Shown here: positions 1-64,000 of the stretch, one piece after another
How the letters are laid out: every line of letters begins with the position of its first letter
Position numbering within the stretch: position 1 is the stretch's first letter
Source of the DNA: Terfezia claveryi
Taxonomy: Eukaryota; Ascomycota; Pezizomycetes; Pezizales; Pezizaceae
Length of the DNA: 64,000 nucleotides
NCBI GenBank assembly: GCA_015179025.1
Contig: WHUX01000114.1
Coordinates: forward strand, 110,515 to 174,514
Direction: 5' to 3'
The notes under the pieces: generated by a model
The model's input: only the letters and a program-made list of their open reading frames with translations
Database searches by the model: none
What the model was told of the DNA's origin: nothing
Made by a program: the position numbers and the translations under genes

Positions 1-1688
1 GGTAAGAAGATGTCGTACGTGAAGAACGAGCGGACATATCTTATCCAAGACGAGATGGAAGAGGGAGGAAAGAAGGAAGTGGATAGGGACGTGCTTGAAA
101 AGGGTTACATGTATGGAAGGGCTGTCGTGCCTATCAGTAGTACTGATGAATCGATCACCACCTTGGAGACGAATTCTAGCTATGAGATTCTTGGCTTTAT
201 ACCTCGTCAGGGGGTAAGTTTGATCTCCTCCGCATTATTGAGGGATGGTTAACTTGATAGGGGAATCATAGTACGAGAGATACTTCAGCATGTCGACAAC
301 TTGTGTCGTGGTACCCCAGAAGGGGAATAGGAAAGCAGCCATGGCTCTTTCCTCCTTGATCCGCGCTGTGTATGAGTTGGACAATTACATCCTCGTGAGA
401 CTGGTCACGAAGAAGGATAAGCCACCTGTTATGGTGGTTATGGCTCCACTGATAGAACCAGATTTTGAGGCTTTGATTGATGTACAGGCAAGTCTTCAAA
501 ATCCCAACCCATGGGCCCTGGTTTCTAGATCGCTAATATATCTTGTAGATACCCTTCCTTGAAGATGTCAGACAATACCGATTCCCACCACTAGACTCAG
601 TCAAGACCATCACCGGAAAAGTCTTGGATAAGCACAGAAATCTCCCGACTGAGGAGATGTATGTTGCAATGGGCGAATATGTGGACAAAATGGACCTCTC
701 GACCTTTGGACGGGATGATGATGGGTAACTCCTCTATCACTAATATCAACCTTACTTGAAGCTAATAAAGCGCTCGAGAAACCCTACGGACTATGCCCCT
801 CCTGAGGATACTTTCTCCCCAGTCATACACCGCATTGATCAGGTCGTTCGATGGCGTGCCATTCATCCTGATGACCCTATACCTCCAGCCTCTGACATAT
901 TGACCAAGTATTCACATCCTCCACAAGAATTACTAGAACAGGCCCAGAAGCCCTTGGATAGATTATTAGAAGCATCCTGTGTCAAGAAGGGTAAGTCCTC
1001 CCCAGAACACAATGTTGTTGAAAGCTAATGCAACTCCACAGTGCCGCCCAAGGTTAGAGGCAAGCGAGACAGAGAACAACCCAAGCCAATGTCTGGCCTA
1101 GATGTAAGAAAAATATATTGCCTTTTTATAGTTCTTGACTGACACATTAATTCACGTAGGTTGATGAGCTACTGAGAAGTGAAGACTCGGCCCGGCCCGC
1201 CAACAAGAAAGCCAAGATTAGCTCCAACAATGCCATCCCGGAATTCAAACAGAGCTTGGTGATGCATTCCAGTATCGAGGAAATCAAAGGTACATGTTCC
1301 CAGATGGCTGCACTAATCAAAGAAGCTATTACAACAAGTTTTGCGGATTTGCTATATGATAAGGCAGCGGATATGATGAGGGTTATGCGCGAGGAACTGG
1401 TTGAATTGGATGAGCCGGAGGTTTATAATGATTTTTTGAGAGATCTGAAGAAGGAGATTCTTGCGGGAAATTTGGGTGGGAATAGAGTCGATATGTGGAA
1501 AGAGGTAAGGAAAAATAGGTTGGGGCTGCTGACGAGTAGCGAGAGTGAACGGTCTGAGGTCACGGAGGAGATAGCGAAGGAGGTATGTGAAATATTCTTG
1601 TTCTTCCTCGCTTTTTTATTTCCTCTTCTTTGGTTTGGTATTTGGGGTTTATTAATATTGTTGAATCTAGTTTCTGAATGAGAGTTGA
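1..1688 (+). CDS. ku80: Ku80 (NHEJ DNA-end binding subunit), 3' part, 7 exons
   Basis: The 5' end lies outside the window. Joining exons <1-213, 272-487, 549-724, 779-990, 1042-1103, 1160-1582 and 1671-1688 keeps one frame and ends at TGA 1686-1688. The product shows fungal Ku80 landmarks: [13 protein letters not shown] before the beta-barrel core, [27 protein letters not shown], then the C-terminal arm ([35 protein letters not shown]) and a helical C-terminal domain starting near 1250. Ku80 pairs with Ku70 in a ring on broken DNA ends and starts non-homologous end joining; it also acts at telomeres. The second intron (488-548) starts with GC instead of GT. The 54-nt intron at 725-778 was placed by requiring the frame to reach [12 protein letters not shown]. 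Family assignment is secure; the exact 5' boundary of the first exon seen is not. Confidence 0.93.
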
Positions 1689-2459
1689 GCGCGTTCGGCA
1701 GAGCTACGCCCCCTGTCTCCAGCCCTGATTCAGTTGCTGCCTGTAGATATCTATATTTTATTTGTATGGTAAAACTGGAAAAGGAGAATCTCAAGGCAAG
1801 ATAGAATCTATTAGTAGGATTGTTTGAGCGGAGTGAACTGATTGATAACCTCTGCCCTACTTTCTTGCTCCCGGCCCTTTACATGCATTTACGGTGGAAA
1901 AAGTAAAAATATCTCGGAGATAGAATCCTTGATTCATTGAGGGAGGCTATGCAATAAGTCAGGTTTCGGCTGTATGGCGGAGCGGATTTATGGCCAGTTG
2001 AGTTTGGGTTTTCCAGTCAGGTTGGACGACTATCCATTATTCATCGCCCATTCTATATTTGTCCTATTCTGTACTTGTGGCACACGCCCCGCTTAGTCAG
2101 CCGTTGCTGGGTCAACAGCGCCACTCACTCGCCACAATATTCCGGTCCTCTTGCTCTAAAGGAGCGCCAGGCTGGTTTGACTTTTGTTGCTCTGTCTCGA
2201 GTTAAATGTTTGAAGGATCTAGCTTTTCTGAGCCCAGTTTCACTCACCCGCCTGACCTCTATAGCAACATTGAAGAATACTGGTGATAGGTTAGAGGAGG
2301 AGCGGCGACTGGACACTCTAGATATTGGGAGAAATCTGCAGTTATAATTTTAATATGACTATCATCTTTGTGCACCATATGTTTCCTGTCTCTACAATTA
2401 AAATGGCAAGTGGAAAAAGTAACGAGTTTTAGCAGAATGTGGCACTATAGTGTTTGAAA
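1689..2459. other. Intergenic stretch downstream of Ku80
   Basis: I see no gene here. The short open frames on both strands at 2075-2347 have no recognisable domain. Confidence 0.5.
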
Positions 2460-2465
2460 CTGACA

Positions 2466-2755
2466 GTAGGCATAGCGCAGTGGTAAGTTCTTTACTTTAC
2501 GGTTTATGTTTATTTATTGAGGGCCCGAGTTCGATTCCCAGTGGAGGCAAGAAGTTAATTGCCTTAATATCACTGTCGGCGGACCGGGAGCAGGGTTGTC
2601 GGGTATCCATTCCTTAATGCTCCAGTTCACTATATCTCCACCAAACCACAAGTCTACAACGAGGGCGACCTAAGAAGTAGTGTGATGGCGCTCGGAGTAT
2701 AGTGAACTGGGGTAACTCGTTTTGCCTTTTGACATAAGTGTCTTTCTTAGCGACC
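2466..2755 (+). repeat. SINE-like sequence with tRNA-type A and B boxes
   Basis: An A-box-like TAGCGCAGTGG (about 2473) and a B-box-like AGTTCGATTCC (about 2529) stand about 55 nt apart, the internal Pol III promoter layout. The flanks of the tRNA-like part do not form an acceptor stem, so this is not a functional tRNA. Downstream, CCAGTTCACTATA (2622-2634) is repeated inverted as TATAGTGAACTGG (2698-2710). A tRNA-derived SINE is the simplest reading; a decayed intron-containing tRNA gene is the alternative. Confidence 0.45.
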
Positions 2756-2956
2756 GCTCCAGGAATCGAGACTCCTTTTTTTCTATAACCTTTAATACGA
2801 CTATGATCTTTGCCCGAGTAGTGATCGTTGCCAAATCAGGGTGACCACATCGTCGTCAACCTCAGTTACCTTGTTAAACCTATGCTACACTCCAAAATCT
2901 CCGCCTGTACCAGCCTTCACATCTGCACCCATATAATCCTATATATCCCGTTCCAT

Positions 2957-3182
2957 GTGAGCCTAGAATTCACCGTCCTTATTAGCCTGGATATCCGCGT
3001 CCATATGAGCCTGCAATTCACCATCCATATTAGCCTGGATATCCGCGTCCACATGAGCCTGTAATTGGGGTCCGTATTAGCCTGGATATCCGCGTCCGTA
3101 TGAGCCTGCAATTGGGCGTCCTTATTAACCTGGATATCCGCGTCCACATGATCGTGCAATTGGGGGGTCCTTATTAGCCTGG
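2957..3182. repeat. Minisatellite, ~48-bp unit, about 5 copies
   Basis: Unit of about 47-48 bp containing TGAGCCTGCAATT and TTAGCCTGGATATCCGCGTC, repeated head to tail with a few substitutions per copy. Apparent open frames here (2828-3064 plus, 2917-3159 minus) are by-products of the repeat. Confidence 0.85.
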
Positions 3183-3453
3183 CTTTCTCGGCCTCTAGAT
3201 CTGTATGATATTCATGCTCTCCCTACCTCTAGATCTCTATAATATTCATAACTTTTCGCCCTCGGGATCTGTATGATATTCAAGCTTTCCCGGCCTCTAG
3301 ATCTCTATGGTATTCAAGGCTTTTCGCCCTCTAGATCTGTATGATATTCAAGCTTTGCCGGCCTCTAGATCTGTATGATATTCATGCTTTCTCGGCCTCT
3401 AGATCTCTATGATATTCATGGCTTTTCGTACCCTAGATCTCTATGATATTCAT
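3183..3453. repeat. Minisatellite, ~34-bp AGATCT-containing unit, about 8 copies
   Basis: Directly abutting the 48-bp array. The unit contains CCTCTAGATCTGTATGATATT followed by CATGCTTTCTCGG or variants, each copy with a BglII-type AGATCT site. Two different unit lengths side by side suggest two independent expansions. Confidence 0.85.
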
Positions 3454-3457
3454 GGGA

Positions 3458-4624
3458 CGCGACGTGACGCAGAGTGGGCGACCTGACGCAGAGCAGAAGA
3501 GATAGTGCAAGAAGGAAGGATAAGACTAAGCTTTGGAGGACCTTGTAAATATACCACAATCCTAGAGGTCATATTAGGACCCTCCGAAAAAGATAAGAAA
3601 GAGGTGTAGTAGAGAAAGATTCATGAATTAGGGGTCGATCATTCGGTAATCTTCTCAGATGGTAGTATGAATGAGGAGGGAAGGGTAGGAGGGCGATGGT
3701 GAAACCTGGAAAAGACAAACGGGGGCAATATAGGTCTAGGAAGGGTTGCCACAGTTTGGGAGTGGGGAGGTCATAGGTTTTAGGGGTGCCTTTGGGAATG
3801 AACCTAAGGACAGCAAAATTATCTTACTGTTAGACTTCCAGGCAGCAATTGTAGCAGTCAATAATGTGGGAAGAAGGGGTAAGAGACAGACAAAATATCT
3901 ACAATAGATAGTCAACGATATCAAAAAGCGACAAGAGATACTCGGACTGGATGCAGTGACCTTGAGGTGGGTAAAAGCCCACATAGTAATTTTCAGGAGA
4001 CGAGAGAGCAAAAAAGGCAACTGAAGCAGAGGTCTGGACCACGCTGGTAACTGAAGGAGGTTTAAAGCAGGCCTAGACAAGGAAAAGGAAGGGAGAAAGG
4101 GAGGTCATTGGAATAGGCAAAGGGAAGGTGCTTAAACTGGAACAGAAAAGCACTTCTCAACTATACTCAGTGCAGGACAGGCAAAGGGAGACTAGGTTGG
4201 TGGAGGTATACACTGGACAACTATAAAGATCTAATATGTGCAGAATGTTTCGAGTTAGAAATTGGCAACCATGTGGCCTTAGTATGTCCTGCAGGGGAGT
4301 GGTTAGGAAGGAGGTGGAGCTCGTGGGAGCAAGCTAATGATAAGGAGGTGTGGATGCAAAAGGTGAAAAGGGAGGACAGGGAGGTTATGATAGATCAAGT
4401 GGAGGTTTTCTTTACCCAGTTAAACCTCTAAGTCAATAATTTATGTCAGAAGGAAGGACATGAGAGAGTACATTTCGATTAAGGAGAGGGCGTGGTGGTG
4501 GAGGAAAGTGTGTTTATTTAAGCCCGTTGTTCCGTGGGTGTACCGAGTCTTTTAAGATGAGGGAACAGGAGACTTTAAGTCGAATCGGCGTATAGAACTT
4601 TTAAAAAAAAAAAAAAAAAAAAAA
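3458..4624 (+). mobile_element. Decayed 3' end of a Tad-like LINE (RNase H part) with poly(A)
   Basis: Broken frames still show RNase H fragments: FSDGSMNEEGRVGG near 3640, LLDFQAAIVAVNN near 3830, TLRWVKAHI near 3960. A terminal segment follows with EIGNHVALVCPAGEWLGRRW (about 4258-4318), which resembles the Cys-rich tail after RNase H in the LINE ORF at 48097-48858. The segment ends in a run of 22 A (4603-4624). It is riddled with stops and frameshifts. I found no convincing target-site duplication. Confidence 0.7.
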
Positions 4625-7600
4625 GGGACCTTTGTTTCTGAACGAGAGAAACTTGTTTTTATTGAGAAATGACTTGCCTGCCGATGTTGTCATATCTAGG
4701 GTCATCTCCTAAAATAAGCATGGATATCGATTGATCACAAATCTCAGGTATGACAGACACCCTCCACGCGCCGATGTTTGGACCCGGGAATTTGCAGCGC
4801 GATGGTACATATTATTGGGACTGTAAACTTTTGTCTGAAAAGAAAATCTTCAAAGAGGATTCTATTGGTAGGTAAGTAGGTAGGTAGGTACTGTAGTTTC
4901 ATATTCTTAAGCCAAGCAAGCCACGTGCGGGGTTACCGGTATGTGAAACTGACAGGATGGATCACGTCTCACCTCTCCCGTGCATTTGCCTTCCGGATTT
5001 GGGAGTTTAGAGATTTTCGATGGTATCGTAATGTGTTGGTTCCCATGGTAAGTACTCACAGAGCAGAACGCATACCACACCAAAAGCAGGTAAGGATAGG
5101 TACCGTAGTTAACGTTACAATGCTGTGGTACCGGTAGTTAGTACTCAGTCATCGATTTTATTTGATCCCCCCCCCTTTTTTTTTTTTTTCGTTTCTCCTG
5201 CAGGACGGACCTCATCTCCTTCTCGGCATGTGGCAATGCTTTCTCGTTTCAGATGTAAACATGTATTTGTTTTCTTGGCTCGGTCCAATTTCCAACTGTC
5301 GATTTGCGTTAATTAGCAAAACTATAGTAGATACCATAAAACTATCGAGAATGTAATCTGAGAGAGAAGGAATATAAGGCTGCTAGGGTTCTCAGAATCG
5401 GATGTTTGGTTCTAAAACTTCCGTCGACGCACGCCGATACAAAAGTGGGGTTTGCGCTAACATGACTGTTAGACGCCTACTCTAAACCCGAAGCAACAAC
5501 CATCCCGAGCCCAGCTTCTGGGTGGTAAGTATGGCGCCAGTTGGAATTTGAACGGTGGTGGTGGTCAAGCTCGGATTCATTCTGGGACAGTAGGTATTTT
5601 CATCATCTGAGTAGAGCACTATTATGAGTATATAAATACGGACATCTCCCAGACAACTGCGACACACCGTACTGTAACGTAGCCGCGGCCGACTTATGCG
5701 GGCGCTAGATTAAGAAGTATGTATAGACGGGGGTGTATGTATCTATCTCGAAATAAAAGACATATTTGGGGAATGATGGAACCCTGATTCAATAAAGAAA
5801 GCATCCAGTACTGCCGTGCAGTTTTATATGTTTCATAGAACGGGCCACCTTATTATTATTGGTGATCAATTCTTTCTACTACCCACCCGCATTCTAGACC
5901 TGAAAGACGCTCCAAGCTTAAAATAACGGCAGCATTTTTGTTTGTGCGTTTCGTTGACGTTTTCTACATTTGGAGAGTCGAATTCCATTCCCAAAAAGGA
6001 GTCAAGACCGAATTGAGCCGCAGTCTCGGGCTCAGGTTCGAGCGCTCCCAATCCCAATCTCAATCAGAAAATCACAAGAGCCAGACCACCGGACCGGATT
6101 GGATCCCGCAGTTTGGTTGCACGTGGGGGAAGATACAGTGTACGGTACCAACAGGCAGGCAGATAAGCAACGGTCGAACTAGAACAAAGCAAACGGGGTG
6201 AACGAGAATTGAGATTAAGGTCGGAGCTCTTCAGTTTCACGCATTTTCTTTGAATTGGAGGGAAGCAAGTCCTGTGGACGACCGACCACTCCGAGCAGTA
6301 CCTACCATCATTTACCTTTTTTTCTTTGGCTTGTAATTAATTGGACATCTCAGGGGGTCACGAATCACAGAAGCCGCGAGAAGCTTCGCGCCCTGTGACT
6401 GCATCGTGATTGTGACTCTTTGTCGCGTGAGACCCACGAGGTCGGTTTCAGGAGATTAGGTTTCAACTGACCGTCACTGTAACGCCCAACCGGCACACGC
6501 AATACTGGTTTCTGCGAGACTCCATATCCGTGAGAGTAAATCAAGTTAACCAAGGCCTGACTGAGCTGGGCTGAGGCACGGATGCTGTTGTTGTTGTTGT
6601 TGCTGTTGCACGCTGTTGTAGGTTGTTGCACGCTGTTGGGGGCAAGCAAGTAGCAAGGTTCAGTCAGGCGAGTAACCTCTTCAGAGGCGAGGGAGGAGTA
6701 TCGTCGGACCCGCTAAGGCGGACCACCTCATTACCCAGTGCACACCCAGTGCCCTCCACCGCCCCCCCCCGAATCCAGGCGGCCCCCGGGGAATCGAAAG
6801 TTGAATAAGCAGTCCCATTTCATCTTAAGCAACTTGCCCCCCCTCCTCCCCTTTCATCTCGTCTCTTACTTTTTATCTCCCACGGGGTCTTCCTTTATCC
6901 AAAGGACAGACAAAGACAAAAACGGCCCACGAGTCAGTCAGCTGTACAAGATCTGGTCCCCGCTCTTCGTCCCAAGTAGGAGTCGAAAACGGATCCCAAA
7001 CAGCAGCGAGGTAGCATACAAAGCACCCTCAGCAGCTGAAGCTACGGCCCACCTTCGACTACTACAGTTACATTGTCTAGCCTCAGCACACTCGGTTTAT
7101 CTGATTCAGTTCTGATTCTTCTGCGTGTCGCTCGCGGGTTGCTCGCGATTAGATTCAAGTCACATTCAGGGATACCAAAGGACGAAAAAAAGAAAGGAAG
7201 AAAGGCCCAAAATACAACTACTTTTCTTGTTGCATCAAGCAAGTGGAACGTTTGGAGGCACAAAAAAAAAAAAAAAGCAACGCGAGGATATAATTTCCGG
7301 TTCGTTGGCTCCCTTCACGGACAGTTAAGGGAAAAGGGTGTTGGTTGGATTATTAGGACTAATATTCGTGAAGTCGCCGCTATCGGGAACGTCGACATCG
7401 GCAAGCGGTGTTGAGAGACCATCCCCACTCGCACTCGTTCAAGCTGTAGTGTTAGCCGATTTATCCTTCGGCAAACCCCTCAGCTGCAAATTAACAGGGT
7501 CTAATTTTCTGAACGCGGGGAAAAGAAGGGTTCAGGAGTTGGGCGGTCTATATTGCCCACAAGCCAGTTACCGAACATCACCGTTCAAAACGCTTTCCGT

Positions 7601-7717
7601 ACCTGCAGCAGCTGAAAACTGCAGCACACAGCACCCCGAATTCATCCAATAGCAACAACAGTGGAAATTGAAATTACTTCTTGTTACTGCGCCCACCCCC
7701 ATAGCCAGTTGACAATC
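4625..7717. other. Intergenic and presumed 5' leader of the 7718 gene
   Basis: No gene recognised up to about 6700. Contains GTAGGTAG-type repeats near 4871, a C/T homopolymer stretch at 5167-5190 and a TGTTGT run at 6588-6610. From about 6810 a pyrimidine-rich tract (CCCCCCCTCCTCCCCTTTC) looks like a fungal core promoter or transcript start, so 6900-7717 may be a long 5' UTR with upstream ORFs or an unseen 5' intron. Confidence 0.35.
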
Positions 7718-9055
7718 ATGTCACATTCTCCAATCGCAGCCTCCAGCTCGAGGCCAGTAGCGTCATGCGAAGCATTTACCAGGAGTCAGAACGAGGGCTC
7801 AGCACTATCAACGCAGCCTGGCCCAGGATATCTGTCACCACTGAAATCATCACAGGCGAACATAACCCGGGCCGCAGTCTCAACTCCAACGAAAATTAAT
7901 TCTTTGAATGCTCAGCCCGACGTCAGCTTGCACACTAAATTTTCCGGATTTTCTGTCAGGCCTTTATATTCTTCCCCTGCGACGCCTACTTCATCCGGAT
8001 CTGTAACAGAATCAAGCCCATCGCGCCCATCGTCATCGATCACAACAGCCTTGGGTGCAGCGCAACCTGTTTCACTTTCAACACTATCCAATAAGAGAAC
8101 AGTGTTCTTGAACAAACACATGCGGTCCAAATCGTCCCATTTTCCCGGAATGATGAGCCCGCCACCGTCTCCGCTCTCGGCGATAACACAAAACTCACCC
8201 ACTTCATCCCGGATGCAGTTGTTGCGGTCAACTTCCCTACCAACAGTTCCTCAATACGAGCGAGCGAGAGAGAAATTTATTCCGACTCTGGGGGCCCCTC
8301 CTTCTCCATCACCAATAAATACAAACACCAGTAGCTGGCGGAACGGCATGTCGATTCCAACTCCATCAGAGGGAACGAGAAACTACAGAATGAGAGAACG
8401 ATCACCGAGCCGACGATCGACATCTTCATCAGGATATTATTCCACTTCACCGAAAGCGTCTTTCTATTACCCACCACATCATCAGTCTCCACGCGAGTTA
8501 AGGTGGGGCGAAGACTCTTATGCTTCATCTATCGCGTCGTCTTCACCCAGCTTGTGCTCGTCTGGACCATCAACACCAAGTTCAATAAGGTCTAGGTCAC
8601 CAAGTATCTCTAGTCTTGAAACCATTCCAGATAGTCCCGATGCCGAAGCTGAAGCTCTTGAAGCAGAGCGATTAGCGGAGGAAGCTCGCAGATTGGCCAT
8701 CGCCGAGGAAGAGGAAGAAGAGCCAGAATCAATTGGTATGACCCGATCGGTATCTTCTCCCATCAGCGAAAGGTCACTTCGGCGGCGAAGCCATGTGGGA
8801 CTTGAAGGAATTAGTGGTTTGATGATGCCCCCTGCGAGGGCGGGTAACACTGGGTTGACAGCAGAGGAGAAGAGGAGAAAGAGGTGGAGTGTCTGTGGAG
8901 GCGAGAAGAGAGCAGATTTGGAGCTCGAGACCATCTGGGAAGATAGGGTGGTGGCAGTTCAGAGCCCCCCGCAGAGGTCTTTGGTGGGGATCGTGGGCAG
9001 TGCAGAGTATGAGGTCTACGAAAGGGGAAATGGATTCGGAGAAGAAATGATCTAA
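7718..9055 (+). CDS. Ser/Pro-rich protein of unknown function (445 aa)
   Basis: A single open frame. The first ATG in a plausible context is at 7718 (AATCATGTC); the frame is open a little upstream without ATG. The product is low-complexity: Ser, Pro and Thr dominate residues 1-300, with RSPSRR-type motifs, and a Glu/Ala-rich helical stretch follows around residues 305-345 (EAEALEAERLAEEARRLA). The ordered-looking C terminus includes GLTAEEKRRKRWSVCGGEK and LELETIWED. I believe this C-terminal motif recurs in uncharacterised Pezizomycotina proteins, but that is from memory. No signal peptide, membrane span or catalytic motif is visible. Codon usage and the continuous frame support a real, probably regulatory or scaffold-like, gene. 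Confidence 0.8.
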   Translation: MSHSPIAASSSRPVASCEAFTRSQNEGSALSTQPGPGYLSPLKSSQANITRAAVSTPTKINSLNAQPDVSLHTKFSGFSVRPLYSSPATPTSSGSVTESSPSRPSSSITTALGAAQPVSLSTLSNKRTVFLNKHMRSKSSHFPGMMSPPPSPLSAITQNSPTSSRMQLLRSTSLPTVPQYERAREKFIPTLGAPPSPSPINTNTSSWRNGMSIPTPSEGTRNYRMRERSPSRRSTSSSGYYSTSPKASFYYPPHHQSPRELRWGEDSYASSIASSSPSLCSSGPSTPSSIRSRSPSISSLETIPDSPDAEAEALEAERLAEEARRLAIAEEEEEEPESIGMTRSVSSPISERSLRRRSHVGLEGISGLMMPPARAGNTGLTAEEKRRKRWSVCGGEKRADLELETIWEDRVVAVQSPPQRSLVGIVGSAEYEVYERGNGFGEEMI

Positions 9056-10353
9056 GAGGAAGCTGGCAGAGCCTCTAACCCTGCCCTTTCATGACATCCT
9101 CCGCCGTTTTTTTACCATACCCCCCCCCTTTGCGTACGAGTGCACATAGTTGAAAACCAAGTTTGACAATTCAACTGGAGCTTTGGGTTGCTATGGTTTG
9201 GTGTGGGGCTGTGTTATATGCCTACGTTTCTTCTTGCCATGTTGGGATGATTCATCGGGCTTCTGGTGGTTGGTCAAGTGTGCCTTTGGTAAATTACTTG
9301 TTTGTGTTGTTAACCGGCGTGCAATTGAGTATCCACTGTGCTTTCGTTCTTTAGTCTCGGTGCTTCTACGTCTCCTTGCCCACTCACACAAGTGAAGTGG
9401 GATGGGCTGTTGACCGATATCCGCTTGTTTTTCTTGTAATGCAAATTTGTTCGGGGCTATCTGCTGTACTTACTTGTGTGTTTAGTGATATTTTTTTAAA
9501 CTGGTGTTGGGCTTTGTAATACCTATTGTTTATTGTTTGTCGAGCAAAATCTGGGTTTGGGACTGTCTTTGTTGGGTTTTGAGTGTATTTTGCACTCAAT
9601 TGCTTTCCCTGGCCCCTGGGTACTATTTATCCGTATATGGATTTGGTTGTTGCTGTCCCTATCTGTTTACTGAGTTTTGCTTCTGTGACTTCCCCTTTAC
9701 GACTTTTAACGTTGACGTTTATGTTCATGATTCTGTCGTTTACTTATTGTATTACATACTAGTATGTTGGGTTGAACGTTAGAGGGGGGGAAATGGTGTT
9801 AATGTGTTTTTCCAATGAATTTATTCGGGGAATTTGAGAGGATATTTTATCAAGGCGGAATTTTTACAATTTACAAGTACCGATAGAGACGGATAGACAG
9901 GAAATTTATTTTTATAATACGCATAGCCACCGCTTAGACATGCCACATTTGAGTGTGTATCTTGGCATTCTTGGCGCAGGGCTTATGCTAGGTACGGTAG
10001 GTAGATAGCTCCCCTGTAAGACGCTCAGCTCAACTCAAACTTTCGCGAATCGGGAGGACCGTATAGAATTCGCTGTTCTCGTGCCAGGTTTTGCCGCTGC
10101 TCGCTGGCCTTCAAATTGCGGAGCTGTAATAGCCTGGGATCCCGTCAATACTATCGTGTGCAACCGCCCCGGCCGTGAATGCGCGCAGATTTCGGCAAGG
10201 CTAGAGATCACAGAGATACCACCACTGGGAGGAGGAGGTCCGTGGTTGGAGGTTACTTGGGGCTATTAGGTCGACGAATCGAAATAGACTTTGCTATTGA
10301 GTACCAGCGCAGCCGCAGAAGCAGCGAACCCTACGGAACGAACGGCAAAGAAA
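9056..10353. other. Intergenic: T-rich 3' region and upstream of the exonuclease gene
   Basis: 9100-9800 is T-rich with no convincing gene; probably 3' UTR and spacer. 9850-10350 is the upstream region of the next gene. I see no repeat or RNA gene. Confidence 0.4.
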
Positions 10354-13222
10354 ATGTTTCGCCCACAATCTTTCTTCAGTAATATTCCCTGTCCCGTAGG
10401 TGTTGATTCAGGGAAATGTGGATTGGTTTATTGCCTGTTTTCACATGATGCACTGCCAGCAGCACCAGCACCAGCACCGGCACCAGTGCTGGTACAGGAA
10501 CAACAGCAGCATCAACATCAACATATACAGGAAGGACTCAAACCAGGTGAAACATTATCTAATGGATCGACACCGGGGGGAGACAGCGTCAGCTCAGGAT
10601 CTATGGGGGGTGTTGCATTAGATATGGGTGAGATTGATCTTAGTAGCACCTCGGAAGAGGAAGTGTGCGGGGAAGACACCGGATCGAGGGTGAAAAGGAG
10701 AAAGGTGGATGGGTCACGGTCAGGGCCAGGATCAGGGACCGTTAATACTGGGACTACTAGGTCTGGGTCTGGGAGTGGTGTTGGTGGAATGAGGAAGAGA
10801 GAAGTGAAGGTGGAGGATGATGATGAGATGGGTGGTGTCGTAGAAACGGGGGAAAAGCACGGTGAGGAGAAAGGGGTGCAAGCTGGAACCGAGACTGGTG
10901 GAGGTGGCGGTATTCCTCGGACAAGAAAAGTTAATACGGCACCGCTGGCGTTACAAAAGCAACAGCGACAGCTTAGGGAACAACGGGATCGGATGGCTTC
11001 CGTGCCGGGGGTCCACAGTGTTAAGCCAAAGGTTACAGGGCAGCCACAACAATCACAGACTGAGGGTAAGGTGGATGGTATCGCAGCGCCGCTTATAACG
11101 AGAAGTATGGCCTCTACTACAGTCCCGACAAAGCCTTCATCAGCAACATCGTCATCAGCATCTAGTTCATCCAAAACCATTACCCCACAATCACCAACTC
11201 TAACATATTCTAAAGCTGTGGCTACTAAGCCTACCTCAACCCCGGCAAAACCAGTTCTCCTCGTACCAGCGTCTGTAGCCCGGTGTTCAGCGAAATGGGG
11301 CACCCGCACACAGCTCCTGACACTTCTCCATGGGGAGTATGTACGGCTATACCAGGCTACACAGCAGGACCCTATGGTGATTACGGTGGCGGTGGAAGAG
11401 GAAGCGGAGGTAGCGAGGAGTAAAGGGGCGGTTTATCCGAATGTAATGAAAAACCGGATTACGGCGTTAAAGAAGGTGGATACCAAGAGTGCGGAGTGGG
11501 TTGGGAAGAGGAAGGAGATTGACAGGAAGAGGAAAGGGGAGTTGATGAAGGGGTTGGAGGAGTTAGCGGGGAATGGTATTGCGCAAGTGAAGCAGAGGGT
11601 GGCGAGTGCGGGTGGGAAAGGGCAGTTTGTGGGTATAGGAAATGACATTATGGCGGTGGAGATGCCTCAAAGGAAGTCGAGTGCTACCGGTGGTTGTGCT
11701 GCTGCGGCTAGTGCTAGTGACCCCCAAAGCACCATAAGAACACCGAGGCCTCCATCAACCGACCTCATTACTGACCCTTCCCTGTACGAACCTCTAACCA
11801 CAGGCCTCGACCCCCAAAAGGAGGTCTCTTCACTCGCCTCACTCATGCATCCCCCATCCATTCTCACCAAATATGGTCACATCCTCACCCCCCCTCATCC
11901 ACAGATATCGCAACCGCCCAATCCGGCGTTTCTGTCTCACAAGGGTGGGAGATCTGTGAGCGATGTGACAGCCGCTTCCAGACTTTTCCGGGAAGAAGGG
12001 AATCCGATGGGGCGTTGGCCAGCGGGGGGAAATGTACTTACCACTGGGGAAGAGCTGTGTTACCGCCGAGATCGATGACGATGGGGTTGGGGGGGCCAGA
12101 AAAATCATTTACGTGTTGTAAGCAGTCAGTTGGGCAAAGCGCGGGATGTGTGACGGGGGAGAGCCATGTATTTAAGGTGGGGGATGTCAAGAGGCTAGCG
12201 GGGCAGTGGCAGTGGGTGGAGACGTATCCGAATAACCGTGCGACGACGGATGAGGGTAATGGGAATGGTGGGGAGGTGAAGGTTGCAAGGGCGTTCGCCT
12301 TGGATTGTGAGATGTGTTATACTACCCTTGGAATGGAGATGGTGAGGCTCACTGTCGTTGATTTTCCCGGGGGCGAGGTGGTCATTGATGCACTTGTCCG
12401 TCCGAAAGGCGAAATTCTGGACCTGAATACTCGCTTCTCTGGCGTTTCGGCAAAAGAGTATATTTCCGCGAAGCCGTACTCATCAGGAAACTGTAAGTCT
12501 GGTCTGGGTATCTTTCCCTCCCCCGAAGCTGCTAGGGGAGAAGTCCTCCGTCTCTTACGCTTCGGGGTGGACAGTGTTGGAATGAAGATGGAAGAAGAGG
12601 CGAAGAAAATTGATATTCAGAAAGACGGAGTTTCGGTACTCATCGGTCACGCTCTAGAGAACGATCTCTGCGTACTAAGGCTCTGTCATCAATATATTGT
12701 GGATACGTGTATCCTGTTCCCCCACACGCGAGGGTTCCCAGTGAGGAATAAACTCGCGTGGGTGGCAGAGAGGTATTTGAGGTGGAGGATTCAGAGTCAG
12801 GATGTGGTTATGGTTGCTGGGGAGGGAGGGGAAGAGATGAAAGGGGTGGTGAAAGGACATGATAGTGCGGTGGATGCGAGGTGCGCGGGGGAGTTGGTTA
12901 GATGGAAGATTAAAGAGGAAGTGAAAAAAGGTTGTGGTGGTGGTGGCTGTGGTGGTAGTGGTTGTGGTGGTGGTTGTGGTGGAGGAGGAGGGGGGGTGGC
13001 ATTAGATAAGGTAGCTGGGGTAAGGAGGGGGAAAGCTACTGGGGGGTTGGGAGAGAAGCGGGGAGTGGAGGGCTGAGGTTTGATGGGGTGGCCGCGTATA
13101 TGGCTAGGGAGAGGGAGGCTTTTGACAGGGCGGTGAATGCGGAGGGAGATCAGAGTAAGGGGATGAGTAAGAGGAAGAGAGGGGTATTTACAGAGAGTGA
13201 TGGCGAGGATGGGAAAGGGTAG
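10354..13222 (+). CDS. Rex3/Rexo1-type DEDDh RNA exonuclease, two frame breaks
   Basis: Start ATG at 10354. N terminus has a CCCH-type finger (Cys13, Cys22, Cys27, His31), then a long low-complexity, acidic/basic linker. The C-terminal part has the family's Cys/His module (WEICERCDSRFQTFPGRR, then KCTYHWGR, TCC and HVFK) and the 3'-5' exonuclease motifs: ALDCEMCYT (Exo I, Asp and Glu), GHALENDL (Exo II Asp) and GHDSAVDAR (Exo III His and Asp). Family members trim 3' ends of structured RNAs. The frame changes twice. First, between the conserved LMHPPSILTKYGHI and WEICERC, near a run of seven C (11888-11894). Second, between 13010 and 13074, after which an open frame continues to TAG 13220-13222. 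A Gly/Cys-rich stretch (about 12930-12996) follows the exonuclease. No normal-length intron explains the first shift without removing conserved residues. Confidence 0.85.
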
Positions 13223-15300
13223 AAGTAGCGGGAGTGCGCAACCAACTACGGCTATATCTGGGGAATCTAAGGGGTCATCGATATCAGCAAGCGGAGGTAA
13301 AGATGATACGAGGGGGAGTCTGGGGATCGGGTTCGAAGGATTTGGACTATAATATAGGAGTTAATATCGTAAACCCTTATAGAATATGGGCTGTGCTTCA
13401 TTGATGCGGCAAGACTGGTACATGTTTTGTTAGGCAACCTTGAGGAGAGGCGCGAGAGAGCTATATGGTGTGATTTTTGTCCTATACATTTGTTCATTGG
13501 CATTACTGGAAACGAATATATCTCGGATTTGTTAGGTACCATGACCCATTGATACGATAATCCACGGCTGTTGGGCTTTCAGTTTGAAGTTCAAATATGA
13601 CTCTGCTGGGTAGTTAAGTAGTACCTTCGAAAGTAAGTACGTCTTGAATATAAAGGCTGATTCGGAAGGGGGCTGGGCTTTCTTTCTGAAAGTTTCATGT
13701 AGAATTGAAACGAACCAACGGTTTGAGCCGGTAAATATATAACTTAAAACACCACTTCTAAATAATCAATCGAAATTTTGGATGTTACAGGGTGCTAGAG
13801 AGATGATTAAAGTAATAGAGGGATTGGAGTGCAGGGGTTGTAACCATGATTATAATTCCGCTGTGGGGTAGCGATGTTAAAAAGCGGCTATGGAGCGTTC
13901 AGGGTAATGGGCATCTTTACAATAGTTGGAATGGTCATCTAACGCAGCAGCCCGTCTATACTATGTCAAGATGTCATGTTATGTAAACGAATCACTCATG
14001 GGTGGTCGGCTGGCTGACTATATCTCTTCTCTTCCCTAGCCGGCAGGGGCCAGGGCCTGGGAGGGACTAAGTTTTGTTTATTGACTGACTTCCAGTAATT
14101 TATAATTTTTGAACTGTTAGAAAAAAGCACGTCTTTTTTAATGGGTCTATGCCATGTCGTCTCTGTAGATCTGAAGAAGGTATCTCAATAATGCAGGTAC
14201 GTAAAAATATAATTTAACTAAGTTCATGGGTGTCAATTCATTTTTAAATTAGATAAAAGAAATAAATAGGCCCTTGTGGGAAATTTGAAGGTATTTTTGG
14301 AAGTTATGAAAATTTGTGTATCTAAACAGTTACCTTTGAGAGAGAAGGTGGAGGGGTGGGTGGTACCTACATAGTGACTAGATGTGTACTGATATAGAAA
14401 TGTTAAAACTGAATATGGAAAAGATCTTTGAAAAAAAAAAAATTTGATTCTAATAAGTGAATATGCATGTAGGTTGTGAGTAGTTTGGATTTTTTTTACT
14501 TGCCCCAGCAATTGCCATATTCTATATCTCGAGGTATTGTGAACATCTTTGTGGGGTTTAGAATATGACTGCAAGTGCCTGCTTTGACATCCTTCTCTGA
14601 ACATAGATTTATTTTGGATCTGCACGTACTCACTTAATAAAGCTCAGGTTGTGAACGCAGGTAGCACTCTTATGTTACCCTCTGGTTCGCTAGCAACCCA
14701 GAGTTTCATAAACTGAAAAATGAGTTTTATTAGATAGGCTACCTAAAAATGCTTATAAGTACTATATATTTCTGTTTTCGGCATCTAGGGAGCTGAATTC
14801 ACTCCCTGCCATCATGGACGCCCAGGTCAACTACTGATGTACTGATGTTTACTAGGAAATAAATCGATGTTAAGAAACGTTAGCACTTACTGAAGTAATG
14901 TGTGGTATGGGAATTTGTTAGGGTCTACATAGACCATACACCAATCTCCGCTCTCTCCCAAGAATCGGTCTTAGGGCCTCCTTCTATGTGGATCCGAAGC
15001 AAACTGTTCCTAAGCATCCTCTATCAATCCTTGCCCAACTCATGTCCAAATGGTTTCAAAAGATTCTCTTTCAACGTATATTTTCTTGAGCTATAGGATT
15101 CTTCGTGCTTGCCTGGTTATATGAAGTTGTACTAATATTTACCCCAGTTTGACCAGGTAGGGGACAAGGCCAACTTTATCTAGTTTTCACTACTTATTAC
15201 TATAGAAAATATGTCTTGGAATCATCATCTAGTCATGTTATAGTCTTAGCCTGATTGCCGGTTACGAGAATTTTGTATATAAGAAAAAAAGATCATCATC
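13223..15300. other. Intergenic, AT-rich
   Basis: No gene recognised. The minus frame 14233-14625 and the plus frame 14902-15096 have no domain and lie in AT-rich DNA. Confidence 0.4.
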
Positions 15301-15319
15301 ACCTCCTCTCGCTAATTAT

Positions 15320-15960
15320 GATAGCAACACTAAACAAACCAAAGTACTTAGTAGAATCAGAGGCAAACCGGAAATAAATGCTAAACCGGATCGGTGGATA
15401 GGGAAGATTGGTGGTGCTAGAGAGGATGCGGTAGTGTAGTACACCGATAGCAGTATGAGTGAGGATGGGCCGGTTGGAAGGGGTTGGTGGTCAGAGGGGG
15501 AAAGACGAAGGGGAATGTTGGGATGTGCAATGTGTAGTAGGATGGAGAGGTCTCCGGCATTAGAAAAGCCCTGGAAAAGACACCACTGAGTGGAAAGTCC
15601 TTATACTAACGGTAACAGGCGGCGATCGCAGCAATAAAGAAGGCAGGCAAGAGAGGGAAGACAAGGACCGTGAATCTGGGGAGCGCGGTGTTGGAAATAA
15701 GGAACAGGCAGGAGGTACCTGGGACTGGGGCTATCAGGCTAGGCTGGGTAAGGCACAAGTTGGCTGGCATATCTGGGAATAAAAAGCCGACGTCCTAGCG
15801 AAAATGGGCGCGGAGGAGTTATACCCTAGTCACCCCCCTTATCACGGAAGTGGGGGTTGAAGCAGGTCGGAAAAGGAGACGAGAGGCAGAAAGAAGAGTG
15901 GCAGGAGCGGGAGGAGGCAGAGTAGTGAGACGGGGCACGGTTAACTATGTTCAGGGTAAA
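15320..15960 (+). mobile_element. LINE RNase H fragment, decayed
   Basis: Broken frames recall LINE RNase H: YTDSSMSEDGPVGRGWW near 15430, then LGKAQVGWHIWE and KADVLAKMGAEEL near 15750-15820. This matches the GHLGIPGNEKAD-type region of the better preserved copy at 48097-48858. There are stops in every frame and no visible poly(A). Confidence 0.55.
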
Positions 15961-16555
15961 TAATAGCTGCCATGAGGCCACTTGGCATGAGATTGCTAAC
16001 CATATTCACTGACTAGTACATACATATATATGTACAAGTATTGTGTTATTTGCTAACGGTGCTGCTACATACTGTAGGATCCATGTATGTGTTCTGTGCC
16101 GGTCGCGGGCAATTAAAATATAATTCCTCAATTTGGTAACTGTGAATCGAACAAAACATTCTGCTACACTCAAAAAACACCTTGTGAAGTCCTCATTTTT
16201 TGACCACACCTTCCACATCACAGGGAGACGGCAGACATTGAACAAGAGGAGAATTCCGGAAAAATTACCTCAAGCCCTTCAAATGATGAAGTACATGCTT
16301 GTGTAGTTAACAACTCATCACCTTCATCTCTGATGATGAATGGAATGGAGAGGAGAATACTGAGTTTATTGCTACTGTAAAATATATGGGGCCTTATGGT
16401 TCAGGCTATATAGACCATCTTGTACTGAATGTCGATGCGCTATGTGGAATTCAGCGAAGTTCGGAATACTCATCATTATAATATTTTTTGTCTACATCTT
16501 GTTGCACGATTTATAGGATCCAAGTAAGGTGAAAAACAGTACTTTCTTAATCGCA
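15961..16555. other. Intergenic
   Basis: No gene or clear repeat seen. Confidence 0.4.
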
Positions 16556-16955
16556 GGTACTTAAGTATTTATACACAGATTTTGCTAAGTTTAAGTACTG
16601 GTGTTTTCATTTCAGGTGTTTGCAAAAACTTCTACTTTCATTGTTATTGCCGATACTTTAAGAATAATCTGAAATTCTCAATTTATTGACATACGAAAAA
16701 CAGATCATGACTGTATTAACCTCTCAGCTCTGGCTGAACCAAATTGGAATATTAGATGGAGGTCTACCTAATCGATTGGGAAATATGTACATGAATCTAT
16801 TACAGTCGCTGGGGATAGCTCCAGCTAGGAATACGGTATCGTTACCAATTCTTTTTTTGGGGGTAAATCAGTACTCGTAAACCTTTATCAATACAAGTGC
16901 AGTATATGTACACCAAATTGAGTAATTATTTAAATTGCCCGTGAGTGGCCCTGAA
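16556..16955 (+). repeat. Interspersed repeat R1, copy A
   Basis: About 400 bp that recurs at 28617-28990. Shared landmarks: GGTGTTTGCAAAAACTTCTA, ACCTCTCAGCTCTGGCTGAA, GTAAATCAGTACTCGTAAAC and AATTATTTAAATTGCCCGTG. No coding signal. Family not recognised. Confidence 0.85.
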
Positions 16956-17314
16956 CATATGTGTATGACTTTGGGAGGCTTGATGTAAATCATCAGGCAC
17001 AACGTCCGCGTCCGTATACAGTAGGGGAAAGTCATAGAACATGGGTTAGGTGCGATTGCAGCCGCGGTATTACAGCGACAGCCTGATTCGCTGAAACACC
17101 TGCTGCTGCTGCAATCCAATTGGTGTGTATACTGTACATAGGTACCTACGTGCATTGTAACCTATTTACGAAGGGCTGTGCTGGTTGTTAAACCCCACTT
17201 CTACTTGTGTGTCGTCGTGTCCAAGTTCTACTCCACATCTACACATAATCTCAGCACCAAACCACCATTGATTGACACAAATTGCAGCAATAAACCGAGA
17301 AGGGAATATCGAAC
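16956..17314. promoter_or_regulatory. Upstream region of the NLR gene
   Basis: Between repeat R1 and the start codon at 17315. A GC-poor leader with CCAAAC/CACCATTG elements near 17260. No defined operator or TATA element could be assigned. Confidence 0.25.
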
Positions 17315-20300
17315 ATGGGCGGCCAGAAGAAGAAAGATTCCCGTTCGAAGCCCGCTCCTGACCCGCAGCTGGTCCAATCTTCGGGAGAACAAAAGTCCCA
17401 AGGAGCATCACTCCTCCCGCGTCTTTGGGACACGTTGAGAGGGAGATCCCGGTCTCCTAGTAGAAAGCGCGGCAGCAATACCCCAGAACAGCTAGTTGTA
17501 ACCTCTTCCTCTCAATCGCTCACAGTCCAAGCAAGCGTACCTGCGCGGCCTCATTCGTATTCAGGTTCCTCCGCCCTACAAGCGCATGGATTTTCATATT
17601 ATGATTCACCGTCGACAGATGCCGGAGTTGTTGTTACCATGGTGCCCTTCGGCGGCCACTGTTCACCTTCCTCCTCCATGTCTGGCGGCGCACCCATCGT
17701 TCCAATATCGAATCCTCCATCCACTAGCTATGGAGTAGTGCGTCGCAACAGTACCCCGGATCAGCCAACTCAATCGCTTGCTGTCCACAGTTCGTTATCA
17801 GATTCCTCCGCCCTGCAAACTCAGAGACCCTCACTTCATGACCTATCATCACCAACTGATGCCGGAGGCTCCCCTACCTCTGGCACACAGGATTCATTCA
17901 CCACATCTGTCAGCGCACCCATCGTTCGAATATCACATTCACAGTCCGAATCCATAGCAAGTGAAAATCCTGCACCTTATTCAGCCTATTCGTCCAATAT
18001 TCCAACTTCTAGCTGTCAAGCACAGGCCTCGGCTGAAATCGTTGTGCAAGCAGCAGCACCGCCTCAAACGAAGTCAGCATCACAGGTTTGGGCTAAGGCG
18101 TTGGAACTTGCTGAGAAGAAACTTAAAGACAACAACCTCCCACCACTCAATCTCACGAACCTCACCTCACAATCGGCAGGGGAAAATATTGAGGCTGTTG
18201 TCAAAGCGCTGAATGCTGTACAGGAGGATGATAGGAAAAAAAGGTGGAGCTATACCTGGTGTGGGAAGGAAGTTGTAGTCGTGGAACGTTTGGGGAAAAT
18301 TCTGAAAAGAGTGGAAAAATACTCAAAGGTTGTGGATATTGCAATTCAAGCTAATCCGCAGGTGAGTGCCTTAGTTTGGGCGGGTGTTTGGGGTATCATG
18401 CGGGTTCGTATTGACGCACTCTCCCTGAGACTCACCGGAATTTAAGCTTATTCACCAAATAGGTTGCGCTCAATCATGTAGAAGCAATCGAAGGCTTTGA
18501 GGTAGCCATAGCGGCACTTCTAGAAAAGATGGCTCTATGCGAGTTTTATGCCGGCATATATATTGGGGCTCCATTGTCTTCATTGTCAGCAGCGAATAGT
18601 TTACAGCGTCAGTGCCTGCTAGATTCTGCCTTACCAGAGCTCTATGCTGCTGTCATTGTGTTTGCAGTCAAGGCTCGTGCTTATTATGAAGCTAGAGGTA
18701 TGTATGCCGTATGTACTTCCACATACATAAGATACCATTATATTGTGCTAAACTTAGGTCAGTGCTCAAAAAAGTTACAAACATATTGAAGTCATTTGAT
18801 ATTGAATTTCAGCCTTTCATTGAAGACATCAATGCAAAAGAGAGGGCCATTCGGGAATATGCAGATGCTGCTACCATGGAAAAGATAAGGGGTATGGTCT
18901 TACAAACACTGTTGGTTACGTGTATCTTTAGGGAAAAGTCTAATGCGAGATACAGACATTGAAGGTGTCCTTCAGGATATTACGTCAGAATTGACCAAGT
19001 TGAATGGTAGGTGGGATACTTTCATTATGCGCTTTTTAACCTGGCCCATTACTCCTCAAATTGCCCCAGCCGCACCTAGTTTTATGCGTCCCAGATATTT
19101 TCTAAATGAGGCTATATGGGAATAAGGAATGCTAATGAGACTGTATGAACAGACATATCAACTACAGCAACTCACGCACTCAAAGTGACTGAAGAAATCC
19201 GCAAGAACACCCAGGGTACTTTTAAAATCTCTCTTACTTAGGGTTAAGCTAAATAAGAATGCTGATGAGACTATATGAACAGACATATCAACCACAGCTA
19301 CTCACGCACTTAAAGTGACTCAAGAAATCTGCAATAACACCCAGGGTACCTTTAAATTTCTCATACCTATATAGGATTAAGCTGAATAAGGAATGCTGAT
19401 GAGACTTGATGAACAGACATATCAACTACAGCTACTCACGCACTCAAAGTGACTGAAGAAATCCACAATAACACCCAGGGTACCTTTAAGACTCCTCGTA
19501 CCTGTATAGGGTTAAGCTGAATAAGGAATGCTGATGAGACTGGGTGAACAGACATATCAACTACAGCTACTCACGTACTTAAAGTGACTCAAGAAATCCG
19601 CAATAACAACCAGGGTATCTTAAATTTCTTATACCTATATAGGGTTAAGCCGAATAGGAATTGCTGATGAGACTGGATGAACAGACATATCAACTACAGC
19701 TACTCACGCACTCAAAGTAACTGAAGAAATCCGCAATAACACCCAGGGTACCTTTAATTTTCTCATACCTATATAGGGTTAAGCTGACTTCTCCAGATGA
19801 CAGGATACTTGAACTATTGGAAATGTTGACCCCATTGGAGCCACTCAAGAGACACCAGGATGTGAAGATGTCTCGTACCAAAAATGCTGCTGCATGGCTC
19901 CTAGGTCTTGAATCTTTCTGCAAATGGCGAGATAGCAACATTACAGAAGAGGGTGGTCATGTCTTTTGCTGTTATGGAATACCCGGTGCGGGAAAAACTG
20001 TAATTAGGTATTGAGTCAAATTTACAATTCCATCTATTATCGATTATGTAGCTGGAAACTAATTTCATCAAATCTCATACAGCTCCATTGTTATTGATGA
20101 TCTTTACTCTCAATTTCATAAAGTTCATCCTGACATAGGGATTGCTTGTTTGTATGGTGACTATAAGGATCAAGAAAGCCAAACCTTGGTCCATATTCTT
20201 GGTTGCTTTCTGCGTCAATTTCTAACCACTGCCGGAAAACCTATACCAGATGGAGTAATTGAAAGGCTTAATGACATCCGGCACCGGGGTGGGAAAGCCG

Positions 20301-23300
20301 GAGCGGGCGATATTTTAGCTCTACTTAATATATGGTTACAACAACTCAAGCGTGCATTTATCTGTATAGATGCCGTGGATGAGCTTGAACCAAAGGTTCA
20401 GCAGCAGCTTCTCGACGTACTTAAAAAGTTGGGCGTTAATAATGTTCGCTTATTCCTTACGGGGCGGAGTCATATTGAAGATGAAGTGCAGAAGCGCTTT
20501 CAAGTGGTGCAGCAATATAAAATCGTCATTAGCGCCAGTCGGCAGGACCTCCAGGATTTCTTGCAGCAGCAAATCAGGGATGATCTGGATACAGATGCAA
20601 TGGACGAAGCATTGCAAAAGGATATTATAGAGGCAATCATTGGAAAGTCTCAGGGAATGTGGGTTATAGAGTTCATCATCTATATTAGCTCATGTACTGA
20701 TTTATCTTTCCAGGTTTCTGCTTCCCGCCTTGCACATCAAAATGGTCCTAGGGATGACTACAAAGTCTAAACGACGGAAAGCACTGGAAACACTGCCAAC
20801 TGATCTTTATGAGTCATTCAAAAGTGTCATTACGAGAATTCGGGAATGTCTCAGTAAGAGCCAGGCTGAGTTGGGTATGCAAGTACTCATGTGGCTTCAT
20901 TTTGCCTACCAACCACTGAAGCTTACGGAACTTCAACATGCGCTAGCTGTTGAGAAGGGTGATATGGAATTCGATCCGGAAAATATTCCTTCACGGAAAG
21001 CTCTACTAGACTGCTGTCTTGGATTGGTTATTTTGGATGAAGAGACATTCACAGTACGCTTTATGCACTACACACTTGAAGAGTACTTCTGCAAATATGC
21101 CGGGACAGAATTCCCAGATGGACACAGTTCTATCGCCGAAAGTTGTTTGACTTACCTTAACTTTGCAAATCTGAGACAGCATTGTGAGAATGATTTTAGT
21201 CTGATTGCAAAGCTGGAGAAATATACATTCTTAGAGTATGCATCACTTTATTGGGGGACCCATTACAAGCATCAATGCAATGATGGCCTGACAAAACTCG
21301 CAAATATGATACTGAACCATGAGAGCAACTGCCCACCCTGTTCTATACAAGCCTTGTATTGGGAACTTGCATATGAGATGGCAGAGAGATTTTCAGGGCC
21401 CCATGTAGCAGCATACTTTGGATTGACTGAAAATATGGCGTATCTCTGTAAGATAGGGTGGGATATAGAGAAGAAAGACGATAGTGACCGGACCCCTCTT
21501 TCTTGGGCGGCTGAGAAGGGGCATGAGGATATTGTGCGGCTTCTAATCGAGAGAGATGATGTTGATATCAATACTAAGGCCAAATGGAGGAGGACACCCA
21601 TCTCATTGGCAGCTAAGAATGGGCATGAAGCTGTTGTGCGGCTGCTGATCGAGCGAGAAAATATTGACATCAATGCTAAGGATATGCTTGGTAGTACACC
21701 CCTCTCACGGGCAGCTTTGGATGGGCATGAGGCTATTGTACGGTTGCTAATCAAGCGAGATGATGTTGATATCAATGTTAAGGATAAACTTTGGCAGACA
21801 CCCCTCGGATGGGCAGCTGAGCAAGGGCATGAGGCTGTTGCGCGGTTGCTGATGGAGCGAAATGATGTTGATATCAATGGTAAGGACAATTTGGGGCGGA
21901 CACCCATCTTATGGGCAGCTCTTTTTGGCCATGAGGCTGTTGTGCGGCTGCTGATCGAGCGAAATGATGTTGATATCAATGCTAAGGACGATAGGGGGCG
22001 GACACCCCTCTCATGGGCGGCTGAGAAGGGGCATGAGGCTGTTGTGTGGCTACTGATCGAGCAAGATGATGTTGATATCAATGCTAAGGACGAGTATGGG
22101 CAGACACCCCTCTCATGGGCGGCTGAGAAGGGGCATGAGGCTGTTGTGCGGCTGCTGATCGAGCGAGATGATATTGATATCAATGCTAAGGACCATTTGG
22201 GGCGGACACCCCTCTCATGGGCAGCTTTGAATGGGCATGAGGCTATTGTGGGGCTGCTGATTGAGCGAGATGATGTTGATATCAATGCTAAGGACAATAT
22301 GGGGCGGACACCCCTCTTATGGGCAGCCGGAAATGGGCATGAGGCTGTTGTGCGGCTGCTGATCGAGCGAGATGATGTTGATATCAATGCTAAGGACGAC
22401 GAATATGGGCAGACACCCCTCTCATGGGCAGCTGAGAATGGGCATGAGGCTGTTGTGTGGCTGCTGATCGAGCAAGATGATGTTGGTATCAATGCTAAGG
22501 ACGATAGGGGGCGGACACCCCTCTCATGGGCAGCTGAGAATGGGCATGAGGCTGTTGTGCGGCTGCTGATCGAGCGAGATGATGTTGATATCAATGCTAA
22601 GGACGACGAATATGGGCAGACACCCTTCTCATTTGCAGCTGAGAATGGGCATGAGGCTGTTGTGCGGCTGCTGATTGAGCGAGATGATGTTGATATCAAT
22701 GCTAAGGACAATATGGGGCGGACACCCCTCTTATGGGCAGCCGGAAATGGGCATGAGGCTGTTGTGCGGCTGCTGATCGAGCAAGATGATGTTGATATCA
22801 ATGCTAAGGACGAGTATGGGCAGACCCCCCTCTCATGGGCAGCTGAGAAGGGGCATGAGGCTGTAGTGCGGCTCCTGATCAAGCAAGATGATGTTGATAT
22901 CAATGCTAAGGACAATCTTGACGAGTATGGGCAGACACCCCTCTCATGGGCAGCTGTTTTTGGGCATGAGGCTGTTGTGCGGCTGCTGATCGAGCGAGAT
23001 GATATTGATATCAATGCTAAGGATAATCTTGGGCAGACACCCCTCTCATGGGCAGCTGAGAATGGGCATGAGGCTGTTGTGCGGCTGCTGATCGAGCGAA
23101 GTGATATTGATATCTTTAAGGACAGTCGCGGGCGGACACCCCTCTCATATGCCGCTCTGAATGGGCGAGAGGCTGTTGTGCGGCTGCTACTAGATCGAGG
23201 TGATGTTGATATCAATGCTAAGGACAAGCAAGGGCAGACACCACTCTCATTTGCAGCTGCGAATGGGCATGAGGCTGTTGTGCGGCTGCTGCTCGAGCGA

Positions 23301-24227
23301 AATGATGTTGATATCAATGCTAAGGACGATAGGGGGCGGACACCCCTCTCATATGCCGCTCAGAATGGGTGTGAGGCTGTTGTGCGGCTCCTGATTGAGC
23401 GAGATGATATTGATATCTCTAAGGATAGTCGTGGGCAGACACCTCTCTCATATGCCGCTCAGACTGGGAGTGAGGCTGTTGTGCGGCTGCTGATTGAGCA
23501 AGATGATGTTGATATCAATGCTAAGGATAATCATGGGCAGACACCCCTCACATGGGCGGCTAAGAAGGGGCGTGAGGCTGTTGTGCAGCTGCTCCTTGCG
23601 AGACATGATATTGATATCAATTCTAGGGACAGTCGTGGGCGGACACCCCTCTCATTTGCAGCTCAGAATGGGCATGTGGCTGTTGTGTGGCTGCTCATCA
23701 AGCGAGATGATGTTGATATCAATGCTAAGCAGAAGAATCGGCGGACACCCCTCTCATATGCAGCTCAGAATGGGCATGAGGCTGTTGTGCAGCTGCTGAT
23801 TGAGCGAGATGATATTCATATCAATGTTAAGGGCGATGAATATGGGCAGATACCCCTCTTATGGGCAGCTGCGAATGGGCATGAGGCTGTTGTGCGACTG
23901 CTGATCGAGCGAGATCATATTGATATCAATGCTAAGGATAGTCATGGGCAGACACAACTCACATGGGCAGCTAAGAAGGGGCGTGAGGCTGTTGTGCGGC
24001 TGCTGCTAGAGCGAGATGATATTGATTTCAATTCCAAGGACAGTCATGGGCGGACATCCCTCTCATTTGCAGCTCAACATGGGCATGAGGCTGTTGTGCG
24101 GCTGCTGATTGAGCGAGATGATAGTGATATCAATTCTAAGGACAATCGTGGGCGGACACCCCTCTCATTTGCAGTTGAGAATGGGCATGAGGCTGTCGTG
24201 CGGCTGCTGATCGAGCGAAAATCGTAA
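17315..24227 (+). CDS. NLR/STAND protein: helical N-domain, tandem-exon coil, NACHT, ~27 ankyrin repeats
   Basis: Twelve exons: 17315-18403, 18463-18697, 18763-18891, 18932-19006, 19153-19215, 19283-19345, 19417-19479, 19552-19614, 19685-19747, 19797-20007, 20083-20658, 20714-24227. They sum to 6144 nt, 2048 codons including TAA, with all phases consistent. Residues 1-230 are Ser/Pro-rich. About 240-509 is the helical domain seen at the N terminus of fungal NACHT proteins (PQVSALVWAGV, FYAGIYIGAPL). 510-614 are five copies of a 21-residue unit. The NACHT has Walker A GIPGAGKT (~675), Walker B FICIDAVDEL (~775) and sensor LFLTGR. A winged-helix-like segment (LKLTELQHALAVEKG, VRFMHYTLEEYF) precedes ankyrin repeats from ~1133 to the end. 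Proteins of this type sense non-self or internal cues and can trigger heterokaryon-incompatibility-like responses. No effector domain is visible beyond the N-domain. Domain names are recognised from memory; intron borders are inferred from phase and homology. Confidence 0.9.
19153..19747 (+). repeat. Tandem array of five 63-nt exons with ~70-nt introns
   Basis: Exons 19153-19215, 19283-19345, 19417-19479, 19552-19614 and 19685-19747 are each exactly 63 nt, start after CAG, end in CAGG before GTA, and are phase 1 at both ends. Each encodes ISTTATHALKVTEEIRNNTQ or a close variant, joined by an Asp made across the splice junction. The intervening introns (67, 71, 72, 70 nt) are also near-identical. 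The repeat unit is therefore an exon plus an intron (about 130-135 bp). The 21-residue period equals three heptads. Confidence 0.9.
21481..24227 (+). repeat. Ankyrin-repeat array, ~102-bp unit, about 27 units
   Basis: Units follow the pattern GRTPLSWAAENGHEAVVRLLIERDD then DINAKD plus linker, mostly 34 residues. Some carry two- to three-residue linker insertions (DDEY, DNLDEY) and two are one residue shorter (IFKDSR, ISKDSR). Adjacent units are so similar in DNA that recent unequal exchange is likely. The array also keeps a long antisense frame open (21272-23317), which I treat as a by-product. Confidence 0.92.
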
Positions 24228-24470
24228 TGTTTGCTGCGGCCTATATGGGTGGAAACCCGTTGTGCGGTTGCTGAATGATCAACGTGATGTGTAGGCAGAA
24301 TTGTACCAGTTTTCCTCGTTTGTGGGAGATACCACGGGCGTCGACGCTATTATGGCTGCGGGTGAAGGTGCCAGTTTTTTGGGGTCAAACCGAGGACGCG
24401 GAATCCTGAGTATTCCTATACTGATGTATCTATTTATTTCCGACTCTTTATGAACGAGCCTTTGCAAGTA
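24228..24470 (+). pseudogene. Ankyrin remnant and 3' flank shared with the minus-strand paralog
   Basis: Just after the stop codon, a frame-shifted ankyrin-like remnant (VVRLLNDQRDV-like) is visible at about 24240-24295. The following ~150 bp (GGGCGTCGACG, CCTATACTGATGTATCTATTTATTTC) is recognisable on the minus strand at about 50500-50610. So the duplicated segment includes 3' flank, and the ancestral array may have been longer. Confidence 0.6.
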
Positions 24471-25216
24471 CATGTTCCCATAGTATCGAATATGATCACA
24501 TGTATTTATCGACTGAAGTGCGGCTTTATTCCCGTAGCATCTCTTATAAGTGATGCGAGAGTTGACTTGATCTATATTAGCATAATGTCGGGACCGGGAG
24601 TTTCAATGCTATTAGAGCAGTCATGCATTTTAGATGAACACGGGCATTGAAATGTAAATTTCAATAACCTAGCTAACAAATCGTTGATCCAACTGCCTAT
24701 ACTGCCCCCGCCGCCTGCATTGTCCTGCCTACCTCCACTACCGCCCCCCTATCCCTACTGCCTCCCTGCCTCCACTGCACTGCCTACTCCCACGAGCGCC
24801 ACTACTTCCACTGCCACCTCTACCTCCGCTATCTCTTTAATCAGGTCACCACTCATTGAAACTTGTCTTTCAAAACGCAGAAACCAATCATAGAGAACAG
24901 TATCTAATTGTGGACACTGAACTCTTCGGACTCGCTTGATATCACACAAGCCAACAGGGTTCCTGTAACCTCCGGCAGTCTTGGTTATCTCGAAATCTCT
25001 TAAGGATACCTAAATTTTTTATTAGTATTATAGTCAACATACCGTAAAATCTCGCGGACAAGAAAGTAATAATGTATAAGAAAGTACTCTCTAATAAGAC
25101 TTTGTGTAAGATCGGGACGGATTTTTTGCTATGGGTATGGAACGCGAATAAGAAAGGTGTTGTGGAAGGTAGACATGAAAACTGTAGTTGCTGGTCTACC
25201 TATGTACTCGGATCTT
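24471..25216. other. Intergenic
   Basis: No gene recognised. A CCTCCACTGCC/CTACC-rich stretch (24700-24830) is low-complexity. Confidence 0.4.
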
Positions 25217-25260
25217 TTTTTTTTTTTTTTTTTTTTAAATACTCATTACTCCTGCACCGG
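25217..25260 (-). mobile_element. Solo LINE 3' tail
   Basis: Poly(T) of about 22 followed by AAATACTCATTACTCCTGCA, the reverse complement of the shared tail AGTAATGAGTATTT-poly(A) seen at 26951, 43687 and 50406. No convincing target-site duplication. Confidence 0.6.
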
Positions 25261-26309
25261 CTCTGATGATTCCAACAGTACAGGATCTGATACAGAACCT
25301 GAGGTTTTCCAAGTTCTATCTCATATTCAATTAGGTGAAGGAATTGTCTAAAAGCATGGCTAGAACAGTTGTATCTGAGTTATGTGTGGGCTAGCCCATA
25401 TGTCGGAGGTGATTGTATTTACAACTTTGCAACTGAAACATTCGGGTACACCATGCATGAGAAAGTCCCCATGATAAAGAATGTAAGGATAAATAAGAAA
25501 GTAATCTGAATAAGAAGGGGAGAGAGCTTTTGGCAAAACCCCCCCTCCGTAAATAAGACTGCAGTCTTGTCCGCAAGATTTTACGGTAGCTGTACAGAGA
25601 TAGTCATTGATTAATTGGCTTTTTGAACGTAACATTGAACCAAACTGTGCTAATTCTTGCTGCGTTGTCTTATGCGTAGGAAAACGGCTGAAATTACCCG
25701 CTCTCTGTTGGATCAACCTCCCCTCCCGATGGCGGACCTACCTGTGGACTAACGTGTGCTGTTGAGGCGATTCACTACCGGTATCCTACTGGAAGAATTA
25801 AAGTAGATAATATTGATAGAAATCCACAGTCTGTATATTTATCACAAATTTTCTCCGCCGCATGCCACTACCTAGGTATGCACATTAGATTGTTGGCAGT
25901 CACCAGGTTGGAACCGGCAAATGCTATGCATGCTAACTAAAGTGCTATGCTATCCTAGCCATAGTCCCAAACACGTCTATACAAATAGCCAGGTTATGCA
26001 ATTATAGAGTATGCTAATATAGAGATTTGCCTGTACAAGAATAAATTCAGTACTCGTATTCACAAGTTATGGCGAGAGACCGCATTTTGGACCAACCTAA
26101 AGCTAAGTTTTAGAGGTGCCAGTAAAATTTCCGGAAAGGATTTTTGGCTGCATGATATAAGAAATTCTATAACGCCAGTATTGTGAAGTTCTCAGGCACA
26201 TAGCAGTCAGTTCGCAAGTATAGACTTTAAAATAAAATAAAAAAAAGAATTTGTAACTACAAATATAATGAGTATTTTTTTGCCAGAGTTGAGTAGCTAT
26301 AAATATAAA
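25261..26309. other. Intergenic
   Basis: No gene recognised. The minus frame 25360-25716 has no domain. Confidence 0.35.
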
Positions 26310-26523
26310 GTAAATCGAGGCCCACAGAGGGCATGGACGCAAAGGATTTGGGTGTTGGGGGGAGGGGGGAAAACCGTTCTATGTATGCGGAGAGACCCAG
26401 AAAGCGGCTCATCTGCTAGAGTGGCCGACGGACCTGGGAGGAGGCGGAGGCAAATCAGGAATATTGCGAGACCCGTTTCCGGGCTCTTCATAGTTAGATT
26501 AAATTATTAAAAATTAAAAAAAA
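26310..26523 (+). mobile_element. LINE 3'-end fragment
   Basis: The translated GPQRAWTQRIWVLGGGGKTV resembles RGPQRSWLHHIGKSESAEC of the LINE ORF at 48097-48858. It is followed by a degenerate Cys-rich tail and an A-rich end (26504-26523). A few hundred bases of a 5'-truncated copy. Confidence 0.55.
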
Positions 26524-26950
26524 GCCCTTATAGAATCCATGACAAAAGCACATCTTCAAGGCCAACCTCAACCTAAAACTCTACCTTACATCCAGCTACC
26601 ATATTGCTTGAGGAGGCCCCCACACCACCTTCCGCATCCTTTGAAGCGTCAATAGCATATTATGATTAAGGGGTTCTGTGAATTTATCTGCTTCAATTTC
26701 AACCTCACAAAGGGGACGTCTTTCGAATTTTTTCTCGCCTGTTCACAGAGATCAATCATAGTCTTTCGTCAGTTCCAGTGAATATCTTTGAATGGTACTC
26801 TTGGAGGTGTGTTTTTGAATTCGATCAACTAGGAGAGAGATACCTATGGTATATTCTGCACAGAACCATTCTCTTCGGTAGAGTTGAGTCATGTCCGTAC
26901 CACTCGTGTCACCTGGGTTTATGTAGTCTTTATATGAGCAACATATGGTT
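26524..26950. other. Intergenic, possible unassigned retroelement debris
   Basis: Minus-strand frames read EVEIEADKFTEPLNHNMLL-like text but I cannot assign a family. Confidence 0.25.
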
Positions 26951-27008
26951 GATTTTTTAATTTTTTTTTTTAAATACTCATTACTCATATGCGGTCCCAG
27001 TAAGGGAT
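26951..27008 (-). mobile_element. Solo LINE tail, 58 bp, with 11-bp target-site duplication
   Basis: Flanked by AACATATGGTT at 26940-26950 and 27009-27019. The insert reads, on the minus strand, as a short stub ending GAGTAATGAGTATTTAAAAA. Only the extreme 3' end of the element was copied. Confidence 0.75.
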
Positions 27009-27019
27009 AACATATGGTT

Positions 27020-28616
27020 AGAGGTCTCTGAATAAATATGTTCTTCATGCCAGTCTGCTATATGAGCCTTGATTGATACCTCCACCCGTCAACTTCCTTC
27101 TAACCATGGAGATTTCACACACTAATAAGCTTAAAGCAAAGGAACTTGTACTCGAGCCATGAACATCACAAAATTCAAGTTCTCCTTCCATATCTGAAAT
27201 ACTTTAGTTTCCAGTCTTAGGCCGTGACTGCTTGTCAAAATCATCAAGCTCCATGGTGTCCATAGTCAGGAAGTTACAACATATGGGCAATTACATAGTA
27301 CTTTTGGTAATACTTCATGATTTGCCTGCATTTTGTATTCGCTTTCCCTAATCACCTTTTGAGGAACTTATAAGCAATGCGCCCGATATCCCAGATTTCC
27401 AAATGTGACATTTATAGCGGTAAAGCCTATCCCTTGGAGCGGAATTTCGTATCGCAATGGTTAGCTGGTAGAGGCCTCCTGTAAACGATGATCCATGGAA
27501 TTCAACCCCCCCAGTTCGATGAGCACCTGTATTTCGGAGCAACACTTCGAATCTGCCGGTCTCATCCACAGGAGTGGGTAATAGTTGCTCCTCGGGAGCC
27601 CCACAATCCGAGGTCTTGAGAACGCTGCAAAGTTGATCAAAAGCGTTTATACACGGAACATGGTATGACTTGATACGACCAGCTAATAACGTTGGTTGCA
27701 GGGCCAGACTACCGTATGTGCACGTGACGTGCACGCTTAAACCGTAGCTTCTGCCAGGTGTATGATTCTGGCTAATGCAGTGGTGGACATAGAGTTGTAC
27801 ATCTATCAGCCGCATAAGAGTGATCATACAGCTCCTGATAGTTCAGAGCGTTTTTCCCTTGCAAGAAACGTCAAGTTGCGGCTTATTACTCGGGTTCTCC
27901 GAAAGAAGTTGCAGTAGTCTTATCAACTCAGGTTGACACCAACGACCTCATGAACTTTCAACATTACCCGGGCCCGTAATAAGAGTCCTCAATCGCTTCT
28001 GTAGACAATTTTAAGTGGAATTGTCACTCGCATCAAAATGGCAGGGCTTGTGCCTGCCGCAATCCCGATTGTTGTAAGTATGTACAGTATGTCCCTTCCG
28101 TGGGCACGGTCAAGGAATTCTGGAGGTGTCGAGGCTCCCTCAAGAAGCTTCGATGTGCAATCAAAATGTGAAAACATAAATCTGAAGAGACAGGTGAACT
28201 CGCAGGAGAGGATCCAAAATCCATTATGAAGTAAAGAGTTTTCAAAAAATTACTACCTGTGAAAAGTTATAAATTAGGGGAAAATAGAGAACAGTGACAC
28301 GGTGAGTGTCTATGGAGGCTATAAGTGCATACTCTGATGATTAATAAACTGGTGTGCGAGAGAATATATAAAAAAAAGATTTAAACCGCTGACACTTACT
28401 CTTCCTACTGCAGTAGGGTAAATATAAATGAATGCTGAAACTGGACTGTCTGTAGGGTACTAAAGTGGCAGAAACGTGACCCCGAAGATTTTGAAAAGCT
28501 AGTGAATGGTGGGCAAGGATCACATCTGTCCAGTACCCCAGGTCTAAGGTTAACTATATACATGTAGCTGGACGTTACGGGAGAATCCGACGGCAGGCAA
28601 TGGTACTACATGGTAC
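27020..28616. other. Intergenic; one long unassigned minus-strand frame
   Basis: The frame 27348-27827 (minus, 159 codons) has no recognisable domain and no intron or codon evidence I can defend. Nothing else is assigned. Confidence 0.3.
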
Positions 28617-28990
28617 ACTGAGTACTTATTTATACGCAGATTGCTAAGTATAACTACTGGTGTTTTCGTTTCAGGTGTTTGCGAAAACTTCTACTCTAAT
28701 TGTTATTGCCGATACCTTAAGAATAATCTGAAATTCTCAATTTATTGACATACGAAAGTGTTAACAGATGTATTAACCTCTCAGCTCTGGCTGAACCAAA
28801 TTGGAATATTAGGTGGAGGTCTAATCGGTTGGGAAATACATTGATCTATTGCAGTCACTGGGGTAGCTCCAGTTAGGTATACCGTTATCAATTCTTTTTT
28901 TGGGGGGTAAATCAGTACTCGTAAACCTTTATCAATACAAGTGCATTATACACCAAATTGAGTAATTATTTAAATTGCCCGTGAGCGGCA
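28617..28990 (+). repeat. Interspersed repeat R1, copy B
   Basis: Second copy of the 16556-16955 repeat, with small deletions (for example the GTACATGAATC segment shortened). Its right end runs close to the inverted-repeat element starting at 29031. Confidence 0.85.
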
Positions 28991-29030
28991 CAGTGGGTAT
29001 ACCGCCCGCGAGCAGCCCAGAACAAATATA

Positions 29031-30615
29031 GCCTAAAAACACTCGAAAAATCCAAATTTCATATCTATAACTCACCCTGGTTTACCCTGAAGCCTCTAGA
29101 GCCCTCGCACCTTCACCACCCCCTACAACGCCCCCCTCGTACTATAATCACCCCTCCCATGATAACTACCCACTACCATGACCACTACTAGAAGTCATAA
29201 GGTCCTCATGAGTGTACTCTATAAGCCCAATTAGTATAGATTTGAGCCACTCACTGTATGTAGCACTATAGGTACCATAAATGCCAAAAAAATGGGATTG
29301 TAGTTTATAGCCCGCGCAAATCAGGCACTCGATATTGAATCTCAAAGGTTGTATGAGCTTTAATTGAGCTATATTCACAAGATCACAAACTTAAAGTCTT
29401 AAGGTATCTACCTATGTGATTTTTGAGCCTCAAGATACTATTTTAATTTTTTTTGGCCCTCGGTTCTTTAGCTAACTTATGAGCCTCTCGATTTCCAGGC
29501 TTTTCGGGTTCAGGGACATCAGCACGTATAATATAAACTATTATATGCTCAATATAAGTTCATTTGAGGATTCAAAGGCGCTTAATTTCCTTTTGTGATT
29601 GAGGCTTTACCTCTATACTGTTGTTGAACACTTTGAATGTTTGGGAGTTTGACTGAGTCTGCCACACTCGGCATTGAGTTTCAACCATTTTAAGAGCTGT
29701 ATTTGAGCTATATTCCAAGCATGAACTCAAGACGTTCAAAGGCTTATATAACTGTTTCTTTTGCTACTACTGGTGCTGGTGTTCGGCAAGAGCGGTACTG
29801 GTACTGTTACTACTGGTACCGGTGCATGCTGGTGCAGCTACTTGCGTCTGCAATTAGTGACCCTCTACAATGCCCCTCTCAAATCAACCCTGCTGAAGAC
29901 TACTAAAATTGCCTCTATGAACCCAAGGAATTGTGCACAAGTTCCCCAAATATCTGAAAGAGATCTCTGTGGAGGTTGTGAAATCCATCCAATCCTCTGG
30001 ACCCTCAAGGTTATTAGTATAGGCATAGAGGTGAAGCCTCGATTACAAAAGGAATATAAGGGCCCTCAAAGCTTCAAATGAGCCTATATTGGGTATATAA
30101 TAGTTTATATTACACGTGCTAAGGTCCCTGAAGCCGAAAAGCCTGGAAAATCAAGAGGCTCACAAGTTAGCTAAAGAACTGAAGGCCAAAAAAGTAAGTA
30201 GCATTTTGAGGCTCAAAAACCACATAGGTAGGTACCTTGAGACTTTAAGTTTGTGATCTTGTGAATATAGCTCAATTAAAGCTCACACAACCTTTGAAAT
30301 TCAATGCCGAGTGCCTGATTTGCGCAGGTTACAAACTACAATATCATTTTTTGGCATTCTACAGTACCTATAGTGCTACATACAGTGAGCGGCTCAAATC
30401 TATACTAATTGGGCTTATAGAGTACACTCATGAGGACCTTATGACTTCTAGTAGTGGTCATGGTAGTGGGTAGTTATCGATATATCATGGGAGGGGTGAT
30501 CATAGTACGGGGGGGCGTTGTAGGGGGTGGTGAAGGTGCGAGGGCTCTAGAGGCTTCAGGGTAAACCAGGGTGAGTTATAGATATAAAATTTGGATTTTT
30601 CGAGTGTTTTTAGGC
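29031..30615. mobile_element. Element with ~590-bp terminal inverted repeats and TA target duplication
   Basis: Left end GCCTAAAAACACTCGAAAAA (29031 onward) is mirrored at the right end (…TTTTTCGAGTGTTTTTAGGC to 30615), and both are flanked by TA (29029-29030, 30616-30617). The arms match over about 29031-29617 and 30025-30615, leaving a spacer of about 400 bp. Each arm carries a comparable 70-codon frame (29166-29378 minus, 30261-30473 plus) with about nine amino acid differences, so the frames are unlikely to be selected. No transposase is visible. Best described as a fold-back or MITE-like element mobilised by a TA-targeting transposase. Confidence 0.85.
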
Positions 30616-30617
30616 TA

Positions 30618-32985
30618 TATTCAATATTCTCATGACAGGCATACTACAAAGGTTGGTGGATATATTGAGAATCTCATGCATGCGAGAGAACACTCATGAC
30701 ACTCATGCCGATCGTCACGTGGGTGGCGATCGTTACGCAGTTAGTGATACTATTGTAGATCGATACAAGCATTCCAGTATTCGCTATCAGAAATTGACTG
30801 GTCTAGATAGTGTGTATATCGCACAATTACAACTAGACGGGGCAACCAATTAGAATGGTTCTATCATGATATATAAATAAATATATTCACAAGTTGACGG
30901 AGAAGGGTAGGAAATGATGACTGCAAATGCTATGACCCGAGTCAGCCGGCTCGCATTTGCAGCACCACCTGCGTGTGTCTAGGGAAGAGATGTTGTCGTC
31001 CCACCGTGATTTTGCGATTGCTACATAGGATTATACCTAAGGGTAGGTATACTATCACTTACTAGGTAATGATCGGCTACATAGCAACCAGATATATTGC
31101 CGAGAGCGAAGTCCCCACGGTATGCTTCTATATTATCAAACGGCAATACCTATAGGGTAATTGCAGTCGCTGGATTCGATTATCATGTCGGCAGCTCTCT
31201 CAGGGTGGCCGTGAACTCGCTATAGTATTCACAACCTCGGCAGCACCTGCAACGCCCCTTCTACTGTAGAGCTCCCAGCCCATGACCATGCTCCACCATA
31301 TATGGCTGTTCACTTAGTACATGGCATGCATGTAGGTCGACCTCACCACTTCTGTAAGCTAAGGAACCCCAGCGTAGTCTTGTTAATAGTGCCAGGGCCC
31401 TAGCCATGCGTGCGTGGCACAAGTCGGGTTTGCGTGAGAAAGACAAAACGAAATGACTTTGCTTATTCGTCCGTGCTGTCTTGACCTAATGTAGTTACTG
31501 ACCAGCAGATTGAGTAAGGCAGCCATATCAGACGATAAGGACAAATGAGTGATTGCGCATCAGAATATATAGTATGAGTACTTGCATATCTACTTCAACT
31601 AGGAGAGCTACAAGGATAAAGGTAGAAGTATCTAAAGGCCAATGAAAGGGATCTTGAAAACGCTAGTGATGTACAGGCAAGTAGCCCGTGTTATTCGAGC
31701 TACAAAGACTGTAACTTATGTATATCGTATGTACATATACTACTACCTGTAGGGTTTATTATACACACATCGTAGTATCTCTTAATATTTGACAGTCATT
31801 CTAAATAGGAACACTAAGTTATCCCACCCGCTCTGGTTAAAGGCCACTGTCTTCCTCAATATGCACGCTACTCGCTCAACATTGGGATCGCTGGAGTAAA
31901 ACATTATTACGAGTTAAAATTGACTCACATTGATAAATGTATTTTGCAAAATTGACGTAGGTCACCTGCCCATGATGCCCATGACGTAGACATGTCAGCC
32001 CCACTAGACCTACTGTATCTAGCTATGAGCTATGTAAAGATATTAGCACTATGCAGCACTATGCAACGATATCGCTTGTGAGACACATCCTTGATCTGAC
32101 ACCTGAGTGGCTGTCCCAAAGATGTTCTCACTAGCATGCGCCCGTTTTTACTCCATCAGGTATTGACGAGGTTAACTGACATATGATAGATAGTTGGAAC
32201 TGGCCATTTACTGCATGTCTCTATGTTTGGTAGTAAATTACAGGTCGTTATAACGAAACCATTGTATATGCGATGTGACGGTTTATGTCAATCGGTGATT
32301 CGAGAATTCTCTCTTTCAGTACTGAGTTTTTCTGTCGAAGCTCCTGCAAGCCCAATGAAAAAGATACCTATTAGCCGATGAAAGATCAATGCCTGAGTAT
32401 CAAATGGGAATTAGTACAAGTGGATCCTACCTTGTGAGCCTGGTATGAGCCCCACCCTGCTCAAGCCATCTAGCGCTCTATGCGAGAGAAACGAAGGAAA
32501 TTGGAGGTGTTGGTTTCATGTTGATCCATCGAGACGCCCGCCGCGCGAAGAGGCGCTGAAGCTCAGGGCACACGACAGCGCTAGCGCTTATTGTCCTGCT
32601 TCATTTTACACATTTTATTTCAGTAATCTGCAGCAATATGGGATTTCCTGGTCTCCTTCGCACATTTAACCAGCCCATACCGTGGTACAGGCCATGCACA
32701 TGCGCGGGGCCGCGAGCCTTGCTAATTAACCTACCAGCGGCCACGTCGAAGGTGGCCACGGAGTCTAGTGGTAACGTAGGTATGCAAAACTAGGAGTGGT
32801 GCGTGAGTTAATTCGCGACCGCAATATGATAAAGCGTCTCTATTTCTGGGTCTCATGAGCCCGGAGTATAATATAAGAGTCCCCGGACTTTGCCTATACA
32901 ACTTGATCAGTACAAAATTTCAGAAATAAAACCTCCACGTGGATATCTGAATAAACATATACAGTTATCTATATCAATTGTCGTC
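30618..32985. other. Intergenic, upstream of the monooxygenase
   Basis: No gene recognised. A TATA-like TATAATATAAG lies at about 32868, some 115 bp before the ATG at 32986. Confidence 0.4.
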
Positions 32986-35005
32986 ATGGGTAACCCACTC
33001 CAAACCCAAACAGCTCTGACTGGGCCACCACCTGAGCTTGATGTTATCGATCCAAGCATTGTCAATGCTTCAAAAACATCAGAAATTACAGAGAAATACC
33101 AAAAAGAACGTGCGAAGCGACTTCGACCGGAAGGTAATTCCCAGTTCGTCGAGTTGACTACTGTGAGCAAACTCGCAAACTCCAGAAACGATCCCTGGCT
33201 GCAAATCGATACGGAGAATGGGAATCGCATTGGAAACACCAATTCTACGCCTAAACGCTGCAAGTACCTCATTATTGGAGCAGGATTTGGCGGACTTCTC
33301 TTCGCTGTCCGATTGCTACAAGCGGGAATTAAAATCGATGATTTATGGATTGTAGATTCCGCCGGTGGATATGGGGGGACCTGGTATTGGAATCGCTTCC
33401 CGGGGCTCATGTGTGACGTAGAAAGTTATATCTACATGCCTCTATTAGAAGAGATGGAATACATGCCAAAGCATAAGTATGCTTATGGTCCTGAGTTGAG
33501 AGAGTATGCAGAGAAAATCGCCGCCAAGTGGAAGTTAAGGAAGAATACGTTGTTCCGCACCGAGACAAGCACCATGACCTGGGATGAGAATGAGAAGGAG
33601 TGGGTCGTTGAACTGTCAAGGCAATATACCAGCAAATCCAAGCCGCAATTCAATGTTCGATCACAATACATATTCCTGACCTCCGGCGTTTTAAATGTTC
33701 CCAAAATGCCCCGTATTCCTGGACTCGAGAATTTTCACGGCCACAGTTTCCATGCCTCCCGTTGGAACTACGCTTATACTGGAGGTTCGCCCACAGACCC
33801 ATCGTTGAACAATTTGAGGGATAAGAAAGTAGGCATCATTGGCACAGGTGCAACAGCCGTTCAAGTTATACCCGAGCTTGCCAAATGGGCCAAAGAGCTT
33901 TATGTCTTCCAACGCACTCCAACAGCCGTCGACAGCAGAGGCCAGCATGCCACTGATCCTGACTGGTGGAACAAAAAGGTTGCAAACAAGCAGGGCTGGC
34001 AGAAGGAAAGGGTGGACAATTTCAGCGCCCATATGTCTAAGGTCACACCCCTACCAGCTATCAATCTAGTTGATGACCAGTGGACCGATGGCTGTTTCCA
34101 CGCCCTGATTGGAACCCCTGGCTTTCTAACACCGGAGAAAATACCTGCTCATATCGCTTCCCTGCATGCTTTGGATTTACCACACCAAGAACGCATCCGT
34201 TCACGGGTTGAAGAAATCGTTAAGGATAAGGCTACTGCTGAAAAGCTGAAGCCTTGGTACTACTCCTGGTGCAAGCGACCATGTTACCATGACGAGTACC
34301 TCCCCGCTTTTAATCTTCCCAATGTCAAACTCATAGATACTGATGGAAAGGGTGTTGAGCGTGTGACGGAGAATGGTGTGGTGGTGCAGGAACAGCAGAT
34401 TGAACTGGACCTCCTGATCTTCAGCACGGGATACAGGGCGCCTTCCGATGGTAGCCCAGGTTCTCGTGCTGGCATTTCAATCACTGGTCGTACGCAGAAG
34501 ATGGAGGAGAAATGGGTTGAAGGGGCGGGTACATTGCATGGAGTCATCACCGGGGGTTTCCCAATTTATTCTTGACAGGACCTACCAAACCGGTGCAACA
34601 GCAAACTGGACGGCTGTCCTAGACCAGCTAGCAATACACACTTCCTATATAATATCTGAGGCAGAGGCAAAGGCAACCAAGAAGAGAAGAAAGGGAAAGG
34701 TTACAATCGAACCAACCGTAGAGGGTGAGGAGGGTTGGTCCATGCAGATCATGTCAAGAGCAGGATCTTTGGCGGCGGCTGCTGGGTGCACCCCCGGGTA
34801 TATCAACAGGGAAGGGGATGCAGATCGTGTGACGACGATAGAAGAACAGATGAAAGCAGCAAAAAGTGCAATTTGGGGCCATGGATTTCTAGATTATATC
34901 GGTGTCCTTGAGGATTGGCGGACTAAGGGAGGTCTGGAAGGTCTGGAGGTGAGCACATGGAGCGGAAGGCTAAGGCACGTTGGGAACTTGGCAGTTGCGC
35001 CGTGA
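32986..35005 (+). CDS. Baeyer-Villiger monooxygenase (FAD/NADPH), two one-base frame breaks
   Basis: Start chosen at the first ATG of the frame (32986, GTCATGGGT). The FAD Rossmann motif GAGFGG is at residue ~98, followed by GGYGGTWYWNRFPG and CDVESYIYMPLLEE. The Baeyer-Villiger fingerprint FHGHSFHASRWN (FxGxxxHxxxW, here followed by N instead of P/D) is at ~250, and the NADPH Rossmann motif GTGATA at ~286. Such enzymes insert oxygen next to a ketone, giving esters or lactones, in catabolism or secondary metabolism. The first frame stops at 34575, but GATANWTAVLDQLAIHTSYI continues in another frame to TGA 35003-35005. The region between reads NLFLTGPTKP in the third frame, so two single bases are missing, near 34563 and near 34590. 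Expected length is about 673 aa. No neighbouring tailoring genes are visible, so there is no cluster evidence. Confidence 0.88.
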
Positions 35006-37060
35006 TGTGATCTGATGGTAAAGAGGTTATCAGACGGCGGGCTGCCCTATGGGTTTTGCGGTTGACGATGTAAATAAAACTTTAACCGGAAGTTTGGCGA
35101 TGTTACTGTGCAACCAGACAGCGATGTTCTAAGATCCTGTTACTACTTCATTTTTATTTTATTTTTATTTTTCTATTTTGTTTTATTTTCATGATAGTTT
35201 TTTGTTATTGGGAATCTGGTGGATATGGAAAAGGAGTGATTATTATTGGGATGTTTATGTCCACCATTTATGTACACCTACAATGGGCTGGATGGAGGAT
35301 ATGGAAAAAATGGATGGTTATAAGGTAATGGTAGGAACTGGAGGTGAATATGGGGCAAGGAGTGGAGGAATCGTTTTCTCTATTATATTTCATTCTATAG
35401 TTGGAAATACCTAACCTGCCGTTAGTTCTATACTATGTACCTATGCAAGTGCTACGTAAAACATTCCTTACCTGGCTCGCTTGCGCTTGGATAAGATGCG
35501 GGTTGTCTGTATGCGCATGTGCTAGTATCCGATGACGTCATGACATATTCGCCGCGTCTGCGCTTACTTACCAGATGTTTCATCTTTTGATAAAATTTAA
35601 ACATTTGCGCTGCAGCGCATGCGGTGTGAATACCCATGCCCGGTTTAGTTTTATCACCTGCAGAATTGAATCGGCTATCGACGTACATATCTGTCCTTCT
35701 ACACAATTTGATCCGTCCATTGACTTTTGAGACCAGCTTACATTCCGTGGAATGACGTAAATTATTTAAGTTCTATTGAATACGATTTACATCATATATG
35801 GAAATAATATTTGGCGATCCTGGGGCGCGGTTAGGGAAAACAGAATTGTTCCCCCACCTTGGTGGGGTATATGTATGGGATGAAAGGTCCGCCAATTGTA
35901 AGCAGTCCCACTCATCAACCCCAGGTAATATTAATATATCCTGACTTTTCAATTCTTTTTCTGTGCCTCTCGGCACCTCTACGAGCATCAACTGATTTGT
36001 GATGAAGCATCTCACCCTACAGCTGTATGAGCAATGCTCTTCTCCGCAACTTAACCAACAACTGCGCGTGGTAAACATATACTTTGCCTAGGCGCCAGTG
36101 CATGTACTAGAGTGCAAACAAGGAACTAGAGGAGGGCAATAAGTACCTATAATGAAATGGGTCTGTAGTTGTGATAAACTTGCAGATCTAATATTAACCG
36201 CGCGAATAACAAATACTCAGTTGCAGTTTTCTCGTATCCACAAGGATTGGGACTCGAGTTACTAGAAATTGCGTTACCGTTGTGTCACCGCAGCTCAACC
36301 AATTGAATGCGAGGCCCTGCCATCGGTACAGCAATCGGGAGGAAACCCTGGTTTCTCTTATGCCCCTCTCAGCCTGGGAATCAATAGTCTGCCCACAAAT
36401 CAGAGTAACTGTAATCGCATAGCACCACAAGTTACGGATATGTGAACTTGGGGTAAATACCACTGAGACCACAGCAATACATATATATCATATTGAGCAC
36501 GCTTCCCAGGGTCCTGTACGCTTCTCGCGTATCATCCTTTAGACAAAATGCATTCAAGGGTGTGCAGAGTTACCTTCACTATGGTACTGCTGAAGGGCTC
36601 AGGGCTGCTCAACCAGACTAGTAACTAGATTTGCATATAGCCCGGCCAGACTAGTAGCGAATTGTATGTATCCCATAGCCGATGCATTTACTGATCCCAT
36701 CCCTCCATGACCAGGTCCTTTCAGGTATCGGTAGGCCTCGAAAGTTCTAAAAGGAAGTTGCCTCTGTCGCAGTTACCATACATATACATAGTAGATATCT
36801 CCATCAATTCCTTTCGCATACTGAGTAGTTCTCCCACTAAAACTGACCGCCCAGAGATAAAGGCGAAAGTAACAAGTACATTATATAGAAATTTTCGTCG
36901 GAAACTGAAACTTGGATACTTGCTAGCGGGGTCTGTGCGGTCAAATTAATACTACATATCTGCACGAAAATGCCGTTCCTGCCAGACATGAGAAACCATT
37001 TCTGAATCACGTAGCATGTAATTCTTGCATTGGGCCCATGTACAGTACGTAAGTACATAC
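35006..37060. other. Intergenic
   Basis: T/A-rich 3' flank of the monooxygenase (35150-35200), then no recognisable gene or repeat. A minus-strand tRNA-like fragment with an ACTCGAGTCCC segment lies near 36245-36300 but does not fold into a tRNA by eye. Confidence 0.35.
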
Positions 37061-37062
37061 TA

Positions 37063-37656
37063 GGGGTGGTCACTTCTTAATTGCAATTATGAAAATTGCA
37101 ATTACGAAGCGCCTTGGCAACGTGGCGCACACTCTGATTGGCCAGGCTCGTAATTGCAATTGCAATTGCAATCCAAACTCGTAATTGCAACTCTCGAGTG
37201 CATTTACGAGCGCAATTGCAATTGCAATTACAATTACGCTCCTTAGTCATCGGCAAACCAACATCATCATATACAAACACCACAAAATTCAGAGATCTAT
37301 CTCCGACATCGCAAGATCCCCAACGTCCATTTATCTCCAACGCGACAAATCTCGCCAACCCCACCAACGCGACAAATCTCGCCAACCGCTCCAACCCGAC
37401 ATACGCCTCCAATAGCTCAAGAAGATCATAGATAATTCCTAATATCATAGACTCGGAATCTAAAGATATTTCATCCTTAGTACTGAGTACAGTAGCTCGG
37501 TGATGTGTATGATGGATGTGTATGATGCTTCTTAGTAAAAGACCACGTTGGGTTGTTCGAGGTATTGAGGAAAACTGGTGGTAATTAGAATTATGGTAAT
37601 TAGAATTGTGATATGGGGTGGTCACTTGTTAATTGCAATTAAGAAGTGACCACCCC
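37063..37656. mobile_element. MITE-like element, TA-flanked, AATTGC-rich
   Basis: Left terminus GGGGTGGTCACTTCTTAATT (37063) is mirrored at the right terminus ending 37656, with TA on each side (37061-37062, 37657-37658). A third copy of the terminus (37615 onward) faces the right end, so the last 42 bp form a hairpin by themselves. The interior holds clusters of AATTGCAATTGC and a duplicated CAACGCGACAAATCTCGCCA. The long minus-strand frame inside (37077-37625) is repeat-driven. Confidence 0.8.
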
Positions 37657-37658
37657 TA

Positions 37659-38785
37659 CTGTACATTTGTATGTATGTAACCATTCATATGCCACCGGAG
37701 ATTTTTTGCGCCAGGTCTGTACAGCTGTCTCAGTTATGCGTTGGTTTCGGCGATATTCAAATAATGACTGCTTGATGAGACAACTAGCTCACCATTAGGC
37801 TGGTTGCACTACCCCTCGCAGAGGACCAAGCAGACGCAATGCACAAGGTTGGTGATTTTAGCGAGTCCCATCGACCGCTGGCCATTGCGGGGAAAACTCA
37901 TACCCTTTCTTCGCTCCATCTTACAGTAGAACCTATACTTATCATCCGGTAGTTGGAGATTCTCTGTTCGCAAAAGAAGTGGCCCCCCGTAATCTCGCGT
38001 GTAGCTACATAAGCACAGTGTATCTACGAAAATACGAAAACAACTACCGGTACCTAGAACTGACAACGAAAGGGGCAAATAGATATACCAAGGAGGGGTG
38101 GAAAGGTGGCGCAACCCGCGTCTGCATGCATTCCCGGTTCTTTCGTAAGTAATCCATAGGGTGGGGACAAGAACACGTTGCCTCCACCCGAGACTATTCT
38201 TAGTGTACATCTCCGTACAGTTAGGTTGTTCTCGTATCAACGGATAAGCATGCCTCCGAGGGGTGTTGCCAACCAGACTCCAGGTTACCAATGCACCTAG
38301 TCTTAGTCTGGTTGGCACCCTAGTCACAACTTCCTCTTCTAGGGCTAATCTCCCAAACTGTGCTAGCGCCTTGTATGACTACCCAATCCGGTACCTAAGT
38401 ATTCTTGAAAATTAAGGCACCTAAACACTTATATATACTTATACTTACTTAAACAAGCACAGTACCTACCTACCACGGCCAGAGTGTTGGCGAGACAGTG
38501 ACGAAAAATTGCCCTTCCTAGTACGTTTTCCGGATGGCTTCAATTCTCCGGAATCGTAAAGTATGGGTTGGCAACTATTTTTTTTTCCTAATTCTAACCT
38601 TTTTGGATGTAATTTTTAGTTTTTGATATCTTTCTTACATGAGTCACTTTTAGCTACCTGACTGAGTAGCACTTTGTCATGGAACTGGACCCGGGGCTCT
38701 TGCATTAATTAAGGACGGATAGTTGGTACATAACCCATAGAAAAGATCATAATATCCAAAATTGGAGTTACTTTATGTATAGCAA
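37659..38785. other. Intergenic
   Basis: A minus-strand frame of 172 codons (37809-38327) has no recognisable domain. Nothing assigned. Confidence 0.3.
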
Positions 38786-39445
38786 GTTACTTAATTAAAC
38801 AAAGAACAAACGGCAACTAAACAACATGAAGGGGATAAAGCGCAAGTGATTAAACAACATGAAGGGGATAAAGTGCAAATTATTAAACATCAAATAAAGA
38901 GACAGATAGAACTTAGTTATGAGAACTTAGTTATGAGGAGTCCGACATGTGCGTGAGTAGGCATTGTGGAATATGTCGCTGGAGCCAATGCTGGTCGGTA
39001 GCAAGCAGTTGAACGTGAGTATAAGGTGTAATAGAGGTATGTTGAGGATTCAATACACTGATTTTGATGCTGTCATCCACATATTTATTTGCTCGAGATC
39101 GCCAGTCACATGTATTATCTTTGTACTTAAAATATCACTCAAGTGGTATCCTTAACTGTCACTGAAATTGGATTTTTTACGTACTGACCAATCCTAAATG
39201 TTGTATTTTAAAGCATCGAACGACATATATAATTGCCCTAGTTCTATTACAGGCAAGAGATTCTGTAAGCCGGCCGTATTGTGATCTGTACCATAGTATC
39301 TCGTAAAGTTCAACGTCAGAGTTATTACTCGAGTTTTTTAAGCTACCTCTATATCGCCTGTGCTCTATCCCACTTGCGCTTTATCCTCTCTATGATGTTT
39401 GATTACTTGCGCTCTATCCCTTTGTTCTTTGTTTAATTTAGTAGC
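38786..39445. mobile_element. MITE-like element with imperfect inverted ends
   Basis: The left end TTAATTAAACAAAGAACAAA (38791-38810) is mirrored by TTTGTTCTTTGTTTAATTTA (39421-39440). Subterminal GGGGATAAAGCGCAAGTGAT-type repeats at 38832-38880 are mirrored by CACTTGCGCTTTATCCTCTC near 39370 and CTTGCGCTCTATCCC near 39405. No coding capacity. Confidence 0.65.
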
Positions 39446-42170
39446 CTGCTGTAAAATAACCCCAAGATTGGATATACCTCTATTTGCTATTTACCACTGT
39501 AATACCACATGTGATGCTGTGGTATTGTAGAACAGTTGTCTATATATAAACAAAAGTTGGAGTGCGCACATATATGCCATTCCGCAACGGCCCAGAACAT
39601 ATACAGTAGACATAACGGTTTTCCCCAGCATTACTAACCAAAGCCACCCTCTCACCTTCAAATGTCCTGATATCCAGCTCAAATACTCTTCATTGCTGGC
39701 TAGAAAGATTTTCGGCACAAGAAGGATGGAAATAAAAAAAGCCGACACAAAAAGATACAGAAATGAAAACCAAGGCTACACAGCCTCGAGTTCGACCCTA
39801 AAAATCTTATTAGGAACAACAACTCCAAAATGCTTCGAGACGCAGGTGAAGTCAAATTCTATAACGGGTACCCTCTTCCACCCTTTAGGAACAGTAAAAG
39901 TTTCACAAGCCTTGGTATCGTTGGTGCCAGCCATATGACTGAACCTATGTTCCCTCGCTCCTATTGTAAAGCATCGGGAATTTTCTCGAAAGTTAAGTAG
40001 GAGTAAGGTGGTAGAGTACACCAATTGCGAGAATATGATCAAATTCCTCGTTGAGGCTTCTTGTATGAGGTCGATATGTACTTTCTCATATAAGGGAACA
40101 CCGTTGAGTTGGGCCATTTTAACCATCTCCATAGAGTTATCACTACCGTAAAAAGTGCATTCCGTCGTCGTTTGGACCCATCAGCTTCTGTATGTCATAA
40201 CTGGGGAAGAAGCTAGTACCCCACTCTAGATTAAGAATGGTGCTGGAAATTTACAGGCCCATTAATCTACGGAAGGACTCCCTGTACTTTCCACCAACAT
40301 CACGTCTATGATCAATTGATTGTATTGCAAGGCAAGTCTATCGTATGACACTGTGATCTCCTTGCACTAGATCACTACTTTCTAGGTGTGCCGTTCCAAT
40401 GTGGTTTATATGAGAATATCCATCACCGCCGAATGTCTCCCAGGAAATACGTTGATATCCATGTTCCAAAAAGTGCTCGTGGGTAGGAATACTGCAGGCA
40501 TTGGACTCACCTTCATTCTGAATACCTGACCATCACTGTTCCGTACACGAATATCAGCGGTTTCGCCAATTTCACCGTCCATTTATTTCACCTTCCACAC
40601 TGCAACTGCGAGTTCTTGGAGCTTATCATAAGGTCCCGGGCTTTCATCCCGCTGAACAAGCTGCTGTTTGAGTTCCGTGTGAAATTTAACATCAAATGCT
40701 AAGTATTGTTACCCTGAACAGCTTTCAGATAGTGGAATGTGGTTGGGTTTAGTGGGATTGGAATTTCATGACTTCGATGATAACGACGGAATATTTTGGC
40801 CATCAATATTGTTGCACCCATAATGTTATTATTTTCCTTGTTGAGCTCGGAGTATGGACCATTGGCAGTTCTTGCCGAAATATCCTGTCCCGGTGCCAAC
40901 AGCTCCTTGAGCCTAGCCACCCGTGCCTCCAATTCCTCCTTGTTCCGGCAGGCAGACTTCTCAGCCAGGTGCATTCTCGCACAACACTTTTGCTGGCTTC
41001 ACGATCACCGGAAATGTTGTGGGATATTGGTAAATTTCGGGTATGCGAATACTGGCCTCCTTTGCGTCCTGGTGGAAATTAAGTTTCGGCAGGTCAACGG
41101 GGTACCCTAGGCCATAAGGGTTAATTGCCTATAGGTGCGATGTGTTCTGTCTTATGTGCCTAGGGTCCATGCTCGCTTCAATATTAGTAGAATGCGCAGG
41201 TAATAATGATTTTCTGTAATCATGCAGGTACAAGATGTAAGATCGAAGAGAGGAAGGGGAATCACGAATACAACAAGCGATAAAAGCCTATCAGTCTGAT
41301 CTGAAGGATGATTATGGAACTATAGAGAAAGCTGCAGACGCACGTGGTATGAAGAGGTCAATGTAGGGAAGTAAAATATGTGGCACAACACAGCAATCAC
41401 ACTGAGGAAGCTCAGGCTCTCAGGTTAGTTTATTTCTCACGGAAAAATTATGAGTTATGATAACATATCGTAGGGGTAGAAGAGAATGTTTTGGAGTTGT
41501 ATTTATTATAATTGTGTGCCTATCTGCACCTGAGAGGGCTATTTAGCACACTTAATCCTGATATACACTAGTCGCTCTCATCCCGTTGAGTAGTATATCC
41601 CGTTGACCGGTAAATTGCTGTATGACGGGGATTCCCAATGATTCCGCATAGCGGACTGCCTCAATACCAGCAAGGTCATCCTCATGCTGACTCCACATAA
41701 ATTTGAAGTACAAGTCGATACCCTCGGCACTGCAGCATCAATTTCGTGCTCTTTGACGAGGTGCTCTGAATTGATGTAGCTATGCAGCCCTTCATTTCAT
41801 GACTAGAGTAGAATTAGAAGGCGGTAGGGTAAAGCCTAAGACAAAAGTTTTGGGGATAGAGATCTATTGGTCTGCGACTGACTGTAGAGTAAGGTTGCGG
41901 ATTTGAATTGGGTAGTGATCCGAGGAGAGAGCTACTACTATATATCATCAGAAGTTGCAAGTATTCCACTTCCGTCGCCTACGGCCGTTGCTCTTCCATC
42001 GCCAACAAAGCGTGACAACATTCCCATGCCTGTACTAATACATACACTCATGAGCTCGTATTCAGCGGTTATCCTATTCAATACAAGCACCGTATCATCT
42101 CGAGTGTGAGAGGCGCTGCACTACCGAGAAACAGTAGAAAATAGCTGAAAACCCGAACTGAGACCTCACC
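39446..42170. other. Intergenic, possible decayed minus-strand gene
   Basis: Minus frames 39776-40132 (GVPLYEKVHIDLIQEAST) and 40699-40974 (NKEELEARVARLKELLAPG) are protein-like but I recognise no family, and stops interrupt everything between them. It may be one decayed gene. Confidence 0.25.
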
Positions 42171-42646
42171 TACCTATGTAGCTGGATGGTAAAAGGGGGA
42201 TCGAATGGGTTGTCGTTAGAAAATGATGACGGTCTTTTCCTTGCTATTCTTTACTAGTAGAGCCTGTTCGGACCCACCGTCGAGGAACTTATATACTAGT
42301 ATTGAATGTAGCAAGGATATTGGAAGACGTTGTGTTGAAATATTGCTCTGTTGTCGCTTTTTGAAGTTGTCGAAGAGGGGTCACGGGAGGTAATCCCGTG
42401 TGAAGGTAGAACGGAGGTCAGCATGTGAGTGGTCTCGATCCATGTGAGGGTGGCTATGTCGCTGGACCAGTTGGGTGCCAAGGAATCGCGTTATCCTGTC
42501 GTTTTGTTTTCTGTCAATCGTGGTTTGTATATATAGTTATCTACGGGCGATTTGACCCTTGAATCCACCCGGGCTTCCAAATGGCTCGTCATGCGACCCT
42601 TAAGGTTGCGCACAAGAGTAACGAGTTCAAAAAAAAAAAAAAAAAT
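42171..42646 (+). mobile_element. Possible LINE 3'-end insertion with A tail
   Basis: Ends in TGAATCCACCCGGGCTTCC (about 42559), AGAGTAACGAGTTC and a run of A (to about 42645). This is the same tail layout as at 46080-46165 and, reverse complemented, at 46960 and 47778. The 3' flank has CACCTATGTA; a similar ACCTATGTA lies near 42172, which may mark the 5' end of the insert. Confidence 0.45.
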
Positions 42647-43591
42647 CACCTATGTAAGTAGTCTAGCGTTAAGTCTGATGAGGTGTAAAACAGTATGGGG
42701 CAAAAGCAATTATCCATATATACATATACGGACTATCTTTTAGTTAGGGACAAGTTCCTACATGCAGTGTTGATTATACTTTAAAATGGCAAATGCCTTG
42801 GGATAATGTGTTCCATATGTATAGTCCCATTCCGTTAGTCTTCACCTTTTGCCGCTGGAAAGTGCACTTTGGGTGTAAAAATGCCCAAAGTGCAAGGACT
42901 GATGCACTAGAACAATACATACTCCGACCTGTGCTGGTATAACGGCGGGCCTGTGACGAGGGCTATGGACGGGCTCCAGGGAGTGCTTACAGTGACCAGA
43001 GGTTATGACAGGGACAAGAGGTTCAAGGAGGAACGAATAGTAATCAGCACGGCTAGGATACAGGACGTTGCGTGAAGAGAAAGAGAGAGAAGAGATAGGA
43101 AATAGTCCGCCTTATATAGATAATCCCAATACCCAGCCTTGCTTCCCCATCCTCCGTTTTCTGTTACCACCTGGGGGCATATTCCCAATACTCCAACTTG
43201 TGCGCTCCCGTGCGCCCTGAACTTCCCTCACATGTGCCCAGCCCCTCTGCACCTCTCAATCGAGCCTATGGGGTCAGGCACCCGTGACAGCTGGAGTAAA
43301 CCAGGCTAAAAGAAAACAAAATCCCCCTGGTAACTGGTTGAGTTGGTAAGTATGAACGCATGCGCATTCGCGGGCTACATATACATACACAGTATCATCG
43401 GCTCGTTGCATTATATTGTTCAGCAATTGCGGCGATTGGGCAATCGGTCGAACTATCTAGGGATCGAACAGATATTTGCCGCCAGAAAACACTTGAATTT
43501 CAGGAATTACCATGATTGAGTCAGCTCATAGATGATTCGGCTACGATACATTATTACTGCTTTGAATAAGATAAAGCAAGAGAATCTCTTA
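42647..43591. other. Intergenic with one hairpin
   Basis: No gene. TGCACTTTGGG (42863) pairs with CCCAAAGTGCA (to 42894), an 11-bp stem with a short A-rich loop. Confidence 0.4.
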
Positions 43592-43593
43592 TA

Positions 43594-44302
43594 CAATAGA
43601 ACCCCGTTACAAGTATACCATCGGGTAGTCGACCCTCATTCCTATAACAACATATTTTTAAGTAGAATGCATGTGCGGTGATGATAAAGAGTAACAAGTA
43701 TTTTAGAAAAAAAAAAAAAAAAAATGCGGTGATGATACATGCAGACAAATCCCAAAACATCTCTTAGAGTCCTTGGATTCCTCCAATGTTCTTTTCCTTT
43801 GTCGACTTTTTTTCTGCTACTTTGTGCACCTTCGATTCGTCGTCGTCTATAGAATTAGCACTTCCAAAGCTTCTAAAGCGGTTGGAGATAAATGATGCGA
43901 GGAGGAGGAGGAGAAGGAGATGGTTCTGATTCAGGCCGGGATTCCTCATCGGGGCTGATAGCCGCATTAGTCCCCCAGGTGTGAAATCCGGATACATCAT
44001 ATATCTCCTGCTGAACTTCCATAGTCTCCAGAACTGAAGGAGGGAACCATTGAAAGTTTTTTTTTGGGGTGGCAGGTCCAAGTCGTCGGCAAAGAACAGG
44101 AATAACTCGATCAGCACATCAAACTGCCCTAGAATCAACTACGAACGGAGATTTAAACTCGGGGGGCTCTTATCGATAAGCATCCCTGAGTAAGGTAAAT
44201 TACCTCCGAAATTACTCTGGTAGTGCGTATTTATTTGGATGGGGGCGGTTCTTGTAGCGAATTTATTCTTATAACGAAAATGCTTGTATTGAGGTTCTAT
44301 TG
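43594..44302. mobile_element. pogo/Tc1-like MITE, TA-flanked
   Basis: Ends CAATAGAACCCCGTTACAAG (left) and, reverse complemented, CAATAGAACCTCAATACAAG (right), each flanked by TA (43592-43593, 44303-44304). The YAGAACCYCG-type end resembles pogo-family termini. 709 bp without a transposase. It is interrupted by the LINE-tail insertion at 43687. Confidence 0.75.
43687..43724 (+). mobile_element. Solo LINE tail, 38 bp, with 13-bp target-site duplication
   Basis: TGCGGTGATGATA at 43674-43686 is repeated at 43725-43737. Between them are only AAGAGTAACAAGTATTTTAG and a run of A. The insert sits inside the MITE 43594-44302, so it is younger than that MITE. Confidence 0.85.
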
Positions 44303-44304
44303 TA

Positions 44305-46079
44305 TGGATAGTTCGAACAAGCTGTCTATCTTGAGTCGTCGTTCCTTTAGAATATTTAAACCCCATATCAGCTTTGTGTACTAGAGTATTATCGTTAGAA
44401 AAACTGGGACCCCCAAATAGTCTCTACAATGTGCTAAGCTTGCGTGTGCTTGCTTACAAAAGTACTACATTATATTCCCACAAAACCATCTCTATATAGC
44501 CAGTGGTCGTAAATAAAATCACAAAAATAACGAACACCACGAATTAACTTATAGCCCCCAAAATCAGGTACTCATGAGGTTTATGTGATTTACTTGTATT
44601 CCCACCTTACCTTCAGCAAGGTTCTCGGACACTTGCGGCTTATACATATCACGATAGCCGCCTTGACTTCAAAAATCCACAATGCCATTAATATTTTCCA
44701 ACTTGTATAAGTAAGGAATCAAATGAAATACAGAATCCATTCCACTTAATAATACTTGGCATACCAGCAACTAGCATCAACGATAGCCTGAACTCGTTTG
44801 GGTGTCTCTCTAGTAACCTTCGCTGGGCTTGCGGTTTTTATTTCTATTGAATAATATCATATTCTAGCTACTCCACTTCGGGAATGAATCAGCTCAATTC
44901 CCAGTTTCTCGCCCGTAAGGCCATCATTCCCCACATCTCACGCTGTGAGATGTGTGAGGTCAGCCTGTTCCATTTCTGGCGCTGTAGGCTAACCCCTCCA
45001 CATCTGCCGCCAGGATATCAATGACATCCAAATTGTGTTTCTCTTGGGTATGGCCGTTACGACCATTCGCATGGAGGACATCGGCGACTGCATGGTTGGG
45101 TGACTACGAATGTGGTAGTGGATACGTCGCACGCGCTCCTATCCTCTAATTAATGACTGTGCTCCGGGGGGGGCCGGGCCCCGCGGGAGAACACGGGACG
45201 GGAGCACATAATTACTGTACCCAAGTAGTGAAATTTTGAGATATAGTAGATACAACGTGGAATAAAGCATGCAATGGAATATAAAGTGGGAGTAGTCTCA
45301 TACCAAGCCTCTAGTCGTTTGCATAGCTTCGCTTTTGCTACTAAGAGGCTTGGTATGAGACTAAAGTGGGAGTAAAGTATGAAATGAGATTGAACATTAC
45401 CTAAGCAGCAGGGCCACATATATTGTGTCCTCCTTGGAGGGTTGTGACCAGGATGGACCGGAACGAGATTTGTTGGTACATGTGAGATTTGTAGGATAAC
45501 AACGGGTGGTACAATTTTGGCTCAAACGCAAGTGAGCTCGCTACGTAGGCTTGCCACTCAAGGCATGCTTTTTTTTTTTTTTTTTTGAAGAACTGTTATG
45601 GGAGTGGCGAGCGAGCTCACCATATGTCGCAGGCATCTTGAGTAAGCATAGGTATGCCAGTGTTAAGCGGGTCTGAGGCATGCCGTGCATCTCTTGTGTC
45701 TAGTTCGGCGGTTTGAAGCGGGCTTTAGCAGGGGAGTCCCGCTTCACTCGAGTTTATGTGATCGTATACGTCACACAGTTTTGATCGGGGCGGGTGTTCA
45801 ATTTCATTTTTCGCATCATATTTTGGTTTGGATGCGGCGGGCTCAGTCAGGTCATCTGGCATCAGCTGGTTAATGACAGCATGGGGGTACCTACCGCTTG
45901 ACTTGAGTTTATCAGCTGACTTTCACTTACATCTGCTTGCCAGTGAGCACTTGAGTTGTTTTGATTTTGATTTTGATTATTGACATCTGCTTATTGACAT
46001 CTGCTTGTCGTTTGGCACTCGAATTGTCTGGTAATTTCTTTGTGGTATATAGGCGCCGGACCTGGCAAATTAACTTGCC
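44305..46079. other. Intergenic with strong hairpins
   Basis: A perfect 19-bp stem (AGTCTCATACCAAGCCTCT at 45294-45312 with its reverse complement at 45344-45362) encloses 31 nt. Near 45531-45625, GTGAGCTCGCT and GCCACTC pair with GAGTGGC and AGCGAGCTCAC around a T-run. No gene recognised. Confidence 0.45.
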
Positions 46080-46165
46080 TTATCCTGAATCCACCCGGGT
46101 TTCCGGGTGGCTCCTCATGGTCCCTTTACTGAGACTGAATAGAAGTAATGAGTATTTGAAATAAA
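46080..46165 (+). mobile_element. LINE-type 3' tail
   Basis: CTGAATCCACCCGGGTTTCC then AGTAATGAGTATTTGAAATA and an A-rich end: the plus-strand form of the tail shared by the LINE copies in this window. Confidence 0.5.
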
Positions 46166-46191
46166 ATAAAAATTAAACTAGCTTCAGGGTA

Positions 46192-46401
46192 ATGAGCTCA
46201 CCCGACAGCCGCATCATCGAAATTATCAAAGATATGTACCGTAAACCTTATTTTTCTCATACTGGCGAGTGGGCCGGCCAGCCATTCCGTATTCTCCCGC
46301 GAGGCCCGGGCCAGCCAGGAGATGGGTGGTCTCCTGGGGGCCCGGGCCTTCCGCGACATCATCGCCAGCAGTTGAGCGGGGAGACATTAGGCATTATGTG
46401 A
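46192..46401 (+). mobile_element. Possible LINE reverse-transcriptase fragment
   Basis: IIEIIKDMYRKPYF then GEWAGQPFRI resembles the segment of LINE reverse transcriptases just before the GIRQGCPLSP motif, which is not preserved here. The second half is a GC-rich palindrome (46303-46348) unlike its AT-rich surroundings. Confidence 0.35.
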
Positions 46402-46945
46402 CAGACGCGTGAGATATAACTACCTATATCAATCTGCGATAGGGCAACCAAGACACCGCAAGGTACGGACCTCCAGACGTAAAGGGAATTAACACCCCAC
46501 CTTGGCAATTACGTGCTGGGGTTACATCATTTTTTAAACAATTTATGTTATTAGCATAAAACTTCCTGGCTCCGTCCATGGGAAGTACCGGTACTGCCGT
46601 GTGTTAAAACGCACATCCAATACACCCGGAGATTGCAGTTGCGCCAACTGGTGTTGCCGCTATCCTGGATTATCCATCGTTGAAGCCATAGATTACCCAT
46701 CGGCGAAGCCAACCGCTGTCCATCAAAGCTATTATCGCCACAACGACAATATTCAGCTGAACTCGCACACACGCAAGCACCTAACGTCTGCGCATACGCA
46801 AGCGTCTTGCGTTCGCACGTACGCAAGTGTTTTCCGTATGTCGGGTTTGAGTTGTGGTTGCCACCGACCACTATGCATTTTCTCGCTTCTAATTGGTTGA
46901 ATAACACATCCCTGCACTTTGTCTTTACCCTGAAATTCCATGTAT
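46402..46945. other. Intergenic
   Basis: No gene. A cluster of CGCAYACGCAAGYG-type short repeats lies at 46768-46830. Confidence 0.4.
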
Positions 46946-46957
46946 ATAGACAACGCT

Positions 46958-46992
<35 letters not shown>

Positions 46993-47777
46993 ACTTGGTA
47001 CTCCTATGCAGCCCCGTTAGGGGGCTATGAGGAGCCACGGTGGATTCAAGGGAGAGACAAGTTAATCTGCCAGACCCACGCAAACTAAGTCACGAACAGA
47101 GACGAGGCCCCCTGCTGTCATTAACGGACTGGCCGATGACCCGAAGGCCTGACTGAGCCTCGACCCCTAAACTTGACGAACTGAAGGACTCGCGTAGAAG
47201 AGATGAACTGAAATAAACTGAAATAAACAAAGGGGACTCGTAAATAAATAATTCTAATACATTTTGCCGGCTCCCAGTGCCGGCGGCGTACTTCCTTATG
47301 TGAGCTCTCGGAATAGCAGCCTGAAGAAGGCTTCCGTGGCCTCGTATGTCCCCTCTTCCTCTTTTCTCCATTCTGGCTTGTCGAGCTCCTCCCAAATACT
47401 CTTCTCCAGCTCCCAGGGAGGGCCCTCTATTAATCTCATCATGATCTCCCTACCCTCCTGGATAGGTATGCTCGGACTCATCTTTTGATCATAAATAGGT
47501 TTTGAGTGACCTGTCATCCTAAATAGCACTTGCGCATAGTGGTCTGGAACGTTAACCCAGTATATTAGGAATGATACTTTCGTACCTGATGAGAATTAAA
47601 TGCGCCCTTTGCACCTTAAGCCCCTTCGCTAAAGCTTCGCTCACTTTAGTGCAGACTATGCTACCCTCCATCATCGGTGAGTTGCTTTCTCTGCCCTAAC
47701 TCCCACCAGGTGTATTTCGACTTCTGGGAGTCATCGCCTTAGCTCAGTCCCACGATGAGTGCTGGTCTATTATATAC

Positions 47778-48932
47778 TTTTTTTTTTTTTTTTTAAATAC
47801 TTTAGTACTCCTATGCAGCCCCGACGAGGGGCTATGAGGAGCCACGCGGAAGCCCGGTGGATTCAAGGGAGAGGCAAGTTAGTCTGCCAATCCCTTCGCA
47901 GAAATAAATACATATGGCGAGGAGATGCCCCCTGCTGTCATTAATGGACTGACCAATGACTCGAAAGCCTGACTGAGCCTAAACCCCATAAGCCGCAGAA
48001 CTGAGAGAACCAAAACTATGGACTTAAAGGAAACACCAAGGAGACTCGTGAATAAAGGTATCCAACAAAAGGGAACTCGTAGATAAAGAGCTGAACTTAG
48101 ATTAACTCTCCATATAATAGACCAAAGAAGGCCTCAGTGGCCTCGTATCTATCCTCATCCTCCTCTCTCCAGTCTGGCTCGTCTAGCTCCTCCCAGCTCC
48201 CCTTGCCCCCTAACAGGTCTCCGCGAATTCGGTTGAAGCGTGGGCACCTGAAGACTATGTGCTCTCCAGTTTCGGTGTGGTGGCCGCATGGGCACTCTGC
48301 TGATTCCGATTTGCCGATATGGTGTAGCCAGCTCCGTTGTGGACCTCTATTTGTGCGTAGCCAGGTGTAGGCCGATAGAGCGTGCCGATTCCACTCCGCT
48401 CTTCTCAACCCAAAGCCTTCTTTCGTCCTTGCTTCTTTCCGCCTGACTTTGGAAGTTGCACGAAGTCCTCCTTCCGTTATTGTGCGTTGCTCGCCTACGA
48501 ACTCCCCTAGATGTGACTGTAGGTTTGCTGATCGGTCCGCCTTCTCGTTGCCCGGGATGCCTAGATGGCCTCTAACCCACGATATCTGGAGATCCCTGTG
48601 CTGATTGGAGGTGATGAGGGATTTGATGCTCTTTTCGATGCCGGATCTGGGTGGGGACCCTGAGCCCATGTTGTGGATTGCCTGTATTGCTGCCTGGGAG
48701 TCGGATAAAATTGCCAGCATGTCTGCGCTCTCTTTCTGTAGGGCTATTTGCATCGCAAAGAGTTCACCGTCTGCTACCGTTGCTTGGTCTCCTAGGAAGC
48801 CCCCGTAATCCTCTGTCGTGCCCCCTCCTCGATCCTCGCTGTGGACTCCACTCGCCACTATTCCTTTTCTTCCGGTGCCATCTGTGTAACACGTCCTCCA
48901 CCCTTCTTCTAATATTGAACTTATCCCCGCTG
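47778..48932 (-). mobile_element. Inner LINE fragment with 14-bp target-site duplication
   Basis: GGTCTATTATATAC at 47764-47777 and 48933-48946 flanks a minus-strand insert with a poly(A) of about 17 (poly-T from 47778). It is truncated just upstream of the RNase H domain and sits inside the 46960-49704 insertion, so it is the younger of the two. Confidence 0.85.
48097..48932 (-). CDS. LINE ORF2 C-terminal part: RNase H and Cys-rich tail (5'-truncated)
   Basis: Open on the minus strand from the insert edge to TAA at 48097. RNase H acidic residues are present: YTDGTG, the E of DGELFAMQ, LSDSQAAI and GNEKADR. WVRGHLGIPGNEKAD is typical of Tad/I-clade LINE RNase H. A CPCGHHTETGEHIVFRCPRF segment resembles the Cys/His motif near the end of these ORFs, and the product ends EATEAFFGLLYGELI. 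In an intact element this domain removes the RNA template during target-primed reverse transcription. Here there is no upstream reverse transcriptase, so it is non-autonomous debris, though the frame is unbroken, suggesting recent insertion. Confidence 0.8.
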
Positions 48933-49718
48933 GGTCTATTATATACGACTGGGGGTGCTTCCTCTATGACGAGTTGCTGTCTCTGCCCTAACCCGACCCC
49001 AGGTGCATTTCGACCCTCTACAGCCTTCGACTGTCAGGGGCCCCCACCAGGACTCGAAGGACGGGTGTAGCAGTTAAGACTATCAGTCGAGTGGCACATA
49101 CCTGAGTTGCGTAGGGAACGGTAACCTTCTGCTCTCACCACTGCAGGGAGGTGAGCACTCTGCGACGAGTTCCCGAGGCCCCCACCAGGACTCGAAGGGG
49201 AGCTTAACAGTTAAGACTGCCTAGATATTGAGTTCACACGAGTGGCTGATCACCGAAGGATGGAGCATGAGGCTCGCTGGGACCGACCCCGGCTTTAGAA
49301 CCGTCCTGTCGAGCCCACCAACCCTCTACGAGATGGTGACTGCCGCTCGGGAGTTTTTAGTCTCCTTTCCGGCTACAAAGGTATGTCGGGAGATTGTCAC
49401 AATGGAGAATGGTGTTTCAGACCCGAACTCTTTGTGAAGCTGTATCTCTGTGACACCCATGGCCCTCAGGGTCTCGCAAGGTGACCCGATGAAATCCGCG
49501 AGACGTTTTGATGCGTCGGCAGGCAACACCCGTCCACACCTTACTAACCAAAGCAGATATGCCCGAGAGGTGACCTGTCAGCCTACCTAGCACTTGCACG
49601 ACTTGGAGTGTTCCCTCCCATTCCCGCCTCGGAATTTGGTTCATGACTTTGTTGGGGCGAACCGAAATGTCAGTTTCCGAGTTGTTGTCCGCCCCTCCCA
49701 CTCCATAGACAACGCTCC

Positions 49719-50390
49719 GGACCTGTATTTTTCATGAAATCAGGCAAGTCTTCAATTCACATCGTTCTCTATCGCATTATCGCACTCTTAGTTCTATTGT
49801 CCACTTCGCGTCTTACCATCCGCTCTGGTAGGCATATTACTACAGATCTGCTGTGCACCCATCCGCTAGAATCACTTCCGCTGCCTAACAAGATATTCCA
49901 ACATATCTTTTGTTACCGTGAACGTCACTAGGATTAGAAGCGGTGTTACTTGATACAGCCGAATTTGTCTTACTGCATTGCTTCCCACCGGAGGGCTTTT
50001 CGATGCAAGGAAGCAGGTTTTGCATATTGGTAAGCAGGGAATAAAAGGGTTTGTCGAATATGCGCTTATACTAGATACATCATCACAAGCTTGACTGTAC
50101 AGTAAAAGTTCCTGCACGTCATATAGGAGCTGGGAATAATTTCCATCAAAGACGTCAACGTGACCAGGAACAGGGGAAAGACTTGAGGTTAATCATGATT
50201 GTGATGATTGGGACATCTGCTCAAGAAGGTGAAAAGGAGTTTGCTAGGGATTAATTAAAGGAAACCTTAGATAGAGACATGAATCTATCCCACTGAAAAC
50301 CTTTGCGCATTGCGAGCTCAGCGAAATTCTTAGGTAATCATCCGTAGAACGAGGGCGACAGGAAAAATCATTACGTAACCCTGCCATGAG
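49719..50390. other. Intergenic
   Basis: No gene or clear repeat recognised. Confidence 0.4.
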
Positions 50391-50405
50391 CAACGCTAAA
50401 GTGCA

Positions 50406-50442
50406 TCCTTTCCTTTAAATACTCATTACTCCTATGCGGTCA
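50406..50442 (-). mobile_element. Solo LINE tail, 37 bp, with ~15-bp target-site duplication
   Basis: CAACGCTAAAGTGCA (50391-50405) and CAATGCTAAAGTGCA (50443-50457), one mismatch, flank an insert that reads on the minus strand GACCGCATAGGAGTAATGAG followed by TATTTAAA and a degenerate A tail. Confidence 0.8.
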
Positions 50443-50469
50443 CAATGCTAAAGTGCACATTACTAGATA

Positions 50470-53400
50470 AATTCAAATGATCGTATTCACTAGGGAACAT
50501 ACATATACTTGGAAGGTTCACAAGGATTCTGAGATAAATAAATACATCACTATAGGAAAACTTACTATTGCGACTCCTAGCACTACTGCTACCCTCAACC
50601 GAAACATGATCTCGACGCCCATGCATCCCGCACAACGAGAGGCTTGTACAATATTTGAATTCCTTACCTGCACATTACTTCGATCATTCAGCATCCACAC
50701 AGCAGCCTCAAGCCCCTTATCGGGCGCTAATGAATGGAGTGTCTGCCCATAATCGACGTCCTTAGAGTTGATGGTAACGTTATCTCGCTCGATCAGCAGC
50801 CTCAAAACAGCCTCATGCCCAAAAACTAGCTACCCATGAGAGGGATGTCCGCCCATATTCATCGTCCTTAGTATGGATATCATCATCTCACTCGATCAGC
50901 AGCCGCACAACAGCCTCATGCCCATTCCCAGCTGCCAATGAGAGGGGTGCCTGCCCACTATCGTCCTTAGTATTGATATCAATATCAACTCGCTCAATCA
51001 GCAGCCGCACAACAGCCTCATGCCCATTCTCAGCTGCCAATGAGAGGGGTGCCTGCCCACGATCGTCCTTAGTATTGATATCAATATCAACTCGCTCAAT
51101 CAGCAGCCGCACAACAGCCTCATGCCCATTCTCAGCTGCCAATGAGAGGGGTGCCTGCCCACGATCGTCCTTAGTATTGATATCAATATCATCTCGCTCA
51201 ATTAGCCGCCGCACAACAGCCTCACGTCCCTTCTCAGCTGCCAATGAGAGGGGTGTCCGCCCACGACCGTTGATATCAACATTATCTCGCTCAATTAGCA
51301 GCTGCACAACAGCCTCATGCCCCTTCTCAGCTGCCAATGAGAGGGGTGTCTGCCCATGCTTGTCCTTAGCATTGATATCAACATCATCTCGCTCAATCAG
51401 CCGCCGCACAACAGCCTCATGCCCACACCCAGCTGCCAATGAGAGGGATGTCCGCCCATCGATGTCATTAGCGTTGATATCAACATCATCTCGCTCAATC
51501 AGCAGCCGCACAACAGCCTCACGCCCCTTCTCAGCTGCCAATGAGAGGGGTGTCCGCCCATCAATGTCATTAGCATTGATATCAACATCATCTCGCTCAA
51601 TCAGCAGCCGCACAACAGCCTCACGCCCCTTCTCAGCTGCCAATGAGAGGGGTGCCCGCCCATCAATGTCATTAACATTGATATCAACATCATCTCGCTC
51701 AATTAGCAGCCGCACAACAGCCTCACGTCCCTTCTCAGCTGCCAATGAGAGGGGTGTCCGCCCACGATTGTCCTTAGTATTGATATCAACGTCATCTCGC
51801 TCGATCAGCAGCCGCACAACAGCCTCACGCCCCTTCTCGACTGCTAATGAGAGGGGTATTTGCCCAAAATCGTCCCCAGCATTAATATTAACATCATCTC
51901 GTTCGATCAGCAGCCGCACAACAGCCTCATGTCCAAAAGCAGCTGCCCATGAGAGCGGGGTCCGGCCAAATTCATCTTTCTTCTCTATATTATGGCCTAT
52001 CTTACAGAGATACGCCATATTTTCACGCAATCCAAAGTATGCCGCTGCATGGGTCCCTGAAAATCTCTGCACAGTGCGTTTCGACCGTGATATCTGAAGC
52101 CCTCTCCATAAGGCTTGTATACCACAGGGAGGGCGGTTGCTCTCATGGCTTAGCATCATATTTGCGAGTTTTCTCAGGCCATCATTGCATTGATGTTTAT
52201 AATAGGTCCCCCAAAAAAGTGCCGCATAGTTCAAAAATGCATATTTGTTCAGCTTTGCACTCAGACTATTGTCATCCGTACAATGCTGTCTCAGATTGCC
52301 AAGGTTAAGGTACGTTAAACAATTTTTGGCAATAGAACTGTGCCCATTTGGGAATTCTCTGTCGGCATATTTGCGGAAGTACTCTTGAAGTGTGTAATGC
52401 ACAAAGCGTACTGTCAATGTCTGTTTATCCACAATAACCAACCCAAGACAGCAGTCTAGTAGAGCTTTCCGTGAAGGAATATTTTCTGCATCGAATTCCA
52501 TATCGCCCTTCTCAATAGCTAGCACATGTTGAAGTTCCGCAAGCTTTAGTGGTCGGTAGGCAAAATGAAGCCACATGAGTACTCGCATACCCAACTCAGC
52601 CTGGCTCTTGCTGAGGCATTCCCGAATTCATTTTTTTGGTCCCTATAATCGGCGTACAAACAAGCAATCCCTATACTACAATTTTCGTGGAATTGAGAAT
52701 AAAGCTCGTCGATCACAATAGAGCTATATAATGAGTTAGCAGGTGTTAATTACCCTTAAGCCCAGTATATTGCATGGGATTGGAGGTATATATGATTCTA
52801 TACCTAATCACGGTTTTCCCAGCACCGGGTATCCCAAAACAGCAGAAAACACGGATGCAATCTTCGACTGGTATAATGTTGCTATCGTTGCTATCTTGCC
52901 AGTTGCAGAAAGATTCAGAACTCAGGAGCCATGCACCAGCGTTTTTGGTACGAGGCATCTTCACATCATAGTGACTCTTGAGTGACTCCAATGGGGTCAA
53001 TATTGTCAATAGTTCAAGTATCTTGTCATCTGGGGAAGTCAGCTTAACCTATATAGGTATGAGAAATTTAAAGATACCCTGGGTGTTATTGCGAATTTCT
53101 TCAGTCACATTGAGATTGCGTGTAGCTGTAGTTGATTTGTCTGTTCATGCAGTCTCATCAGCATCAGTTCCTCACATATAACCCCATTGGGAAAATATCC
53201 GGGCTAGGCGCGGCTGGGGCGGTAATGGACAAGTTAAAAATGACATAATGAAGTTTCCACCTACCATTCAACTTGGCCAAAGGTTTAGGTTCTGACGTAA
53301 TATCCTGAAGGACACCCTCAATGACTGTATTCCCGCATTAGATTTTTCCCCTATTATATACGCATCCAACAGTGTTTGTAGGACATACCCCTTATCTTTT

Positions 53401-53847
53401 CCATGGTAGCAGCATCTGCACATTCCCGAATAACCCTCTCTTTCGAATTGATGTCTTTAATGAAAGACTGAAATTCAATATCAAATGACTTCTTCAACGT
53501 GTTTGTATTTTTTTTGAGCCCTGATCTTACTTTAGCACAATGTAATGGTACCACATACGGCACACAAACCTCTAGCTTCAAAATAAGCACGAGCCTTAAC
53601 TGCAAACACAATGACAGCAGCATAGAGCTCTGGTAAGGCAGATTCTAGCATACGCTGACGCTGTAAGCTATTCGCTGCTGACCCTGAAGTCAATGGAACC
53701 CCAACGTATATCCCAGCATAAAACTCGCATATAGATATCTTTTCCAGAAGCGCCGCTATTGCTACCTCATAACCTTCAATTGCTTCTACATGATTGAGCG
53801 CAACCTATTCCGTGAATAAGCTTAGTTCCGGTGAGTCTGAGGGAGAG
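50470..53847 (-). pseudogene. Truncated paralog of the 17315-24227 NLR gene
   Basis: Homology starts inside the intron that follows exon 1 of the intact gene, so exon 1 is absent. The N-domain exons are recognisable from 53814 downward, and one 63-nt repeat exon lies at 53078-53140. Walker A (GIPGAGKT) is present near 52820-52845. The segment from just after the Walker A exon start (LYADYRDQ) to before ECLSKSQ is deleted, about 0.65 kb relative to the intact copy. This removes Walker B and most of the NACHT and leaves the halves out of frame. The ankyrin part (52594-50888 minus) has 11 repeats, then TGA at 50888-50890 where sister repeats have CGA; a few more decayed repeats follow. Not expected to make a functional NLR, although a short ankyrin ORF of up to 568 codons remains open. 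Confidence 0.85.
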
Positions 53848-54251
53848 GTTCTGGAGTCGTAGTTGCTGTATTTGGCTCTGGAGGTGCTATACTCTTGCAG
53901 GCCGATAGGGACTGGAGGCGCTAGTCTAGACTCTCAACTCAGCCAATTTTTGCTCCATCTTTGATGCCTGATTAATGTATTTATGGAGAGTCTTAATATT
54001 AGGAGATTGCAGGAAAGCCTTTTTGAGCTTAATATTGAGGCCTTCATTGAATTATTCCCACTTTACCTAATCATTCTACTTTACCTGTACTGCCAACCTT
54101 AAAAATTCGGCCACATATGCTGAGAGATCATAACCTTTCTATTTTAGTTTTCGAAGAGTATGAGTTGCTGTACCTGTAGGATCTGGGCCTCCAAAAGTAT
54201 GGCTAAGGATTGTGAATAAAGTAGTGATATCAAAGAGGTAGAAGCAGTTAT
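53848..54251 (-). mobile_element. Gypsy-like gag remnant
   Basis: On the minus strand from 54251: FTILSHTFGGPDPTGTATHT, then YDLSAYVAEFLRLAVQVK, FNEGLNIKLKKAFLQS and KYINQASKMEQKLAELRV. This is the pattern of Ty3/Gypsy Gag capsid. Stops occur at positions where Trp or Gln is expected. The Copia element interrupts it at 54252; I do not see the rest beyond 59493. Confidence 0.6.
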
Positions 54252-54532
54252 TGTTGGAATTACTCTCGGCCCATGAAACATCGCTAGCTGAGATAGGACA
54301 GTTTGAATTCTGCGGAAACCAGGGTAGGATCAAGGATCCCAAAGAGGCCGGTCTCAATTAGGGAAAGCAGGATATAAGGAGCTGGATATGTCGTAGGAAA
54401 AATGGGATTTCTTCTATAGAGCACTAGAACCATAGCAATAAGTCTATAGCGATATCTAGATATCTCCTCTTTTGAATATACACGATCGATTATCTTCACG
54501 ATTCCTCCGCTACATAACCTCGTAATCTTACA
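54252..54532 (+). repeat. 5' LTR of the Copia element
   Basis: 281 bp, begins TGTTGGAATTACTCTC and ends GTAATCTTACA. Near-identical to 59215-59492 apart from a few substitutions and short indels. Confidence 0.93.
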
Positions 54533-54551
54533 GGTTATGAGCCCGGCGCTT
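54533..54551 (+). promoter_or_regulatory. Primer-binding site, half-tRNA initiator-Met type
   Basis: GGTTATGAGCCCGGCGCTT directly follows the LTR. Its reverse complement contains GGGCTCATAACC, the anticodon stem-loop of eukaryotic initiator tRNA-Met around CAT. Drosophila copia is known to use an internal initiator-tRNA fragment as primer, and this site looks alike. Confidence 0.7.
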
Positions 54552-54685
54552 AGGCAAAAGCAATAAGAACAAAAGACAGTTGAGATATCTGTAGTATCAA
54601 CCCAGTAACACTGCCGTTCAGAAAGCAGAAGCCCAAAAGCCGTGGCCGCCCTATCGTTGCCAAGAAACCCTGCAAAGCTCCGCAT

Positions 54686-55015
54686 ATGCCTACACACCGA
54701 TCCTGGTCAAAGAAAATAAACCGTCAAAACAAGCAACTCTTCAAAAACCTCTCGGGAAACAAATTTTCAGAAATCACCACAACCCCAAGAGAACCACTGT
54801 CAGACACCGAATATCTAGAACAGGAATTATGCAAGAGTGGGCTATATAACGAGGCACTAGTAATAAAGGAACGAAGAGAAGGAAATCATCAAGAGCTCAG
54901 AGATCTCTTAACTGACCTCGATACCAAAGAAGCAGAAACATCCCTACTGGACGAAGGAATCCAGTACAAGGACCAATTAATAGGCTTCGACCAGATACAC
55001 CTAGCACTCATTTAA
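54686..55015 (+). CDS. Small ORF in the Copia leader (109 aa), unknown
   Basis: An intact 109-codon frame between the 5' LTR and Gag. Basic N terminus, then helical charged text (EYLEQELCKSGLYNEALVIK, then KERREGNHQELRDLLTDLD). It does not resemble Gag, protease or pol. It is free of stops although the gag-pol frame downstream has many. Confidence 0.4.
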   Translation: MPTHRSWSKKINRQNKQLFKNLSGNKFSEITTTPREPLSDTEYLEQELCKSGLYNEALVIKERREGNHQELRDLLTDLDTKEAETSLLDEGIQYKDQLIGFDQIHLALI

Positions 55016-55177
55016 ATGAGCAGCGACTTAGCTGGACCAGCCCCAACATCCGAGTCAGAACACGAAATTGAATACCCAGATCTCCCAATTAATATCTAAG
55101 TCGGAAGAAGAAGAGGGCGAAGAGCAAGAACTCCACCTCCTCCACCACCAGACTCACCAACACCACCTCCAGTAACT

Positions 55178-58100
55178 ATGTCCAAAGAACGATCAATTCC
55201 AAAGATCGAGCCCAAGCTTAGCGGACAATAGGACTATGCTCAATGGATATTATCCATTGAGCAAACGCTTAGCAGCTATGAACACAAAGATGAGACTATA
55301 TGGGAAATCGTCACTGGAGATGTCCAAGATCCAGATCCCACAGCCACTGAAAAAGCCAGGGATGCAGATGCTAAAGCCTGGAAGAAAGATAACAACTTCG
55401 CAATCCTCACAATGAAAAGAAATTGCGAGAAAGAAGTTGTAGATATCATTGGACTAGCCAGAACAGCCAACGAAGCCTATAAAGAGCTGAAGGTAAAATT
55501 CGAAGGCAAAACTGTCACTACACTCGGAGCTCTACTTATTGGAGTCATCAAACTCAGCTATAATGATAGAAATAGTTCAATCGAAGAACATATTAGTGAG
55601 TTCGACAAAAAATAGGGATTCATAAGATCTATGCTGGGAGAAACAATCCCAGACGACCTTAAAGAATTCGGAACAATATTGACAGGATTAAGCAAAAACG
55701 ACCAAGCCAAAGGAACGTTTCTGCTAGCCACTCTTCTGCCCTACTACAACACTCTCATCGAAAATATCCAGATGAAGAGTGGACTTACCTATGGAGATAT
55801 CACTATACATCTCAAAACATACGTCCTAGGAAGGCAAAAAGGGAAGAGGAGGGGAGATAACGCTGGAGAATCGATACAAAACCTAGTAGTGCTCAAAACA
55901 GGAGCTGGCAGAGGACACGATTAAGGAGATAATAGCAAATGATGTGATTACTGCATCAGCAAAGGATGGAAGGGGCTGAACCATACAGAAGCTGAGTGCT
56001 TTACCAAAAAGTGCGAGAAAAGAAAGGTCAAGAAGGCTAAGAAGGAAGACTCCGACAATAGAGAAACTGATGAAGAAGGAGTCACTATTAAGGTTGTCCG
56101 GATTGGGAAACCAGGGTAGGATGAGAAGGATGTTATGAGTACGATACAGCAGCCACCCACCATACAACCAACGAATACGACTGACTTACTGATATCCAAC
56201 ACAACCTCAGTATTAAGGTATCCGCCCACGACCAAACCGAGTCCATTTACTACACTATAGGAACTCTAGTCTTCAGACATAATGGCCGAAACATCCGTCA
56301 CGAATAATGCTTATATGACCCCATATACAGCAACATCATTAGTGGCTTTCGGATGCTAGAGGACTTCATCATGCAAGGAAAAAAGGGCAAGGTAGAGCTA
56401 AAGACAGGAAGAAAGGTACTCTACAAAATGGATTGAGATATTGATGGGATGTGGATCAAGCCTGAGAATACAGCCAAAAACTGGAAGGGAGCAGGAATAA
56501 AAAGGATTAAGGAAAAAGAAGCTGCAATTAGCCTACATGAAAGGTATGGACACATTTCCTATAATACCCTTAAAACTCTCCCCGAATATCCGAAGGATCA
56601 GAAAGAGAAGATCCGATGCAAGGCGTGTGAACAAGGGAAGGCCACCAAACCGGCTACACTCAAGCAGCCCAAAGATCTACAGATCAGGACAAACCGACTT
56701 CTAGAACGGGTCCATACAGACCTTGTTGGACCAATCGAACCTCCCACACCTAGCAAACAATACCGATATCTGCTAGTGATCGTGGACGACTTCAGCCAGT
56801 ATATAGCTGTACAGCCCCTTTGAAAGAAGAGCGAGACTGGAAAAGCGTTAATTGAAATAATTAACAAACTGGAAGCAGCCACAACCCTACGAGTCAGCCA
56901 AATCCAAGCAGACTGGGGAGGAGAATTCCGCAACAATGAGCTACAAGAAGAACTAAAGCAACGAGGCATAGCCTCTAAAGAAACTATCCCAAAGCATAGT
57001 GAAACAAATGCTATAATCGAACGAGCAAACCGAACGATCCTTACTATAAGTAGGACTGCTCTAATAGGGTCAACTCTACCTAAAGGCCTGTGGGACAAAG
57101 CTTCGAGCTGGGCAGCCTATACGAGAAATCGAATTCCCCACAAAACTCTTCAAGGAAAAACCCCTATCGAAATCATGCTCAAAAAGGACCTGGAGGCCAA
57201 GCGAACAAAGCTAAGACCATTCGGATAGCGAGTCCTCTGTTTTAACTACGACATCTCTGATAAGCTCTCTCCAAGAAGCTATGAAGCCAATATAATCGGT
57301 TATACAGAAAGCTTTGAGAGCTACCAGGTACAAACAGATACTGGCCAGATTAAACTCGCTCTCCGACTAGTCCCTATAGAAAGTTCGGAGACTAGCAGCT
57401 CAGAATCTCCGGATGAAGCCCCTAGCGAAGGGCCTAAGGAAAACGACATTATCCTGGAAGACCCAATATCACCAATACCAGTTCCCTAACCTGTGGCACC
57501 ACCTCCAATAAAGAGGCCTAGAAAGACTACTCGAGATTGGGAAAGCATGGTCGGTACCAGAAAATCAGAGCGACAGCCAGTCCGGAGGAAGATATTCGCA
57601 GTAGGAGCTGATTCGGATCACCCAACCGATGAGCAAGCCTGCAACTCTCCACAAGCCTTAGAATGGGCTAAAGCTCGAGCTAAAGAACGAGAGCAATTGA
57701 ATCGATATGGGGTATACACCAAGATCGATAAATCCAAAATCCCCGAAGGAATACGGATTGTTGATACCAAATGGGTATACCTAGTCAAAAGAAAAGTAGA
57801 CGGAAGTATTGAAAAATACAAAGCTCGCAAAGTTGGGAGAGGATTCACCCAAGAAGTAGGTGTCAACTACGACGAAACCTACGCACAAATGATGCGCCCT
57901 GAAACACTCAAAATCCTCCTAGTCATCGCCCTTCACCGAGATTGAGCAATCCGCCAATGGGATGTTGTAGCTGCATACTTGCAAGCTCTCCTTGAACACA
58001 ATGTCTACATCACAGATGTGAATGAAGAAGGAGAGGTTGAATACTGGAAGCTTGATAAAGCTCTCTATGGCTTAAAGCAAGCAGGATACGAATAGTTCAA

Positions 58101-59207
58101 AACCCTCTACCATATTCTCTCCACACTCGGGATATACCAGTGTATAGGAGATGAAGGAACCTACACTACCTGAAGCCACGACACTATTATTGGGACTTAT
58201 GTTGACGATCTCCTTGGGATCGCCCTACGGAAGAAGATCTCAATAAGATAGAAAGAGGCATTGAAGGAAGAGTCGAGTTGGACAAGCGAGGAAAACCTTC
58301 GAACATGCTTGGGATGGAGTTGTATTGGTCAAAGGAACAAGTTGTACTAACACAAACTCACCTCATAGTATCAATGACGAAAAGCTTCTTCCCCAAATCA
58401 ATCAACATGGTGTTTTGGAGGAAAGTGATCTCTGCCGCTAGACGCACAGCAATACACCAGCGACGGAAGCCACGAGGAAGTAGCAAAATACCAGTCAGTA
58501 ATAGGGGGGTTACTCTTTATCGCTCAATGACAAGACCCGAGATCTCGATTCATGTCAACTTGTTAGGACGAAGGACCAAGGATCATACCCCAAAGCACTA
58601 CCAGACAGCCCTCCAGGTCTTGCGGTATTTGTACTCGACAAAGTACATGGGCTACAATTAAAGAAGCCAGAAGCCAATGAATTGGCAATCAATATATTCG
58701 CAACGCACCATACGGAGGGGAGGAAGCCCGATCACAAACAGGAGTTCTGATGACACTGGGGAACCAACTAATAGGATAGTACAGTGAAGGCAGGACATCG
58801 TGACGTTATCAATCACCAAAGCGGAATACATCAGCGACTGCGAAGGAGGAAGGATGCAGCCTGGTTGAGCAATTTCTCTCGGAGCTAGGAATAACGAATG
58901 TACCAACCTTAGTAATGGACAGCGAAGAAGCTTACAATTTGAGCAAAGCCACTAAATTCATACGGAGGAGCCGACATATAGAGCACCGATTCCACTACCT
59001 CCGACAGCAAGTACAACTAGGGCGCTTGAAGATATGGACGATACCAGGGAAGGACAACCCAGCAGATCTTCTGACGAAGCTCTTACCGATGACCTCTGTG
59101 AATGGCTGGAAAGACAGATGGATGTCGACAGTTACGACACCCCAATCCTAGACATGACGGAAGAAGAACTAATGGCAGCCGGAATGAATGTATGGGCGCT
59201 CGAGTAG
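55178..59207 (+). pseudogene. Copia gag-pol polyprotein, interrupted by many stops
   Basis: Gag-like region from ATG 55178 (KLSGQ*DYAQWILSIEQTL). Integrase zinc-binding LHERYGHISYNTL and CKAC near 56530-56630. Integrase core HTDLVGP, VDDFS, DWGGEF and ETNAIIERANRT (56700-57040). Reverse transcriptase KWVYLVKRK, YKARKVGRGFTQE, LYGLKQAGYE*F and YVDD (57760-58215). RNase H TKAEYIS and SRHIEHRFHYLR (58800-59010). Last codon before TAG 59205-59207. At least a dozen in-frame stops, plus frameshifts after 58200. Several stops replace expected Trp, for example before AIRQWDV and in LKQAGYE*F. Confidence 0.9.
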
Positions 59208-59214
59208 GGGAGAG

Positions 59215-59492
59215 TGTTGGAATTACTCTCGCCCATGAAACATCGCTAGCTGAGATAGGACAGTTTGAATTCTGCGGAAACCAGGGTAGGATCAAGGATC
59301 CCAAAGAGGCCGGTCTCAATTAGGAAAAGAGGATATAAGGAGCTGGATATGTCGTAGGAAAAATGGGATTTCTTCTGTAGAGCACTAGAACCATAGCAAT
59401 AAGTCTATAGTGATATCTAGATATCTCCTCTTTTGAATATACACGATTGATTATCTTCACGATTCCTCCGCTACATAACCTGTAATCTTACA
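59215..59492 (+). repeat. 3' LTR of the Copia element
   Basis: 278 bp, TGTTGGAATTACTCTC to GTAATCTTACA, matching the 5' LTR with a few substitutions and single-base indels. Confidence 0.93.
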
Positions 59493-60079
59493 CTTTATAT
59501 GTCGGAGACCACTTGCGAACACCGTCTTTAGGGCTTTCTTCTTCCTGCCGCTGAGATCGCGATATCCATCATATCAACACTGACAATTTGGTCTGTCCTC
59601 GAAATGTCCCTCCATTCTTCAGCATTAAAATCCTCCATACCCTCCTAAATGCGAACAAGAGACTTCAAAAGGACTGTGGATGCGCGGGGCTTGGAAGTGG
59701 CAACGGAAGCAAAGGAACAGAAGCCCCTTAGAGGAGCTTTTGTGAATAACAATTCTGTTTATTTTGGTCAATTTCCACTCCAAATAAATAAATCATTCTA
59801 GAATGTGCATGAGCCAGATATAGGCAGTTATATTGATGAATATGTAGTTCCCAGTCTGGTTCCACACCTCCATTTATGTATGTATGTATGCTTTGCATAA
59901 CAGCCCTGAACATGCAGCGCACTTGATTTGCATCAAATTGTAGCTATCACAACCTTGGTGAATGTCTAACTTCTTCTAAACATATAGTCACATCATAATA
60001 TAAAGTTCAATTAATTATAATCATAGAGTAGCATCTCCCTCATATCTTCGTTTCCATACATATTCAATAGTTATATCTT
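59493..60079. other. Intergenic between the Copia element and the transposase remnant
   Basis: No coding signal that I can assign. Confidence 0.35.
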
Positions 60080-60540
60080 CCCTTTATGTATTCTCATATA
60101 TCAACTCAAGCTGGTACTTCAGCCCAAGCACATCCCTCTCCCACTAACATCCTACTGTTAAGACATGTCCTTCTTAATGTCTATATAGAGACTCTGGGTA
60201 TTGACAATCCAATTTTCATACAGAACAACTCATTGACTCATAACGCCAAACTCGTATGCCAATGGTTCCATTATGACAATGACCGGGTAGTTGCTGACTA
60301 CCCTGCATGCTCTCCTGACTTTATTTAATTGAACACGTTTTGGGCATACATGAATCGCCAACTTCATAAAGGTTTGCGGATTTGATGAATATGCCTGGAG
60401 CCCAGCATGAAGGTATTGGCAGATGCGTTGCAAGGGACTGGAAGGACTTTCCGGAGACGCTTTTGGACAGTCTCTATACCTCTATATCCCGCCGTGTAGT
60501 GGCCGTCAGTAAGGCAGAGGGTTGGTATACAAAGTACTAA
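60080..60540 (+). pseudogene. Tc1/mariner-type transposase, C-terminal remnant
   Basis: FIQNNSLTHNAKLVCQWF and DYPACSPDFI match the QDNxPxHxAK and DWPPYSPDLNPIE segments of Tc1/mariner transposases. They are followed across stops and a frameshift by DWKDFPETLLDSLYTSISRR and AEGWYTKY-stop (60538-60540), the usual C-terminal text. The second catalytic Asp of QDN is Asn here and the third acidic position is disrupted, so it is inactive. Confidence 0.75.
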
Positions 60541-62484
60541 ATTTGTAGAATTCATGTCGGATTGTTCTCCATCAGTTAGCACACGCTCCAATTTGTCATG
60601 TCCTGTGTATTAGGCTACTTTGATTAGATCTGGCGTAGGAAGATACCTATACATTAACTTTATGTCTGAGACCCTAACACGCTATTTCAGATTTGAGCGG
60701 ACAGGTATCATTGTACACGGACCCCAACGCAGTACAACTAGTGGTGGCTAATGTACAACAGGTATTCCGGAACTTGGTCAGGGGAAGATTTTCGCTTATC
60801 TACTTTGATGGATCTGGTTAGTTCTATTCACCAAGGATGGTTAGCATTTTGGGTTGTACAGATGGTGAACTGCTCACGGATTTAGCAACGACAATTTCGA
60901 AGGTATTGTTGAGTTCCATGAACAACAGATATGCAGAGATATTTCGATGCTAAAAATTTTTTTCTTGCGGTCATGTCACGTTCATTGCGGTCCCACCATC
61001 TTCCCTACTACTGAATTTATCGGGAAAAGCATATTAGCCAATTAATCAATGCGCAGCAAAACTAGCCATCCCGTGCAAGCCTAGAGCCAGGGAACCATCT
61101 TTATACCCCTCCACACTGACCAAATCACTTAGGCAATTCCAATGTGGACCACGGTCGCTAGCCTTTCGCGATGTGAATATTAAGGCTAGCACTTCATCAA
61201 AGCTGGCAACGTTGACGTATCAGGGTCTTTTTGATGCGAATGGTCTCGTAGTAGTAATGTATTCATATTGGTATTGTGCAGCGAGTGCGAATCCGGAGGC
61301 TCTGAAGGATACTAAGCAGGACCCGCTGCTTTCGAATTTCATAGGGATGTATGCTGAGTTACGCCTCGTTCTAGGAAGAATCCTGACTCACAATAATATT
61401 GATGGACCTCAATATAAGCTTTGTGATGGTACTTCACCTACTTTTATGCAAGCTGGTGATGCACGATCTGGCAATTACATCTCGCTTTGTTGATATTCAT
61501 CAGTCAGAAACATAATTTAGGAAGTCTAGAGGTTTGAACTTTAGACTAGTATATCAATAATGCTTGGGCTCTGTACTAACTAACCTTTTCCTCATCTGAA
61601 GGACATCTGATCATGCACCAGGGGCTCAAGTAGCTAGATATTTAGGGTTTCCTGCATAATAACAAGAGCCAATGAGAATTTTTTTTTGGTAAGCTACATA
61701 TACTAGGGCAGACTAGCTATACTGCTGGTACTATGAGGTCTTGGCCAGTTCCAGAATATACAGTACCATGGAAGAATCTAAACTGTTACCTTATTCAGTA
61801 GTCTGGTACCTAAAGTGGCATTACCCTCCAAATGCTGTTAGTCCGTTTGCCCACTTCATGTGATTCAATCGAAATCGTCCAATCTAAGTACTCTACACTG
61901 ATCTTAATCTTGGCTCCAGATCCAGCAAACGACATTATGGGTGATAATTATATAGGCCGAAATAGGGCCGAGGTTGACTGACGATAAATATGTGATCGTA
62001 GGGAGCTGTAGCGTAGAAAGCATTGTTTTGATTTTGTAGTCTATAGGTTTTAAACAGAAATTGCAGAAATTTTGTACCTTTATATGTAGTTTCCTCCTCT
62101 TCAGCCACTAGGGTATATGGGAATCAAAGATGTCATGTAAAAGTAAGTGCATAGTGTACATACAGAAAGAGCGTTACTGAATATGTAGACAATGTACAGA
62201 TAGTGTGTAGGCAAATGTTGGACTACTTGAGCTTTGTATTTATGTATCTATAGTAGTAATGAGAAGCTTACTTACTAAGAGGGTAAGACATAAAATTCAG
62301 AGGGTTCCCAGTTCATTTTGAAAATAAAGGTAGGAACGTAATTGCAAGGGGGGGGGTTAAGCCCATTCAATATACAGGAGCTAAGTGCTCTGGCTCTATA
62401 ATAGGGACTAAGTAATAAGAAAAGCAGAGCTATTAGGTGCCCATTGCAGCTACTGTCAGGATATAGTTGGGTCACTAGTGGTAC
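60541..62484. other. Intergenic; unassigned 106-codon frame
   Basis: The frame 61173-61493 (plus, YQGLFDANGLVVVMYSYWYC, ending NYISLC) is protein-like but belongs to no family I know. Nothing else assigned. Confidence 0.3.
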
Positions 62485-62800
62485 TGTTACGGGCTGATAT
62501 TTGCCCGATAATGAGACCCGTGGATCGGGTGTTGATTTAAGCTTTCCGAGTTATTTGCATTAGATAGATAACCGTTACCAGCTTAGTTTAGTGTCAGGCC
62601 TACGAGGAGGTGGCTATAAAGGCCCCTTCAGTCATACCTAAGAGGGGGATGAAAAAGGGAACGAGAAAATCATCGTTATCGAGATCGAGAACAAGAAGGA
62701 GTCACATCGACCGAGCACTGTGAATACCTACTACACGCCGTCAAGCTACCAACAAGCTAAAAGCCCTGTTTTCGTGAGGGTTTCTTTGTTCGCTTAACAC
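62485..62800 (+). repeat. Probable 5' LTR of a second LTR element
   Basis: Starts TGTTACGGGCTG and ends CGCTTAACA, with matching TGTTA/TAACA ends. A CTATAAAGGCCCC TATA-like motif lies near 62613. The right LTR, if any, is beyond the window. Confidence 0.6.
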
Positions 62801-64000
62801 TGGAGCAAAGGTGAGGCGGCGGCATAACAACAACTACTAAAACCCGTATCAACAACACTAGATCAGTTCTACTGAGACTTCGAGGAGGAGTGTAGTATCC
62901 TATGCAACAATCCCAGTACTTATGGAGTACTGGCCAAGGCTGCGTTGAGGCTCTTCTATTTCGGCAAGCAAACTGAATTCGAGTATAGCAGGTTACGGCA
63001 AACAGAGAGGGCAGTTGTTAGAAAGATTGTATCAAAGAACTTCACTATGATCACCTTGCCGAAGGTGATATTAGAGTTATCAGCAGAAACCTCAAACGAT
63101 ATCCCTGAGTTGTACACAAACCAAGGAAAGAATGACCAAGGCCTTATACTCCCAATCTTCTTCCTTAAGTGGACTCAGGACTCGACTACATATCAATGAT
63201 ATCTACAGGCTTTCTGAGAGAACCCAGCAATAACAGAGTTGTTGCGAGAACACAAACAGCCCAAGTTTCAGCCAGAATTGAGAAAGGTAGAAGACAAGTG
63301 GGTAGAAGACGAGATGGCTGCCTAGGCTGAACAGTTGCGAACCCAATACATTACGTCCATTATTAACAAAGAGTTTAATGGGACTGCGAAGTTCAAGGGG
63401 TTTCAGAGATCCTTTGAAACTATGGTAAGGCTGCATGATAATGCAGAATCGGTAGAGAACCGAGCAGCTATGGACGACGAAATGAAGCGAGAACTCTTGC
63501 TGGTAATATTAAAGGATCCAACCACACCACCAGCCAAAGGAATAGATGGGCGGAAGTTTATAGGAGCTCAGTCTTGGTTGGCAGAACAGGAGGAAGACGA
63601 TATAGCTACTTACCAACAGCTCACACACACGACTGAACGAGAAATACGGGGACAGAGATGAAGAAACGACACTACAGCTGGTGGCTATCCAGCTGAAGAT
63701 CCTCAAGCAAGAAGGGAAGCCAGTTGATGAGTATGTGGCCTGCTTTGAGGACATCAGGGATAAGGTGTCAGCAATGCAGTTGGCCACTATCATGACACCC
63801 TATAACCAGATCGAGACGTTGTTTCTGGCCTAGATCCGGCACTAATGAAGTTGTATATGAAGGATAACAGGGAGTTTCGGAGTGAGACGTGGGAGGAGAC
63901 GAAGAAGAAGGTCAGAACAGCGGAGGTAAAGCACAAGCTAGGGGAAGACCCAATTTTTGCGGATAACCGGAAGAAGTACAGGCAGGCAGCTCTGCTACTA
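62801..64000 (+). pseudogene. Gag-like region of the second LTR element, interrupted, runs off the window
   Basis: Frames carry PKVILELSAETSNDIPELYT, then FNGTAKFKGFQRSFETMVRL, LKQEGKPVDEYVACFEDIRD, and DPALMKLYMKDNREF to the window end. This is Gag-type helical text. TAG and TGA stops and frameshifts break it (for example before ENPAI and before AEQLRTQY). Copia or Gypsy cannot be decided without pol. Confidence 0.55.

Follow-up and report, generated by a model that had tools for sequence, protein, structure and literature searches.

A tandem array of 63-nt linker exons in a fungal NLR-like gene and its probable origin by exon duplication and unequal exchange

Analysis of a 64,000-nt stretch of DNA of Terfezia claveryi (hereafter the window, C18:110515-174514) revealed an NLR-like gene in which the linker between the N-terminal domain and the NACHT-type NTPase appears to be encoded by a tandem array of five short repeat exons, the number of which varies among paralogs. 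The whole explanation favored here, with a probability of about 0.6, is that a duplicated linker exon gave rise to the array, that unequal exchange changed the number of units, and that the units would set the length of a helical stalk. The helix, the recombination history and the effect on assembly are what we infer from the sequence. One genome (72.56 Mb, 794 contigs) was used for comparison.

Structure of the focal gene

Pfam analysis of the first 1145 aa of the hand-made gene model (Table 1) gave the domain order DUF7708, linker, NPHP3_N/NACHT, ankyrin repeats. DUF7708 was found at residues 326-466 (37 bits, cut-off 25), and NPHP3_N, a NACHT-class NTPase, at residues 625-791 (80.5 bits, cut-off 24.8), where the Walker A motif GIPGAGKT is present; the profile PF05729 (NACHT) reached just 13 bits in the focal protein, under its cut-off of 26.7. 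C-terminal ankyrin repeats begin at residue 1085, with Ank_2, Ank, Ank_4 and Ank_3 above cut-off. The array thus lies between the N-terminal domain and NACHT, as proposed in the original prediction. No paper naming DUF7708 was found in the open-licence literature searched, and the accessible part of PMC12258605 mentions neither a 'linker' nor DUF7708. A search of the genome with the DUF7708 profile gave three places, on C113 and C712, and none in the family of the focal gene, which is missed because introns split the domain there.

An alternative, longer exon 4 with a start at 18932 is open in the focal gene. The extension contains an in-frame stop in 13/13 other paralogs with a match covering the region, apparently the TAA of the branch site.

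Every repeat exon is a variant of DISTTATHALKVTEEIRNNTQ, and the prediction of five exons of exactly 63 nt, in phase 1 at both ends, proved right in its coordinates, with AG and GT at all five. The internal introns are 67, 71, 72 and 70 nt long. Pairs of exons within the array are 90.5-96.8% identical and the intron flanks approximately 78-95%; 'near-identical', as the introns had been called, is too strong. Tandem Repeats Finder (TRF) reported periods of 133 (score 1045) and 268 (score 1065) over 19120-19787, and by these periods and scores the array is far beyond chance. Repeat exons 2 and 4 share bases that distinguish them from exons 1, 3 and 5. Since the grouping of the intron flanks disagrees with this division, the array is described as a mosaic. 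A clean two-unit higher-order repeat was rejected: the 268-nt row is slightly above the 133-nt row, yet the intron flanks group otherwise.

Other features of the window include adjoining tandem repeats with periods of 24/48 nt and 34 nt (2943-3455) and, by eye, ORFs resembling LINE-type RNase H and copia-type reverse transcriptase (48097-48858, minus strand, and 57493-57945, plus strand, respectively) and a Baeyer-Villiger type flavin monooxygenase (32890-34575, plus strand).

Table 1. Features of the focal gene and of its decayed paralog (positions in the window)
Feature	Position	Strand	Basis
NLR-like gene, 12 exons, 2025 aa, hand-made model	17315..24227	+	GT/AG junctions, single open frame
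Exon 3, phase 1/1, end of DUF7708 (...ATMEKIR)	18763..18891	+	Splice model, Pfam; conserved in paralogs
Exon 4, 51 nt (17 aa), phase 1/1, DIEGVLQDITSELTKLN, start of linker	18956..19006	+	Splice model
First flanking intron, 146 nt; 3' part like 3' part of every internal intron	19007..19152	+	
Repeat exon 1, DISTTATHALKVTEEIRKNTQ	19153..19215	+	63 nt, phase 1/1
Repeat exon 2, DISTTATHALKVTQEICNNTQ	19283..19345	+	63 nt, phase 1/1
Repeat exon 3, DISTTATHALKVTEEIHNNTQ	19417..19479	+	63 nt, phase 1/1
Repeat exon 4, DISTTATHVLKVTQEIRNNNQ	19552..19614	+	63 nt, phase 1/1
Repeat exon 5, DISTTATHALKVTEEIRNNTQ	19685..19747	+	63 nt, phase 1/1
Four internal chimeric introns (19216-19282, 19346-19416, 19480-19551, 19615-19684)	19216..19684	+	
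Last flanking intron, 49 nt; 5' part like 5' part of every internal intron	19748..19796	+	
Exon 10, start of NACHT part (...GIPGAGKT, Walker A)	19797..20007	+	Splice model, Pfam
Ankyrin repeats, 102-nt period, 26.6 copies, last exon	21490..24218	+	TRF, Pfam
Single 63-nt unit in decayed paralog (pseudogene)	53078..53140	-	

Coding constraint on the repeat units

A search of the genome with unit DNA gave 23 matches, which represent 21 loci; all but C11:60973 were examined, 20 in total. When one mismatch at most was allowed, a 19-base core of the unit was found 30 times, always on C11, C18, C89, C205 or C322; up to three mismatches gave 83 matches, compared with 43 for the reversed control, which marks most of the looser matches as noise. 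The 20 arrays contain 35 delimited units, one per exon and with symmetric phase. Their length is constant at 63 nt in 31; two are 42 nt, one is 61 nt and one is 55 nt. In both L007 and L011 the second unit is 42 nt long, shorter by exactly one heptad (21 nt), and its ends coincide in the two paralogs.

One frame is open in 30/30 intact 63-nt units, against 3/30 and 0/30 for the other two, and the counts of variant bases are 34, 31 and 91 for codon positions 1, 2 and 3. The pooled dN/dS of these 30 units is 0.37; it is 0.39 in single-unit genes (8 units, bootstrap 0.18-0.71) and 0.36 in multi-unit genes (22 units, bootstrap 0.18-0.61). Left out of this set were five of the 35 units (both units of L010, the 55-nt unit of L039 and the two 42-nt units), as well as three undelimited fragments of L008; units of broken-looking genes, e.g., the minus-strand gene of the window, L004, L009, L012 and L019, were kept. 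For the focal array alone dN/dS is 0.41, which by itself shows nothing, since the bootstrap interval is 0.09-1.90. To judge by these patterns, the units, when pooled, behave as coding exons under coding constraint. Confidence that the repeat exons are real and spliced is high, and all five are predicted to be spliced in the focal gene.

Number of units among paralogs

The arrays, some of them in broken genes, contain 1, 2, 3 or 5 units. Five units were found in the focal gene alone, three in L002 and L003, and two in L004, L005, L006, L007, L009, L010 and L011, while L008 carries a broken two-unit array. Nine arrays, namely, that on the minus strand of the window and those of L012-L017, L019 and L039, consist of one unit. 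At L009 (G000:C18:20667-29578, locus L023 and neighbours), the first exon is interrupted by approximately 5.3 kb of unrelated DNA that may be an insertion.

Ten genes were checked by matching conserved pieces rather than by full models, and in seven of them the pieces contain no stops and are open into the ankyrins: the focal gene (5 units), L002 and L003 (3 units), L006 and L011 (2 units), and L015 and L017 (1 unit). The number of units therefore differs among intact-looking genes. The first-exon match of L003 is incomplete and the ankyrin stretch of L017 is short; in L004 the exon-2 match is split over two frames, L012 stops ahead of the ankyrins, and L013 has no first-exon match. Variation in unit number without loss of frame, which had been anticipated, is in this way present among the paralogs of one genome.

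The single unit of the minus-strand paralog, with which the focal array had been compared, is real. In this gene (window 50888-53804), no first-exon match was detected at E 1e-4 and part of NACHT is missing; the protein match breaks off at residue 33 of exon 11 and resumes at residue 43 of the exon-12 piece, and the ankyrin frame is cut by a stop near 50888. The gene is a pseudogene and was ruled out as a working comparison, because such a copy cannot show the state of a working paralog.

Exons 2, 3 and 10 are up to approximately 92% alike among genes with 1, 2, 3 and 5 units. A tree of 20 genes (17 close genes and three of the more distant C77 group) was built from these exons; L010, L019 and L039 were left out, and L008 was scored as having two units. 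Parsimony requires eight changes of unit number on this tree, in which 11/17 inner branches have support below 80. L002 pairs with L017 (bootstrap 96 and 92 in two runs), and L003 with L015 (65 and 94).

Origin of the array

In the C77 group, one 72-nt phase 1/1 exon (e.g., EISDALNENVKVSKEILKRSLRAE), the ends of which were chosen by eye, was found in 3/3 loci between the homologue of exon 4 and NACHT. Its alignment score against the focal unit was reached by 17, 7 and 42 of 5000 shuffles, and that of the exon-4 homologue by 0/5000. Whether the array had expanded or the other copy had shrunk was left undecided in the original prediction; since all three C77 paralogs have one such exon, a single linker exon is probably the ancestral state, as far as one genome allows. 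G000:C77 and G000:C21 are two further, more distant NACHT-like groups, and in the three C21 paralogs read by eye (L044-L046) neither the unit nor exon 4 was recognised. Exon 4 was rejected as an older copy of the unit: its alignment score was reached by 4077/5000 shuffles with the focal unit and by 699/5000 with the C77 unit.

The internal introns, 15 in ten multi-unit genes, all aligned with the same chimeric join (15/15). Their 5' part resembles the last flanking intron (GTACCTTTAAA...GGGTTAAGCT), and their 3' part the first flanking intron (GAATAAGGAATGCTAATGAGACTGTATGAACAG). The CTRAY branch site near the acceptor is kept in 15/15; the branch site of the last intron, CTGAC, sits at the join, where the fit to CTRAY is lost in 15/15. 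The first introns of the family fall into two classes by their 3' ends, GATAAAGAGATG-like and GAATAAGGAATG-like, the latter resembling the internal introns, a likeness that replacement of first units through exchange could explain.

According to the scheme that we favor, the two introns flanking one linker exon would have recombined, which duplicated the exon a single time. The resulting hybrid intron would have combined the donor of one parent intron with the branch site and acceptor of the other. As the exon length is a multiple of three, both its ends are in phase 1 and the hybrid intron is complete, the duplicate could have been spliced, in frame, from the start. The number would then have moved up and down among the paralogs, to 1, 2, 3 and 5, through unequal crossing-over of units of approximately 133 nt; the intron joins fit unequal exchange, the process originally put forward. 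The common join suggests a single founding duplication with later unequal exchange, although gene conversion among paralogs, after more than one duplication, could also have spread it.

Properties of the linker

No Pfam family was above cut-off over residues 471-592, and the units were not recognised as sensor repeats (LRR or TPR). Glycine and proline are absent from the focal array. Hydrophobic residues in the unit recur with a period of 3.5 residues, to a degree that 0.65% of 2000 shuffled 21-mers reach; among the five other periods tried, the values for 2.0 and 3.6 were reached by 1.6% and 2.4% of shuffles and those for 3.0, 7 and 2.33 by 50-67%. The periodicity makes 'three heptads' a fair description, but a canonical coiled coil was not predicted: with a COILS-type score based on a reconstructed matrix, the probability of a canonical coiled coil is near 0 over the array at windows of 14, 21 and 28. 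The maximum of this score, 0.6 at window 21, was found at the end of exon 3 and in exon 4. Core-like positions of the array are rich in Thr, Asn and Ala, and the unit resembles an amphipathic helix whose core is polar.

Ten NCBIfam families matched the linker, including SMC- and ZorA-type ones, all below cut-off (best TIGR00996, E 2e-5, 23.9 bits, cut-off 140.5). These matches were rejected and may be read as likeness among long polar helices. A sequence search of solved structures gave four matches up to E 1, the best at 0.14, none of them convincing. Variability within the unit peaks at codons 8-10 (pN 0.29 and pS 0.38, against 0.077 and 0.23 elsewhere), which may reflect relaxed constraint or diversification; residue 9 is A, N, T, I or V across the family.

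As a candidate function, each unit would lengthen an amphipathic helix, with heptad periodicity and a polar core, by 21 residues, approximately 3 nm if straight. The number of units would then set the length of a stalk and, through it, the reach and packing between the N-terminal domains and the NACHT ring on assembly.

It is possible, though we hold it only tentatively, that the number of exons drifts neutrally, i.e., that the linker tolerates any count of in-frame helical units without consequence and that constraint just keeps each unit helical and soluble. The eight changes on the weakly resolved 20-gene tree, and the neighbours with three units and one unit in it (L002 and L017, L003 and L015), agree with such drift, and no property tracking the number of units, or functional correlate of it, was found in the genome compared. 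Against it, the pooled dN/dS of multi-unit genes is below 1, so the sequence of the units matters. Units of the focal array, moreover, differ at 12% of synonymous sites (pS 0.123) and are all still open and 63 nt long, which makes it probable that the array is not brand new.

Splicing of the array

Donors after the units are mostly GTACCT. G at position +5 was found in 2/35 unit donors, broken units included, compared with 16/17 donors of exon 2 and 17/18 of exon 3 in the same family; leaky splicing is plausible at unit donors that lack it. Skipping of any unit keeps the frame. Retention of any of the six focal array introns, around and within the array, leads to an in-frame stop, and so does retention of each of the 15 internal introns of the family (15/15, as a raw count).

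These properties could be taken to mean that diversity is produced by splicing, with weak donors making the symmetric exons optional and one gene giving linkers of one to five units. The rarity of +5G and the in-frame outcome of every skip speak for this, and brown algal receptors, in the portion of PMC11378527 available, alternatively splice tandem repeat exons. We nevertheless consider it unlikely. The donors of single-unit genes are of the same type as those of multi-unit genes, and +5G is present in 1/3 C77 units; the weak donors were for this reason probably not acquired for the array and seem older than it. Fungal splicing, furthermore, proceeds mostly by intron definition, which favors retention over skipping.

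Retention itself might act as a switch, with unspliced array introns truncating the protein after DUF7708 to a head-only product and with more units offering more chances. Stops in all six focal and all 15 internal introns, together with the donors without +5G, agree with it, but introns often hold stops by chance and nonsense-mediated decay may remove such messages; we regard this switch as improbable. That the array is a non-coding minisatellite in one long intron, with exon 4 joined directly to exon 10, would keep the frame, since the end of the former and the start of the latter are both in phase 1, but it is very improbable in view of the codon-position bias, the single frame open in 30/30 units, lengths that are mostly constant or multiples of three, the kept splice sites, and the homologous single exon at the same place in 3/3 C77 paralogs.

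Comparison with known systems

Duplication of a linker exon followed by unequal exchange, as favored here, has relatives in principle among known repeat-exon systems, from which the focal array differs in its place, its unit and its recorded join. WD, ANK and TPR repeats of the hnwd type are contained in one exon. The arrays of such repeats in fungal NLRs are highly similar, e.g., in Podospora hnwd (cited in the available text of PMC9815663 and PMC10197012), and as in the focal family, copy number and content are shuffled by exchange between near-identical units; those, however, are sensor repeats at the C-terminus rather than linker units.

The original prediction named no precedent for an intron-bearing exon array in the linker. 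Arrays of repeated exons are known outside the linker in brown algal and Prunus immune receptors; in the linker of a fungal NLR none was found in the open-licence literature searched. Tandem repeat exons occur in the LRR-ROCO and NB-ARC-TPR candidate immune receptors of brown algae (available part of PMC11378527, which cites Teng 2023); each LRR of the ROCOs is encoded by a single phase-2 exon of 72 bp, and these exons are shuffled and undergo alternative splicing (same source). One exon of fixed length per repeat, a variable number and exchange between exons are common to both systems, as far as that text goes, whereas the brown algal repeats (LRR, TPR) are sensors and the units described here are 63 nt, in phase 1 and in the linker of a fungal gene. 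The Prunus Ma/RMja TNL is likewise an NLR gene in which exons were duplicated; it carries five repeated post-LRR domains, and its relatives have gained and lost such exons (sections available of PMC6141779). Its repeats are C-terminal post-LRR exons in plants, in contrast to a short linker unit.

The nank (NACHT-ANK) genes of Tuber melanosporum contain 3-bp mini-exons (Iotti 2012, as cited in the available text of PMC4986451, PMC9815663, PMC3689799 and PMC10197012). They too are fungal NACHT-ankyrin genes in an expanded family, with many tiny frame-safe exons. Those 3-nt exons are said, in these sources, to diversify the C-terminal sensor; 3-bp exons were not found in the sensor region of the focal gene, the exons of which are 63 nt long and lie in the linker.

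Linker length could conceivably serve as a pairing code, an idea of low probability, in which assembly would be best between equal numbers of units with matching residues at the core-like position 9. If so, the number of exons would keep sister NLRs apart, and a single gain or loss of exons through unequal crossing-over would be enough to create new receptors that sort themselves.

Work on the diversity of fungal NLRs usually looks to the sensor repeats and to which N-terminal domain is present. In the focal family, the segment joining the N-terminal domain to the switch varies in fixed steps, with frame and splicing built in. Paralogs with 1, 2, 3 and 5 units offer a natural length series for asking if linker length matters in NLR assembly, and the common intron join clearly records one way in which a tandem exon array may begin.
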